Positions 1 to 62,727 of a DNA stretch of 62,727 nt are shown piece by piece (positions within the stretch are counted from its first letter, which is position 1; every line of letters begins with the position of its first letter). The stretch covers positions 1 through 62,727 of the forward strand of contig JAAYQN010000017.1 of NCBI GenBank assembly GCA_012519285.1. Direction: 5' to 3'. The DNA comes from Clostridiales bacterium. Lineage in GTDB: Bacteria > Bacillota > Clostridia > Christensenellales > HGM11417. A program made the position numbers and the translations under genes. The notes under the pieces are model-generated. The model did no database searches. It was given only the letters and a program-made list of their open reading frames with translations, and was not told the DNA's origin.

Positions 1-105
1 CCAAAGGCCGATAAAAGTAAAGGATAAAAGGGGCGAAAAATATGGCAGAATACCGAAATGGAATGTTATTTTTTAACACGATTTTTGTAATGTATAATCC
101 AAAAG

Positions 106-134
106 TTGATATTTTTTTACCATTATGCTATAAT
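106..134 (+). promoter_or_regulatory. sigma-A type promoter for the DeoR/SorE-like operon
   Basis: TTGATA (106-111), 17-nt spacer, TATAAT (129-134). Confidence 0.75.
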
Positions 135-163
135 GGGAAAAAACCTTGGAGAGGTACATAGGT

Positions 164-922
164 TTGAATACCGAGAGGATAAACAAGATAAGGGAGCTCA
201 TCGAGGCGCAGGGGAGGATTTCCCTCGACGAGCTGATGGAGAGGTTTAAGGATTACTCTTCCATGACCTTAAGGCGCGACCTCATTTACCTCGAGGAGCA
301 GGGCGAGATAATAAGGGTTAGGGGAGGCGCCATATCCGTAAAGGAATTCCAGAAGGAGACCGAGGACTACTTTCACGAGAGGACGGCGGTAAACGTGGAG
401 GAGAAGAAGATAATCGCCGAAAAGTGCGCCTCCATACTCGAAACGGGGCTATCGATTTTCATCGACAGCGGTTCCACCAGCCTCTACCTCGTCAAGCAGA
501 TGCTCGACGTCAACTACACCATAATAACCAATGGAATAAACATCGCCTTAGAGCTTGCAAGGAAGAAGATGCCCAGCATAACCGTGCTGGGGGGCATGCT
601 GAGCCGCAATAACTTTGCCACCAGCGGCATGGCGTGCGATCAGCAGCTTAATGACCTCAACATCAACATGGCGATAATGGGTACCACCGCCTTTACGCTG
701 GACGGCGGTTTCACCTGCGGTTCCCATTCCGAGGCCGAGCTCAAGCGCCTCGTCCTTAAAAAGGCCAAGAGGAAGATTATGCTGATGGACTCTTCCAAGG
801 TCGGCAAGGTTATGCCATACACCTTCGCCGCGTTCGACGACATAGACGTACTCATTTCCGACGGCAAGCTGCCGCAGAAGATTAAGGACGCAGCGCTGGA
901 GTACGGGGTAACCATAATGTAG
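164..922 (+). CDS. DeoR-family transcriptional regulator
   Basis: N-terminal HTH (RINKIRELIEAQGRISLDELMERF...MTLRRDL) and DeoR C-terminal sugar-phosphate sensor. TTG at 164 follows GGAGAGG, so it is a better start than the listed 146. Confidence 0.85.
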   Translation: MNTERINKIRELIEAQGRISLDELMERFKDYSSMTLRRDLIYLEEQGEIIRVRGGAISVKEFQKETEDYFHERTAVNVEEKKIIAEKCASILETGLSIFIDSGSTSLYLVKQMLDVNYTIITNGINIALELARKKMPSITVLGGMLSRNNFATSGMACDQQLNDLNINMAIMGTTAFTLDGGFTCGSHSEAELKRLVLKKAKRKIMLMDSSKVGKVMPYTFAAFDDIDVLISDGKLPQKIKDAALEYGVTIM

Positions 923-1030
923 AAGGCGCTACGCCTTTGGGTCAGGGCGCGGCGGCAACGCCCTGCGCTTTAACCATTCCGGCATAACACGCATAATACA
1001 TTAATTATATAAAGCAAAAAAGGAGAATAC

Positions 1031-2290
1031 ATGAAGACCAAGGCGATCAGGCTTTACGGCAAAGGCGACTTGAGGCTTGAGGAATTTGAGCTCCCTCCCA
1101 TAAAGGAAGACGAGATACTCGCGAGGATAGTTACAGACAGTATCTGCATGTCCACCTACAAGGCTGTAAAGCAGGGCAAGGAGCACAAGAGGGTTCCCCC
1201 CGACGCGGACGTAAACCCCGTAATCACAGGCCACGAGTTTTGCGGGGAGCTCGTCGAGGTGGGCAAAAAGTGGGGCCGCAAGTTCAGGGCGGGCCAAAAG
1301 TTCACCGTGCAGCCAGCGATGAACTACAAGGGCTCTTTGTACGCCCCCGGCTACTCTTACAGGTACATCGGCGGCAACGCCACATACGTGATAATCCCTA
1401 ACGAGGTCATGGAGTGCGAATGCCTGCTCGCCTATGAGAGCGACAGTTTCTTCACAGGCTCGCTCGCAGAGCCCATGAGCTGCATCGTGGGAGCTTTCCA
1501 TGCCAGCTACCACACTGAGAGCGGCAGCTACGTGCACAAAATGGGCATCGTCGAGGGCGGCAAGACGGCAATCCTCGCGGGAGTGGGGCCCATGGGCCTC
1601 GGAGCCATTGATTACGCCTTAAACTGCGACAGAAAGCCTTCTCTCCTCGTGGTAACCGACATCGACGAGGAGAGGCTGAACAGGGCAGGCAACCTCTTTT
1701 CGCCCGAATACGCCGCAGAGCGTGGGGTAAATCTCGTCTACTTCAACTCCTCGGGCGGTGACGCCACGCAGAAACTGCTCGAGCTTTCCGGCGGCACAGG
1801 CTATGACGACGTGTTCGTGTTCGCGCCCGTAAAGGCGCTCGTCGAGCAGGCCGACCGCATCCTGGGCAGGGACGGCTGCCTCAACTTCTTCGCCGGCCCC
1901 ACCGACAAGGATTTTTCCGCCAGCTTCAATTTCTACAACGTACACTACAATTCCACTCACATCGTAGGCACGAGCGGCGGCAACACCGACGATATGAGGG
2001 AGAGCATAGAGCTGATGTCAAAGGGCAGGCTCAACCCCGCCGTCATGGTCACCCACATCGGCGGCATCGACAGCGTGATAGACACGGTGATGAACCTTCC
2101 CGACATCAAGGGAGGCAAAAAGCTGATCTACAACACCATCGAGATGCCCTTGGTCGCCATCGCCGACTTTGAAAAGCTGGGCCGGACAAACGAGGTTTAC
2201 AGGGAGCTTGCCGCAATCTGCGCAAGGAACAAGGGCCTTTGGAACGTCGAGGCGGAAAAGTATTTGCTCCGAAACGCCCACAGGCTGTGA
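1031..2290 (+). CDS. zinc-type alcohol/polyol dehydrogenase, L-sorbose-1-phosphate reductase-like
   Basis: MDR-family features: GHEFCGELVEVG, GVGPMGLGAIDYAL; RBS aggag upstream. Confidence 0.75.
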   Translation: MKTKAIRLYGKGDLRLEEFELPPIKEDEILARIVTDSICMSTYKAVKQGKEHKRVPPDADVNPVITGHEFCGELVEVGKKWGRKFRAGQKFTVQPAMNYKGSLYAPGYSYRYIGGNATYVIIPNEVMECECLLAYESDSFFTGSLAEPMSCIVGAFHASYHTESGSYVHKMGIVEGGKTAILAGVGPMGLGAIDYALNCDRKPSLLVVTDIDEERLNRAGNLFSPEYAAERGVNLVYFNSSGGDATQKLLELSGGTGYDDVFVFAPVKALVEQADRILGRDGCLNFFAGPTDKDFSASFNFYNVHYNSTHIVGTSGGNTDDMRESIELMSKGRLNPAVMVTHIGGIDSVIDTVMNLPDIKGGKKLIYNTIEMPLVAIADFEKLGRTNEVYRELAAICARNKGLWNVEAEKYLLRNAHRL

Positions 2291-2400
2291 GGTTTTCAAT
2301 GTTTATTTTTGGCAAAATCTAAAAAAAGTATTGATTTTTTTGAAAAACGTGCTAAAATAGATAAGAGCTTAAAATTCATATGTTTTACATGGGGTATGAT

Positions 2401-2925
2401 ATGAAGAAGGCTTTTGCGCTCACGTTTTCTCTCTTCTGCGTCATGCTCGTAGCGTCGGGCTGCAACTATGCAGAGCATTCAGGCAACATCAAATACGTGT
2501 CCGCCACCTTCAGCGTGCTGGGCTCGGAGTCCGAGAACAGGCTAACCAAAGAAGAGCTTCCCTACAGCAGGATGAACATCCAGCCCAAGGAGAGCTCCCA
2601 CATAAAGGGAGTGGCATTTACCGCCAAGCTCAAGGGTGACACCTCGAGAGATGACGTCAGCTTTCTGGTAAACGTGTACGTCAGCGGCGGCGAGACCAAT
2701 CTTGAGGCAAAAGAGGAAGTTTGCCTCAAGAGGCAGTTTAATGTGGAGCTTGCCAAGAAGGAAAAGGAAATCGTCATCTTCTTCGATACCCCGTTCCGCG
2801 CGAGGGAAAACCTGCTGGACGACAAGATGACGGAAGAGATCTCGGTGGAGTTTTTAAACCTCGACGGGAGCAAGAATAAAGAGGTTTCTTTCTCGATGAA
2901 CAACATCAAATTATTGACGCAATAG
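2401..2925 (+). CDS. predicted lipoprotein of unknown function
   Basis: MKKAFALTFSLFCVMLVASGCN signal peptide with lipobox; start refined from 2380 to 2401. Confidence 0.6.
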   Translation: MKKAFALTFSLFCVMLVASGCNYAEHSGNIKYVSATFSVLGSESENRLTKEELPYSRMNIQPKESSHIKGVAFTAKLKGDTSRDDVSFLVNVYVSGGETNLEAKEEVCLKRQFNVELAKKEKEIVIFFDTPFRARENLLDDKMTEEISVEFLNLDGSKNKEVSFSMNNIKLLTQ

Positions 2926-2943
2926 CTCCCTTCCTGTTATAAT
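2914..2943 (+). promoter_or_regulatory. candidate promoter upstream of cysS
   Basis: TTGACG (2914-2919), 18-nt spacer, TATAAT (2938-2943). Confidence 0.5.
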
Positions 2944-2944
2944 T

Positions 2945-2978
2945 TTTCCGGTAGTGTAAACTGCCGGAAATTTTTTTT
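2945..2978 (+). terminator. intrinsic terminator between the lipoprotein gene and cysS
   Basis: TTTCCGGTAGT-GTAA-ACTGCCGGAAA, 11-bp stem, followed by T8. Confidence 0.8.
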
Positions 2979-3025
2979 CTTGAAGGGTTTTTGGCATTAG
3001 CGCCTTTTATTTTCAGGAGGTCAGC

Positions 3026-4408
3026 ATGAAGTTATACAATACCTTGACCAGGGCTAAGGAGGAATTTGCGCCGCTTTGCGGCAACACCGTGAGGATGTAT
3101 TCCTGCGGCCCTACCGTGTACAATTTTGCCCACATCGGCAACATGAGGACTTATATCTTCACGGACATCTTGCGCCGTGCGCTCAAATTGCGCGGCTACA
3201 GGTTAAAGTGCGTCATGAACATAACCGACGTGGGCCATTTGATGTCTGACGCCGACGAGGGCGAGGACAAGATAGTAAAGGCTTCCATCGAGCAGAAAAA
3301 GAGGCCCGAGGAGATCTCCGATTTCTACACCAAGGCTTTTTTCAGGGACCTCGAGAGGCTTAACATAGAAAAGCCGGAGATAATCCCCAAGGCAACCGAC
3401 CACATTTTTGAGATGATTGAGCTGGTGCAAGGCCTTCTCGAAAAGGGCTACGCCTACGAAATAGAGGACGGCATATACTTTGACATTTCCAAGTTCCCCG
3501 AGTACGGCAAGCTCAGCGGCATCAACCTTGAGGACCAAATGGCAGGCGCGAGGGTGGACGTCAACGAGGAGAAGAGGAACCCCGCAGATTTCGCGCTTTG
3601 GAAAAAGGCGCCCACGGAGCACATCATGCAATGGGAGAGCCCGTGGGGCATGGGCTATCCCGGTTGGCATATAGAGTGCTCGGCGATGAGCAGAAAGTAT
3701 TTGGGCGAGCAGTTCGACATCCACACCGGGGGCGTCGACCACATCCCCATCCACCACGAGAACGAGATAGCCCAAAGCCAAGCCTTTTCCGGAAAGCCCC
3801 CCGCGAGGTTCTGGCTGCACGGCGAGTTCATGATGGTGGACGGCGGCAAGATGAGCAAAAAGCTGGGCAACACCTACACCATGGATGACCTGATGGCTAA
3901 GGGGTACAGCCCGATGGTGTTCCGCTTCTTCTGCCTGAACGCCCATTACCGCAAGAGCCTCAACTTCACTTTCGAGGCAATGGACGGAGCAAAGGTTTCT
4001 TACGAGAGGCTGCTCTCCGCTCTGGCTGCTCACAGGGCATCGCCAAAAAAGACAGACCCCGCCTTAGTTGAAGAATACATGCGGCAGTTTAAGGAAGCCG
4101 TAGACGACGACCTCAACATACCCCTGGCGCTGGGAGTGCTCTTTACCCTGATAAAGGAGGAAAAGAGCGCGGATATCTTTGAGGCGGCGCTGAAGATGGA
4201 CGAAGTGTTCGGCCTGCGCCTTTCAGAGGCGAGGCAGGATGCGGAGGAGGGGGATGTCCCCGACGAGGTGAGAAAGGTTGCCGAAGAGAGGCTGCTCGCG
4301 CGCCGAATGAAGGACTACGCCAGGGCCGACGAGCTAAGGGAAAAGCTAAAGGGCATGGGCTGGGCAGTCAAGGATTCCAGGGACGGCTACGAGCTTGTAA
4401 AACTTTAA
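3026..4408 (+). CDS. cysS: cysteinyl-tRNA synthetase
   Basis: CGPTVYNFAHIGNMRTYIF, GWHIECSAM, KMSKKLGN motifs. Confidence 0.97.
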   Translation: MKLYNTLTRAKEEFAPLCGNTVRMYSCGPTVYNFAHIGNMRTYIFTDILRRALKLRGYRLKCVMNITDVGHLMSDADEGEDKIVKASIEQKKRPEEISDFYTKAFFRDLERLNIEKPEIIPKATDHIFEMIELVQGLLEKGYAYEIEDGIYFDISKFPEYGKLSGINLEDQMAGARVDVNEEKRNPADFALWKKAPTEHIMQWESPWGMGYPGWHIECSAMSRKYLGEQFDIHTGGVDHIPIHHENEIAQSQAFSGKPPARFWLHGEFMMVDGGKMSKKLGNTYTMDDLMAKGYSPMVFRFFCLNAHYRKSLNFTFEAMDGAKVSYERLLSALAAHRASPKKTDPALVEEYMRQFKEAVDDDLNIPLALGVLFTLIKEEKSADIFEAALKMDEVFGLRLSEARQDAEEGDVPDEVRKVAEERLLARRMKDYARADELREKLKGMGWAVKDSRDGYELVKL

Positions 4409-4423
4409 AGGCGGGGGAACGGA

Positions 4424-5839
4424 ATGCGAAAGACAAAGATAGTATGCACGCTGGGCCCGGCGAGCACCGATTACGAGACCATAAAGGAGATGGCGCTTGC
4501 GGGCATGAACGTCGTCAGGATAAACATGTCCCACGGCACCTATGAGGAGCACGCCGTGAGGATAAACAACGTCAAGAGGGTGAGGGAAGAGCTCAACATC
4601 CCCATCGCCTTATTGCTCGACACCAAGGGTCCCGAGCTCAGGATATGCTGTTTTAAGGACGGCTGCGTCAAACTGCGCGAGGGCCAGGAGTTTATCCTCA
4701 CCACCAGCGACGTGCTGGGCGACGAGAGGCAGGTATCGGTGAGCTATAAGGGTCTCATCGACGACGTCGAAGCGGGCGACAGCGTTTATTTAAACAATGC
4801 ACTCATCGAGCTAAAGGTAAAGGAAAAGAGGGACGGCTGCGACATTGTCTGCGAAGTGGTGGGCGGCGGTCCGCTCTCCGACAAAAAGAGCTTAAATGTG
4901 CCCGGCAAGCAGATAAAGCTGCCGTATCTGAGCGAGGCCGATAAGCGGGATTTGCTCTTTGCCATCGAGCACGACTTCGATTTCATCGCCGCCTCTTTCG
5001 TCTGCAGCGCGAAAAACATTGCCGAGATAAGGGATTTTCTCGAGCAGAACGGCAGCAGGACAGACATAATAGCCAAGATAGAGAATGCGCAGGGCGTAAA
5101 GAACGCCAAGGAAATCATAGAGGCATCCGACGGGATAATGATAGCGAGGGGCGACCTCGGCGTTGAGATCCCCTTCGAGGAGATACCCTTTATACAAAAG
5201 GCGCTTATAAAGGAGGCGAGGCAGCTCGGCAAGAGGGTGATAACCGCCACCGAGATGCTGGAATCCATGGCGGAAAAGCCCCGCCCCACGCGCGCCGAAA
5301 CCTCCGACGTCGGCAACGCCGTGTACGACGAGACCAGCGCGGTGATGCTCTCGGTGGAGACTGCGGCGGGCAAGTACCCGGTGGAGGCCATAAAGGCCAT
5401 GAGCAGCATATGCAGCGCCACCGAAAAGCACATCAATTACTCAAAGCGCTTCAAGCAAAGGGACGTCAGGATAAAAAACGTGGCGGACGCCATCTCCCAT
5501 TCTACCTGCAACACTGCGATAGACCTCGACGCAAGGGCGATAGCGGTGTTCACCCGCTCAGGGATGACTGCGCGCATGGTGTCCCGCTTCCGTCCGCCAA
5601 ATCCTATAATTGGGATAACCGATAACATCAAGGCATATTATCAGTTGGCGCTCTCGTGGGGGATACAGCCCGTTCTCACCACCGTGCACAGCTCCACCGA
5701 CGAGCTCTTCAAAACCGCCGTCAAGGTATGCAAGGAGAGAAAGATAGCCTCAAAGGGCGACATAATAGTAATTGCCGCAGGCGTCCCCGTGGGAAAGAGC
5801 GGCCTCACCAACCTGATAAAGGTGGAGGAGATAAAGTAA
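4424..5839 (+). CDS. pyk: pyruvate kinase
   Basis: MRKTKIVCTLGPAS, GDLGVEIPFEEIPFIQK, TATEMLESM motifs. Confidence 0.97.
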   Translation: MRKTKIVCTLGPASTDYETIKEMALAGMNVVRINMSHGTYEEHAVRINNVKRVREELNIPIALLLDTKGPELRICCFKDGCVKLREGQEFILTTSDVLGDERQVSVSYKGLIDDVEAGDSVYLNNALIELKVKEKRDGCDIVCEVVGGGPLSDKKSLNVPGKQIKLPYLSEADKRDLLFAIEHDFDFIAASFVCSAKNIAEIRDFLEQNGSRTDIIAKIENAQGVKNAKEIIEASDGIMIARGDLGVEIPFEEIPFIQKALIKEARQLGKRVITATEMLESMAEKPRPTRAETSDVGNAVYDETSAVMLSVETAAGKYPVEAIKAMSSICSATEKHINYSKRFKQRDVRIKNVADAISHSTCNTAIDLDARAIAVFTRSGMTARMVSRFRPPNPIIGITDNIKAYYQLALSWGIQPVLTTVHSSTDELFKTAVKVCKERKIASKGDIIVIAAGVPVGKSGLTNLIKVEEIK

Positions 5840-5851
5840 AGAGAGGCCTTC

Positions 5852-5888
5852 AAGGCGTTTTCCGAGCAAGGTGGAAAACGCCTTTTTT
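5852..5888 (+). terminator. intrinsic terminator of pyk
   Basis: AAGGCGTTTTCC...GGAAAACGCCTT followed by T-run. Confidence 0.85.
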
Positions 5889-5941
5889 ATGCGCTCCGTC
5901 GCCGTTTTAAAGGGCAGCACAACAAAAGTTTTTGCGGTTTA

Positions 5942-5970
5942 TTGACATTTTCCTTAAGTTTCTTTATAAT
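5942..5970 (+). promoter_or_regulatory. promoter of BspA-like lipoprotein gene
   Basis: TTGACA (5942-5947), 17-nt spacer, TATAAT (5965-5970). Confidence 0.8.
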
Positions 5971-6057
5971 TTAACATATTCAAGAGGATATGCGGCAATT
6001 AAGGCTCAGTCGCGGCCTTGCCTTTTGCCTGAAATTTTCACAGAGGAGAAGAACCAA

Positions 6058-8829
6058 ATGGTTGGAAGGAAAAGCTCGTTCACCCTGCTGTTTCTTTGGA
6101 TTGCCTTTGCCGTGTCTTTTTTTTCGTCCTGCTTAATAAAGTTTACCCTCACTTTTGACGCCAACGGCGGCAGGTTCCCCGACGGCAGCTTCAAAATACA
6201 GGTAGCAGCGTACGGAAGGACAGTGGTCATTCCGCAGGAGCCCGCAAGGGACGACGACCTCGTCTTTATAGGCTGGTACCTGGACAGAGAAGGCATAGAG
6301 CCCGCCGACGAGCTGCTCTCAAAGTCGGTGACATCGAACATGACCTTTTACGCAAAATGGGGGTACATCATAACCTTTAACCCTAACGGCGGCACTGACG
6401 TGGAGTCCATCAAGGCGGCGCCGGGCGAGCCCATCGAGGCGCCCCAGTCGGAAAAATCCGGCTACGCGCTTGCAGGCTGGTTCAGGGACGACGGCACGTT
6501 TGAGGAGCCCTTCGACTTTTCCGAGATGCCGCCTGAGCACCTTACGCTTTACGCCAAATGGGAGCTCTTCAACCCCGACCTATGTTTTCGCCTGATAGAC
6601 GGCGGAGAGAAGTATGAGGTTTCGATAGGCCAGTGCCTTGACGACGAGATAAGGCTTCCCGCCGTATATGAGGGAAAGCCGGTCACGACGATACCCGCTG
6701 ACGGCTTTAATAACGGGGGCTTGCTGTCGTCAATTTTCATATCTGAGAGCATAGAGAGCATTGCCCCCGACGCGTTTGAGTTATCCCCCAACCTCGTATC
6801 GATATCAGTCCACCTCGACAACGGCCGTTTTTTGTCCATAGGCGGCAACCTGTACCGCGCCGGCGAGGAGGGCGCCGTGTTGATGCGCTGCGCCCCGGGC
6901 AAGCTCGATACCTGTTTTTCCATCCCCGACAAGATATATGTTGGAGATGAAGAGCTTACGGTGGTAGAGGTGATCCCGAGCGCGTTAAACGATTGCAAGG
7001 ACCTTCTGATGGTCGTCATCCCGCGCGGGGTTACCTTGATGAGCGGGCCCATAGTGAACGAAAACGTGCAGAAGGCAGTGTTTATAACGGAAGCTCCGAC
7101 AAGGCCCGACGGCTGGGCGGAAGACTGGCTGGGCGACAGGCTCGCGATAATGGGATGCGAGATTTCGGCAGACTTAAAGAGGGTGCTCTATTTTAAAAAA
7201 GGTGCGGGCTCAATAATAAACCCGCCTCAAACTTTGAGCTTCAGCGGGCAGCTTATAGGGGATTATTTGCTCGAGGGCTGGTATACGAGGGAAGAGGAAA
7301 AGGTGGGCGATCTCCTCGAGGTTCCCGACGGGACGGAGCTCTATGCGAGGTGGCTTCACAAGAGCAGGACAAAGGTGCTCGAGCCGTTGTGGGAGCAGAT
7401 AGAATACATATTTACCGAGATGTTTGGCGAGATTGACCCCTACTTTGTGGAAATCAATTCCAAAGAGACGGGCGAGGCGATAGGCAAGGCGCTGCTCGCC
7501 GGCGAAGGTGGCTACCCCGTACTCGCCTTTGAGTGTTTGTCAAGGGATTACTACGAGGTTTACGATCAGGTTTCCGCCATCAACGAATATCCCATCAATT
7601 ACACGAAGATTTCCAATACCAATGTCTACGTGGCCGATGACTGCTCAATGCATTATCTTTTGTCCAAAAACGTCAAGAAGGTAAGCTCATCGTATTACAG
7701 CAAAGACGGAACGGCGCTGCTCTATACCCCAACCGGTATTTCCTTTGAGGCGCCCCAGAAAGTAAAGCATATAGGGGACAGGGCGTTTTTTGGCAGCGAG
7801 CTCAAATACCTCTCACTGAGCAATGTGGAGAGCATTGGCACCATGGCGTTTGCCGAGACAAAGATTTCCTCGCTCGAGCTCAACGAAGGGCTCTTGAGCA
7901 TAGGCAGGATGGCGTTTATGTCAGTCGAGGCGCTGACAGAAGTTACCATCCCCGCCTCGGTGGCCAAGGTAGACGCTGGCGCCTTCTTTGGCTGTAAAAA
8001 CCTGTCTGCGATAAACGTCGCAGAAGGCAGCGAGCATTTTAAATCAATTGATGGGCACCTGTATTCTGCCGACGGCTCCGTGCTCGTTCAGTGCGCGCCC
8101 GCTTCTGCGGGGAGCTTTTCCGTGCCGGAGGGCGTGGAGAGGATTGCCGACATGGCGCTCGCCTCCTGCAGGTTTGATACAGTGGAAATTGGCGCCGGCG
8201 TGCTCGAGATAGGAAACTGCGCATTCATAAAGACAAACCTTTCAGCGATAACGGTTTCCGAGGATAATACCAACTATAAATCAGTCTACGACCACCTTTA
8301 CTCAAAGGACGGCTCTGCCCTGATAAAATACGCGACGGCAAAGGATTGCGAACTCTTCACCATTCCTGAGGGCGTGGCTGTCATTATGTGCGGCGCCTTT
8401 TCAGCGAGGGAAGAAATGGCGCTTAAGAATGTCATTTTGGGAAGCGGCGTATCGAAAATTGAGGCGGGAGCTTTCAAGGACGTCGACGGCGCCTTCTCCT
8501 TTATCATACCCGACAGCGTAAGCGTTATCGGCAGAAACGCTTTCCTCGGCAAGACGCTGTACTGCGAGGCCGCCCAGCTCTCCGACGGATGGGATCCCTC
8601 TATCGCCCAAGCCAATGCCGTTGTTTACGGCTGCACCCTGTCGCAGGACAAAAGCTATGTGGTAAGCGTGGAGTGGCAGGGCGGCGACTTTTCAACCCTT
8701 GTTCCGTTCAGGCAAGGCTATGCGTTTAAGGGATGGTATTCAAATCCCGATTTTTCAGGGCAAGGCTGCGCCGATCTGGGCGAACTTCCCGCGGGCACAT
8801 ATTACGCCAAATGGGCAAAAATTGATTAA
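6058..8829 (+). CDS. lipoprotein with InlB-type B-repeats and BspA-like leucine-rich repeats
   Basis: Signal/lipobox SFFSSC; TFDANGG...FIGWY...TFYAKW repeats; multiple IGDRAF/IGTMAF/IGRMAF LRR_5-type repeats. Start moved from 5932, which lies upstream of the promoter, to 6058 after RBS GAGGAG. Confidence 0.8.
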   Translation: MVGRKSSFTLLFLWIAFAVSFFSSCLIKFTLTFDANGGRFPDGSFKIQVAAYGRTVVIPQEPARDDDLVFIGWYLDREGIEPADELLSKSVTSNMTFYAKWGYIITFNPNGGTDVESIKAAPGEPIEAPQSEKSGYALAGWFRDDGTFEEPFDFSEMPPEHLTLYAKWELFNPDLCFRLIDGGEKYEVSIGQCLDDEIRLPAVYEGKPVTTIPADGFNNGGLLSSIFISESIESIAPDAFELSPNLVSISVHLDNGRFLSIGGNLYRAGEEGAVLMRCAPGKLDTCFSIPDKIYVGDEELTVVEVIPSALNDCKDLLMVVIPRGVTLMSGPIVNENVQKAVFITEAPTRPDGWAEDWLGDRLAIMGCEISADLKRVLYFKKGAGSIINPPQTLSFSGQLIGDYLLEGWYTREEEKVGDLLEVPDGTELYARWLHKSRTKVLEPLWEQIEYIFTEMFGEIDPYFVEINSKETGEAIGKALLAGEGGYPVLAFECLSRDYYEVYDQVSAINEYPINYTKISNTNVYVADDCSMHYLLSKNVKKVSSSYYSKDGTALLYTPTGISFEAPQKVKHIGDRAFFGSELKYLSLSNVESIGTMAFAETKISSLELNEGLLSIGRMAFMSVEALTEVTIPASVAKVDAGAFFGCKNLSAINVAEGSEHFKSIDGHLYSADGSVLVQCAPASAGSFSVPEGVERIADMALASCRFDTVEIGAGVLEIGNCAFIKTNLSAITVSEDNTNYKSVYDHLYSKDGSALIKYATAKDCELFTIPEGVAVIMCGAFSAREEMALKNVILGSGVSKIEAGAFKDVDGAFSFIIPDSVSVIGRNAFLGKTLYCEAAQLSDGWDPSIAQANAVVYGCTLSQDKSYVVSVEWQGGDFSTLVPFRQGYAFKGWYSNPDFSGQGCADLGELPAGTYYAKWAKID

Positions 8830-8978
8830 CAGCCTCGCCCTTTCCCCTGCTGCTTAAGTAAAGGCTCAATCTCAGCGATCTTGACAAATTTCCCTCTGCC
8901 CGGCATGGCAGGGGATTTTGTTTTGCCCATTTAATTTTCTTTTTTTTGGAAAATTTTTTTAAAGCCTTTTTCAAACAG

Positions 8979-9033
8979 TTGACAAGGGAAAAATTAAGAA
9001 GTAAAATATAAACAGTCAAAAAGTTTGACTGTT
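8979..9033 (+). promoter_or_regulatory. feo operon promoter with overlapping palindrome
   Basis: TTGACA (8979-8984), 17-nt spacer, TAAAAT (9002-9007); perfect inverted repeat AACAGTCAAA-AAG-TTTGACTGTT at 9011-9033. Confidence 0.65.
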
Positions 9034-9046
9034 CTAACAAAGTAAG

Positions 9047-9160
9047 GTTAATAAAACAATCGAGGTGCTCTCTCACGATGGCGGCAACGTCATCTGCGTC
9101 TCAAAAAATGGCAGGCTGGAGCTTGACAGGGACTTCTCAAAGAAAATCCTGGTCGCATAA
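9047..9160 (+). pseudogene. remnant resembling the C-terminal part of a FeoA-domain protein
   Basis: Open frame VNKTIEVLSHDGGNVICVSKNGRLELDRDFSKKILVA* with no plausible N-terminal region or start, just upstream of intact feoA. Confidence 0.4.
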
Positions 9161-9177
9161 TACGGAGGTGCAATCGG

Positions 9178-9414
9178 GTGGTTATGTTAAAGAATTTAAG
9201 CGAATTTGAAATCGGCGAAAGGGGAACGGTAAAGAGCGTCGGCGGGGAAGGGAAGGTAAGGAGGCGCCTTTTCGATATGGGCGTCACGCCGGGCGCCGAG
9301 ATAATTCTCCGGAAGAAGGCTCCGCTCGGAGACCCGCTCGAGGTGACCATCAGGGGCTACGAGCTCACATTGAGAAAATCCGAAGCGGCACTCGTCACGC
9401 TGGAGGTAAAATAA
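9178..9414 (+). CDS. feoA: ferrous iron transport protein A
   Basis: FeoA fold signature RRLFDMGVTPGAEIILRKKAPLGDPLEVTIRGYELTLRKSEA; adjacent to feoB. Confidence 0.9.
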   Translation: MVMLKNLSEFEIGERGTVKSVGGEGKVRRRLFDMGVTPGAEIILRKKAPLGDPLEVTIRGYELTLRKSEAALVTLEVK

Positions 9415-11681
9415 TGCTTAAGTTCGCTCTGGCTGGAAACCCAAACAGCGGCAAGACCACGCTCTTTAATAACCTGACGGGCTCTACCGCTCACGTGGGC
9501 AATTGGCCTGGAGTCACCGTAGACAAGAGGGAAGGTACATACAAAAAGTGCCCCGAGCCCATCTCCATCGTGGACTTGCCGGGCATATACAGCCTTTCCC
9601 CCTACACTCCCGAAGAGGTCATCACGCGCAACTTTATCCTTAATGAGAAACCCGACTGCGTGATAAACATCGTCGACGCGACCAACCTCGAGAGAAACCT
9701 TTACCTAACCACGCAGATAATGGAGATCGATGTCCCCATGGTTATCGCGCTCAACATGATAGACGAGGTGAAAAAGGCGGGCGCCGAAATCGACGGAAAA
9801 AAGCTGGAGGAAAAGATAGGCGTCTCCGTGGTGGAGATTTCGGCGCTCAAAGGCATAGGAATCGCCGAGCTCATGGACCGCGCATACGAGGAGTGCAAAA
9901 AGGGCAGAAAGGGCTCCACCGTCCTTAAGGACTGCCCCCTTGGGCACCTCATCAATGACGTAAGGATAGCGCTCGAGGGAAGCGGCAAGGTGGACAACCC
10001 GCTCTTCCACGCAATAAAGCTCGTCGAGATTGACGCCCTGGAGGCCGAGGCTCATTCCGACCTTATCAAGATGGTCGAGGAATTCAAGGAGAGCTTTTGC
10101 GACGACGTGTTCGGCGACGATTTCGAGGCGGTGATCGCCGACGCCAGGTATAAATACATATCAAAGAATTTCTCCAGCGTGCTCACCAAGCCTGCGGGCG
10201 AAAACAGGCTGCTCACCAAGTCGGACAGGATTGACAGGGTAATGACACACAAGGTGCTGGGAATACCCATCTTCCTCGCCATACTGTTTTTGGTTTTCCA
10301 CCTCACCTTCAGCGAGGACCTGTTTTACCTCGGCGCGCTGGGCGTTATATCCGAGGGCTTCGTATTTCTCGAGGGCACCTTTTTTGAAGGCCTGTTCGGC
10401 GCGGGCGGCATAAATTCGCCCGGCGTCATATTGTTAACCTTCCTCGACACGTGCATGGGCGCGCTCGCCGAAGCCGTGGCGGCTGCCCTTGAAGGCAACG
10501 CTGCGGGGTGGGCGGTAGGTCTGGTCTCCGACGGAATATTGGGCGGCCTGTTTTCCATACTCTCGTTTATACCGCAGATACTTATGCTGTTTTTGTTTTT
10601 TTCCATCCTCGAGGACAGCGGCTACATGGCGCGCATCGCCTTCATCCTCGACAGGATTTTACGCAAGTTCGGGCTTTCGGGAAGGGCTTTCATGCCCATG
10701 ATAATGGGCTTCGGCTGTTCGGTCCCCGCCATAATCAACACCAGGGCGCTTGCGGACGAAAACGAGAGGACGGCGACGATCAGGGTGATACCCTTCTTCT
10801 GCTGCGGCGCCAAGATGCCCATCCTGACCGCGATATCGGGCGCGATAGTCATGCAGTTCGGCATAGGCAACGTCGACGTCATCACGTACTCGATGTACGT
10901 GGTGGGCATAGCGGTCGCGATGGCTTCCGTGCTGCTCATGAGAAACACCACTATGAAGGGAGAGGTGCCGCCATTTATAATGGAGCTTCCGGCATACCGC
11001 GCGCCGCAGTTTAAGAGTCTCATGATACACCTTTGGGATAAGGCAAAGCACTTTATAAAGAAAGCGTTCACCGTCATTCTCGCTTCAACCATAGTCATTT
11101 GGCTTATCAGCCACTTTGACTGGAACTGGAGCTACCTTCCCGACGACCGAATGAACGAGAGCATTCTGGCGGGCATAGGGCAGCTTCTTCAGCCGCTGTT
11201 TACGCCCCTGGGGTTCGGTTGGCAACTGGGTGAGTGGGGCTGGATCTTCACGGTCGCTGCCATCACAGGCCTTGTCGCCAAGGAAAACGTCGTCGCTACT
11301 ATGGGAACGCTCGCCGCGTGCATAACCGGGGGCTTTGTGGCGGACGAGGCGCTGGGCGGCATTGACGCCGTGATGAACATGATACAGGCGACGAACATCA
11401 CCGTCCCCGCGCTGATAGCCTTTATCGCCTTCAACCTGACCACAGTGCCGTGCTTTGCGGCGGTGGCGACGGCAAGGGCTGAGCTGCCCGCAAAGAGGAA
11501 ATTCAACTACACCTTGCTATTCTGGCTCGCCACCTCATACATAGTGGGCACAATGATTTACCTCATAGGCTCGTGGTGGTGGACGGCATTTATATTCGCC
11601 GGTATCGCCGCCGCCACAATCGCCGCGATTGCCGCAAACAACAGAAAATGCAATTGCCTTTGCAAAAACAGGAGAATGTGA
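9414..11681 (+). CDS. feoB: ferrous iron transport protein B
   Basis: GNPNSGKTTLFNNLTG G1 motif, DLPGIYSL, membrane Gate domains. Confidence 0.97.
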   Translation: MLKFALAGNPNSGKTTLFNNLTGSTAHVGNWPGVTVDKREGTYKKCPEPISIVDLPGIYSLSPYTPEEVITRNFILNEKPDCVINIVDATNLERNLYLTTQIMEIDVPMVIALNMIDEVKKAGAEIDGKKLEEKIGVSVVEISALKGIGIAELMDRAYEECKKGRKGSTVLKDCPLGHLINDVRIALEGSGKVDNPLFHAIKLVEIDALEAEAHSDLIKMVEEFKESFCDDVFGDDFEAVIADARYKYISKNFSSVLTKPAGENRLLTKSDRIDRVMTHKVLGIPIFLAILFLVFHLTFSEDLFYLGALGVISEGFVFLEGTFFEGLFGAGGINSPGVILLTFLDTCMGALAEAVAAALEGNAAGWAVGLVSDGILGGLFSILSFIPQILMLFLFFSILEDSGYMARIAFILDRILRKFGLSGRAFMPMIMGFGCSVPAIINTRALADENERTATIRVIPFFCCGAKMPILTAISGAIVMQFGIGNVDVITYSMYVVGIAVAMASVLLMRNTTMKGEVPPFIMELPAYRAPQFKSLMIHLWDKAKHFIKKAFTVILASTIVIWLISHFDWNWSYLPDDRMNESILAGIGQLLQPLFTPLGFGWQLGEWGWIFTVAAITGLVAKENVVATMGTLAACITGGFVADEALGGIDAVMNMIQATNITVPALIAFIAFNLTTVPCFAAVATARAELPAKRKFNYTLLFWLATSYIVGTMIYLIGSWWWTAFIFAGIAAATIAAIAANNRKCNCLCKNRRM

Positions 11682-11682
11682 A

Positions 11683-11856
11683 ATGAACATCATAGAGATA
11701 ATCATAATAGCGGCGTGCGCGGCCATAGTGATAGGCACGGCTGCGGCCGCCATAATCAGGAGGAAAAAGGGGAAGGTCTCTTGCTCATGCGGGGACTGCA
11801 GCGCCTGCCCCTACAGCCGTTATGAAGGCAAGGAAAATGAATGCCATAAAGGATAA
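11683..11856 (+). CDS. FeoB-associated Cys-rich membrane protein
   Basis: Single TM followed by CSCGDCSACPYSRY; directly after feoB. Start refined to 11683. Confidence 0.75.
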   Translation: MNIIEIIIIAACAAIVIGTAAAAIIRRKKGKVSCSCGDCSACPYSRYEGKENECHKG

Positions 11857-12041
11857 CCTTTGGGCATCAAATGGACGGGAGCAGGTAAAACCCGACGGAA
11901 AAACACGCCTGTATTTTTTTGCCCAAAAGACGGATTGATAAAGAGTTCCTTAAGGATTGCCGTACGATACATTAAAAGACAGGAAAATGGCCCATGCAGC
12001 ACGACTTTTTCCCTGCATGGGCCCGAAAAAGATGGTGGATT

Positions 12042-12956
12042 TTAATTGCCGTTTCCGCCTATCCCTTCATTGGTGCCTTCCTCAATTTGCTTGTTATTGC
12101 CGTTTCCGCTGCTATAGTTCGTATTGTCGGTGTTATTCTTAATCTCTTTGTATTTTCTGATTATCTCATCATCACTCAGGTTTATAAGCTCATCGAGCTT
12201 TTGGTTTGAGTTCTCCTCGAGTATTGCATTTATCATCCGCAGCAACGGCGTGTCCTTGTTTTTGAGATTGTCTTTTATAGCGCTGACGTCGGCATTGGGC
12301 TCCTTGTTTATTATATCCTTAATATATTTGAGCTGTCCCGGCGTCACCCTGGAATTTTGTCCTTCTTCTTCCACTTCCCTTTGCTCCTGCTGTGTTATCC
12401 TGTTGAGCACGACGCTGCACGCCAGGGAACGCTTGGCAAGTATTTCGGCTACCTTGCCCTGATATCTTTGCAGCAGGGCCTCCTCCTCGTCGTCAGCCAT
12501 GGAGAGAATGATTTCGGCATCCTCGTCGTCGAAATACCCCTTGTCTGAAAGCCTTTCAATGATAATCTCCAGCGCGTCCCCGAGCTTTTTTGACTTTAAG
12601 CTCTCTATGTCGAGAAGCGCCTCGGCGTCGCTGTTAAGCAGCTTTGCGCTGATTACCTTTTCCGCGCGGTTTACCTCGACCTTTATGGAGGGATTTACGT
12701 CAATGTAGAGCGCATGGACGGTCATGTCTGCCGGCTGCCCCAGCACGATGTAGACGGGCACGAATATCAGGAGCACGGCGCAGACTGCGGCGACGGCCTT
12801 AAGCCACAGACGGCCCGCGCCCTTCCTTTTGGCATGAAGGGTCACGGGCACCTTCCTTATGTCCATGCTCTTGATCTCTTCTATCCTGTCGCTTATGTCC
12901 GGCACGAATTTTTCCCTTTGCGCCCTCAAGAGCTCTTCTAAATCCCTTCTATTCAT
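12042..12956 (-). CDS. RsgI-like anti-sigma factor, single TM
   Basis: Cytoplasmic N-terminus, TM (AVAAVCAVLLIFVPVYIVL), RsgI-type ectodomain ALYIDVNPSIKVEVNRAEKVISAKLLNSDAEALL; overlaps the sigma gene stop by 8 nt. Confidence 0.75.
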   Translation of the reverse strand: MNRRDLEELLRAQREKFVPDISDRIEEIKSMDIRKVPVTLHAKRKGAGRLWLKAVAAVCAVLLIFVPVYIVLGQPADMTVHALYIDVNPSIKVEVNRAEKVISAKLLNSDAEALLDIESLKSKKLGDALEIIIERLSDKGYFDDEDAEIILSMADDEEEALLQRYQGKVAEILAKRSLACSVVLNRITQQEQREVEEEGQNSRVTPGQLKYIKDIINKEPNADVSAIKDNLKNKDTPLLRMINAILEENSNQKLDELINLSDDEIIRKYKEIKNNTDNTNYSSGNGNNKQIEEGTNEGIGGNGN

Positions 12957-13479
12957 CCAAAAGCCCCTCCCTCTTTATGCTCTCCTGAAGCTTCTTTATG
13001 GCTTGCCGGTATTTCCACCTGACCGTCGAGCTGTTTAGGTTAAGTAACTTCGCTATCTCGTCGTGCTTCATGCCAGCCGTGGCGTGCATAAGCACTATCT
13101 GAAGCTCCAGCGGCTTGAGCGCCCTCGCTGCAAGCTCTATTACGCCGCTCTCGTCCCTCGCCATGACCTCCCTGCCATCATGCACGTTGTAGGCGGAGCT
13201 GATGTCGACGCTTTTCTCCCTCTTGCTCCTGTTGTAATAGTTGATGGAAAGGTTCTTGGCAATCTGCGCTATCCACGCCTTGGCGTTGGTGCCGGGCGTA
13301 TAATGGAGGATGTACCTCATCACATTGATGTATGTATCCTGCATCAGGTCCTGCGCCGCCGCACGGTCCTTTACGTAAGAGTAGCAAATGGTGTACACGT
13401 AATCTTTTGTGGCAAGATATATTTCGGTCAAAGCCTCATTATTGCCCTGCCTGAGAGATTTGAGTAGGCTGTCCAGCAT
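12949..13479 (-). CDS. ECF-type RNA polymerase sigma factor
   Basis: Sigma70 r2 (KDYVYTICYSYVKDRAAAQDLMQDTYINV) and r4 HTH (MKHDEIAKLLNLNSSTVRWKYRQAIKKL). Confidence 0.9.
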   Translation of the reverse strand: MLDSLLKSLRQGNNEALTEIYLATKDYVYTICYSYVKDRAAAQDLMQDTYINVMRYILHYTPGTNAKAWIAQIAKNLSINYYNRSKREKSVDISSAYNVHDGREVMARDESGVIELAARALKPLELQIVLMHATAGMKHDEIAKLLNLNSSTVRWKYRQAIKKLQESIKREGLLDE

Positions 13480-13590
13480 TTAAAATTACCTTGAAAAGAA
13501 TAATATAATATATTAAACCACATCAGGGCAATAATTTCAAGCCTAATTTTCAGGGCCGTGCTTAAATAATATCTTCTCCTTCTACCATAA

Positions 13591-13682
13591 ATAAACAAAG
13601 CTGCGCGCTTTTTTGTTGGAGGTTCAGGAATTTGCGAAAAAAAATTTTTTTTTCAAACAAAACGGCCCCAAGCTTTGTTTAT
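13591..13682. repeat. 12-bp inverted repeat ATAAACAAAGCT / AGCTTTGTTTAT separated by 68 bp
   Basis: Perfect arms at 13591-13602 and 13671-13682 in the sigma/lipoprotein intergenic region. Confidence 0.6.
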
Positions 13683-13711
13683 ATAGCAAAAGAAAACCGG
13701 GAGGTTGGATT

Positions 13712-15043
13712 ATGAAAAGGTATTTTAAATTGGTGTGGCTGTTATGCGCTGTGGCGCTTTTTATGGGCTCGCTGATTGGCTGCGACTATCTCGACAGCTT
13801 TTTTATGAGCAGCGATTTGGGTTACTCTTACGTGACGCTCTCCATCAATCCCAGCGTCGACCTTGTGGTAGACGGCAAGGGAGTGGTCGAATGCGCCATC
13901 AGCGGCAATGAGGACGCAGAAATGCTGCTTGTGGACGAAAACTTGAGCGGCCTCACATTTGAGGAAGCGGCGCAGAAATTCGCCGAACTCGCGACGGAGG
14001 CGGGATACATCGACGTCGACAGCGTTTCCAACGAGTTCATCATTGAAGTAATCGCCGAAAAAGAGAATTCTGCGCAAAGCATTGCCGAAAAGATACGCCG
14101 CAAGATAAACAGCTTCTTTGAGAACAACGGCATCTTTGGAAGCGCGAGGGTGGAGACTTTTGACAAATACCTCGAAAACGCCGCGCAGCTTTCCATTGAC
14201 ATCCCCAATATCGCGCTCGGCAAGCTCAAGGCGATCTTGACGGCGCTGGAGCAAAACCCCGAACTTGACCTGGAAGAGCTTGTGGGCATGAGCGTGGGGG
14301 ATCTCATCCGCATCATCCGCGACATGGCAGTAAAAGGCGTAATTTCGCCCAGCTTAAAGGAAGAATTCAAACAGGCTGTCGAAGAGCTTAAAGAAAGCGA
14401 ATTTGCCGAGCTCCTGACGCTGTGGAGCGAGATTAAGGCCTTAAGAGAGCAGATTGAGGCTATGGAGGACGGCGAAGAGAAAGAGGCTTTAAAGGCACAG
14501 CTTGAGGAAAAGCTCGAGCAATACCAGACCCTAAAGCAACAGTTCATAGAGAGAGTGAAGCAGCTTAGGGAACAGTTTAAGGAAAGGTGGCAGCAGGCGA
14601 AGGAAGAGCTGAAGGAGCGCAAACAAAACAGGATAGACCAGTACAAGCAAAAGTTTGAAGAGCATAAGGAAAATGTAAGGGAAAAGATTGGCGAAATTAA
14701 GGAAGAGATAAAGAAAAAGCAAAATGACAGCCAATTTAATCCCTTCACATCCAATAAGCAGCTCGCAGACGCTTTTAAAAAGGCTTACGAGGAGCTCAAT
14801 AAAAAGTACTCTGAAATGTTCAAGTTAAAAGAGGAGATAGAGCAGCTCAAGAAGCAATCTAAAGGTTTCAATTCGATGAATAAGATGGAATCATTGGAGA
14901 TCTTGAAGGTGAAGGAAGAGAAGTATCGCCAGCTGTTTGAGCAGTACAAAAAGGAGCTTGACGAGCTCATCAGGAATTTAAGAAATGGCGAGACGGGCAA
15001 TGGCGGGGAGCAGACGAGTGGAAATTCAGCCAATGGCGTTTAG
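13712..15043 (+). CDS. lipoprotein with RsgI-like domain and long coiled coil
   Basis: Lipobox GSLIGC; SYVTLSINPSVDLVVDGKGVVECAISGNEDAEMLL matches the RsgI ectodomain pattern; charged heptad-rich C-terminal half. Start refined to 13712 after GGGAGG. Confidence 0.7.
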   Translation: MKRYFKLVWLLCAVALFMGSLIGCDYLDSFFMSSDLGYSYVTLSINPSVDLVVDGKGVVECAISGNEDAEMLLVDENLSGLTFEEAAQKFAELATEAGYIDVDSVSNEFIIEVIAEKENSAQSIAEKIRRKINSFFENNGIFGSARVETFDKYLENAAQLSIDIPNIALGKLKAILTALEQNPELDLEELVGMSVGDLIRIIRDMAVKGVISPSLKEEFKQAVEELKESEFAELLTLWSEIKALREQIEAMEDGEEKEALKAQLEEKLEQYQTLKQQFIERVKQLREQFKERWQQAKEELKERKQNRIDQYKQKFEEHKENVREKIGEIKEEIKKKQNDSQFNPFTSNKQLADAFKKAYEELNKKYSEMFKLKEEIEQLKKQSKGFNSMNKMESLEILKVKEEKYRQLFEQYKKELDELIRNLRNGETGNGGEQTSGNSANGV

Positions 15044-15114
15044 CCAAGCTCGCAAAAACCTATTGCGCTATCTCTATGGCACGCTGACGGATTGGCAAGA
15101 TGATATCCTCCTCA

Positions 15115-15156
15115 AAAAGATGTGCCTTGGCCGAAAAGGTCAAGGCACATCTTTTT
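15115..15156 (+). terminator. intrinsic terminator after the RsgI-like lipoprotein gene
   Basis: AAAGATGTGCCTTG...CAAGGCACATCTTTTT. Confidence 0.85.
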
Positions 15157-15293
15157 GCGCTTTTTTTAGCCATAAAAGCCCTTTTACCGTATTGGTGTAA
15201 ACTGAACTCAGACATCATTATACTGATAGTATTGGCTTGTCATGAAAAACCTTGCAGGGCTATGCGAGGCCCTTGCCTTTATCTTGCCCCCTT

Positions 15294-15860
15294 TCATAAT
15301 TCGACTATCAAATCGGAGGTCACTATCTTCGGCACGTGGTGGGTCCTGTCAGCCGTCCTGTAATACTTTATGGAATCGCCGAGCCTTATGTCCTCTATGA
15401 CGATGTTCTCGGCGGGCTTGCCTATCGCTATGACGTTTACTATCTCAAGGTTTTCGGCAAGCCCCAGGGCGGTTTTCAGCCTCTTTCTGTCGATGCTGCC
15501 GAAAATGCAGCCCTTATAGCCCATCTCAACCGCGCCGAGCAGCATGGACTGAATGGCAATGCCTACGCTCACGAGGTCCGCGGCGCCCAGGTTTTTATCG
15601 TGCAGGAGGAGGATGTATGATGCGGGCCTTTCGCCCTCTTTAGGCGCGCCGTCCTCGAGATAGCCCGCCCACATAATGCTATCAAACACGATGTCGGCCC
15701 TTTGCCCGTCCGCCAGCGCGTACCTCAAGGTCTGTCTGTTTGCGGCGCAGGGCGAGAGTCTCGCAAGCTCGACAAGCCCCCTAAATTCTTCCTTTGAGAG
15801 CGCGCGCGAGGGGTCATACCTTCTGCATGAACGGTTTTGCTCTATAAGTTTTTTAACCAT
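15294..15860 (-). CDS. nitroreductase family protein
   Basis: EQNRSCRRYDPSRALSKEEFRGLVELARLSPCAANRQTLRY. Confidence 0.85.
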   Translation of the reverse strand: MVKKLIEQNRSCRRYDPSRALSKEEFRGLVELARLSPCAANRQTLRYALADGQRADIVFDSIMWAGYLEDGAPKEGERPASYILLLHDKNLGAADLVSVGIAIQSMLLGAVEMGYKGCIFGSIDRKRLKTALGLAENLEIVNVIAIGKPAENIVIEDIRLGDSIKYYRTADRTHHVPKIVTSDLIVEL

Positions 15861-16099
15861 CTTCTGCCTCCGCCTTTTAAGGTTTTTCTATATTATAACA
15901 TTTTTTGGTAAAAAACAAAATTGCTTTATCTTACGAGGACGGGAACCGTAAACGGTTTTCCCTTACGCAAAAAGACTTCGCCCGCGGGCGGAAAGCGGCG
16001 CTTATTTCTCCTTAAAAAACTTGACAAGCTGCGGGCATTTTTTGTAAAATTTGATACGCTGACGGCCGCCAAAAAAGTAAGCGGGACTCCATAAAATCC

Positions 16100-16128
16100 T
16101 TGACAACATTTATTTAATGTGCTAAACT
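16100..16128 (+). promoter_or_regulatory. promoter of tRNA cluster
   Basis: TTGACA (16100-16105), 17-nt spacer, TAAACT (16123-16128). A second candidate lies upstream: TTGACA 16021, TAAAAT 16045. Confidence 0.7.
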
Positions 16129-16151
16129 TTTTTAGCATCGGAAATGGGTGT

Positions 16152-16225
16152 GCGGGTGTAGTTCAGTGGCAGAACCCCAGCCTTCCAAGCTGGTCGCGTG
16201 GGTCCGATTCCCATCACCCGCTCCA
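16152..16225 (+). tRNA. tRNA-Gly(TCC)
   Basis: Cloverleaf with acceptor GCGGGTG/CACCCGC, anticodon TCC, encoded CCA. Confidence 0.95.
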
Positions 16226-16252
16226 TTTTTTGTGCCTGAGCAGCGGTTTAAT

Positions 16253-16329
<77 letters not shown>

Positions 16330-16330
16330 T

Positions 16331-16408
16331 GGCGGATATAGCTTAGCTGGTTAAAGCGCCAGATTGTGGCTCTGGAGACCGTGGGTTCGAGTCCCACTAT
16401 TCGCCCCA
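16331..16408 (+). tRNA. tRNA-His(GTG)
   Basis: Cloverleaf; anticodon loop TTGTGGC; encoded CCA. Confidence 0.93.
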
Positions 16409-16432
16409 TAAAAAATTTAGTTAGGGCAACGA

Positions 16433-16507
16433 TGGGGTGTAGCCAAGCGGTAAGGCCCTGGACTCTGACTCCAGTATTCGCAGGTTCAAATCCTGCCACC
16501 CTAGCCA
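16433..16507 (+). tRNA. tRNA-Gln(CTG)
   Basis: Acceptor TGGGGTG/CACCCTA; anticodon loop CTCTGAC. Confidence 0.93.
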
Positions 16508-16525
16508 TTAACCTACCGCATCCGC

Positions 16526-16600
16526 TGGGGTGTAGCCAAGCGGTAAGGCACGGGACTTTGACTCCCGCATTCGTAAGTTCAAATCTTGCCACCCCAGCCA
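16526..16600 (+). tRNA. tRNA-Gln(TTG)
   Basis: Cloverleaf; anticodon loop CTTTGAC. Confidence 0.95.
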
Positions 16601-16607
16601 ATACCGC

Positions 16608-16683
16608 GGTCCATTAGCTCAGGAGGTAGAGCACGTGACTTTTAATCACGGTGTCCCGCGTTCGAGTCGCGGATGGATCACCA
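16608..16683 (+). tRNA. tRNA-Lys(TTT)
   Basis: Acceptor GGTCCAT/ATGGATC; anticodon loop CTTTTAA. Confidence 0.95.
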
Positions 16684-16689
16684 AAGCAT

Positions 16690-16765
16690 GCACCTTTAGC
16701 TCAGCTGGTAGAGCAACTGACTCTTAATCAGTGGGTCCCGGGTTCGAATCCCTGAAGGTGCACCA
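16690..16765 (+). tRNA. tRNA-Lys(CTT)
   Basis: Acceptor GCACCTT/AAGGTGC; anticodon loop CTCTTAA. Confidence 0.95.
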
Positions 16766-16774
16766 CCTAAAGAA

Positions 16775-16811
16775 AGGCAGAACGGATATACGCGTTCTGC
16801 CGTTATTTTTT
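16775..16811 (+). terminator. terminator of tRNA cluster
   Basis: GGCAGAACG...CGTTCTGCC followed by T-run. Confidence 0.8.
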
Positions 16812-16915
16812 GCCTTTCTTGATATTTTGGGCTTATTCTCAAAGGTTTGTAAGGAAGTCCCTTTTTGTCCGCCATGCTCTATGTAAAAGCCCCAGAGTTT
16901 GGATTTTCAGCTAAA

Positions 16916-17347
16916 TTAATTCTGGCAAATGCCCATAATGCAAAGGAAATGGTTTGCTTCACGGAGCACATGGTCGCCAAGCAACGGTATAATTATGGAC
17001 TGTATCCGGCATTCCAACAGGCCCTTTGTGCCCGCTTCTTTAAAATCCCTTAACCTTGCTGTTTTCTCGCGGCTTTCTGCCGTAACGCTCGATATGTCCA
17101 ATGTATGCATCGTCGCTTGCCTCGCCATTGCTGTGAGTTCGTCGAATTCTCTTCCGAACATCCTTGCGGTTTCAATCAGCGCCTCTTCCGACGGGTCAAG
17201 GAGCCCGGCAATGAATTTGGCATGCTCAGCCATTTGGCGGTTCCAGAACAGTTCCTGATTAATGAGGTCTTGCTGCCTTACCTTTTGTCGCTCATTCTCG
17301 CAAAATCGGCAACGCCGCGCGGGGAGAGCAAGCTTTTCCAAGGGCAA
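16916..17347 (-). pseudogene. 5'-truncated DUF2935 protein remnant
   Basis: ELFWNRQMAEHAKFIAGLLDPSEEALIETARMFGREFDEL...FKEAGTKGLLECRIQSIIIPLLGDHVLREANHFL matches only the C-terminal half of DUF2935 proteins. Confidence 0.65.
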
Positions 17348-17498
17348 AAAATACCGCGCGCCTGTGAATTTTTTTTAAATTCCTACGCAAAATATTTATA
17401 GAATTGCAGGCAATAGCCTGAAAAAACAAAAAAAACAATAACAAGCTGTTGCCTGTAATTTAAATAAAATATCGGCTACCGCCGAAAAGGAGTGGAAG

Positions 17499-17720
17499 AT
17501 GATCACGGTTATCGCAATTATTCTTACCATTATCGGCTCACTTAACTGGCTGCTCGTGGGAGCCTTTGGCTTCAATCTCGTCAGCTTCATATTCGGTTCC
17601 AGCGTTTTCACGGGCATAATCTACGTGCTGGTGGGACTCGCGGGAATATGGATGCTTTATTATCTGATCAGGACAAGATTCAGAGTCGATCCTATCCGGG
17701 ATAACATAAGGAATTACTAA
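17499..17720 (+). CDS. DUF378 family small membrane protein
   Basis: MITVIAIILTIIGSLNWLLVGAFGFNLVSFIFG...RIIYVLVGLAGIWMLY-type pattern; RBS AGGAGTG. Confidence 0.8.
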   Translation: MITVIAIILTIIGSLNWLLVGAFGFNLVSFIFGSSVFTGIIYVLVGLAGIWMLYYLIRTRFRVDPIRDNIRNY

Positions 17721-17860
17721 AGCTACATTAAGGCAAACTACTACGGCTATATAGGCTGGCCTATGTGCATAAGGCGGGGAAGACCCGCCTTTTTCATTGG
17801 TTTAAAAGTTCAAGCTATTTTGAGGTGCAGAGAAAAATGTCCCACGGCGGCGAAAACTGA

Positions 17861-18045
17861 CGCTGTTCAAATACTGCGTTGGAGTCATTCCGTCATCTTC
17901 TTAAATGTGTTTGTAAAGTGAGCGGAATTTGTCGAAGTTTAAAAGCTCCGAGATTTGTACGTGTGGGTGAAGTCAAGCTTTATGCCTACCTTGTCTGGAA
18001 AGCTGTTTTTCCTCAAGGAGCTTGCCGGCCCGCTCATCCCTGATG
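17861..18045 (-). pseudogene. decayed AraC-family HTH fragment
   Basis: Minus-strand single frame RDERAGKLLEEKQLSRQGRHKA*LHPHVQISELLNFDKFRSLYKHI*EDDGMTPTQYLNSV: AraC C-terminal pattern interrupted by two in-frame stops. Confidence 0.65.
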
Positions 18046-18059
18046 TGAATTGATTTCCC

Positions 18060-18926
18060 TTATTCAATCTCTATCTCAAACCCTATCTTAAAGCTGTTAC
18101 CGGAATTTAGCAATACCATGTCCCGCTTGCCTTCGAGGCTGTCCACCTTGCCGCAATAAGAGGGGAGGGAATGCCACGGCTCTATGCACAAAAACGGGCT
18201 TTGCTCGGCGGATTTCCAGAAAGCTATGTACTTAAAGCCGGGGTATCTCACCGTTATTTTTTGAGGATATTTGTCAGACTTTAAGCTCACCTTTTGCCCC
18301 GCGCCCCGGAGAATTATGGTATCGACAAACTGGGTCAGGGTGGCGCTGTCGAACAAGATTTTACTGCCCTCTCTTAAGGGGAAGCCCGCCGTCTTGCCGG
18401 TGATAAATGAGTCCTCAAGAAGGACCTTCTCTGGGCGGCAGCCCTCTTCAAACTCCAGAAACCATTCTCCCGCCTCTCCCTCGGGAGGAAAGATAAAGCC
18501 CGGATGGCCTCCTATGCCGAAGGGCATTTCCTCATTTCCGGTATTGGCAACGTGATACTTACAGGCGGCGCAGCTGCCGTCTATCGTGTAGGTGATTAAC
18601 AGTTCAAAGCCGAATGGGTAAACTCTGCGGGTTTCCTCATTATCTGAAAGCGTAAAGTAGAGGGAATTTTCGTCTGCCTTTTTCAGCTCAAACTCCATGT
18701 CCTTGGCAAAGCCGTGAATGCCCATCCTGTACTCCCTGCCCTTGTAGGTATAATTTCCCTCCCAAAGCCTGCCGACGATGGGAAAGAGGTTTATCGCCCT
18801 GTCTTTCCAAAAGCGCGCGTCGCCCTGCCAGATGTACTCTCGCCCGCCTTTTTTGAGCGACATTATCTCGGCGCCTTTTGAGCTTACCTCAAGCCTTATC
18901 TGCCCGTTTTCAAGAGAATAGACCAT
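18060..18926 (-). CDS. aldose 1-epimerase family protein
   Basis: GAEIMSLKKGGREYIWQGDARFW, FGIGGHPGF. Confidence 0.85.
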   Translation of the reverse strand: MVYSLENGQIRLEVSSKGAEIMSLKKGGREYIWQGDARFWKDRAINLFPIVGRLWEGNYTYKGREYRMGIHGFAKDMEFELKKADENSLYFTLSDNEETRRVYPFGFELLITYTIDGSCAACKYHVANTGNEEMPFGIGGHPGFIFPPEGEAGEWFLEFEEGCRPEKVLLEDSFITGKTAGFPLREGSKILFDSATLTQFVDTIILRGAGQKVSLKSDKYPQKITVRYPGFKYIAFWKSAEQSPFLCIEPWHSLPSYCGKVDSLEGKRDMVLLNSGNSFKIGFEIEIE

Positions 18927-18930
18927 GCGC

Positions 18931-19470
18931 TTATCTCCCTATCTCTGCAAAATCAACCACGTTTCCCTTAAAATCTTTTAGGTACAGCTTTCTGCCGTCG
19001 AGCAAAAGGTAGCTCGGCCTGCCATCCTTTGGCAGCGCCGCGGAGCCGGGGTTTGCTATGACGAGGCTGCCCCTCTTTTCTATAAAACCCACGTGGTAGT
19101 GACCGTAGATGAGCGCGTCCACCGCGTTTTTTGGCAGGTTATCCTTGTCGTATTTGTCTCCGTGGGTAAGAAAAAGCCTTGCCCCGTCAACCACGAGCTG
19201 GACTGAGGGAACAAAGTCGAAATCGGATACGAGCGTGTCCACGTCGCTGTCGCAGTTGCCCTTGATGACGGTTAGCCTGTCCACGATACCGTTCAGCAGC
19301 CCGGCCACCTTTTGTGGATTGTATTCGGCGGGAAGAGGGTTTCTCGGACCGTGATAATAGATGTCGCCGAGCAGGATGAGGTGGTCGGCTCCTTCCTCGC
19401 TGAACTTGTCAAGCAGCAGCCTGCAGTAATAGCCCGAGCCGTGCAGGTCGGAAGCGATCAAAAACTTCAT
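18931..19470 (-). CDS. YfcE/MJ0936-family metallophosphoesterase
   Basis: MKFLIASDLHGSGYYC...LLGDIYYHGPRN...KGNCDSDVD...LTHGD; start refined from 19560. Confidence 0.88.
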   Translation of the reverse strand: MKFLIASDLHGSGYYCRLLLDKFSEEGADHLILLGDIYYHGPRNPLPAEYNPQKVAGLLNGIVDRLTVIKGNCDSDVDTLVSDFDFVPSVQLVVDGARLFLTHGDKYDKDNLPKNAVDALIYGHYHVGFIEKRGSLVIANPGSAALPKDGRPSYLLLDGRKLYLKDFKGNVVDFAEIGR

Positions 19471-20036
19471 TAAACACCTCCGGCTGTGTAATAAAAAGAT
19501 TATATCATATCGCGCCTGAAGTTGCCAAAAACTTTGCGCAACACAAAAGGCAGCTATCACGAGAATAACTGCCTTCTGCGTAGTATTATATGATAAGGGG
19601 GAAAATGATGAGCTAATTTGTCCGTTTTTGTCTTTTTCTGTCGAAACCGTCTTAACTCTTATTATTATACACTTTTAAATTTTTTTGTAAAGCGTTTTAA
19701 TACAACTTCTTTAAAATTTTTCTGCGGCCAAAAATACCCCTTTCCCACTTTTTAAAAGGCCTTTATTAAAAAAGCAAATTCATGAATATGGCTCGCTCAC
19801 GGCCGCTCTATTCATAGGCCGTTTTCTTCCGCGCGAGCTATCCTCAAACCCAAAAATCCAGAATTTCTCTCATTAAAAAGTTCACTTTTTTGCCGAAGGT
19901 GGAAAATTTTTTTCTTGAAACCTGAAAAAATTTGCGCCTTTATTGTTTTTTGATTTATATATGCTATAATTTAAAACACACAGCAGGGCGGTGTTAAAAT
20001 TGCCTGAAAACCTTTAAATCAATATAAGGAGGGCAC

Positions 20037-20201
20037 ATGAAAAAGTATATTTGTATTCCCTGCGGGTACATTTACGATTCCGAGGTAGGGGATCCCGACG
20101 GCGGGATCGAACCCGGCACTCCCTTTGAGGAATTGCCTGCTGATTGGCGCTGCCCGATTTGCTTTGCTCAAAAAGATGATTATGAGGTCTTTGAGGAATG
20201 A
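20037..20201 (+). CDS. rubredoxin (54 aa, absent from the ORF track)
   Basis: [64 protein letters not shown]. Confidence 0.93.
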
Positions 20202-20414
20202 CGGAGGATAAGCGAAAAACATCGCTCAAAACCAGTGGTCTCGGCACGTCGAGGCCGCTTTTGCTCTTTTCTCGCAATTTTTTTACCCCATAAATCTGAT
20301 AGAAAAATTTCATTCTTTATGATAAAATGTGCTCATGGTTTTGGGCAGCGGGGCACCGCTCAATGCGCTTGCTTCAAAGCCTGAAAACATATAGAATTCT
20401 AAAGGAGAAAACTT

Positions 20415-21374
20415 ATGCCTTTGATTGACATGCCGGTAGAGAAGCTGAGGGAGTATCAGGGGATAAACCCCCGCCCCGCGGATTTAGGCGAGTATTGGGA
20501 AAGAGGGCTGAAAGAGGTAAACTCCGTTGACCCGCAGATAAGGCTGGAGAGGGCGGACGTAGCGCTTAAGGGCTTTGAGGCGTACCACCTGTTTTTCAAG
20601 TCCACGAAGAACGCCACCATCCACGCCCAGTACGTGCGCCCCAGGACGGATGAGAACTTGCCCGTTATCCTGCTCTTTCACGGCTACGGGGGCAACGTGG
20701 GCAGTTACCTCGACAAGGTGAGCTGGGCGGGGCAGGGCTACGCCGTGCTCGCCATGGACTGCCGCGGTCAGCGGGGCTTAAGCGAGGACGTAAACCCCGT
20801 CAAGGGCATGACGCAGCACAACCTCATAATGCGCGGCTTCGACGACCTCGACCCCGACAACATGTATTTTAGAAACGTCTTCCTCGACACCGTGCAGCTT
20901 GTCAGGGTGGCAAAGAATCTGGCCGGCATCGATGCAGGCAGGATGTACGCTCACGGCGGTTCGCAGGGAGGAGCGCTCACAGTGGCATGCGCCGCCCTGT
21001 GCCCTGACGACATAAAGAAGGCCGCCCCCATTTTTCCCTTCCTTTCCGACTACAAGCGGGTGTGGGAGATGGACCTCGCCATAAACGCCTACGACGACAT
21101 CTGCGATTACCTGCGCTTTTACGCTCCTTACCTCGGCAAACAGGACCATGTGTGGGAAAAGCTGGGTTACATCGACATCCAGCACCTTGCCGGCAGGGTA
21201 AAGGCGGAGGTGCTGTGGCTGCTCGGACTCATGGACAACATTTGCCCGCCATCCACGCAGTTTGCCGCCTACAATAAGATAAAATCCAAAAAGGAGATTA
21301 TAATCTACACCAACCACGGCCACGAAGGCCTTCCCGATGCCGGCGACCTGATAGCCACCTTCTTCAATACTTAG
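20415..21374 (+). CDS. acetyl xylan esterase / cephalosporin-C deacetylase family alpha/beta hydrolase
   Basis: LLFHGYGGNVGSY, YAHGGSQGGALTVACAAL, GLMDNICPPSTQFAAYN. Confidence 0.88.
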   Translation: MPLIDMPVEKLREYQGINPRPADLGEYWERGLKEVNSVDPQIRLERADVALKGFEAYHLFFKSTKNATIHAQYVRPRTDENLPVILLFHGYGGNVGSYLDKVSWAGQGYAVLAMDCRGQRGLSEDVNPVKGMTQHNLIMRGFDDLDPDNMYFRNVFLDTVQLVRVAKNLAGIDAGRMYAHGGSQGGALTVACAALCPDDIKKAAPIFPFLSDYKRVWEMDLAINAYDDICDYLRFYAPYLGKQDHVWEKLGYIDIQHLAGRVKAEVLWLLGLMDNICPPSTQFAAYNKIKSKKEIIIYTNHGHEGLPDAGDLIATFFNT

Positions 21375-21503
21375 GCAGCCAGCATGCCATTTTCGGGATA
21401 AACCCTTTTGTCCGCCGGTCTTTTAAATCCCCGCCAGTGGGCTTGCGCGGCGGCTTTTGTGAATAATCTCCCTCTTTTTGTCAAATGTTAAGGGTGGTGG
21501 AAT

Positions 21504-22406
21504 ATGAACACTCGGTACTTGAAAAAACTTAAGCAGGAAATTGAGATGAAGGGGAAAGGGATATACCTTTTTCTGTACGATATTTTATTCAGCCTGGCGT
21601 CGGCAGCCATAGTGTCGTTCGCCTTCCATTTCTTCGCAAATTTCAACAACTTCGCCCCGGGGGGCGTGGGCGGCCTCGCGGCCATGTCCGCCCATCTTGC
21701 CGGCATCAACATGGGCTTTTTCCTGCTGCTTTACAACCTGCCCATATTCGCCGCCGTATTTGTGCTTGTAGACAAGCGGACGGGCGTGCTGCTCACCGTT
21801 TACATAGTTTTTCAGGCGCTGCTGCTCTTTGCGCTCGAAGAGCTGCAGGTGCCTTACTATAAGGCTGAGGCGGGCAACCTTATTTTCGCCTCCATCGGGG
21901 CGGGAGTGGTCTCGGGCTATGGATACGCCATGATGCTGAAAAGGTTTGGCTCGTCGGGCGGCACATACGCCATTTCCGCCATAGTAAGGCATTTTAAGCC
22001 CGAAAAGAATCTGGCGTGGTTGGCCTTTGCCATGGACAGCTCGGTAGTATTTCTGGCCTTTTTCGTTTACGATTTCAACGTGGATTCCTTAATCTGCACG
22101 CTGGTAAACCTCTTTATAGCCAACCTCGTGGCGGATTACGCCCTTCAGGGCCTCAAGACAGGCTACAAGTTCGAGATAGTGACAACCCAGCCCGATGAGC
22201 TGGCGAGGGAAATCATGGAAAAGTTCGCCCACGGAGTTACGAGGCTGCACGCCGTAGGCATGTACACCAATCAGGAAAAATCTCTATTGATTTGCATTGT
22301 GAGAAAAAGGGAAGTGGGCGAGTTTATGAAGCTTTTGAAAAGCTATCCCCACACATTCTCGAGCATCACCAGGGTAAACGAGGTAATAGGCAAGTTCAGC
22401 AAATAA
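21504..22406 (+). CDS. YitT family membrane protein (DUF2179 C-terminus)
   Basis: APGGVGGLAAMSAHLAGINMGFFLLLYNLPIF; C-terminal HGVTRLHAVGMYTNQEKSLLICIVRKREV. Confidence 0.88.
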   Translation: MNTRYLKKLKQEIEMKGKGIYLFLYDILFSLASAAIVSFAFHFFANFNNFAPGGVGGLAAMSAHLAGINMGFFLLLYNLPIFAAVFVLVDKRTGVLLTVYIVFQALLLFALEELQVPYYKAEAGNLIFASIGAGVVSGYGYAMMLKRFGSSGGTYAISAIVRHFKPEKNLAWLAFAMDSSVVFLAFFVYDFNVDSLICTLVNLFIANLVADYALQGLKTGYKFEIVTTQPDELAREIMEKFAHGVTRLHAVGMYTNQEKSLLICIVRKREVGEFMKLLKSYPHTFSSITRVNEVIGKFSK

Positions 22407-22413
22407 AGGGCAT

Positions 22414-22688
22414 AAAAAAAGCTGTGCAGCCGCCTTTGAAGAGACATCCCCCAGCGGCCCGGTTGCAGGTAACTCCCTCAAAGCTTCCTCATGGCACACG
22501 GCTTTATCTGCTTAGTGCTGCTGCATCCCTGCCCTGACACGGTTCACAGCAAGCCGTTGCATGAGACCTTGAAATCAACATCCCTTACAGCCACCAGCCT
22601 GAAAGACGCCTGTCCGGGGGCGGCGTTCAGCCCTACTGTAGCGGATTGTAGGTACAGGGCACCGCTAGCTCCCCACTTAGCACAGCTA
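22414..22688 (-). ncRNA. ffs: signal recognition particle RNA, large Bacillus-type
   Basis: Minus strand GUGCUAAGUGGGGAGCUAGCGGUGCCCUGUACCUACAAUCCGCU...GUGUCAGGGCAGGGAUGCAGCAGCACUAAG...; closing helix AGCUGUGC/GCACAGCU then U7. Confidence 0.93.
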
Positions 22689-22692
22689 TTAA

Positions 22693-22721
22693 ATTATACG
22701 ACAATTTATAATTTTTTGCAA
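22693..22721 (-). promoter_or_regulatory. promoter of SRP RNA gene
   Basis: Minus strand TTGCAA (22721-22716), 17-nt spacer, TATAAT (22698-22693). Confidence 0.8.
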
Positions 22722-22823
22722 GGCCAAAAGGGACGATTTTTGCAAAGCTTAAACCACAGCGCTTGCAAAGGTCTCCCTTTTATATTATAATTATGGTAAT
22801 CACAAACGATGAGGTAGTTTTTA

Positions 22824-23633
22824 ATGAAGTTCATAAATTCCACGCTCAGCTATTTTTTTAAGAACTTCGTCGCCATAGCGCTGTTCTCGCTTCCGGCGGC
22901 GGTCTTTTTCGCCTTAAAGTACAATAGCACCAGCTTTTACCTGTACCTTTTGAACCTGGGCAACCTCGAGACCTCATCATTTATCAAGATTTTCTCCAAC
23001 TTCACGCTTTTTCCCTCTTTCAATATCCTGATTATACTGCTGTGGGCACTGGTATTGATTCTCAGCTTCTGCCTGCTATTTTCGTATATAGAAAGGCACA
23101 TGAAGTACGGCATAAAGTCATACCTTAAATCCTTTAAATCCATAAACTACTGCATCCTCGTCGTCAGCCCCGCCTTTTTCACGGTGTTAGCGTTTGAGGA
23201 AATCTTCGCCGTGCTCAACTCGCTTTTCATCAAGCTCATAAGCCTGTCCATCCTCTCCATAAAGGGCGTGCTTATGACTATGATGTTCGCCCTGCTGATT
23301 ATAATCCTGTTTCTGATATACTCGCTGATCGCGCTTTGGGTGCCCATAAAGATGGTGACGGGATACTCCCATCGCGACGCCATAAGGTATTCCATAAGGC
23401 TGTCGCAGGGTCACCAGCTCAGGCTTATGCTTGGCCTTCTCTTCCCCTTTGTCGTGACGGCCCCGCTGATGATGCTGCTGAAAAACTATTCCCATATCGA
23501 GGTGCTCAACAGCGTCGTGTACGGGCTGTGCTATATCTTTATAATAGGCTTTCTGGCGGCTTTCGCCATGACGGCGTATTTTGCCATATCGGGCACGGAA
23601 AGAAAGGACATCAAGCGAAAAATCTTCAGATAA
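22824..23633 (+). CDS. multi-TM membrane protein of unknown function
   Basis: Strongly hydrophobic multi-TM ORF with RBS GAGGTAG. Confidence 0.65.
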   Translation: MKFINSTLSYFFKNFVAIALFSLPAAVFFALKYNSTSFYLYLLNLGNLETSSFIKIFSNFTLFPSFNILIILLWALVLILSFCLLFSYIERHMKYGIKSYLKSFKSINYCILVVSPAFFTVLAFEEIFAVLNSLFIKLISLSILSIKGVLMTMMFALLIIILFLIYSLIALWVPIKMVTGYSHRDAIRYSIRLSQGHQLRLMLGLLFPFVVTAPLMMLLKNYSHIEVLNSVVYGLCYIFIIGFLAAFAMTAYFAISGTERKDIKRKIFR

Positions 23634-23648
23634 CGTCGGGGTAGAAAA

Positions 23649-24578
23649 ATGTCATTCAGGAACTCCTTGAAACTGCTGCTCAACAACTTTTCGTCGGTAT
23701 GGAAGCTGCTGTGGTACAAGCTGGTGGTATTCATCGTCAGCGCCTCCCTCATTGTGGCATTCGTGCTGCCGACGGTGATTTCCATATTCAACAGCGTGGC
23801 GGGAACCGGCCTCTTTGAAAACGCCTGGCAGCTGCTTGACGACTTTATAAACCGTGCCGACATGCAGCCCTCGGTTGAGGCACTCAAAAACAGCCTGGAT
23901 ATGTCCTCAAAGGTGCTCGCAGACAATGCCGGCAAGCTCTCCGTCTCCTATTTCTCCGTGCTGGCAATCCTCATCTTCTCAAACCTCATCAGCGGTCTCG
24001 CAAACTTTGCCATGAGCGACGTGATGAACGTCGACATGTGCGCCAACGCCAAGCTCCCCTTCATGTCGAGGTTTATAATCACCCTCGGCAAGGGCATCAG
24101 GTATCAGCTCGTGAGGCTGATTACCGAGATACCCCTCTTTATCATAGTGCTGTCCGCGGTATGGCAGATTTTCTCCTTCCTCTTTAGTCTCATCGGGATT
24201 TTGTCGGTGTTTTTCTCGGTTGCGTTATTCTTTCTCCTCATCGCGGCATGCCAGACCTTCTTTTGCTGCTGGCTGCCCGAGGTCACCGTAAACAGGGGCG
24301 GCGTGTTCGAGGCGATAAAGAAGGGCTTTGCTCTCGCAAAGCCCCATTACTTCAACCTGCTGTCGGTATTTTTATTAGCCGACTTTTTCGTGTTTCTGAC
24401 AAACGCCGTGCTGGCTTTTTTTACCTGCGGCGCCGGGCTGATAATCAGCATTCCGATGAGCATACTATTTTATATCATACTCAAGCTTGTAATCTACTAC
24501 GACCTGCGCGGCCTTAAGTACTACATCGACAGCAATACCATAGTTATCCCCGTGGACGAGGATAAGGACATGCTGTAA
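23649..24578 (+). CDS. multi-TM membrane protein of unknown function
   Basis: Multi-TM ORF immediately downstream of the previous gene. Confidence 0.65.
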   Translation: MSFRNSLKLLLNNFSSVWKLLWYKLVVFIVSASLIVAFVLPTVISIFNSVAGTGLFENAWQLLDDFINRADMQPSVEALKNSLDMSSKVLADNAGKLSVSYFSVLAILIFSNLISGLANFAMSDVMNVDMCANAKLPFMSRFIITLGKGIRYQLVRLITEIPLFIIVLSAVWQIFSFLFSLIGILSVFFSVALFFLLIAACQTFFCCWLPEVTVNRGGVFEAIKKGFALAKPHYFNLLSVFLLADFFVFLTNAVLAFFTCGAGLIISIPMSILFYIILKLVIYYDLRGLKYYIDSNTIVIPVDEDKDML

Positions 24579-24618
24579 TTGCAACGCCGGCTTTTGGCGC
24601 CCATCGCTTTCTGTAAAC

Positions 24619-25320
24619 CTAATCAAAAAATTTTTCCTTCTCTATCGCCTTTCTTATCTTTTCCAACGCCTTTTTCTCTATGCGGGATATGTAGGAGCGT
24701 GAGATATTGAGCGCTTTTGCAATTTCTCTCTGCGTGAGCACGCTCTTGCCGCACAGCCCGTAGCGGTGGCATATTATGGTAAATTCCCGCTCAGTGAGCG
24801 TCTTTTTGAGCAGCTCGGAGAACTTTTCGCGCAGGATATTGTTCTCTACCTGCTTGAATACCCCTTCCTCGTTGACAAACAGCAGATTCATGAGCGTCAG
24901 CTCGTTGCCTTCCTTGTCGATGCCCATGGGCTCGGAGAGCGAGATGTTGTTCTTGAGCTTTTTGTTGGAGCGCAGCAGCATGAGCATCTCGTTCTCTATG
25001 CACTTTGCGGCGAATGTGGCAAACTGCGTGCCCTTGTTGTACTCGAAAGTGTTTATCGCCTTTATCAGCCCGATGGTGCCGACGGAGATGAGGTCGTCGG
25101 TCTCGGCGGAGTTGTTGTACTTTCTCACGATATGGGCGACCAGCCGCAGATTGTGGCGGATGAGTTTCTCCTTGGCCTCGAGGTCGCCGTGCTTTTTGAA
25201 CTTCTCAAAGTTCTTCCTCTCCTCCTCGGGGCTCAAAGGCTTGGGGAAGGAAGAGCGGTTCTTGATTTGCGACGTGAAAAAGAGCATTTTGCTCAAAAGG
25301 TGAAACAGCGCTTCAAACAT
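24619..25320 (-). CDS. sigK: sporulation sigma factor SigK (pro-sigma-K), uninterrupted
   Basis: MFEALFHLLSKMLFFTSQIKNRSSFPKPLSPEEERKNFEKFKKHGDLEAKEKLIRHNLRLVAHIVRKY...; start refined to 25320. Confidence 0.9.
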   Translation of the reverse strand: MFEALFHLLSKMLFFTSQIKNRSSFPKPLSPEEERKNFEKFKKHGDLEAKEKLIRHNLRLVAHIVRKYNNSAETDDLISVGTIGLIKAINTFEYNKGTQFATFAAKCIENEMLMLLRSNKKLKNNISLSEPMGIDKEGNELTLMNLLFVNEEGVFKQVENNILREKFSELLKKTLTEREFTIICHRYGLCGKSVLTQREIAKALNISRSYISRIEKKALEKIRKAIEKEKFFD

Positions 25321-25506
25321 AACAGACCCTGCCAAGTTTTTTTCGCCCGGCTGCCTTTGCTGCAAAGCCGCCCGCAATATAACCTATGCGAAAGCGGCTG
25401 TCCAATATTAACAAATTATGGAAAGCGCCTATTTTGCGTAGGCAAAAGCGTTTACAAAACACGTTCGCGGTGATATAATATATGTGGACAATAATACATA
25501 GGTGCA

Positions 25507-25851
25507 AAGTCAATCGGGCAGTCGCGGCGGACCAAAAGGTCCGACGAGGAAAGTCCGAGCATCGCAGGGCAGGGTGCCGGATAACGTCCGGCGGAGGCGA
25601 CTCCAGGGAAAGTGCAATAGAAATAAACCGCCGCACTTTTTGCGGTAAGGGTGGAAAGGCAGGGTAAGAGCCTACCGCGCCGGAGGCGACTTTGGCGGCA
25701 CATGTAAACCCCACCTGATGCAAGACGGAATAGGAAAGCACTATGGCAGCGGCCCGCTGCGCTTTCGGGTAAACGTCGCTTGATTCATATAGCAATATAT
25801 GAACTAGACAGATGGCTGCCTAAAACAGAACTCGGCTTACGGATTGGCTTT
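25507..25851 (+). ncRNA. rnpB: RNase P RNA
   Basis: Conserved GAGGAAAGUCCGAGC near 5' end and ACAGAACUCGGCUUACGG near 3' end; closing pairing AGUCAAUC/GAUUGGCU. Confidence 0.95.
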
Positions 25852-25864
25852 ACACCTTGTAAAA

Positions 25865-25897
25865 TGAGGCCGCGGCATTCGCCGCGGCCCTCGTTTT
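25865..25897 (+). terminator. terminator of rnpB
   Basis: GAGGCCGCGGC-ATTC-GCCGCGGCCcTC followed by T5. Confidence 0.85.
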
Positions 25898-26213
25898 TAT
25901 GCTGCCGCCGGTATGTTTAATATTTAACCGCATAATACCTGAGATACTGCGACAATTTGGCTTCCTATAAGAAAATAAAAATATTGTTCCGCTGTAATAG
26001 ATACCGATAGCGATATATTCTGCGTCGGCAATGGGCGGCGAAAACACCATGGGAAGGTTGTTTGTTATAAATATTAGATGACTGATAAGGCGGATTTTTC
26101 GGATTTATTCAATAATGAAAAATACTTTCGTCCTATAGGCTTTGTCTATAGGACTTTTTTATAGTAAAAACCGCAGGCTTGCCCATGGTGCAATATATTG
26201 CTTTCCATTTATA

Positions 26214-26242
26214 TTGACACCTTTCCCATAAAAAGGTATAAT
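26214..26242 (+). promoter_or_regulatory. promoter of rex operon
   Basis: TTGACA (26214-26219), 17-nt spacer, TATAAT (26237-26242). Confidence 0.8.
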
Positions 26243-26276
26243 TATTTATTAATTAAGCAATAGTCGGGGTGGTGAT

Positions 26277-26915
26277 ATGAAGAAGAGGGAAAAAATATCC
26301 GAGGCCGTCATAAAGAGGCTTCCCATATATTACCACTGCCTCAAATGGCTGGAAAACGACGGCATTACCAGGGTATCCTCAAACATTATCTCGGGCATGC
26401 TCAACGTCACAGCTTCCCAGGTAAGGCAGGATTTTTCCAACTTCGGCGAGTTCGGGCAGCAGGGTTACGGATACGACGTGGCCTTTTTAAAAAACCAGAT
26501 AGCCGCCATCCTCGGCCTTGACAAGAGGTACAACGTCATAGTTATAGGCGCGGGCAGGATTGGCGAGGCGCTCGCCAGCTACAAGGGCTTTAAGAATGAG
26601 GGATTCGACTTTATCGCCGCATTTGACATCGACACCAAGGGAAGGGATATGATAGGCGACGTCCCCCTCTATCATTACGACAAGCTGGAGGAGTTCGCCA
26701 AAGACAACAGGATAGACATCGCCGTCATCGCCATCCCCGCCGAAAGCTGCAAGGAAGTGGCGGCGTTCATCAAAAAGCTGGACATAAAATCAATATGGAA
26801 CTTCGCCCCGGTATTTTTATACATGGGCGAGGACATCGCAGTCGAGAATATCAACATGAGCGAGAGCCTCTTCATGCTGGTTTACAAGGCCAACAATCTG
26901 ATAAAGGAGAAATGA
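26277..26915 (+). CDS. rex: redox-sensing transcriptional repressor Rex
   Basis: VRQDFSNFGEFGQQGYGYDV, VIGAGRIGEALASY. Confidence 0.95.
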   Translation: MKKREKISEAVIKRLPIYYHCLKWLENDGITRVSSNIISGMLNVTASQVRQDFSNFGEFGQQGYGYDVAFLKNQIAAILGLDKRYNVIVIGAGRIGEALASYKGFKNEGFDFIAAFDIDTKGRDMIGDVPLYHYDKLEEFAKDNRIDIAVIAIPAESCKEVAAFIKKLDIKSIWNFAPVFLYMGEDIAVENINMSESLFMLVYKANNLIKEK

Positions 26916-26916
26916 G

Positions 26917-27408
26917 ATGGAAAAGTTGAAGAGAAAAATCCTTAAGCTGCTCTCGGAGGACTGCAGGCTTTCTCCCGAAAAAATAGCGCTGATGCTGGGC
27001 ACTGACGCCTCCCAGGTGAAGGCGGCAATCGAGGAGATGGAAAAATCAGGCGCCATCGTAAAGTATTCCGCCATCGTCAACGAGGGGAAATTGTCGGAAG
27101 ACAGGGTGGAGGCGCTGATAGAGGTCAAGGTCACCCCGCAAAAGAGCCGTGGCTTTGACGCAATCGCCGAGGAAATTTACAGGTTTCCCGAAGTAAAGAG
27201 CCTCTACCTCATGAGCGGGGGCTTCGATTTTACCGTGGTGATAGAGGGAAAGAGCTTGAATGACGTGGCGCTCTTCGTGTCAGAAAAGCTCTCCGCCATC
27301 GAGAACGTCGTAGGCACCGCGACGCATTTCATCCTCAAAAAGTATAAGATAGAAGGAATCGTCGTGACGGAATCAGATTCCAACAACAGGATACCGTTTC
27401 ATCCATGA
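26917..27408 (+). CDS. Lrp/AsnC family transcriptional regulator
   Basis: N-terminal HTH and RAM-like C-terminal domain; overlaps the next start codon. Confidence 0.85.
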   Translation: MEKLKRKILKLLSEDCRLSPEKIALMLGTDASQVKAAIEEMEKSGAIVKYSAIVNEGKLSEDRVEALIEVKVTPQKSRGFDAIAEEIYRFPEVKSLYLMSGGFDFTVVIEGKSLNDVALFVSEKLSAIENVVGTATHFILKKYKIEGIVVTESDSNNRIPFHP

Positions 27409-28595
27409 ACTATGACGACAAGATAAGCCAAAAATTGAAAATGATAAAGCCCTCGGGGATAAGGAAGTTCTTCGACCTCGTGCTGGAGGAAAAGGACGCC
27501 GTCTCCCTCGGCGTGGGCGAGCCCGACTTCGTCACGCCGTGGAGCATTAGGAACGCTGCCATAAAATCCATTCAGAAGGGCTATACCCAATATACCTCCA
27601 ACAGCGGCATGCTGGAGCTGAGGGAGAAGATTGCCGAGTACTTAAATGTAAGGTTCGGCCTTTCCTACGACCCAAAATCCGAGGTCGTGGTCACGGTGGG
27701 CGCCAGCGAGGCCATCGACCTCGCGCTCCGCTCAATAATAAATGACGGCGACGAGGTGATAGTCCCCGAGCCCTCATACGTATCCTACTTCCCTTGCGTC
27801 ATCATGAGCGGGGGGATACCCGTGCCCGCCGAATGCAGGGCGGAAGAGGGCTTCAAGCTTTCCCCTGAGGCCCTCAGGAGAAAGATAACCAAAAAGACCA
27901 AGGCGCTTATTCTGTCCTATCCCAATAACCCCACGGGGGCAATAATGGATGCAGGCAGCCTCGAGGCAGTCGCCGAGGTGGCGAGAGAGCGCGACCTTCT
28001 GGTCATCTCCGACGAGATATACGCCGAGCTCACCTACCTCGGAAAGCACATATCCATCGCATCGCTCGACGGTATGAGGGAGCGCTGCATAGTGATAAAC
28101 GGCTTCTCCAAGGCGTTTGCCATGACGGGCTGGCGGCTCGGGTATTTTGCCGCGCCCCAGCCCCTCGCGCGCGCCATGCTCAAGCTCCACCAGTACGTGA
28201 TAATGTGCGCTCCCACGAACGCCCAGCACGCCGCCCTCCAGGCGCTGACGGAAGGGCTTTCCGACGGCTTTGCCGCCGTCGAGGAGATGAAGGAGGAATA
28301 CGACAGGAGAAGAAGGTTCATTGTCGATGCCTTCAACGGCATGGGCCTGGAGTGCTACCAGCCTTACGGGGCGTTTTACGTCTTCCCCAAGGTGTCCTCA
28401 ACGGGGCTTGACGGCAAGCAGTTTGCCGAAAAGCTGCTAAAGGCAAAGAAAGTGGCGGTGGTGCCGGGGATAAGCTTTGGCGAGTGCGGCAAGGATTTTA
28501 TCAGGTGCAGCTACGCTTATTCCATGAAGGCGCTGATGTACGCCGTGGAAAGGATAGGGGAATTCGTCGAGGAGCTCAAGGCGGGCAGGCTGTAG
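27405..28595 (+). CDS. PLP-dependent class I/II aminotransferase
   Basis: VGEPDFVTPW, YPNNPTGA, NGFSKAFAMTGWRLGY. Confidence 0.92.
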   Translation: MNYDDKISQKLKMIKPSGIRKFFDLVLEEKDAVSLGVGEPDFVTPWSIRNAAIKSIQKGYTQYTSNSGMLELREKIAEYLNVRFGLSYDPKSEVVVTVGASEAIDLALRSIINDGDEVIVPEPSYVSYFPCVIMSGGIPVPAECRAEEGFKLSPEALRRKITKKTKALILSYPNNPTGAIMDAGSLEAVAEVARERDLLVISDEIYAELTYLGKHISIASLDGMRERCIVINGFSKAFAMTGWRLGYFAAPQPLARAMLKLHQYVIMCAPTNAQHAALQALTEGLSDGFAAVEEMKEEYDRRRRFIVDAFNGMGLECYQPYGAFYVFPKVSSTGLDGKQFAEKLLKAKKVAVVPGISFGECGKDFIRCSYAYSMKALMYAVERIGEFVEELKAGRL

Positions 28596-28692
28596 TAATA
28601 AAACGGCACGCTTATGCGTATTATATATTGTAAAACCGGCCTGACAGGGGCGGGAAAAAGCGCTGATGGAGGCTTCTTTTCCCGCATTAAAA

Positions 28693-28721
28693 TTGACAAA
28701 GCCCGACAAAAGTAATATAAT
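28693..28721 (+). promoter_or_regulatory. promoter upstream of greA leader
   Basis: TTGACA (28693-28698), 17-nt spacer, TATAAT (28716-28721). Confidence 0.8.
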
Positions 28722-28750
28722 AATTTGACGGATTCGGAGGAACTTTTCGT

Positions 28751-28787
28751 AATATTTACAGTTTGCCTGTAAATATTATATTTTTCT
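28751..28787 (+). terminator. terminator-like hairpin in the greA leader
   Basis: AATATTTACAG-TTTGC-CTGTAAATATT followed by ATATTTTTCT. Confidence 0.6.
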
Positions 28788-28863
28788 ATATTTTTGCGGC
28801 GCAGTCAGAAAATCCGGATGCCCGCCCTTCTACCCAAGGGTAAAAATGATGGAGGTTGCATGT

Positions 28864-29340
28864 ATGTCAAAAGAAGTGTACTTGACGCCTAAAGGCTACG
28901 AGGAATTGGAAAAGAAGCTTGAGTACCTCAAGGTCATTTGCAGGAGGGAGGTCGCGGAGAAGATTAAGGCCGCGAGGGAATTCGGGGACATCTCGGAAAA
29001 CGCCGAATACGACACCGTCAAGGAAGAGCAGGCGATGATAGAGGGGGAAATATACGAGATCGAGCAAAAATTAAAATCCGCCAAGATCATTAACGAGGAA
29101 AACATCGATACCAGCGAAGTCAACCTGGGATGCACCATAACTTTGTTCGATTTCGAGTATAAAGAGGAGATCACCTATAAAATCGTAGGCACTGCCGAGG
29201 CAGACCCCTCAAAGAACATGATAAGCAACGAGTCTCCTGTTGGCAAGGCAGCCTTAGGCAAGCACAAGGGCGACATCATCATCGTCGATACCCCGGGCGG
29301 AAAGAGCAAGTTCCAGATTCTCGATATCAGGGTTAAATAA
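28864..29340 (+). CDS. greA: transcription elongation factor GreA
   Basis: LTPKGYEELEKKLEYLK...AREFGDISENAEYD; start refined to 28864 after GGAGGTTGC. Confidence 0.95.
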   Translation: MSKEVYLTPKGYEELEKKLEYLKVICRREVAEKIKAAREFGDISENAEYDTVKEEQAMIEGEIYEIEQKLKSAKIINEENIDTSEVNLGCTITLFDFEYKEEITYKIVGTAEADPSKNMISNESPVGKAALGKHKGDIIIVDTPGGKSKFQILDIRVK

Positions 29341-29349
29341 GAGGTTGAA

Positions 29350-30852
29350 ATGGAAGAAAACATCAGGGCCGAGGACCAGGTTTCCCAGCAGGACGAGCAG
29401 CTTGACTTAAACGAGATCATTCGCATTCGCCAGGAAAAGCTTTTCGAGCTGACAAGGGAGGGCAAAAACCCTTTTGAAGAAGTCAGGTACGAAAAGACCC
29501 ACACCTCAAAACAGATAAAGGATAACTTCGAGAGCCTTCAAAACGCCGAAGTCTCTGTGGCCGGCAGGATAGTGAGCAGGCGGGTCATGGGAAAGGCTTC
29601 TTTCTGCCATATCCTCGACGGAGAAGGGACCATTCAGCTTTACGTCAGGAGCAACGATGTGGAGGACTACGAGGGATTTAAGAAGCTCGACATCGGCGAC
29701 ATCATAGGCGCGTCGGGCAACGTGTTTAAAACCAAGACTGGTGAGATCTCCGTGCACGTAAAGAGCCTAAAACTCCTCGCCAAGTCGCTCTACCCCCTGC
29801 CTGAAAAATACCATGGCCTGCGCGACCCCGACCTTCGGTACAGGCAGAGGTACCTCGACCTCATCGCTAACCCCGAGGTCAAGGAAACGTTTAAGGTTCG
29901 CTCAAAGGTTATATCCGCCATCAGGGAATACCTTGACGGTCTTGGCTTCGTCGAGGTGGAAACGCCTGTCTTGAACATAATCCCGGGCGGGGCAAACGCC
30001 AAGCCCTTTATAACTTTCCATAACACATTAAACCTCAGCATGTACTTAAGGATTGCCCCCGAGCTGTACTTAAAGAGGCTGATCGTGGGCGGATTTGAGA
30101 AGGTGTACGAGCTCGGTCGCATGTTCAGGAACGAGGGAATGAGCGTAAAGCACAACCCCGAGTTTACCATGATAGAGCTGTATCAGGCGTACGCCGACTA
30201 CAACGACATGATGAGGCTTACCGAAGAGATATACGGCCACGTGGTGGACAGGCTGGGCACAGGCTACGGGATAACCTATCAGGGGCAAAAGATAGACCTT
30301 AAGCCCCCCTACGAGAGGCTCACCATGATTGAGGTCGTGAAAAAATACGCCGGTCTGGACTTTGATCGGCTCGACGCGGGGCAGGCAAAACGGATACTTG
30401 CCGACAAGGGGCTCGACACCCAAAAGAGCGACACGTGGGGAGAGCTTTTATACCTTGCCTTCGACCAGCTGGTGGAGGACAAGCTCATCCAGCCCACGTT
30501 CGTCATAGACTATCCCATAGAGGTTTCGCCGCTCGCCAAGAGGAAAAAGGGCGACCCGCGCCTTGCCGAGCGCTTCGAGTTTTTCGTGATGGCGAGGGAG
30601 ATGGGCAACGCCTACAGCGAGCTCAACGACCCAATAGACCAGAAGGAAAGGTTTTTAAGGCAGGCTGCGCTGCGCGAGAGTGGCGACGAGGAGGCACAGA
30701 TGTACGACGAGGACTTTGTCATCGCGCTCTCTTACGGCATGCCTCCCACGGGGGGGCTGGGCCTCGGGGTGGACAGGCTGGTGATGCTGCTCACAGACAG
30801 CTCGTCCATCCGCGATGTCATACTCTTCCCCACGATGAAGCCCAAAAAGTAA
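29350..30852 (+). CDS. lysS: lysyl-tRNA synthetase, class II
   Basis: [60 protein letters not shown]. Confidence 0.97.
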
Positions 30853-30862
30853 AGGTGGAAAA

Positions 30863-31798
30863 ATGGATTTAAGGGTAACCAAGGAGAGGCTCAACGACCA
30901 CTTAAGCTACGATTGGTGGAAGTACATCGCCATACTGGTCGCCAGCATTTTTTTCTGGAGCCTGATATTCACCATGACTTCGCCACGGCTCACCTCAGAC
31001 AAGAAGATGGAGGTATTTTTTATCGTGGACGGGTACGACGCCGATGGGGCGGAGAGAGTGCGCGCCAGGCTTTACGATTACCTCTCGCAGGATTTTGTCG
31101 ACCTCTCTTTTAACAGCTACAGCGCCAGCGACGAATACACTACCAGCCAGGTGCTGACCGCAAGGATATCCATCAGGGAAGGGGACCTGTATGTCTTCGC
31201 TTATTCCGACAAGGCAAAGGAGAACACCTTCGGCGTCTACGTGGATAGGGACTTGTTTGTCGATTTCGAGACGCTGATTGCCGATGCAAAGGCCTTCGGC
31301 GCCGACGTCATGAGCGAGGAGCAATTCAATGAGCTCAACGTGGGAAAGAGGGAGTACCGCACGCCCGAGAGGCTTCGCGAGGGATATCAGAGTTACGTAA
31401 GGACCAGGCAGCGCGCGTTGGCGGAAGCGGAAAAGCTCGAGAGGTTTATTCAGATGTACGGCGAAGCGGAAGGCGAGCCGCTCTTTTTGAGGTACAGCCG
31501 CAACCTGGTGACCAGGGAGCTTTTCCCGGAGGAAAACCTGTCCCTGGGCGAGGAAAAGATATGGGGTCTCAACTTCAATGCCTTTGCCGAAAACATATCG
31601 GACTTCAACAACTACGGCTTCATATATTCGGGGGTAAACCCGCAGACCGGCTCAATCTATCCCATCAGATACGCGATGGGCTTCGTGTCCTTCAAGAATG
31701 AAAACATGCCCCTTTACTACGAGAACCTCGCGGTAATAAACTTCTTTATCGAAACCTTCTATCAGCCCGAGATAGACAGGCAGGCAGAGGGGGCTTAA
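30863..31798 (+). CDS. hypothetical protein with N-terminal TM
   Basis: WWKYIAILVASIFFWSLIF TM segment; no confident family assignment. Confidence 0.6.
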   Translation: MDLRVTKERLNDHLSYDWWKYIAILVASIFFWSLIFTMTSPRLTSDKKMEVFFIVDGYDADGAERVRARLYDYLSQDFVDLSFNSYSASDEYTTSQVLTARISIREGDLYVFAYSDKAKENTFGVYVDRDLFVDFETLIADAKAFGADVMSEEQFNELNVGKREYRTPERLREGYQSYVRTRQRALAEAEKLERFIQMYGEAEGEPLFLRYSRNLVTRELFPEENLSLGEEKIWGLNFNAFAENISDFNNYGFIYSGVNPQTGSIYPIRYAMGFVSFKNENMPLYYENLAVINFFIETFYQPEIDRQAEGA

Positions 31799-31851
31799 AA
31801 AAGAGCGGCATTATCGCGAGAGGGGCGAGCTGTCCCCTTTTTTGGCGTTAT

Positions 31852-33198
31852 ATGAGGATTAAAATTGACATACACAATATGCCAATATACGAGGCAGCCT
31901 GCCGCTATGGCGGCTGCCGTTTTCATATGCCGGGCCATAAGGCGGCGCCCGTAATGAAGAAGTTTTTCGGCAGGGCGGCCAGCCTGGACATAACCGAGCT
32001 CTCTTTTTCGGACAACCTCTTGAACGCAAAGGGCGCCATCCTCGAGGCGGAGATGCTATGCGCCAAGCTTTACGGTGCCGAACGGGTAAAATTTGGCACC
32101 TGCGGCTCCACCGTAAACATCCTCTCTTTAATCCACAGCCTGCGCCCTTTGGGCGGAAAGCTGATAATTCAGAAAAATTCCCATGTCTCGGTATACTCTG
32201 CCCTTTTGTTATCAGACATTGAGCCCGTCATCCTCGAATGCTCTATTGATGAGGACGGCATTCCAAAGCACCCTGCGCCCGGGGACGTAAAGGGGGCGGT
32301 GGAGCAAAACCCCGACTGCATTGGCGCTCTCATCACCAGCCCCGATTATTTCGGCTTCTGCGCAGATTTAAGAGGGATAAAAGAGGCATTAAAGGGCAGG
32401 CTGCTGCTCGTAGACGCCGCGCACGGGGGGCATTTGCCGTTAATTTACGAGGGCATATACCTGCCCGCCGACGCCTACGCGGTCTCGGCACACAAGGCAC
32501 TGCTGGGGCTTACCGGCGCAAGTTTTACGGCCTTCAACGATGAAGCGCTCTTTGAGCCCTTTATGGAAAGCTTCAGGATGTTCCATACCTCAAGCCCTTC
32601 CTATCCCGTGCTGGCAAGCCTTGACCTTTCGCGCGAGGGCATGCAAAAAAACGGGCAAAGGCTGCTTAAGGAGCTTGCTGCCGCCTGCGCCGAGCTCAAA
32701 GGCAAGCTGGAAAAGCTTGGCTACGCTTGCGTAAAAAACGACGACCCCGCAAAGCTCGCCGTAAAGCCCCCCAGGGGCAGCGGCCACCATTTGTATAAAA
32801 AGCTGGAAGAAAGGGGAGCCTTTCTGGAGCTTTCCACCCCAAGCTGCGCCTTGGCTCTCCTTTCCGTAACAGATGGCAAGAGGGAGGCGAAAAAGCTCTT
32901 TAAGGTTTTAAAGGAAGTCCTCCCCTTGCTTAAAGATGGCTGCCCGCCGAGGAGCTTTGCGGGCTTTAAGACCCAGAGGGCCATGCCCTACCTCGAGGCT
33001 GCGAAAGCGGAAAGGGAGAGGGTGCCGCTCTCTCAGGCCGTGGGGAGGGTGGCGGCGGCAAACGCCGGGCTTTATCCTCCCTTTTACCCGCTCGTAACCT
33101 GCGGCGAGGTGCTGACGCCCCAGATCTGCGAGGCTCTGGCCGAATGCGGCGAACAGGCGTTTGGAGTTGATTTTCACCATATTTTTGTGGTAAAATAG
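31852..33198 (+). CDS. Orn/Lys/Arg decarboxylase-family aminotransferase-fold protein
   Basis: FHMPGHK, DITEL, VDAAHGGHLPL, VSAHKALLGLTGAS. Confidence 0.88.
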   Translation: MRIKIDIHNMPIYEAACRYGGCRFHMPGHKAAPVMKKFFGRAASLDITELSFSDNLLNAKGAILEAEMLCAKLYGAERVKFGTCGSTVNILSLIHSLRPLGGKLIIQKNSHVSVYSALLLSDIEPVILECSIDEDGIPKHPAPGDVKGAVEQNPDCIGALITSPDYFGFCADLRGIKEALKGRLLLVDAAHGGHLPLIYEGIYLPADAYAVSAHKALLGLTGASFTAFNDEALFEPFMESFRMFHTSSPSYPVLASLDLSREGMQKNGQRLLKELAAACAELKGKLEKLGYACVKNDDPAKLAVKPPRGSGHHLYKKLEERGAFLELSTPSCALALLSVTDGKREAKKLFKVLKEVLPLLKDGCPPRSFAGFKTQRAMPYLEAAKAERERVPLSQAVGRVAAANAGLYPPFYPLVTCGEVLTPQICEALAECGEQAFGVDFHHIFVVK

Positions 33199-33218
33199 AG
33201 GCGGGAAGGGCATAGGCT

Positions 33219-33848
33219 ATGAGAAAAGGCAAGTTTATAACCTTTGAGGGCTGCGAGGGCGTTGGCAAGAGCACGCAGATAAGGGCTCTCAAGGCTTACC
33301 TTGAGGAAAAGGGCATTGACCATATAGTCACTCGCGAGCCCGGAGGTTCCGCGATTGCCGAAAAGATAAGGGACATAATCCTCTCTTCAGAAAACGAGGG
33401 GATGGATTACGCATGCGAGGCGCTGCTTTACGCCGCGGCTCGGGCGCAGCACCTCAAGGACATGGTTATCCCCGCTCTCGAAAGGGGGGCAATCGTGATC
33501 TGCGACAGGTTCGTGGACTCCACCTTCGCCTACCAGGGCATAGCGAGGGACCTGGGCGAGGAGTTCGTGGACCAATTAAACCGCCTTTCTACAAAAGGGA
33601 TAATGCCCGACATTACCATATTTTTGGATTTTCCGCCGCAGCTTTCCTTCAAGAGAAAGGGGGGAGCAGACAGGGAGGACAGGCTGGAAAGCCAGGACAT
33701 GGAGTTTCACGCAAAGGTATACGAGGGGTATAAAATCCTCGCCAGACAGGAGCCCCAAAGGTTTGTGAGCATAGACGCCTCGGGTTCCAAGAATGAGACG
33801 AGGGAAAAGGTGCTCGCGGCGCTTAAAAGCAGGGGCATCTTGGAATAA
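33219..33848 (+). CDS. tmk: thymidylate kinase
   Basis: ITFEGCEGVGKSTQ, TREPGGSAIAEKIRD, CDRFVDSTFAYQG. Confidence 0.96.
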   Translation: MRKGKFITFEGCEGVGKSTQIRALKAYLEEKGIDHIVTREPGGSAIAEKIRDIILSSENEGMDYACEALLYAAARAQHLKDMVIPALERGAIVICDRFVDSTFAYQGIARDLGEEFVDQLNRLSTKGIMPDITIFLDFPPQLSFKRKGGADREDRLESQDMEFHAKVYEGYKILARQEPQRFVSIDASGSKNETREKVLAALKSRGILE

Positions 33849-33865
33849 TAAAAAGGGGGGAATGT

Positions 33866-34204
33866 ATGAAGCTCGTAATGGCCATCGTAAAGCGGGACGA
33901 CAGCAAAACGCTGATCAGGGAGCTCATGGAGAAGGGCTTTCAGGTGACCAGGCTCGCAAGTTCGGGCGGTTTCCTGCGGACCGCCAACCTGACCATAATA
34001 TGCGTCACGCAGGACGAGAGGGTGGACGAATGCCTCTCCATCATAGAGCGCTCCTGCAAGGCGACGAGGATACCCGTGAGCAATCTCACTCCCGAGAGCA
34101 GCTCCTTTTTCATCGCCGGCATGGGCATCAGGCGCGAGGGCGAGGTGCTGTTCGGCGGCGCCACGGTGTTCGTTCTCAACGTGGAGCGCATGGTCAAGTA
34201 TTAG
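33866..34204 (+). CDS. darA: cyclic-di-AMP receptor (DarA/PstA, YaaQ family)
   Basis: MKLVMAIVKRDDSKTLIRELMEKGFQVTRLASSGGFLR; tmk-darA-holB-ricT context. Confidence 0.92.
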   Translation: MKLVMAIVKRDDSKTLIRELMEKGFQVTRLASSGGFLRTANLTIICVTQDERVDECLSIIERSCKATRIPVSNLTPESSSFFIAGMGIRREGEVLFGGATVFVLNVERMVKY

Positions 34205-35161
34205 ATGAAAGTATACGAGTTTTTTAAGGGCACCAAAGCCTTTATTAACTTTTCGGAAAATGCCCAAAGGGGACTGATTCCCCACGCCGCCATAGTGTAT
34301 TGCAGGGACGAATTTTCTCTGCGGGCAATTCTCAAGCTCTTCGCGTGCGCGGTGCTGTGCGAAATGCCTAAAAAGCCCTGCCTCGGCTGCCGCACCTGCG
34401 ACAGGGTTTTAAAGGAAGTGCACCCCGACTGCCTGATTTTCCCCAAAAAGGGCGGCAGGATAAGCGTCGAGGACACAGGAAGGATAATCGGGGAGGTGAG
34501 CTTTCGCCCCTGCGAGGGGGACAGAAAGGTATTCTTGCTGATGAACGGCGAGAGCATGCTCCCTTCGGCGCAGAACAAGCTGCTCAAGACGCTGGAAGAG
34601 CCCCAGGAGCCCGCCTATATCTTTATAGGCACTTCAAACATGGAGAGCCTGCTGCCCACGGTGAGGTCGAGGTGCGCGCTCGTCGAGGTGGAGCTCTTCC
34701 CCCCCGAAAAGATTTTTGCCTTTTTACAGGATTACTGCCCGGCGGGGAACAACAAGGTGGCTGCCTCATCCTGCGGCGGGCTGGTGGGAAAAGCCATCGA
34801 GATGGCGATGAGCTTTGAGTACCTTGAGGTTTACAATCACATCTACGGCATGCTGGACAACCTTAAAACGTCCGACGACGTGTTAGATTATTGCAGGTTA
34901 TTCGCGTCGTATAAGGACAAACAGGAAGTTTTGGACATAATGCAGCTGTACTTTCGGGACATTCTCATGGCAAAGCGAAAGGGCAGGCTCAGGCAGGACA
35001 AGCAGGCGGGCCTTGAAAGGGCGGCGTCAAGCCGCACCGAGAGGCAGCTGATACGCTACATAGAGATGGCGGGCGAGGCCAAGCGAAAACTGCAGCTTAA
35101 CTGCTCGGCCGAGGCCGTTCTTGAGGACATACTGAGCGAAATAGCGAGCGAGGAGGAGTAA
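34205..35161 (+). CDS. holB: DNA polymerase III delta' subunit
   Basis: AQNKLLKTLEEPQEPAYIFIGTSNMESLLPTVRSRC. Confidence 0.9.
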   Translation: MKVYEFFKGTKAFINFSENAQRGLIPHAAIVYCRDEFSLRAILKLFACAVLCEMPKKPCLGCRTCDRVLKEVHPDCLIFPKKGGRISVEDTGRIIGEVSFRPCEGDRKVFLLMNGESMLPSAQNKLLKTLEEPQEPAYIFIGTSNMESLLPTVRSRCALVEVELFPPEKIFAFLQDYCPAGNNKVAASSCGGLVGKAIEMAMSFEYLEVYNHIYGMLDNLKTSDDVLDYCRLFASYKDKQEVLDIMQLYFRDILMAKRKGRLRQDKQAGLERAASSRTERQLIRYIEMAGEAKRKLQLNCSAEAVLEDILSEIASEEE

Positions 35162-35165
35162 TTAT

Positions 35166-36053
35166 TTGGCTACGATAGTTGGAGTACGGTTTAAGCCGGT
35201 CGGAAAAATATATTATTTCTCGCCTTTGGGCGAAGAGCTTAATACAGGCGACGGCGTCATCGTGGAGACTGCGAGGGGCATAGAGTACGGCAAGGTGATC
35301 ATCCCCCCCAAGGAGATAGAGAAGGACAAGATAGTGCAGCCCCTAAAGCCCATAATAAGGAAGGCAACTCCCGAGGACGAGGTGCAGCTTAAGAAGAACA
35401 ACGAAAAAAGGGGCGAGGCCATGAGGATAGCGCGGGAGAAGATAGAAAAGCACGGCCTGCCCATGAAGCTGATAGACTGCGAGTACACCTTTGACAACAA
35501 CAAGGTGATATTCTACTTCATGGCGGACGGAAGGGTGGATTTCCGCGACTTGGTGCGCGACCTCGCTTCGGTGTTCCGAAAGAGGATAGAGCTAAGGCAG
35601 ATCGGCATCCGCGACCAGTCCAAGATGATAGGGGGGCTGGCGCCCTGCGGCAAGCAGTGCTGCTGCGCCCAGTACCTCACCGATTTCAAGCACGTCTCGA
35701 TAAAGATGGCAAAGATACAGCTGCTGTCGCTCAACCCTTCCAAGATAAGCGGGCTGTGCGGCAGGCTGATGTGCTGCCTCGAGTTTGAGAACGACTTCTA
35801 CACCGATGCCTTCCGGAAGATGCCTAAGGTCGGCTCAGAGGTGATAACCCCCGATGGCAAGGGTATCGTTATATCGAACAACCTCCTAAAACTCGAGACG
35901 AAGGTAAAAATTGAACTTCCCGACGGAACCCCCGGCTTTAAGGATTACAAGCTGGAGCAGATCAAGGCAAAAGAATTGATGGCGGAGGACCTTCCCGAGA
36001 ACGGGGAGGGAGAAGAGCTGCAGGATGAAGAGATTAAGAAATTGATTGATTAA
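35166..36053 (+). CDS. ricT: PSP1-domain protein RicT/YaaT
   Basis: GVRFKPVGKIYYF, GGLAPCGKQCCCAQYL, LCGRLMCCLEFE. Confidence 0.92.
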   Translation: MATIVGVRFKPVGKIYYFSPLGEELNTGDGVIVETARGIEYGKVIIPPKEIEKDKIVQPLKPIIRKATPEDEVQLKKNNEKRGEAMRIAREKIEKHGLPMKLIDCEYTFDNNKVIFYFMADGRVDFRDLVRDLASVFRKRIELRQIGIRDQSKMIGGLAPCGKQCCCAQYLTDFKHVSIKMAKIQLLSLNPSKISGLCGRLMCCLEFENDFYTDAFRKMPKVGSEVITPDGKGIVISNNLLKLETKVKIELPDGTPGFKDYKLEQIKAKELMAEDLPENGEGEELQDEEIKKLID

Positions 36054-36054
36054 A

Positions 36055-36085
36055 AAGGGCGGGTGACCCGCCCTTTAAAATCCGC
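36055..36085. terminator. terminator downstream of ricT
   Basis: AAAGGGCGGGTGACCCGCCCTTT hairpin. Confidence 0.7.
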
Positions 36086-36149
36086 CTTTTCCTTCAAACA
36101 AGGCTGTGTCTTGAAAAACTTTCACATATCAAAGAGGGCAACTTAAAAC

Positions 36150-36803
36150 TTACCCCTTATCCTGATAAAACGACATTTTCTCAAGTTCGGCAATGCGTTT
36201 TTCGAGCTCCTCGATTTTGGACCTTAGCTGCCTGTTTTCTTCCTGAATGGGGTCGGGAAGTTTCTGGCTAAGGTCGGACACCTTCTCGTTGCCTATTTTT
36301 ACCACTCTTCCGGGGATGCCCACCACGGTGCTGTTTGGCGGCACGTCTTTGAGTACGACGGCGTTGGCGCCTATCTTGCTGTTTTCGCCCACGGTAATGG
36401 GGCCAAGCACCTTGGCCCCGGCGCTTATCATCACGTTGCTGCATATGGTGGGATGGCGCTTGCCCTTGTCCTTGCCCGTCCCTCCGAGCGTCACTCCCTG
36501 ATAGATGAGCACGTTGTCGCCCACATCGGCGGTCTCGCCGATGACGACGCCCGTGCCGTGGTCGATGAACACCCCTTTGCCAATCTTTGCAGCGGGGTGA
36601 ATCTCTATCCCCGTGAAAAACCTCGCGAGCTGGCTTAAGCACCTCGCGATGAATTTCAGCTTTATCTTATAAAAAAAGTGCGCTATCCGGTATGCCACGA
36701 GCGCGTGGAGCCCCGAATAGGTGAAAAACACTTCAAAAGCGTTCCTCGCGGCGGGGTCCTTTTCCAGCGCTGCCCTGATATCAGCCCTGATGGTCTTGAA
36801 CAT
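36150..36803 (-). CDS. cysE: serine O-acetyltransferase
   Basis: Hexapeptide-repeat acetyltransferase with [43 protein letters not shown]. Confidence 0.95.
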
Positions 36804-37097
36804 AAGCTACCTCATCTCAAATGAATATTCTTCATTTTATAAAAAAACTTCAAAAAAAGCAATCCTTTAGGCTTTATTGGATATATAAACATAATATGCC
36901 AAAAGTATCATTAGGTGAAAACAGGATTACACTGATTTTAAACAAATAAAAAAATCTTTTAAATATGCCATACAGTTGTCATATTTTTTGTAGTATAATA
37001 TGCTTAACCAAAGGTCAGGGGGCTCCGTTATTGCTGAGCCGTTTTTTCAGTCGAAGCAAAAGGCCTTTTATAATAAAAGTTAACAAAGAGGTGTTTC

Positions 37098-37163
37098 ATG
37101 CTCGGCATTTTTATTATATCTATTATTATCTTTTTCTTTATTGAGCTTTCAGGTAAATATTAG
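37098..37163 (+). CDS. candidate 21-aa hydrophobic small protein
   Basis: ATG...TAG encodes MLGIFIISIIIFFFIELSGKY; RBS AAAGAGGTG at good spacing. Confidence 0.4.
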   Translation: MLGIFIISIIIFFFIELSGKY

Positions 37164-37300
37164 TAAGGCGGCAAGGGCTTGCCATTGATGGCAACCATAT
37201 AGATATGGGCTGTTGCGTTATCTCTTTGCCTATGACGCTTTGATGGAAGATTGAGGCAACCCACAAAATGAACTTGCGTTTGCTTGCCATCTCCAAACGA

Positions 37301-37336
37301 AAACGGCTTTGACTTTCTCATCAAAGCCGTTTTCCC
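37301..37336 (-). terminator. terminator of degV-family gene
   Basis: AAAACGGCTTTGA...TCAAAGCCGTTTT, symmetric hairpin. Confidence 0.75.
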
Positions 37337-37337
37337 T

Positions 37338-38222
37338 TCACTGTTTGGGCTCCACGGTAAACCTCATTGTGCCCTCGAACACCAGGCCTATGGCGCCCGG
37401 GCCGGTGTGGGAGCCAATTATCGGGCCGATATAACCTATCCTCACGTCGGCTATGCCTTCCTCCTCAAGCATCTTCTTGAGGTCCTGAGCGGTCTCGATA
37501 TCGTCGGCGTGCGCTATGTAAGCCCTGGTTGCATCCGATTTGCGGTGCTTTTTAACCGCCTTGACCAAATATTTCAGGCATTTGGTGACGCCCTTTTCCT
37601 TATCCACCGCCACCAGCTGCCCCTTGTGGTTTATCACGATGATGGGGCGGATGTTAAGCACCGAGCCCACCACGGCGGACACGGCGCTTATGCGCCCACC
37701 TCTCTTTAAATGGAACAAATCCTTGACAATCAGGTAATGATGCACCCTGTCAATTATCTTTTTGAGCTCTTCCGCTGTCTGCTCGGAGGTAAGCCCTTGC
37801 TCGCGAAGCTCGATCGCCCGGTCAAGCACATACATCATTCCCTGGGTGCCGCCAAGGGAATCAATTGCGAAGATTTTTCTGCCGGGGTATTTTTCCATGA
37901 CTTCCTGAGCGGCGATCTGAGCGTTTTGAGCTGTGTTGGACAGTCCCGAGGAGAGCGCGAGGTGCACGATATCCCCCTCGTTCTCTTTCAGCAGTTTTTC
38001 AAAGTATTCCGCCGTCTCGTAGACGTTGGCCTGCGCCGTCTTGGGCAACTTTCCTCCTCTCATCATGCCGAAAAAGCTGCGGTACTCCTCGGCGGAATCG
38101 AAGTTGTCGAAGTATTGCTGCTCGTCAATTATGTACGTCATGGGAAGGTAAAAAACATTTTTTTCCTTCAGGTAGCTTTTGAAGGCATCGCAACACGAAT
38201 CGGTGGACAAGATAAAGTTCAT
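37338..38222 (-). CDS. DegV family fatty-acid-binding protein
   Basis: STDSCCDAF, ALSSGLSNTAQNA, IDSLGGTQGMMYV. Confidence 0.93.
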   Translation of the reverse strand: MNFILSTDSCCDAFKSYLKEKNVFYLPMTYIIDEQQYFDNFDSAEEYRSFFGMMRGGKLPKTAQANVYETAEYFEKLLKENEGDIVHLALSSGLSNTAQNAQIAAQEVMEKYPGRKIFAIDSLGGTQGMMYVLDRAIELREQGLTSEQTAEELKKIIDRVHHYLIVKDLFHLKRGGRISAVSAVVGSVLNIRPIIVINHKGQLVAVDKEKGVTKCLKYLVKAVKKHRKSDATRAYIAHADDIETAQDLKKMLEEEGIADVRIGYIGPIIGSHTGPGAIGLVFEGTMRFTVEPKQ

Positions 38223-38458
38223 AATAAATAACTCCTTTTATATATTTTTTTAAAAAAGTTGTATCGCCATCTATTATACTATAAAAGGGATTGATAATCA
38301 ATATTTTTGAATATCTTTAACAATTGCTTTGCGTGTTTCTTTTTTCGTCCACTTCCACAAGCAAAATTTCTTTCTCATCATTGTTAAACTTTTTCTCATG
38401 GTAAAGTCTCTTTTTCTCATAGCCTTAATTTCCCGCTCCCATTTTTTGTAAAAGGGCG

Positions 38459-38487
38459 TTGACATAATGTTTTGGGTATGATAATAT
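38459..38487 (+). promoter_or_regulatory. promoter of eda-kdgK operon
   Basis: TTGACA (38459-38464), 17-nt spacer, TAATAT (38482-38487). Confidence 0.75.
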
Positions 38488-38490
38488 ATA

Positions 38491-38504
38491 TGTAAACGCT
38501 TACA
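38491..38504 (+). promoter_or_regulatory. cre-like / LacI-family operator
   Basis: TGTAAACGCTTACA fits cre consensus TGWAARCGYTWNCW exactly, just downstream of the -10. Confidence 0.7.
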
Positions 38505-38544
38505 TATGCTTTTTTAAAGCATTTTTGATTTGTAGGAGGTAGCG

Positions 38545-39162
38545 ATGGAGGCTGTCTTGAAGGCGATCGAGAGGGCAAAACTCGTGCCCGTTGTGGTAAT
38601 TGAGGAGCTTGGCCGCACCGAGGTCGTGATGGGCGCGCTGTGCGAAGGGGGGCTTCCCATAGCGGAAATAACTTTTCGCACCGCGTACGCCGCCGAGGCG
38701 ATTGAGCTTGCCGTAAAAAAATTCCCCGACATGATAATTGGTGCGGGAACGGTGATCAGCAGTGCCCAGTGCGAGCGTGCGGTAACGAGCGGGGCAAAAT
38801 TTATCGTCAGCCCCGGCCTTTCGGAGGGCGTGGCCAAAGTGTGCAAGGAAAGGGGCATCCCCTACTTTCCGGGCTGTGCGACGCCGACGGAGATCATCCG
38901 CGCACTGGAGCTCGGCATAGACGTCGTTAAGTTTTTCCCCGCGCAGGTCTACGGCGGCCTCAAGGCCATAAACGCTTTGGGCGCGGCTTTCCCCCAGGTG
39001 AGGTTTATCCCCACGGGCGGCGTGGACAATTCCAACCTCGCCGAATTCTTAAAGAGCAAGCGAATCTTCGCGTGCGGCGGAAGCTGGCTGCTAAAGGACG
39101 ACATAGTGAGCGTGGTAAGAGAAGCCGTAAAAATTGTAAACGATTTAATTGGAGGAAATTAG
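38545..39162 (+). CDS. eda: 2-dehydro-3-deoxyphosphogluconate aldolase
   Basis: EITFRTAYAAEAI, GAGTVISSAQC, KFIVSPGL, FPGCATPTEI, KFFPA. Confidence 0.93.
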   Translation: MEAVLKAIERAKLVPVVVIEELGRTEVVMGALCEGGLPIAEITFRTAYAAEAIELAVKKFPDMIIGAGTVISSAQCERAVTSGAKFIVSPGLSEGVAKVCKERGIPYFPGCATPTEIIRALELGIDVVKFFPAQVYGGLKAINALGAAFPQVRFIPTGGVDNSNLAEFLKSKRIFACGGSWLLKDDIVSVVREAVKIVNDLIGGN

Positions 39163-40186
39163 AATGGCAAAGGTCGTAACTTTTGGGGAAATCATGCTGA
39201 GGCTGGCTCCTCCGGGCTACACAAGGTTTATCCAGGCAGAGCAGTTTAACGCCACCTTTGGCGGAGGAGAGGCAAACGTCGCGGTGTCGCTCGCCAACTT
39301 CGGCGTCGAGACCGACTTTGTCACCAAGCTGCCCAAGAATGAGCTGGGCCAGGCCGCCATCAATTCCCTGCGCAGGTTCGTCGTGGGAACCGGCAAGATA
39401 GCGAGGGGCGGCTCCAGGATAGGCATTTATTTTCTCGAAAAGGGCGCCAGCCAGAGGCCGTCCAAGGTCATCTACGACAGGGCGGGCTCGGCGATAGCCA
39501 CGGCGGACGCGTCTGATTTTGACTGGGATAAGATATTGGAAGGCGCCGAGTGGTTCCACTTTACCGGCATTACGCCCGCGCTGGGCAAAAACGTTGCGGC
39601 GATTTGCGAAAAGGCGCTTATCTGCGCCAAGCAAAAAGGCATAACGGTATCCTGCGACTTAAATTATAGGAAGAACCTTTGGACCAGGGAGCAGGCGAGG
39701 GCGACCATGACGGAACTGATGAAATACGTCGACGTGTGCATCTCCAACGAGGAGGACGCCTCCGACGTGTTCGGCATAGTTGCATCCGATACCGACATTA
39801 TCGGCGGAAAGCTCAGCCATGAGGGATACAAGAGCGTGGCAAAGCAGCTTATGGATAAATTCGGCTTTAAAAAGGTTGCAATCACTTTGCGCGGCAGCAT
39901 CTCAGCCAGCGAGAACAACTGGGCGGGAATGCTCTACGATGGCAACGATTACTATTTCTCGCGCAATTACCTGATAAAGATCGTGGACAGGGTGGGTGGA
40001 GGCGACAGCTTCGGCGCCGGCCTCATCTATTCGCTGCTGAACGGCTTTGACATGCAAAAGGCGATAGAGTTTGCCGTCGCCGCGAGCTGCTTAAAGCACA
40101 CCATAGAGGGCGACTTCAACATGGTCTCCGTTGAAGAGGTAAACAGGCTTGCGGGCGGTGACGCCAGCGGCAGAGTGCAGAGGTAA
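39149..40186 (+). CDS. kdgK: PfkB-family sugar kinase, 2-keto-3-deoxygluconate kinase-like
   Basis: GEIMLRLAPPG, FGGGEANVAVSLANFG, VGGGDSFGAGLIYSLL; coupled to eda. Confidence 0.85.
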   Translation: MEEIRMAKVVTFGEIMLRLAPPGYTRFIQAEQFNATFGGGEANVAVSLANFGVETDFVTKLPKNELGQAAINSLRRFVVGTGKIARGGSRIGIYFLEKGASQRPSKVIYDRAGSAIATADASDFDWDKILEGAEWFHFTGITPALGKNVAAICEKALICAKQKGITVSCDLNYRKNLWTREQARATMTELMKYVDVCISNEEDASDVFGIVASDTDIIGGKLSHEGYKSVAKQLMDKFGFKKVAITLRGSISASENNWAGMLYDGNDYYFSRNYLIKIVDRVGGGDSFGAGLIYSLLNGFDMQKAIEFAVAASCLKHTIEGDFNMVSVEEVNRLAGGDASGRVQR

Positions 40187-40207
40187 ATTTTCGGCAAAAA
40201 ATATCTT

Positions 40208-40238
40208 AAGGCCGCATTAACTTGCGGCCTTTTTGCTC
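40208..40238 (+). terminator. terminator of eda-kdgK
   Basis: AAGGCCGC...GCGGCCTTTTT. Confidence 0.85.
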
Positions 40239-40334
40239 TTTGCTCAGCGTCGCTTACATTTCCTTTTTGCCGTTTTTTTCCAGAAAAAAGCCAAAAGATT
40301 GTCAAAATACAGACTATCTTACGGGACTTATTGA

Positions 40335-40363
40335 TTTACATAAGCTCGCAATTGTGGTATAAT
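40335..40363 (+). promoter_or_regulatory. pgsA promoter, apparently leaderless
   Basis: TTTACA, 17-nt spacer, TATAAT (40358-40363); ATG at 40372. Confidence 0.65.
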
Positions 40364-40371
40364 TCATAAAA

Positions 40372-40953
40372 ATGCCGACTAGGAAGAAGAAATTTTTCAC
40401 GATTCCAAACGTAATTACGCTGGTGCGGATATCGCTGATACCCGTGCTGGTATACGTATTCTTCAGGTTTTACCCCGAGATGGCGTACCTGCCCGCGTCC
40501 ATTTACCTTTTCATCGCCCTGACCGACCTGCTCGACGGATTCATCGCAAAGAAATTCAACATGGTCTCGGATGTCGGCAAGGTGCTCGACCCCATCGCGG
40601 ACAAGCTCTTTTTAAATACCATGCTGGTGTGCTTCGCAATAAAGGAGTGCAGCCCCCTTATCACCGTGCTGCTCATCGTCAACGTGATAAAGGAGCTTTA
40701 CATCATCATCGCGGGGGGAGTGCTGTTTTCAAGGAAATTCATAATGAGTTCAAAATTCATAGGAAGGGCGGCTGCGTTCGTGCTGAATTTGGGCATGATA
40801 ATCTGGTTTTTCATCCCGTACATGGAGCAGCTTAAGGCAGTGAGCGACGCGTTCTTTATCTGCGGGCTGGTACTGTCGCTTTCCGCCGCCGTCTATTATA
40901 CAATCGCGGTATATAAAAAGACGGGAGGCAGGCTCCCGCCCAAAGTAAAATGA
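40372..40953 (+). CDS. pgsA: CDP-diacylglycerol--glycerol-3-phosphate 3-phosphatidyltransferase
   Basis: IPNVITLVRISLIPVLV, DLLDGFIAKKFNMVSDVGKVLDPIADK (CDP-alcohol phosphotransferase motif). Confidence 0.93.
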   Translation: MPTRKKKFFTIPNVITLVRISLIPVLVYVFFRFYPEMAYLPASIYLFIALTDLLDGFIAKKFNMVSDVGKVLDPIADKLFLNTMLVCFAIKECSPLITVLLIVNVIKELYIIIAGGVLFSRKFIMSSKFIGRAAAFVLNLGMIIWFFIPYMEQLKAVSDAFFICGLVLSLSAAVYYTIAVYKKTGGRLPPKVK

Positions 40954-41189
40954 GGCGGTTTGCCGACTTTTCCGACACTAAGACCGTAATCGCGCTTCTC
41001 ATCGCAGCCTTCGGGATATTCCTGCTCTGGTCAGCGCCGAAACTGGCAAAGGGAACTATGAGAAGAAGGTTTCCCCAGCTCAAAGAGGGCGAAAAGGCTT
41101 ACGAGGAAAAATTCTATGACATAGCCATAAAGTACAAGATTGCGGCTGCCTTTATCACTGTTGCCGCCTGCGTTTTATCTCTGCTTTAA
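40950..41189 (+). CDS. hypothetical membrane protein
   Basis: Two TM segments; overlaps the pgsA stop codon by 4 nt. Confidence 0.6.
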   Translation: MRRFADFSDTKTVIALLIAAFGIFLLWSAPKLAKGTMRRRFPQLKEGEKAYEEKFYDIAIKYKIAAAFITVAACVLSLL

Positions 41190-41213
41190 CATCGAAACCA
41201 AGGAGCTCGAGAT

Positions 41214-43841
41214 ATGTTGTCGAAGACCTACAATCCGCACGAATTCGAGAGCAAAATATATAAGGAATGGGAGCAAAAGGGATACTTTACCCCCGAGATT
41301 GACTCCAAAAAGACCCCCTTTACCATAGTCATCCCCCCGCCCAACATAACGGGACAGCTTCACATGGGGCACGCGCTCAACAACAGCATTCAGGACGCCA
41401 TAATAAGGTTCAAGAGAATGCAGGGCTACAGCGCGCTGTATCTGCCGGGGACAGACCACGCCTCAATCGCCACAGAGGTAAAGATCGTTGAGCAGCTCGA
41501 AAAGGAAGGCCTTTCCAAAAAGTTGCTCGGCAGGGAGCGCTTTTTGGAGCGCGCGTGGGAGTGGAAGGAAAAGTACGGCGGCAGGATAATCGAGCAGCTC
41601 AAGAGCCTGGGCTGTTCCTGCGACTGGACTAGGCTTGCCTTTACCATGGACGAGCGGTGCAGCAGGGCGGTAAGGCACGTCTTCGTCAAGCTGTACGAAA
41701 AAGGGCTGATTTACCGCGGAGACAGGATAATAAACTGGTGCCCAAGCTGCAAGACGGCGCTTTCCGACGCCGAAGTTGATTACGAGGAGCAGGATTCGTA
41801 CTTTTGGCACATAAAATACCCCTTTAAGGACGGCAGCGGCTACGTCACGGTCGCCACCACAAGGCCGGAGACCATGCTCGGCGACACCGCGGTGGCGGTA
41901 AACCCTAAAGACGCCCGCTACAAAGGTCTGGTAGGCAAAACCTTAATCCTCCCCCTCATGGACAGGGAGATACCCCTCATCGCCGACGACTACGTGGACA
42001 TAGAATTCGGCACGGGCGCGGTCAAGATAACCCCCGCCCACGACCCCAACGACTTTGAGGTGGGCATGCGACACGGCCTTCCCGTTGTCCGCGTGATGAA
42101 CGATGACGGCTCCATGAGCGAGCGGGCGGGAAGGTACGCCAGCCTCGACAGGTTCGAGGCGAGGAAAAAGGTGGTGGGGGACCTGAAGGCGCTCGGCCTC
42201 CTCGGGAAAATGGAGCCCCACAGGCACAACGTCGGCCAGTGCTACCGCTGCGAATCCACCGTAGAGCCCATCGTAAGCAAGCAGTGGTTCGTCAAGATGG
42301 CGCCCCTCGCCGAGCCCGCGATAAAGGTGGTAAAGGAAGGGAAGATAAGGTTCATCCCCAAGAGGTTTGAGAAGATTTACTTCAACTGGATGGAGAACAT
42401 AAAGGACTGGTGCATCTCCAGGCAGCTGTGGTGGGGGCACAGGATACCTGCCTTCTACTGCGACAACTGCGGGCACACTGCGGTCTCGATGGAAGACCTC
42501 AAGGCCTGCCCCGAATGCGGGAGCGCCAACGTAAGGCAGGATGAGAACGTGCTCGACACGTGGTTCTCCTCTGCGCTGTGGCCCTTCTCCACCATGGGCT
42601 ACCCCGACAGGACGGAGGACCTTGAATATTTCCATCCCACCGACGTCCTCGTCACGGCATACGACATCATATTCTTCTGGGTGGCGAGGATGATCTTCTC
42701 CGCCCTCGAGCACATGGGAGAGATACCTTTCAAGGAAGTGCTGATAACCGGCCTGGTCAGGGACGCCCTTGGCAGGAAGATGAGCAAATCCCTGGGCAAC
42801 GGCATAGACCCCATGGAGGTAATAGAAAAGTACGGTGCCGATACCTTAAGGTTTTCGCTGCTAAACGGCGTGGCCCCCGGCAGCGACATGCGCTTTTCCC
42901 AGGAAAAGCTTGAGGGCTGCCGCAATTTTGGCAACAAGCTGTGGAACGCCGCGCGCTTCGTGCTGATTAACGCAGAGGGCAGGAAACTGTCGACTATCGA
43001 AAGCGTGCAGTTAAACATCGCCGATAAGTGGGTTTTGACCAGGCTCAACCAGCTGATAAAGGAAGCCACCGCCAACCTTGAGAAATACGAGCTGGGTCTG
43101 GCGGGCTCAAAGATTTACGACTTCGTGTGGAGCGTGTTCTGCGACTGGTACATCGAGCTCGCAAAGCCCCTGCTCTACGGCGACGACGAGGAAAAGAGAG
43201 ACTCCACGCTCGTCGTGCTGCTGCACGTGCTGGGCAGCGTGCTCAAGCTGCTGCATCCCTTCATCCCCTTCATCACCGAGACAATCTGGCAGTCAATGCC
43301 CGGCGCCTCGGGCAGCATAATGGTGCAGAAGTTTCCCGAATACGATGAAAGGTTCGTGTTTGAGGAAGAGGCTGAGCAGATGGGGCATGTTATCGAGGCC
43401 ATAAGGTCGATAAGGAATTTGCGCGCCGAGATGAACGTTCCTCCTTCGAGAAGGACGGGGATAACCCTTGTGCCGCTTTTGGACGGCGGGGCATTCGAGA
43501 GCTGCCTGGTTTACGTCGAAAAGCTGGCCTTCGGCACCGGCGTCAGGATAGCGAAGAGGGAAGAGGTGAGCGGTAATAACGTCAGCATTGTATTGCCCCA
43601 CTGCGAGATATACATCGCCGCCCTGGAGCTCATCGACAAGGAGAAGGAGATAGAGAGGCTGTCAAAGGAGCTTGAGGAGGCGCGGGGCGAGCTTGAGCGC
43701 GCGCAGGGAAAGCTGGCAAACCAAGGCTTTATCGCCAAGGCGCCCGCCCACCTCGTTGAGCAGGAAAGGCAAAAGCGGGAAAAGTACTCCAAACTTGTAG
43801 AGCAGCTTACGCAGAAGCTTGAAGAGCTCAAAAAGATGTGA
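41214..43841 (+). CDS. valS: valyl-tRNA synthetase
   Basis: [30 protein letters not shown]-terminal coiled coil. Confidence 0.97.
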
Positions 43842-43848
43842 GGCGGAA

Positions 43849-43876
43849 GGATTGACAAAAGTCAATCCTTTTTTCA
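43849..43876 (+). terminator. terminator of valS
   Basis: AAGGATTGACAAAAGTCAATCCTTTTTT. Confidence 0.85.
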
Positions 43877-44099
43877 GGTTTAGGGATTTTTATTGAGATT
43901 TAAACAAAAGAGATTACGCCGCTTACGGCAATACAGTTACAACATGGCATACAAGGAAGCCATTACCTGGAACAAGACGGGGATAATAATCTGCCTTTTG
44001 GGCATCGCCCTCATCAGCCTCAAATGACGCCGGGGGCTGAAAAAATTTTCTTCAGGTACTTTACAAAAGCGGATTTTTTTGGTATCATATATAGCGCGT

Positions 44100-44175
44100 G
44101 GACAATTAACTCAGCTGGTAGAGTGTCTCCTTGACGTGGAGAAAGCCAGGGGTTCGAGTCCCTTATTGTCCACCA
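44100..44175 (+). tRNA. tRNA-Val(GAC)
   Basis: Acceptor GGACAAT/ATTGTCC; anticodon GAC; encoded CCA. Confidence 0.93.
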
Positions 44176-44239
44176 GTAATTACGCGGCGGAGCAAGTTGA
44201 GCGCTCCGGCCGCTTTTTTGCGCCCATTTCTCTTTTACA

Positions 44240-44262
44240 ATGGAGGCCAAATCTGATATAAT
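44240..44262 (+). promoter_or_regulatory. promoter of M20 peptidase gene, apparently leaderless
   Basis: TTTACA, 17-nt spacer, TATAAT (44257-44262); ATG at 44269. Confidence 0.65.
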
Positions 44263-44268
44263 TAACCT

Positions 44269-45366
44269 ATGGAGGACTACCTCGAATACCTAACGCGTAT
44301 GAGGCGAAGGTTCCACGGCCGCCCCGAGATCGCCTATCATGAATTTGCCACTCAGGCCGCAATAGCTGCCGAGCTTGACGGTATGGGCATACCCTACCAG
44401 AAGGTGGGAACGGGACTCATCGCAAGGATACACCTCGGCAAGGCAAAGGCAATCGCCTTTCGTGCCGACATGGACGCGCTGCCTATAGCCGAGGGAAACG
44501 ACGTGCCCTACAAGTCGCAAATTCCCGGCATGATGCACGCATGCGGGCACGACGGGCATATGGCGCTGCTTCTCGCTTTCGCGAAATACTGCTCCCAAAA
44601 CACCGATAAAATAGCCGCTGACGCCGTATTTATCTTTCAACCGGCTGAGGAGGGAGAAGGGGGAGCCGTAAAGATGATAGAGGCGGGGGCATTAGACGGC
44701 GTCGGCGAGGTATTCGCCGTCCACCTCGACCCCTCGCTCCCCGAGGGAGTGACGGGCCTGCGCGCGGGAGCGGCCATGGCGGGCGCCTACGAGATGGACA
44801 TAGTAGCAGAGGGCGAGAGCAGCCACTGCGCCGAAAAGCACCTTGGAAAGGACGCCCTAGCCACGATGGTTGATGTGATAAATGCCGCTTACGACGCTGT
44901 CCGTAAAGAGCCTGAGGGCAAAATCCTCTTCCACTGCGGTCGCATCGAGGGCGGTTTTGCGAGGAACGTAGTCGCAAACAGGTGCGCCTCAAGCTGCACG
45001 ATAAGGTACTTTGAGGAGGCCCACCTAAAGGCGCTCCTCGGGCTCATCGAGGCAGAGATGGCACTCGCGAAAGAGAGGCATGGCGCGACTTGTTATATAA
45101 AGCCGATCGCCCGCTACATACCCTTGAAAAACCACCCCGAGAGCGTCGAGAAGGTAAAAAAATACATTGAGCATATTGAACACCCGCCAAAGTTTATTGC
45201 GGAGGACTTTGCCTTCTACCTCGACAAGGTGAAAGGCTGCCTGATATGGCTGGGCGTAAAGGGCCAAAAGGGCGAAAGGAAGTTGCATTCCCCCGACTTC
45301 GACTTCGACGAAAAGGCGCTCCTGTTTGGCCTGAATGTATATAAAAAGATAATCGAGGAAGGTTAA
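44269..45366 (+). CDS. M20-family amidohydrolase/peptidase
   Basis: RRRFHGRPEIAYHEFAT, FRADMDALPI, HACGHDGHMALLL, FQPAEEGEGG. Confidence 0.93.
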   Translation: MEDYLEYLTRMRRRFHGRPEIAYHEFATQAAIAAELDGMGIPYQKVGTGLIARIHLGKAKAIAFRADMDALPIAEGNDVPYKSQIPGMMHACGHDGHMALLLAFAKYCSQNTDKIAADAVFIFQPAEEGEGGAVKMIEAGALDGVGEVFAVHLDPSLPEGVTGLRAGAAMAGAYEMDIVAEGESSHCAEKHLGKDALATMVDVINAAYDAVRKEPEGKILFHCGRIEGGFARNVVANRCASSCTIRYFEEAHLKALLGLIEAEMALAKERHGATCYIKPIARYIPLKNHPESVEKVKKYIEHIEHPPKFIAEDFAFYLDKVKGCLIWLGVKGQKGERKLHSPDFDFDEKALLFGLNVYKKIIEEG

Positions 45367-46698
45367 ATGGCTGAGAAAAAGGGACTTTTCTACAAACTCA
45401 TAGTGGGAAAAGACAGGGATGAAAACTACGCGCGCAGCACCCTGCCCGGCAACAGGTGGGAGCTGTTCTGGGATGTGTTCAAGGGCAGGTTCTGGAAGCT
45501 GGTGCTTTTAAACTTGATGCTCATCGTGGGCTTTCTCCCGTTATTTTTCGTATTGTTCAACAAATCCTACCTGATATCGTTCTTTTCCTCCATGCTGCCC
45601 ATCTCCGGCAGCGCTTTCGTGGGTTATCCCTATATACCCGACCTTCACGCCGTCGCCTTCATCAACATAATAAGCCTTGAAGCGCAAAGCTTTGCCCTGC
45701 TCATTCCCTGTCTCATGTTCGCGGGCGTCGTAATGTCGGGAGTGTTCTATATCGCGAGGAACCTGGCGTGGAACGAAGGCGTTTTCATGGCCAACGATTT
45801 CTGGAAGGGGCTTAAATCCAACATCCTGCACTTTCTGCTGATAACCTTTTTGATGGGCGTTTTATACTTATCCTCCAGTCTCAGCAACCTGGTGCTGGAA
45901 AAAGCCCCCATCCTGACGCCCGGTGCGCTCATCGCAAACCCCACCTTTAACGCCATAATCCGCGGCCTCAACATCGTGCTGATGGTGTTTATCACCATAA
46001 TGGCGATGTACGCCTTCACCATCACCGTAAACTACAAGTTAAAGTTCCGCCACTTGATAAAGAATTCCTTTATCCTGACGCTGGGCCTGCTGCCGCAAAA
46101 CCTCTTCTTCCTTGCACTGTCGGCCCTGCCCTTTATCTTTATCGCGATATTCGGGTTTAACTCCTTTCTCTCGTCCTTAATGCTCATAATTATATTGCTA
46201 TTCGGCTTTTCGCTCGTGGCGCTGGTATGGACCATTTACAGCCATTGGGTATTCGATAGGTTCATCAACGACAAGGTGGAGGGGGCAATTAAGAACAGGG
46301 GCATCTACGAGAAGGTGTCCCGAGACGGCAAGCCCGTCGCCAAGGGCAAGCAGAAGGCCTACTTCAAAAACCCCAAAAAGAAGAAGGCCAAGCCCATCAC
46401 CGACGACGAGATCCAGCTTACCGAGCTTCCCACGATGTTCACAAGGAAGGACCTCGAGAAGCTGGCAAAGGAGAAGGAATTTATCAAGCAGGACAGCGAA
46501 AGGTGGGCAAAGGAGCACGAGAACGACGACCTCGAGGAAGAGGAACAAGCAGAGGGCGAAGGCATGGACGCCTACGAGGGCTTCGAGGACGCCATGAGGT
46601 TGGAAGGCTACGACGAGGAGATAGAGCAGGAGATCAAAAAGGCAATAAAAGAGCAGAAGGGCGGGGAAGGGCAAGGCGAGGAACAAAAGAAGGAATAG
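45367..46698 (+). CDS. YesL/DUF624-like membrane protein with acidic C-terminal tail
   Basis: Multi-TM region with NRWELFWDVFKGRFWKLVLLNLMLI; charged tail EEEEQAEGEG... Confidence 0.6.
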   Translation: MAEKKGLFYKLIVGKDRDENYARSTLPGNRWELFWDVFKGRFWKLVLLNLMLIVGFLPLFFVLFNKSYLISFFSSMLPISGSAFVGYPYIPDLHAVAFINIISLEAQSFALLIPCLMFAGVVMSGVFYIARNLAWNEGVFMANDFWKGLKSNILHFLLITFLMGVLYLSSSLSNLVLEKAPILTPGALIANPTFNAIIRGLNIVLMVFITIMAMYAFTITVNYKLKFRHLIKNSFILTLGLLPQNLFFLALSALPFIFIAIFGFNSFLSSLMLIIILLFGFSLVALVWTIYSHWVFDRFINDKVEGAIKNRGIYEKVSRDGKPVAKGKQKAYFKNPKKKKAKPITDDEIQLTELPTMFTRKDLEKLAKEKEFIKQDSERWAKEHENDDLEEEEQAEGEGMDAYEGFEDAMRLEGYDEEIEQEIKKAIKEQKGGEGQGEEQKKE

Positions 46699-46702
46699 GG
46701 AT

Positions 46703-47434
46703 TTGAGCGCATACACCGTCCTGGCTGAATTTTACGACAAGCTGAGCTACGACTTCGATTACGCCAAATGGTCGGGCTACCTTTACCGGCTGCTCTCGGG
46801 CCATGTCGGCCCCTCGGCGAGGGGCGCGGACCTCGCCTGCGGCAGCGGCAGGCTCACCATAGAGCTTAAAAAGCTCGGCCTCGACGTCATCGGCGTCGAT
46901 ATATCGCCCCAAATGCTCAACCGCGCGGCGCAAAACGCCGCCAAAGAGAGATTGGCGATACACTTCATTCAGTCCGACATGGCCTCATTCAAGGTCCATC
47001 GTAAGCTCGACTTTATCACTTGCGCCAATGACGGCGTGAACTACATGGAAAAGTCAAGGCTGCTTCCCTGTTTTAAGAACTTTTATAGGAACCTCTCCTC
47101 AAAGGGCGTCCTTCTCTTTGACATCTCCAGCGAGCACAAGCTGAAAAACATCCTCTCAAGCTCCGTCTTTTTCGAGGACACCGACGAGCTGACCTATATC
47201 TGGAACAACAGGCAGCTTCCCGAGGCGGTGGAGATGGAGCTTATATTTTTTGTGAGGCAAGGCGCAAACTATTTGCGTTTTGACGAAAATCATATACAAT
47301 ATATATATCGAGTGGAGGAAATCGAGCAGGCACTTTTGGCGGCGGGTTTTAGGCAGGTTCGAGCGTTCGATTTTCTGACCGAGCTTCCTTCCCGCCCCGA
47401 CAGCGAGCGCATACAGTTTTTGGCAAAAAAATGA
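46703..47434 (+). CDS. class I SAM-dependent methyltransferase
   Basis: ADLACGSGRLTIELKKLGLDVIGVDISPQML. Confidence 0.9.
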   Translation: MSAYTVLAEFYDKLSYDFDYAKWSGYLYRLLSGHVGPSARGADLACGSGRLTIELKKLGLDVIGVDISPQMLNRAAQNAAKERLAIHFIQSDMASFKVHRKLDFITCANDGVNYMEKSRLLPCFKNFYRNLSSKGVLLFDISSEHKLKNILSSSVFFEDTDELTYIWNNRQLPEAVEMELIFFVRQGANYLRFDENHIQYIYRVEEIEQALLAAGFRQVRAFDFLTELPSRPDSERIQFLAKK

Positions 47435-48318
47435 TAAAGGACTCAATTTGCAAGGCTTTGATCCTTGACGACAGGGTGCAGGTCATCGCCATAAAATCCA
47501 CTGAAATGGTAGGCGAGGCAATAAGGACCCATAACCTCTCGCCGGTGTGCGCCGCCGCGCTGGGAAGGACGCTCTCCATCGCAGCCATGATGGCGACGGA
47601 CCTTAATGGCGAGGGGGAAAACCTCTCCATAACCATAAAGGGCGACGGCCCCATAGGCAGCATCGTGGCAGCGTGCGACGGCGCGCTCAACGTGCGCGGC
47701 TACGTGGACAATCCGCAACTTGAGCTGCCGCTCAAAGAAAACGGCAAGCTGGACGTTTCTCGCGCGGTTGGAAAGGGCAAGATCACGGTCATTCAGGACA
47801 TGGGCCTAAAGGCGCCCTATGTGGGCGTGTCAGACATAGTATCGGGAGAGATAGCCGAGGATTTCGCCCGCTACTTTTTTACTTCCCTCCAGCAGCCTAC
47901 CGCTGTGGCGCTGGGCGTGCTGATAGAGAGAGACCTTTCCTGCTTCTCGGCGGGCGGGGTTATAATAAGGTTTATGCCCGATTGCCCCGAGGAGGCCGTC
48001 GGCAAGGCGGAAGAGCTTGCCGCAAAGCTCGGCGAGATAAGCAGGCTGATGAAGGATTTGTCGGCGAGGCAATTTATCGTTGATTTTTTCGGCGGTTGCG
48101 GCATAAGATATACGGATGAGCTTTTTCCCAAATACCGCTGCAAATGCGGTAGGCAGGTGACAGACAGGGTTATCCTCTCCATGGGAAGGGAGGAAGCCTT
48201 TAAGACGCTCGACGAGCAGGGAGAGCTCGCCGCGATTTGCCATTTTTGCAACAAACAATACAGATACGGCAGAGAGCAGGTCAAAGCGCTCTTTGACTAC
48301 TTGGGAGGTTTACCATAA
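47431..48318 (+). CDS. hslO: Hsp33 redox-regulated chaperone
   Basis: IKGDGPIGSIVAACDG, GYVDNP, C-terminal zinc site CKCG...CHFC. Confidence 0.96.
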   Translation: MIKDSICKALILDDRVQVIAIKSTEMVGEAIRTHNLSPVCAAALGRTLSIAAMMATDLNGEGENLSITIKGDGPIGSIVAACDGALNVRGYVDNPQLELPLKENGKLDVSRAVGKGKITVIQDMGLKAPYVGVSDIVSGEIAEDFARYFFTSLQQPTAVALGVLIERDLSCFSAGGVIIRFMPDCPEEAVGKAEELAAKLGEISRLMKDLSARQFIVDFFGGCGIRYTDELFPKYRCKCGRQVTDRVILSMGREEAFKTLDEQGELAAICHFCNKQYRYGREQVKALFDYLGGLP

Positions 48319-48329
48319 AGAGCTCGACA

Positions 48330-49994
48330 GTGCAAAAAACCAAAGTTGTGTCCTTTGAGAGGGACGCGGGCTTTTTCTACAGGCTGTCGCAAAAGTCAAT
48401 GGAAAAGGGCGACATGGCCGAGGGCATCTATTACCTTCGCAAGGCGGCGAGCAGGGCGAAAGGCGACAGCTCCTACGCCATAGAGCTTGCAAAGGCTCTC
48501 TCCGCGGTTTCCCAGTATGACCAGTCCAACCTCATTTACCTTAGGCTTCTCGCGAAGGGCGTAAAGGAGGGAAAGTGCTGCTTCGGCCTTTCCCAGAACC
48601 TGTATTTTTTAAACGACCTCGAGCACTCGCTCTATTACCTCAACCTCTTCATGGACAAATACTCGGACGGCTACTACGACGACGAGGAAGAGGAGTATAT
48701 AGAGATAGCGGAGGAGGACGGCGAATACGGCAGCTTTAACATAGTTTACCCGCCCGAAAAGCGCGACATGGGCGACGTGGTGGACACCGCCATCTCGTAC
48801 ATGAGGGCGGGGATGCTGATTAAGGCCGAAAACCTCCTCTCCACCGTGCCCAAGGGCAACCCCGACTACCTGTACGCGAGGAACAACATGGCGCTGTGCA
48901 GGTTCTTCCTCAACGACTTCGCGGGCGTGGAGGAATACTGCAGCGAGGTTCTCGCGCATGACCCCGGCAACGTCTTCGCGCTGTGTACCCTCACCTCGAT
49001 GAGCTATTTTCTGCAGAGGACGGCGCAGACCCAGCGCCTGCGCGACAGGCTGCTCGGGATAAAGACCGATGACCTGACCGACCTTTTCAAGATAGCCACT
49101 ACGCTGTGCGAGATAAAGGAGCACGAGCTGGGCTTAAAGTATTTAAAGCGCCTGCTCGCGCTCAAGCCTTACGACATCAACATAATGTTTTTGACGGCCA
49201 TAGCACACTACAATACCGGCGACCTAAAGTCCTCGGTTAACATGTTTCTCGAGATATTGAGGCTCAACGAGAGAAACCACGCCGCCAGGTATTACCTGAG
49301 GCTGATAAACCAGATATCTCGCGAGGGCGACGCCGTAAAGAGTTTTTTCCAGCCTCTTGAATACGTGTGCCAGGTGCCCTACGGCGAGATGCTCTCGCGG
49401 ATAAAGGCGATCAAGGAGCTCACCGCAAAAAAGGTGAGGGAGCAGATAGGCGATCAGCAATTTATCGAGCTGTGCGACTGGGCGTTTACGCTGGACGACT
49501 TCAAGCTGCACGGCATAGTGATAAATAAGCTCTCGGCGGTGATGAACGAGAGGATAACGGAGTTTCTCAGGGAAAAGCTCATCGACCCCCTTATAAAGTA
49601 CAAGGACAAGGAGCTGATACTCGAGAACTTTATGCTAAAGGCAGTTCCCCCTTCCTACGACGTCAGCGTGGGCTACATCATAAGGAAATTGTCGCCCATC
49701 GTGGAAAAACCCAAGCGGGAGGAAAAACCCTATTATGCGGCCTATGTCGCCGCCTTCGTCAAGCTGGCGCTGTATTTCCCCGACGGCAGCTTGAACGCCG
49801 CCCTCTACCGAAGCTACCGCGAGGTGCTGCAAAAGGCAATGGACGCCAGCAGGCTGGGCAGCAAAAACCTCATCGCCGCCGCGATAGCCTACCTTAGCGG
49901 CAAGCCTTCCGCCCGCGCCAAAAAGAACGTCTGCAAGCTCTTCTGCGTTGACCAAAAGAGCTTAGGCGGCTGCTTAAAGCTTCTGGAGGCTTAG
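48330..49994 (+). CDS. TPR-repeat protein
   Basis: Helical TPR-like repeats (KAENLLSTVPKGNPDYLYARNNMALCRFFLNDFAGVEEYCSEVL...). Confidence 0.7.
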   Translation: MQKTKVVSFERDAGFFYRLSQKSMEKGDMAEGIYYLRKAASRAKGDSSYAIELAKALSAVSQYDQSNLIYLRLLAKGVKEGKCCFGLSQNLYFLNDLEHSLYYLNLFMDKYSDGYYDDEEEEYIEIAEEDGEYGSFNIVYPPEKRDMGDVVDTAISYMRAGMLIKAENLLSTVPKGNPDYLYARNNMALCRFFLNDFAGVEEYCSEVLAHDPGNVFALCTLTSMSYFLQRTAQTQRLRDRLLGIKTDDLTDLFKIATTLCEIKEHELGLKYLKRLLALKPYDINIMFLTAIAHYNTGDLKSSVNMFLEILRLNERNHAARYYLRLINQISREGDAVKSFFQPLEYVCQVPYGEMLSRIKAIKELTAKKVREQIGDQQFIELCDWAFTLDDFKLHGIVINKLSAVMNERITEFLREKLIDPLIKYKDKELILENFMLKAVPPSYDVSVGYIIRKLSPIVEKPKREEKPYYAAYVAAFVKLALYFPDGSLNAALYRSYREVLQKAMDASRLGSKNLIAAAIAYLSGKPSARAKKNVCKLFCVDQKSLGGCLKLLEA

Positions 49995-50801
49995 ATGGCG
50001 CTCATCGATTTCGACGCAAATTATGAGGGATTCGTCAGGGAATGGGCAAAGAAGAACGCGGAAAAGCTCAGGGAAGGCGATGACCCTTCCGTTTACTCAG
50101 GCGAGATATACGAGCAGTGGCTTAGTCTGCCCATTGAAGAGGCGGGCGGCCTCTCGCCAAAAGAGTACTTCTGCAGGCTCACCCCGCCCCAGGCGGTTGA
50201 CATGCTCAAGGGATACCGCGCCGCGGGCGTCACCGTGCCCATGCCGCTGGTGGACAGGCTTGCGGAAGACGACTGCGAGGGCCTGCTCAAGGGGCTTTTA
50301 AACGACGAGGACGAGCAGACCTTCGCGATAGCTGCCAGCCTGCTCGAGGAGCGCCAGAGCGGCGCCCACATGGGAAAGCTCATAGAAAAGCTGCTCGACT
50401 CACGCTCGGGAGACGGCGTCAAGGGCCTCGCGATAGAGTTTTTGTCAAGCCACGCCGACGATGTCAAGGAAGAGCTGCTCTCCCGCGCGGGCAAAAGCCT
50501 TGAGGGCGACATGCTCATCGCCGATGTGCTGGTGCATTGCAAGGGCGACGACAGGATATATCAGCTTCTCGTCAGGCTTTTTCTCTCCGAAAAGGACAAT
50601 CCCCTGTACTCTTCCTACCTCGGGATGTATGAGGATGAGAGGGCGCTGCCTCTGCTCATGAAGAGGATAAACCACCCCGAGGTGGGCTACGTGGAATTTT
50701 TGGAGCTGCGCAACGCCATAGAGAGACTGGGCGGGGATCCCATCCCCGACAGGGATTTCGGGTTCGATCCCGACTACAGGCTTATTAAAGGCATAAAATA
50801 G
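49995..50801 (+). CDS. hypothetical protein with HEAT-like repeats
   Basis: Helical repeat pattern; one base downstream of the TPR gene stop. Confidence 0.55.
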   Translation: MALIDFDANYEGFVREWAKKNAEKLREGDDPSVYSGEIYEQWLSLPIEEAGGLSPKEYFCRLTPPQAVDMLKGYRAAGVTVPMPLVDRLAEDDCEGLLKGLLNDEDEQTFAIAASLLEERQSGAHMGKLIEKLLDSRSGDGVKGLAIEFLSSHADDVKEELLSRAGKSLEGDMLIADVLVHCKGDDRIYQLLVRLFLSEKDNPLYSSYLGMYEDERALPLLMKRINHPEVGYVEFLELRNAIERLGGDPIPDRDFGFDPDYRLIKGIK

Positions 50802-50805
50802 CTGC

Positions 50806-51363
50806 ATGATTTACCTCGCTTCCCAGTCTCCCCGCAGGCGGGAGCTGATGAAAAAGGTAACCCAAAATTTCGAGTGCGTAAGCCCCTGCGCCGAAGAGAT
50901 AAAGGGGAAAAGCGGCTTTTCCCCAAAAAAGTTGGCGCTCTCAAACGCCAGGCTGAAGGCGCTTTCCGCCTACGAAAAGTATGGCGGCACCTGCGTGGGG
51001 GCGGACACCATCGTGGTGCTGGGGGAAAAGGTGCTGGAAAAGCCCTCGGGCAGGGAAGAGGCGCTTCGCATGCTCAAGGAGCTTTCGGGCAAGACCCACA
51101 AGGTGATAACGGCGGTATGCGTCAAAAACCGCAAATTCGAGATTTCAGACAGCTGCACCTCATACGTAACCTTCAACGAGCTCGACGAGGAATTCATAGA
51201 GCAATACGTCGACAGCGGCAGGGCCTATGACAAGGCGGGCGCCTACGGCATACAGGACACCGACAACCTGGTAAAGGCGCTGCGCGGAAGCAGGGCGAAC
51301 GTCATCGGCTTTCCCGTTAGGATGGCGAAGAGGATGCTCAAAGAGGCGGGGGCTTTGGAATAA
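50806..51363 (+). CDS. maf: Maf-family nucleoside triphosphate pyrophosphatase
   Basis: LASQSPRRRELM, VGADTIVVLGEKVLEKP, YDKAGAYGIQ. Confidence 0.95.
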   Translation: MIYLASQSPRRRELMKKVTQNFECVSPCAEEIKGKSGFSPKKLALSNARLKALSAYEKYGGTCVGADTIVVLGEKVLEKPSGREEALRMLKELSGKTHKVITAVCVKNRKFEISDSCTSYVTFNELDEEFIEQYVDSGRAYDKAGAYGIQDTDNLVKALRGSRANVIGFPVRMAKRMLKEAGALE

Positions 51364-51379
51364 CATAAGAGGAAAGATT

Positions 51380-52378
51380 ATGTCTGTTTTGGTCGCCATG
51401 GATTTGGGGACGTCCTGCACGTCCGTATACAAGCAGGGCTTCGGCCTTGTGCTTAGGGAGCCCACCATCGCCGCCGCGAGCAAGAGCGGGGGCGAATGGT
51501 ACTACGGGCAGGACGCCAAGAGGCTCATCGGCAAGACGACGGAAAGCCTGTCCATCATCTTTTCCGTGTGCGAAGGCACTGTGGTTGATGTCGAGGCGGC
51601 ATCAAAGCTGATAAGGCACTTCCTCTCCAAGGTGATAAAGAAGAGCTTTTTCAAGCAGAGCGTAACCCTGCTTCTCACCGTCCCCTGCGGGCTGCTCCCC
51701 GAGGAAAGGGCATACCTTGAGGAAGCCGCCTTCAGGGCGGGCATAAGGGAGGTCTACCTGATAGAGGCGCCGATAGCGTCGGCGCTGGGCGCAGGCGAGC
51801 ATATAGACAAGGATGCCCCGCTCTTTGTGGCGGACATAGGCGGAGGCGTGACCGACATCGCCGCGGTATCGCTCGAGGGTATAATCTCAGGCTGCAGCTT
51901 AAACGTGGGCGGCGGCAACATCGACACAGGCATAATAGATTACCTGAAGGAAGAGCACGGGCTAAAAGTGGGCCTTCTCTCCGCCGAAAAGATAAAGGTG
52001 CAGATAGCCAGCCTTTACCCCAACGACAACACCAGCATGATGATAAACGGCAGGTCTGTGGAGACGGGCAGCCCCGAATCCATGCTGCTGTCTTCCAAGA
52101 ACATCAACCCCATACTCGAGTACTTTTACGGCAAGATACTCGACGCCATGGAAGCCGTTTTAAACTCCCTGCCCCCCGAGGTTTGCGCAGAGGTGAGCGA
52201 GAGGGGCGCATACTTGTGCGGCGGGGCAAGCTCTGTGCTGGGCTTTGACAAGTTTGCCTACAAGCGGCTGCAGATCCCCGTAAAAATCTGCGATGAGCCG
52301 TCGTACACCACAATTTTGGGCGCGGGCAGAATCCTCGCCGACAGGAAGCTGTTTGAAAAGTACGCGGGGCTGAGATAG
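51380..52378 (+). CDS. MreB-like actin-fold protein
   Basis: MDLGTSCTSVY, IEAPIASALGAG, ADIGGGVTDIAAVSL, AYLCGGASSVLGF. Confidence 0.85.
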   Translation: MSVLVAMDLGTSCTSVYKQGFGLVLREPTIAAASKSGGEWYYGQDAKRLIGKTTESLSIIFSVCEGTVVDVEAASKLIRHFLSKVIKKSFFKQSVTLLLTVPCGLLPEERAYLEEAAFRAGIREVYLIEAPIASALGAGEHIDKDAPLFVADIGGGVTDIAAVSLEGIISGCSLNVGGGNIDTGIIDYLKEEHGLKVGLLSAEKIKVQIASLYPNDNTSMMINGRSVETGSPESMLLSSKNINPILEYFYGKILDAMEAVLNSLPPEVCAEVSERGAYLCGGASSVLGFDKFAYKRLQIPVKICDEPSYTTILGAGRILADRKLFEKYAGLR

Positions 52379-52498
52379 CGCAGGCAAAGGCTTATTGCAG
52401 CATAAGGCCCTATTTTCTCGCTCCTCACAAATTTCTCAACCCGCCATAAAACGCTTGCAAAAATAGCGGCGCTTATGCTATAATTTTTTAGCGAATGC

Positions 52499-52573
52499 GC
52501 CCTCATAGTCTAGGGGTCAGGACATCGCCCTCTCACGGCGAAGACAGGGGTTCGATTCCCCTTGAGGGTACCA
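52499..52573 (+). tRNA. tRNA-Glu(CTC)
   Basis: Acceptor GCCCTCA/TGAGGGT (G-U at 1:72), anticodon loop CTCTCAC, encoded CCA. Confidence 0.9.
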
Positions 52574-52576
52574 TTT

Positions 52577-52616
52577 AAACCATTGAATGGTTGAATAACC
52601 GTTCAATGGTTTTTGC
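52577..52616 (+). terminator. terminator of tRNA-Glu
   Basis: AACCATTGAATGGTT-GAAT-AACCGTTCAATGGTT followed by TTT. Confidence 0.8.
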
Positions 52617-52764
52617 TATTTAAGGGTTTTTAATCATTTTTTGCAAAATATTTTATCAAGGCAAATCAAAATCTCAAAATTTTAATTTTTTTCAGCAAAA
52701 AGGATTTGAATATGTAAATTAGGTGTATTTTCTAAAAAGTTTTCACAGGTTCCTAATTGAAAAG

Positions 52765-52870
52765 CGCGTTTAACAGCGTTGCTGGAAATAACTTTATGTC
52801 GGAATAGATAGTATCGGCGACTATGCGTTTAATTGGTGCACGGGATTAGCAAATAATAACATGTGTTTAC
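52765..52870 (+). pseudogene. decayed BspA-like LRR fragment
   Basis: LLEITLCRN in one frame, then DSIGDYAFNWCTGLANNN in another: a frameshifted LRR_5 repeat remnant. Confidence 0.5.
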
Positions 52871-53055
52871 TATTAAAAAAAATTACACAATGATGGTGTG
52901 GATAATTACTTTTTCTGTTTACATTTTTATGGTGTCCTGATACAACTCATAAGATCTATGAGAATGTTTTTTGAATATGTGGCACTTTTATATAGCCAAA
53001 GCACGCCGGGCGGTGCAATTTTTTTCGTTTTTTCAAAAAAATTTCTAATTAGCGC

Positions 53056-53085
53056 TTGACAACGAAGACGCCTTTGTGGTAACAT
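53056..53085 (+). promoter_or_regulatory. promoter of ilv leader
   Basis: TTGACA (53056-53061), 18-nt spacer, TAACAT (53080-53085). Confidence 0.7.
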
Positions 53086-53111
53086 ATTAAAAAAAGAAAA
53101 ACGGTGCTTTA

Positions 53112-53219
53112 ATGAACGGCGCAATCGGCTTTTTGGCAATCGTACTACTTATTATAGTAAGCGTTATCGTGCTTAGCGGTAACGTAGTTGCGGTTTTGCC
53201 AAAAAAGTCGGTTGTATAG
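53112..53219 (+). CDS. putative Ile/Leu/Val-rich leader peptide (35 aa, absent from the ORF track)
   Basis: MNGAIGFLAIVLLIIVSVIVLSGNVVAVLPKKSVV*; 19 of 35 residues are I, L or V; lies between a promoter and an intrinsic terminator upstream of ilvB. Confidence 0.65.
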   Translation: MNGAIGFLAIVLLIIVSVIVLSGNVVAVLPKKSVV

Positions 53220-53249
53220 TGGCTTAAAGACAAGGGGATTATACAATCA

Positions 53250-53278
53250 GACCTACGGTAAAACCGTAGGTCTTTTTT
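53250..53278 (+). terminator. attenuator terminator upstream of ilvB
   Basis: GACCTACGG-TAAAA-CCGTAGGTC followed by T6. Confidence 0.85.
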
Positions 53279-53375
53279 AATAGGAGAGCATTGGAAAACG
53301 AGTGCTTTTTCCTCTGCTTATAAGCATAAGATATTGCAAAGTATGCCATAGAATATCATCAAAAGGAGCTTACCG

Positions 53376-55043
53376 ATGAAGTTAAGCGGAGCGGCAATTA
53401 TCATTCAGACCCTGATAGAGCAAGGGGTTGACACCGTCTTCGGCTATCCCGGGGGCGCGGTGCTCAACATCTACGATGAGCTTTACAAGGCTCAGGACAA
53501 GATAAGGCACTACATAACCTGCCACGAGCAGGGGGCCACGCACGCCGCCGACGGCTACGCGAGGGTGAGCGGCAAGTGCGGCGTTGTGATAGCCACGAGC
53601 GGCCCCGGAGCCACCAATTTGGTCACGGGAATAGCCAACGCATACCTCGATTCCACCCCCCTCGTCGCCATAACGGGCAACGTGGCGCTGTCGCTCATCG
53701 GCAGGGACAGCTTTCAGGAAGTGGACATAACGGGCATCACCATGCCCATAACCAAACACAACTACATGGTAAAAGACGTAAACAAGCTCGCCGACATCGT
53801 GAGGGAGGCGCTTGAGATCGCGGCCAGCGGCAGACCCGGCCCGGTGCTCATAGACGTTCCCAAGGATATCCAGCAAGCTCAGACGGAGTTTAAACCGGGT
53901 GAAAAGGTGATTCCCAAGAGACAGAGCAGGCTGCGCGGGGCAGATTTTGACAAGGTGGTCGAGACCATAGACAAATCCTCAAAGCCTTTCATTTACGTAG
54001 GCGGCGGGGCTGTGATAGCCGACGCCACGTCTGAGCTACAGGAATTTGCCGACCTCATCGACGCGACCGTCGGCAGCAGCATGATGGGCATAACCGCCAT
54101 GCCGGCGGGCCATCCCAAGTTCCTCGGCATGACGGGCATGCACGGCAAATACGCCTCATCCATGGCGATGGCAAAAAGCGACCTCATCATCGCAGTCGGC
54201 GCCCGCTTCTCCGACAGGGCGACGGGTAACAAGAAGGAGTTCTCCAACGGCAAAAAGATCATACATATCGACATCGACCCCGCCGAGATAAACAAAAACA
54301 TCCCCGTCTACGCCTCGCTGGTCGGCGACGTCAAGGAAATTCTGCGCAGGCTCATTTCCGCAGTGTCAAAGTGCGACAGGTCGGCATGGCACGATGAGAT
54401 AGACCAGATAAAGAGAAGCCCCGACAGCAGGCTGGAGATGGGCAAAGGCAGGCTCAACCCTCAGACAGTCATCGAAACCATAAGGAAATACACTTCCGAC
54501 GACGACGTCATCGTCACCGACGTCGGCCAGCACCAGATGTGGACATCTCAGTATTACAGCTTCAAAAAGCCCAGGACTTTTGTCACCTCGGGCGGCCTGG
54601 GGGCCATGGGTTTCGGCTTCGGCGCCGCCATGGGCTCCTGTATCGGAAGGGGCGGCAAAAAGACCGTCCTCATAACCAGTGACGGCAGCTTCCACATGAA
54701 CATGAACGAGCTCGCAACGGCGGTCACCTATAACCTTCCCATAATGGTAGTCATCTTAAACAACAGCGTGCTTGGCATGGTTCGCCAGTGGCAGACGCTT
54801 TTTTTCGGAAAGCGTTATTCTCAGACCACGCTGGACAGAAAGACCGACTACGTCAAGCTCGCCCAAGCGTTCGGCGCAAGGGGCATAAAGGTGGAAAAGA
54901 TAGAGGAGCTCGAGCCCGCCATCAGGCAGGCGTATGAGGCAGAAAGCCCCATCGTCATCGAGGCGGTCATTGACAGGGATGAAAAAGTTCTCCCGATGAT
55001 TCCCCCCGGCGGGACAATTAAGGATATAATAGTCAAGGCATAA
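53376..55043 (+). CDS. ilvB: acetolactate synthase large subunit
   Basis: GVDTVFGYPGGAVLNIYDEL, ThDP domains, neighbouring ilvN. Confidence 0.97.
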   Translation: MKLSGAAIIIQTLIEQGVDTVFGYPGGAVLNIYDELYKAQDKIRHYITCHEQGATHAADGYARVSGKCGVVIATSGPGATNLVTGIANAYLDSTPLVAITGNVALSLIGRDSFQEVDITGITMPITKHNYMVKDVNKLADIVREALEIAASGRPGPVLIDVPKDIQQAQTEFKPGEKVIPKRQSRLRGADFDKVVETIDKSSKPFIYVGGGAVIADATSELQEFADLIDATVGSSMMGITAMPAGHPKFLGMTGMHGKYASSMAMAKSDLIIAVGARFSDRATGNKKEFSNGKKIIHIDIDPAEINKNIPVYASLVGDVKEILRRLISAVSKCDRSAWHDEIDQIKRSPDSRLEMGKGRLNPQTVIETIRKYTSDDDVIVTDVGQHQMWTSQYYSFKKPRTFVTSGGLGAMGFGFGAAMGSCIGRGGKKTVLITSDGSFHMNMNELATAVTYNLPIMVVILNNSVLGMVRQWQTLFFGKRYSQTTLDRKTDYVKLAQAFGARGIKVEKIEELEPAIRQAYEAESPIVIEAVIDRDEKVLPMIPPGGTIKDIIVKA

Positions 55044-55057
55044 AAAGGAGCAAAAAG

Positions 55058-56642
<1,585 letters not shown>

Positions 56643-56855
56643 AGCCGTCGTCTCTTTAAGGCCATTTTTAAAAAAATCTTAACTCGAAAAAGGGGAAATG
56701 GACGAAAAACCGCGTCCAATGGCTTGGTTATACCGAATTACGGCAGGGTTTTTGTGAAAAGTTTAAGTCAGACTTCAATAAAAATACTTTTTGACGACAA
56801 ATATTTTAGCCTTGACGAATATAGATTTAAAATAACGGGAAAATCGAGGTGCCTT

Positions 56856-58511
56856 ATGAATTCTGAAAGCGTAAAAGCAGGGGCGGAGCGCGCGCCGCAC
56901 CGCTCCCTGATGAAGGCGGCGGGCCTTTCCGACAGGCAGATTGGCAGGCCACTCATCGGGATAGTAAACTCATTTAGCGAGATAGTGCCCGGTCACGCCC
57001 ACCTTCAGACAATTGCCAGGGCGGTGAAGGACGGCGTTCTCGCCGCCGGGGGCACGCCTCTGGAGTTCAACACAATTGCGGTATGCGACGGCATTGCCAT
57101 GGGGCATGAGGGCATGCGCTACTCTCTCTGCACGAGGGAGCTTATCGCCGACTGCGTGGAATGCATGGTGAGGGCTCACCGCTTCGACGGCTTGGTATTC
57201 ATCCCGAGCTGCGACAAGATAGTGCCGGGGATGCTGATGGCGGCGGTGAGGCTCAACCTCCCATCCATTTTCATTTGCGGCGGCCCCATGCTTTCGATAA
57301 GGGACCGTCAGGGAAGGTTTCTTGACCTCAACAGCGTGTTCGAGGCGGTGGGGGCTTTTAAGGCGGGCGCCATCGCCGAGGAGGAGCTGCGCGAGATAGA
57401 GGACAGCGCCTGCCCCACCTGCGGCTCCTGCTCGGGGATGTTCACCGCCAATTCCATGAACTGCCTAACCGAGGTAATCGGGCTGTCGCTGCCGGGCGCC
57501 GCCACCGTTCCCGCGGTGTACTCCAAGAGGATAAGGCTTGCCAAGCAGACGGGCGAGAGGATAGTGGAGCTTGTAAGGGAAGGGGTTACGGTAAGGCAGA
57601 TAGTTACCGAGCGCTCGGTCAAAAACGCCATAATCGCCGACATGGCGCTGGGCTGCTCCACCAACACCATTCTGCACCTTGACGCAATCTGCGACGAGGC
57701 GGGAATACATTTTGACCTTTCTATAGTGAACCAGATAAGCGAGAGCACCCCCAACATCTGCAAGCTCGCCCCCGCGGGAAGCCATCACGTGCAGGACTTC
57801 GACGCCGCGGGCGGAATACAGGCGCTCCTGAAGGAGCTGGGCGAGCTCATAGATACAGGCTGCCTCACCGTCTCGGGAACAGTGGCGCAGAACCTCGAAA
57901 AGGTAAAATACATTGGCAGAGAGGTCATAAGGTCTAAGGACGACCCCTATTCAAAGACGGGAGGCCTCGCCGTGCTGTACGGCAACCTCGCAGAGAGAGG
58001 TGCCGTAGTCAAGAGGAGCGCCGTCGCCCCCGACATGCTGCGCTTTACGGGTAAGGCGAGGGTGTTTGACGGCGAGGAGCAGGCGATTGAGGCCATCTAC
58101 GGAGGGAAGATACAAAAGGGCGACGTAGTGGTCATCCGCTACGAGGGTCCCGCAGGCGGCCCAGGCATGAGGGAGATGCTTTCCCCCACTTCCGCCATCG
58201 CCGGCATGGGGCTCGACGCCGACGTGGCGCTGATTACCGACGGCAGGTTTTCGGGCGCCACGAGGGGCGCTGCGATAGGCCACGTCTCCCCCGAGGCCGC
58301 GGACGACGGCCTAATCGCTTACGTCGAGGAAGGAGACCATATCGAGATAAACATTCCCGAATACAAGCTCAACCTCCTCGTAGACGAGGATACCATACAA
58401 AAGAGGAGGGGCGCCGGGAAAAAGCCCCCAGAAAGGGAGCTTACAGGGTACCTTGCCAGATACGCCAGGCTGGTCAGCTCGGCTGACAGCAGGACGGTGT
58501 TTAAGAAATAA
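56856..58511 (+). CDS. ilvD: dihydroxy-acid dehydratase
   Basis: [54 protein letters not shown]; start refined from 56724. Confidence 0.97.
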
Positions 58512-58528
58512 CCATCTGGAGTAAAATT

Positions 58529-60037
58529 ATGAAAAGAATAAAGATTTTTGACACCACTTTACGGGACGGGGAGCAATCGCCGGGCTGCAGCATGCACCTT
58601 TCCGAAAAGCTGGAGATAGCCCGCGCGCTCGAGCGGATGAAGGTGGACATCGTAGAGGCGGGGTTTGCCATAGCATCGCCCGGCGATTTTGAGGCCGTAA
58701 AGGCAATCGCCGGCATACTCAAAGAGTGCACGGTGGCAAGCCTTGCGCGTGCCATCCATAAGGACATCGACGCCGCCTACGAAGCTGTTAAGGGCGCTGC
58801 GTTGCCCCGAATCCATACCTTTATCGCCACCTCGCCCGTACACATGCAGTATAAGCTCAAGATGAGCCCCGAGCAGGTGCTGGAGATGATAGAAGACGCC
58901 GTCTCCTACGCCAAAAAGTATTGCGGCGACGTGGAATTTTCCGCCGAGGACGCCATGAGGAGCGAGCCGGAGTTTTTGGCAAAGGCCGTCTACACCGCCA
59001 TAAAGGCGGGCGCCACGGTGGTGAACATACCCGACACGGTGGGATACAGCACCCCTTCCGAGATGGCCCAAATGATCTCTTACCTTAAAAACCACGTGGA
59101 GAACATCGACAAGGCTGAGATCTCCGTGCACTGCCACAACGACCTCGGCATGGCAGTGGCAAATTCGCTTGCCGCCATCACCGCAGGCGCAACTCAGGTG
59201 GAATGCACCGTAAACGGCCTGGGCGAGCGAGCGGGCAACGCCGCCCTCGAGGAAATAGTCATGGCGCTTCAGACCAGGAAAAACCTCTTCGGCGCCTACT
59301 GCAACGTGGACGCCACCAAGATTTACCAGACCAGCAGGCTTGTCTACAACATCCTCGGCCTGCAGCCGCCGCTCAACAAAGCGATAGTGGGCCAGAACGC
59401 TTTCGCGCACGAGGCGGGAATCCACCAGCACGGAGTGCTCGCGAATCGCGAGACCTACGAGATAATCACGCCTCAATCCATCGGCCTTCCCACCAGCCGC
59501 ATGGTGCTGGGCAAGCACAGCGGCCGCCATGCCGTGGAGAGCAGGCTTTCAGAGCTCGGCTACACCTTGAGCAAGGAAGAGCTCGGCCAGGTTTTCCAGA
59601 GCTTTAAAGAGCTCGCCGACAAGAAGAAGATGGTCACCGACAGGGATCTTGAGGCACTGCTAAAGCACAAGAAGGTGGAGGAGCAGGTGGAGGGCTTCAA
59701 GCTCGAGCGCTTTACCGTAAACAGCGGCAATTACGTAACCAGCAACGCCGTGGTCAGGCTGTCAAAGGGCGACAAGCTCTTTGAGGAAGTGGCAATAGGC
59801 GACGGTCCCATTGACGCCGCGTACAAGGCTATCGACAAGATAATAGATGGCAAGCCCAGGACGCTCGAAAACTACAGCATCCACTCCATAACCGAAGGCG
59901 AAGACGCGCTCGGCGAGGCGGTGGTAAAGGTAAAGAGCGGCGACGCTTACGCCACGGGAAGAGGCCTTTCCACAGACGTCATAGAGGCGAGCATTTTGGC
60001 GTACCTCAACGCTGTTAATAAACTGCTTCAGGACTGA
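58529..60037 (+). CDS. leuA: 2-isopropylmalate synthase
   Basis: FDTTLRDGEQSPGCSM, HCHNDLGMAVANSLA, C-terminal regulatory domain. Confidence 0.96.
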   Translation: MKRIKIFDTTLRDGEQSPGCSMHLSEKLEIARALERMKVDIVEAGFAIASPGDFEAVKAIAGILKECTVASLARAIHKDIDAAYEAVKGAALPRIHTFIATSPVHMQYKLKMSPEQVLEMIEDAVSYAKKYCGDVEFSAEDAMRSEPEFLAKAVYTAIKAGATVVNIPDTVGYSTPSEMAQMISYLKNHVENIDKAEISVHCHNDLGMAVANSLAAITAGATQVECTVNGLGERAGNAALEEIVMALQTRKNLFGAYCNVDATKIYQTSRLVYNILGLQPPLNKAIVGQNAFAHEAGIHQHGVLANRETYEIITPQSIGLPTSRMVLGKHSGRHAVESRLSELGYTLSKEELGQVFQSFKELADKKKMVTDRDLEALLKHKKVEEQVEGFKLERFTVNSGNYVTSNAVVRLSKGDKLFEEVAIGDGPIDAAYKAIDKIIDGKPRTLENYSIHSITEGEDALGEAVVKVKSGDAYATGRGLSTDVIEASILAYLNAVNKLLQD

Positions 60038-60042
60038 TACGT

Positions 60043-61632
60043 ATGGCAAACAGGATAGAGATACTGGACAGCACCCTAAGGGACGGAGCCCAGAGCGAGG
60101 GCATATCCTTTTCGGTGCAGGACAAAATCAATATAATAAAGGCGCTCGACGAGTTCGGCGTGCACTACATAGAGGCGGGCAACCCCGGCTCCAACCCCAA
60201 GGACATTGAGTTCTTCGAGCGGGCAAAGAAGATGGAGCTAAAAAGCGCTCTGCTGTGCGCTTTCGGCAGCACCCACAGGAAAAACAAGAGGGTGGACGAG
60301 GACGAGAACGTTCTCTCGCTGCTTTCCGCCGGCACCAAGGCGGTGTCCATCTTCGGAAAGAGCTGGGACCTGCACGTCACCCAGATTTTGAAGGCGACGC
60401 TGGAACAAAACCTCGGCCTCGTCCACAACACCGTAAAGTTCTTCAAGGATAACGGCAGGGAAGTGATCTTCGACGCCGAGCATTTTTTCGACGGCTACAA
60501 GGCAAACCCCGAATACGCAATGAAAGTCCTAAAAAGCGCCGCCGATGCCGGCGCAGACGTGCTTTGCCTTTGCGACACAAACGGGGGGTGCCTTTCCGAC
60601 GAGATTTTCAGGATAACAAAAAATGTAGTAGACGCTTTCGGGGGCATGAGGATAGGCATCCACTGCCACAACGACACAGGCTGCGCCGTGGCAAGCTCTA
60701 TCCTCGCGGTAGAGGCAGGCGCCTTCCACGTGCAGGGCACCTTTACGGGAATTGGCGAGCGCTGCGGCAACACCGACCTGAGCGTGCTTATACCAAACCT
60801 CCAGCTCAAAAAGGGCTACAGCTGCGTACCTGAAAGCTCCATGGAGCACCTCACCGCCACGGTGTTCAAGATTTTCGAAATCTCGAACGCAATAGCTCCC
60901 AACAACAAGCCCTATTCGGGAGACAGCGCTTTCGCTCACAAGGGAGGAATGCACATAGACGGCGTGATAAAGTGCCCCGTCTCCTTCGAGCACGTCGACC
61001 CCTCCAAGGTGGGCAACAAGAGAAGGTTCCTCATGAGTGAGGTTTCGGGCAGGACAACGGTTCTCGCAAAGATAAAGAGCATCGCGCCCGAGTTCGACAA
61101 GGATTCCCCCGAGATAGCCGAGATAGTCAAAAGGCTTAAGCAGCTTGAGCACGAGGGATACCAGTTCGAGTCCGCCGACGCCAGCTTCGAGCTGATGGTA
61201 CTGGAGGTGCTGGGCAGGTTCAAGCCGCATTTTAACCTGCACATGTACAGGACGAGCGGCGAGTATCCCTTGCCCGACGGCGAGATGAGCGCATCCGCCA
61301 TGTTAAAGATACAAGTGGATGGCAGGAATGAGATCACCGCGGCGGTGGGCAACGGCCCCGTGCACGCGCTCGACCTCGCGCTGAGGAAGGCGCTGTGCGT
61401 GTTCTACCCCGAGCTCAAGAAAGTGCACCTTACCGACTATAAGGTGCGCGTGCTTTCGGGCCAGGATGCCACGGCGGCAAAGGTCAGGGTGCTAATTGAG
61501 AGCACCGACGGCAAGGATATCTGGACCACGGTGGGCGTCTCCACCGACATAATTCAGGCGAGCTGGAAGGCGCTCGTCGATTCCATTGAATACATTCTCT
61601 TTAAAAAGGCAGGAAAGAAAATATGGCGATGA
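60043..61632 (+). CDS. cimA: (R)-citramalate synthase
   Basis: [47 protein letters not shown]. Confidence 0.93.
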
Positions 61633-62727
61633 CGATGACGCAGAAGATTCTCACAGCGCATAGCGGCAAAAAAGAGGTCATACCCGGCGAGATGATAATG
61701 GCAGACCTCGACCTCGTGCTCGGCAACGACATAACTTCTCCCGTCGCCATAAACGAGTACAAAAGGGCGGGGTGCGACTGCATCTTCGACTGCGAAAGGG
61801 TGGCGCTCGTCATGGACCACTTCGCGCCCAACAAGGACATAAAGGCTGCCGAGCAGGTAAAGCAGGTGCGTGACTTTGCGAGGGAAAAGGGCATCGTAAA
61901 CTTCTTCGACGTGGGCGAGATGGGCGTCGAGCATGCCCTGCTGCCCGAGAGGGGCCTCGTCACCGCGGGCGACGTGGTGATTGGCGCCGACAGCCACACC
62001 TGCACCTACGGCGCGCTGGGCGCCTTTTCCACCGGCGTGGGCTCGACCGACATGGCAGCGGGCATGGCATACGGCAAGACATGGTTCAAGGTGCCCGGGG
62101 CTATAAAGTTCAACCTGCATGGCAAGCTCAACAAATGGGTTTCGGGAAAGGACGTCATCCTGCACATTATAGGCAAGATCGGCGTAGACGGCGCGCTGTA
62201 CAAGTCCATGGAATATTCGGGCGACGGGGTAAAAAGCCTTTCTATGGACGACCGCTTCTGCATCTGCAACATGGCGATAGAGGGGGGCGCCAAAAACGGC
62301 ATCTTTCCCGTGGACCAAAACACGCTCGATTACCTTAAGCAGACGGGGGCGAGGGAGCCGAGAGTATTTGATGCCGACCCCGACGCTGAGTACGACGAGG
62401 TTTACGATATAGACCTTTCAACCATTCAAAGCACGGTCGCCTTCCCCCACCTTCCCGAAAACGCCAGGACCTTTGACCGGATAGGCGACATCGAGATACA
62501 CCAGGTGGTAATTGGCAGCTGCACCAACGGCAGGCTTTCAGACCTGATTGCGGCCGCCGAGATTTTGAAAGGTAGGAAGGTGGCCAAGGGAGTGCGCGCC
62601 ATAATCATCCCCGCGACGCAGAAGGTTTACCTCGACGCTCTTGAGATGGGGCTTATAAAAATTTTCATAGAGGCGGGCTGCGCCGTATCCACGCCCACGT
62701 GCGGGCCCTGTCTGGGCGGCCACATGG
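61623..62727 (+). CDS. leuC: 3-isopropylmalate dehydratase large subunit, truncated by window end (absent from the ORF track)
   Basis: [19 protein letters not shown]...[24 protein letters not shown]...[13 protein letters not shown]...[13 protein letters not shown], open to the last base; overlaps the cimA 3' end by 10 nt. Confidence 0.95.

Follow-up and report, generated by a model that had tools for sequence, protein, structure and literature searches.

Organization of the ilvB upstream region

The window analyzed here is a 62,727-nt contig of a Clostridiales bacterium whose genome is assembled at 1.3 Mb in 94 contigs and is 86% complete. The ilv-leu genes at the end of the window (Table 1) had been identified in the original prediction as ilvBNCD-leuA-cimA-leuC; ilvB, ilvN, ilvC, ilvD, leuA and cimA are all borne out by NCBIfam matches, and leuC is assigned by position and reading only. 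Under the NCBIfam assignments, the products of this operon are the very amino acids specified by the control codons of the leader described below. Farther upstream, a tRNA gene is followed by a 16-bp stem and a T-run (52577-52612), the two together spanning positions 52499-52612 of the window, and a long AT-rich stretch that contains no long open reading frame (ORF) separates them from the ilv promoter.

Table 1. Features of the ilvB leader and the downstream operon in the window
Feature	Position	Strand	Basis
Sigma-70-type promoter, TTGACA-18-TAACAT (-35, 53056-53061; 18-nt spacer; -10, 53080-53085), TG before -10	53056-53085	+	direct reading
Weak Shine-Dalgarno-like GGTG, 5 nt 5' of the sORF start	53103-53106	+	direct reading
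Leader peptide sORF, MNGAIGFLAIVLLIIVSVIVLSGNVVAVLPKKSVV, 35 codons, ATG...TAG	53112-53219	+	direct reading
Region 1, codons 4-9; pairs with region 2 (53197-53215) in the anti-antiterminator 1:2	53121-53138	+	pairing; cognate above noncognate
Control codons, run IVLLIIVSVIVL, codons 10-21	53139-53174	+	sequence; predicted antitermination stall positions
Control-codon hairpin P0, 10 bp, 53161-53170 with 53176-53185	53161-53185	+	conserved with compensatory changes
Region 2; 53189-53200 pairs with region 3 (antiterminator), 53197-53215 with region 1	53189-53215	+	
Intrinsic terminator, regions 3 and 4, 11 bp (53249-53259 with 53263-53273), loop AAA, then U6	53249-53278	+	
ilvB, acetolactate synthase large subunit	53376-55043	+	NCBIfam TIGR00118
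ilvN, acetolactate synthase small subunit	55058-55606	+	TIGR00119
ilvC, ketol-acid reductoisomerase	55638-56642	+	TIGR00465
ilvD, dihydroxy-acid dehydratase, start inferred	56856-58511	+	TIGR00110
leuA, 2-isopropylmalate synthase	58529-60037	+	TIGR00973
cimA, citramalate synthase	60043-61632	+	TIGR00977
leuC, 5' part, frame cut by the contig end	61624-62727	+	position and inspection only

The promoter and the leader peptide proposed originally are both readily recognizable, the former with an additional TG before the -10 hexamer and the latter identical to the peptide that had been quoted. After the initiator Met, 19 of the 34 residues are Ile, Leu or Val (5, 5 and 9, respectively), and this is the single sORF in the whole window, among those of 12 to 60 codons on both strands, with at least nine such residues in 12 consecutive positions. 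Among related leaders, a TTGACA-type promoter with a score of at least 10 (of 12.5) is detected within the 100 nt upstream of the leader start in 21 of 36 cases, compared to 2.7% of base-shuffled controls, and in many relatives the Shine-Dalgarno sequence is of the AGGAG type, that is, stronger than GGTG. The previously noted difference in Leu and Val codon usage between the sORF and the neighboring genes holds as well: codons ending in G or C make up 3 of the 14 Leu and Val codons of the sORF and 297 of 410 for the operon genes (Fisher p 1.5e-4). Codon rarity as a signal was rejected, given that the Leu and Val codons are unusual and the Ile codons of the sORF are ordinary; the helices within the sORF RNA may equally account for its codon choice.

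The leader RNA folds more stably than dinucleotide shuffles (z -5.2), and the structures initially reported in it are present, with adjusted boundaries. The terminator and its U6 tract are real, with a stem of 11 rather than 9 bp (53249-53273); the early hairpin, placed at 53161-53169/53177-53185, is real as well and one base pair longer; and the competing pairing, given as 13 bp, comprises 12 bp between 53189-53200 and 53257-53268 (-18 kcal/mol), the 13th pair being G-U. The early hairpin, P0, is a separate conserved element over the control codons and not the anti-antiterminator. The latter is helix 1:2, an element of the classical design that is absent from the original description.

Conservation of the leader peptide and of its helices

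For comparative analysis, IlvB relatives were drawn from whole genomes and GTDB contigs; the nearest kin lie outside the comparison because the contig of the same-family genome (G001) ends inside ilvB. An sORF dense in Ile, Leu and Val that is followed by a terminator within 100 nt is present in 46 of the 105 ilvB upstream regions and in none of 2100 dinucleotide shuffles. The nearest leaders share a common core such as IISVIVLL.....VLP, and Ile, Leu and Val interchange freely among the leaders while helices 1:2, P0 and 2:3 persist. The comparison of relatives that had been proposed as a check thus bears out the original prediction with respect to the sORF and to the competing helices alike.

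The pairing partners were compared within and between 16 to 19 related leaders, with leaders, registers and anchors picked by eye. The mean duplex energies of cognate and noncognate arms are, respectively, -22.3 and -16.4 kcal/mol for the antiterminator 2:3, -22.0 and -15.7 for helix 1:2, and -15.7 and -10.3 for P0 (19 leaders), with 0 of 20000 permutations in each case; in a fixed register, the 9-bp antiterminator core is paired in 108 of 117 cells, which is matched by 1 of 100000 permutations, all these counts being guides rather than probabilities because related sequences are not independent. More telling are the compensatory changes, which lie on separate branches. Single positions of the core vary in pair type, for example, GC/AT/GU and GC/CG/AT/TA, as can be seen by comparing the window (GGUUUUGCC with GGUAAAACC) to L031 (UGUACUGCC with GGCAGUACA), L042 (CUGUUUGCC with GGCAAACAG) and L041 (AGUUUUACC with GGUAAAACU). 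In L038, a close sister of L031, the antiterminator is largely lost (5 of 9 pairs remain), and the sORF, helix 1:2 and the terminator are retained. These register-based and duplex tests took the place of a covariance model, which was not used because the MAFFT alignment is off by a few columns at P0 and at region 3; RNAalifold applied to this alignment recovers the terminator and a 3-bp stub only, probably due to the same misplacement.

The RNA fold exceeds what the encoded peptides demand. When the codons for each amino acid were redrawn from the pool of all leaders, none of 400 recoded versions of the window sORF had a folding energy as low as the native one (z -4.4); the mean z was -3.2 for 19 leaders and -3.0 for the automatically detected set, in which 41 of 46 leaders were below -1. 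Under the same control, the duplex between region 2 and the terminator reached a mean z of -1.3 to -1.5 (-4.1 for the window) and, by this measure, is weaker evidence.

A putative ribosome-mediated attenuator

The original interpretation of the leader as a ribosome-mediated attenuator is strongly supported in silico by the sORF, the conservation of the helices, the compensatory pairing and the occlusion model, and we consider it very likely that this is a classical transcription attenuator, like those of trp, his and ilv, that controls ilvB-N-C-D-leuA-cimA-leuC. A run of end-product codons is followed by an intrinsic terminator located between the sORF and ilvB; helix 2:3, which shows compensatory change, excludes the terminator, and region 1 of helix 1:2 lies just 5' of the control codons. 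The release of region 2 by a stalled ribosome and its masking once translation is completed come from the model.

This model employs a partition function in which the ribosome footprint extends up to 11 nt past the A site and the RNA is exposed as far as 53268. With the A site at any of codons 5-23, a range that includes the control codons (10-21), the antiterminator prevails. The terminator dominates in the absence of a ribosome, at codons 1-3 and from codon 24 on, and at codon 4 the two structures are balanced. When the whole terminator is exposed, the equilibrium is mixed at many stall positions; at several of them the finished terminator competes well, so that the model works only if folding is timed to transcription. 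Classical attenuators, too, depend on the order in which their helices form.

Under the mechanism that we infer from this anatomy, its conservation and the compensatory pairing, transcription would start near 53092, and a ribosome following the RNA polymerase would translate the Ile/Leu/Val-rich leader peptide. With ample charged tRNA, the ribosome would proceed beyond codon 25 and mask region 2, so that the terminator would form and transcription would stop. Under a shortage of Ile, Leu or Val, a stall within codons 10-21 would leave region 1 unwound and region 2 free, and the latter would pair with 53257-53268 and block the terminator. If no ribosome is present, region 1 would pair with region 2, and the terminator would form; both the lack of translation and fast translation are expected to result in termination because region 1 pairs with region 2.

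Other readings of the same features were weighed against this one. One of them is that the sORF encodes a functional small membrane protein or a peptide resembling type I toxins, with the terminator merely ending the transcript; the hydrophobic character of the peptide, its polar, basic tail and the strong folding of the RNA speak for this. However, dozens of genomes have the sORF directly 5' of ilvB, the host genome has it once, Ile, Leu and Val exchange freely among the leaders while the helices persist, and region 2, within the sORF, pairs specifically with its own terminator; on the strength of this synteny and RNA pairing, the reading was rejected, and we regard it as very improbable. Slightly less probable still is a decaying or constitutive terminator that does not respond to amino acids, with regulation left to a repressor. 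The function of the leader is predicted from sequence, and L038 demonstrates that the pairing can be lost, but every helix of the window leader is intact and above the synonymous controls, and no match to PF06018 (CodY) was detected in the 86%-complete host genome.

A translation-independent aptamer riboswitch or T-box-like element governing the terminator would be in keeping with the T-boxes that precede ilvB in other clostridial relatives and occur elsewhere in the host genome. At the leader site, however, there is no match to the T-box motif AGGGUGGNACCGCG or to RF00230, in agreement with the original statement that a T-box signature is absent, and no Rfam family, including the Leu, His, Thr, Phe and Trp leaders, reaches the threshold in the window leader. 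The conserved feature is the in-frame run of control codons, and the leader-bearing and T-box-bearing ilvB genes belong to different parts of the IlvB tree; such an element thus appears just as improbable as the decaying terminator. T-box, other riboswitch and CodY control at this site were dropped, with no motif or Rfam match and no CodY gene found in the 86%-complete genome.

Elsewhere, the host genome carries three T-boxes, one of which scores below the cut-off. Those on contigs C83 and C87 (L110, L111) lie, by inspection, near frames resembling DAHP synthase and the phenylalanyl-tRNA synthetase alpha subunit; therefore, the host possesses both T-boxes and a leader-peptide attenuator. In Oligosphaera ethanolica, the leader (L033, 2320-2460) yields a full-length, sub-threshold match to the Rfam His_leader (36.7 bits against a gathering score of 49, E 1.2e-4), although its codons are those for Ile, Leu and Val; this likeness fits shared architecture rather than homology.

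Evolution of the leader and relationship to known attenuators

In a tree of 107 IlvB sequences, built from IlvB alone by a quick method with SH-aLRT support only, the window belongs to a clade of 47 (support 99), 41 of which are preceded by a leader of the same kind; over the whole tree, 54 leaders were counted, 46 detected automatically and 8 added by eye. Among the leaderless members of the clade, two with identical sequences (L004, L090) come from contigs cut inside ilvB, two (L040, L049) have a leuA-like frame directly 5' of ilvB, and in two (L059, L060) the leader is simply missing. Ten sequences from Lentisphaerota or Verrucomicrobiota, including the isolate O. ethanolica, are nested within the clade (support 99), and so are five that are from Spirochaetota or unnamed (support 99). 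Joint transfer of the operon and the attenuator would be the simplest reading of these sequence relationships.

The ilvB genes preceded by T-boxes fall outside the 47-member clade, and the leader and T-box labels require only 3 changes on the tree; the alternation of the two before ilvB is a natural exchange of the sensor on the same gene. T-boxes (RF00230) precede ilvB in the clostridial relatives L007-L010, L014, L098, L103, L105, L107 and L109. Among thirty further members of the class with closer-scoring IlvB, leaders are present in only a minority, and therefore this mode of control is patchy in the class.

Several variants of the arrangement were observed. Three loci of the Lentisphaerota type (L036, L037, L043) contain two tandem attenuators, located approximately 415-250 and 203-48 nt upstream of ilvB, each with its own Ile/Leu/Val-rich sORF and terminator; a promoter-like site precedes the first of the two. 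Another type of leader, with the core NNLLLINLLGVRII...FCCIQ, precedes ilvB in L051, L057 and L064, and leaders with the core IISVLLLGLIIVRVI.HV are found in Spirochaetota and Clostridia (L048, L054, L055, L061-L063, L069, L071).

Ribosome-mediated attenuation of branched-chain amino acid (BCAA) genes is classical in enterobacteria. The attenuators of ilvGMEDA, ilvBN, leuABCD, his and trp resemble the window leader in the peptide rich in the end product, the mutually exclusive helices 1:2, 2:3 and 3:4, and the U-tract terminator; the window leader differs in that it matches no Rfam leader family at threshold, includes the extra conserved hairpin P0 and has an antiterminator that reaches from the last part of the terminator's 5' arm across the loop into the first part of its 3' arm. 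The leader peptides of Escherichia coli ilvG and ilvB consist of 32 amino acids with 15 and 11 BCAAs, respectively, and such attenuation has been proposed to be common in Gram-positive bacteria (PMC6123439). The ilvB-II motif of Corynebacterium, tested with a lacZ reporter for C. glutamicum ilvBNC (PMC10272879), similarly combines a BCAA-rich upstream ORF before ilvB with a terminator and an antiterminator, but is limited to Corynebacterium, with a shorter ORF (15-17 amino acids) and a different reported structure. The ilvB-OMG motif, from several phyla, and the Leptospira ilvB motif also precede ilvB, with predicted BCAA-rich upstream ORFs (PMC10272879); E-value searches of Rfam with the window leader and two relatives give no match to ilvB-OMG, a result that bears on kinship only if the searched set includes this family. 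Genetic evidence exists for ribosome-mediated BCAA attenuators in Bacillota, namely, Rli60 of Listeria (PMC5864092) and the ilvD attenuator of Staphylococcus aureus (PMC5794164); unlike the window leader, these are located before ilvD and are subject to CodY control as well, and the Listeria leader peptide has 13 amino acids.

T-boxes also act by a terminator switch. Like the window leader, RF00230 elements precede ilvB, in clostridial relatives; they sense tRNA directly and have no match at the window site.

The mechanism is already known, and the added interest lies in a family that reaches the threshold of no Rfam model and goes with this operon in three or more phyla. In the literature we searched, which left many subscription papers outside, no description of this leader family in Clostridia, Lentisphaerota or Spirochaetota was found; a 2010 survey by Lopatovskaya and colleagues (Mol Biol 44:128) may already include such leaders. 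On balance, we favor the view that these leaders make up a hitherto undescribed family of attenuators, marked by an additional conserved hairpin over the control codons, and that this family moved between Bacillota, Lentisphaerota and Spirochaetota together with the ilv-leu operon, gave rise by duplication to the tandem switches of some Lentisphaerota, and replaced or was replaced by T-boxes among Clostridia.

The present analysis adds a well-supported BCAA attenuator for uncultured Clostridia, and the leader set is useful for studying the exchange between T-boxes and leader peptides. The isolate O. ethanolica DSM 24202 carries a clear member of the family (L033) and hence provides a directly testable case. 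Leader-peptide attenuation of ilvB appears to be a frequent mode of control in this part of the IlvB tree; the operon, as it was inherited across phyla, seems to have kept a switch that depends on translation and requires its coupling to transcription.
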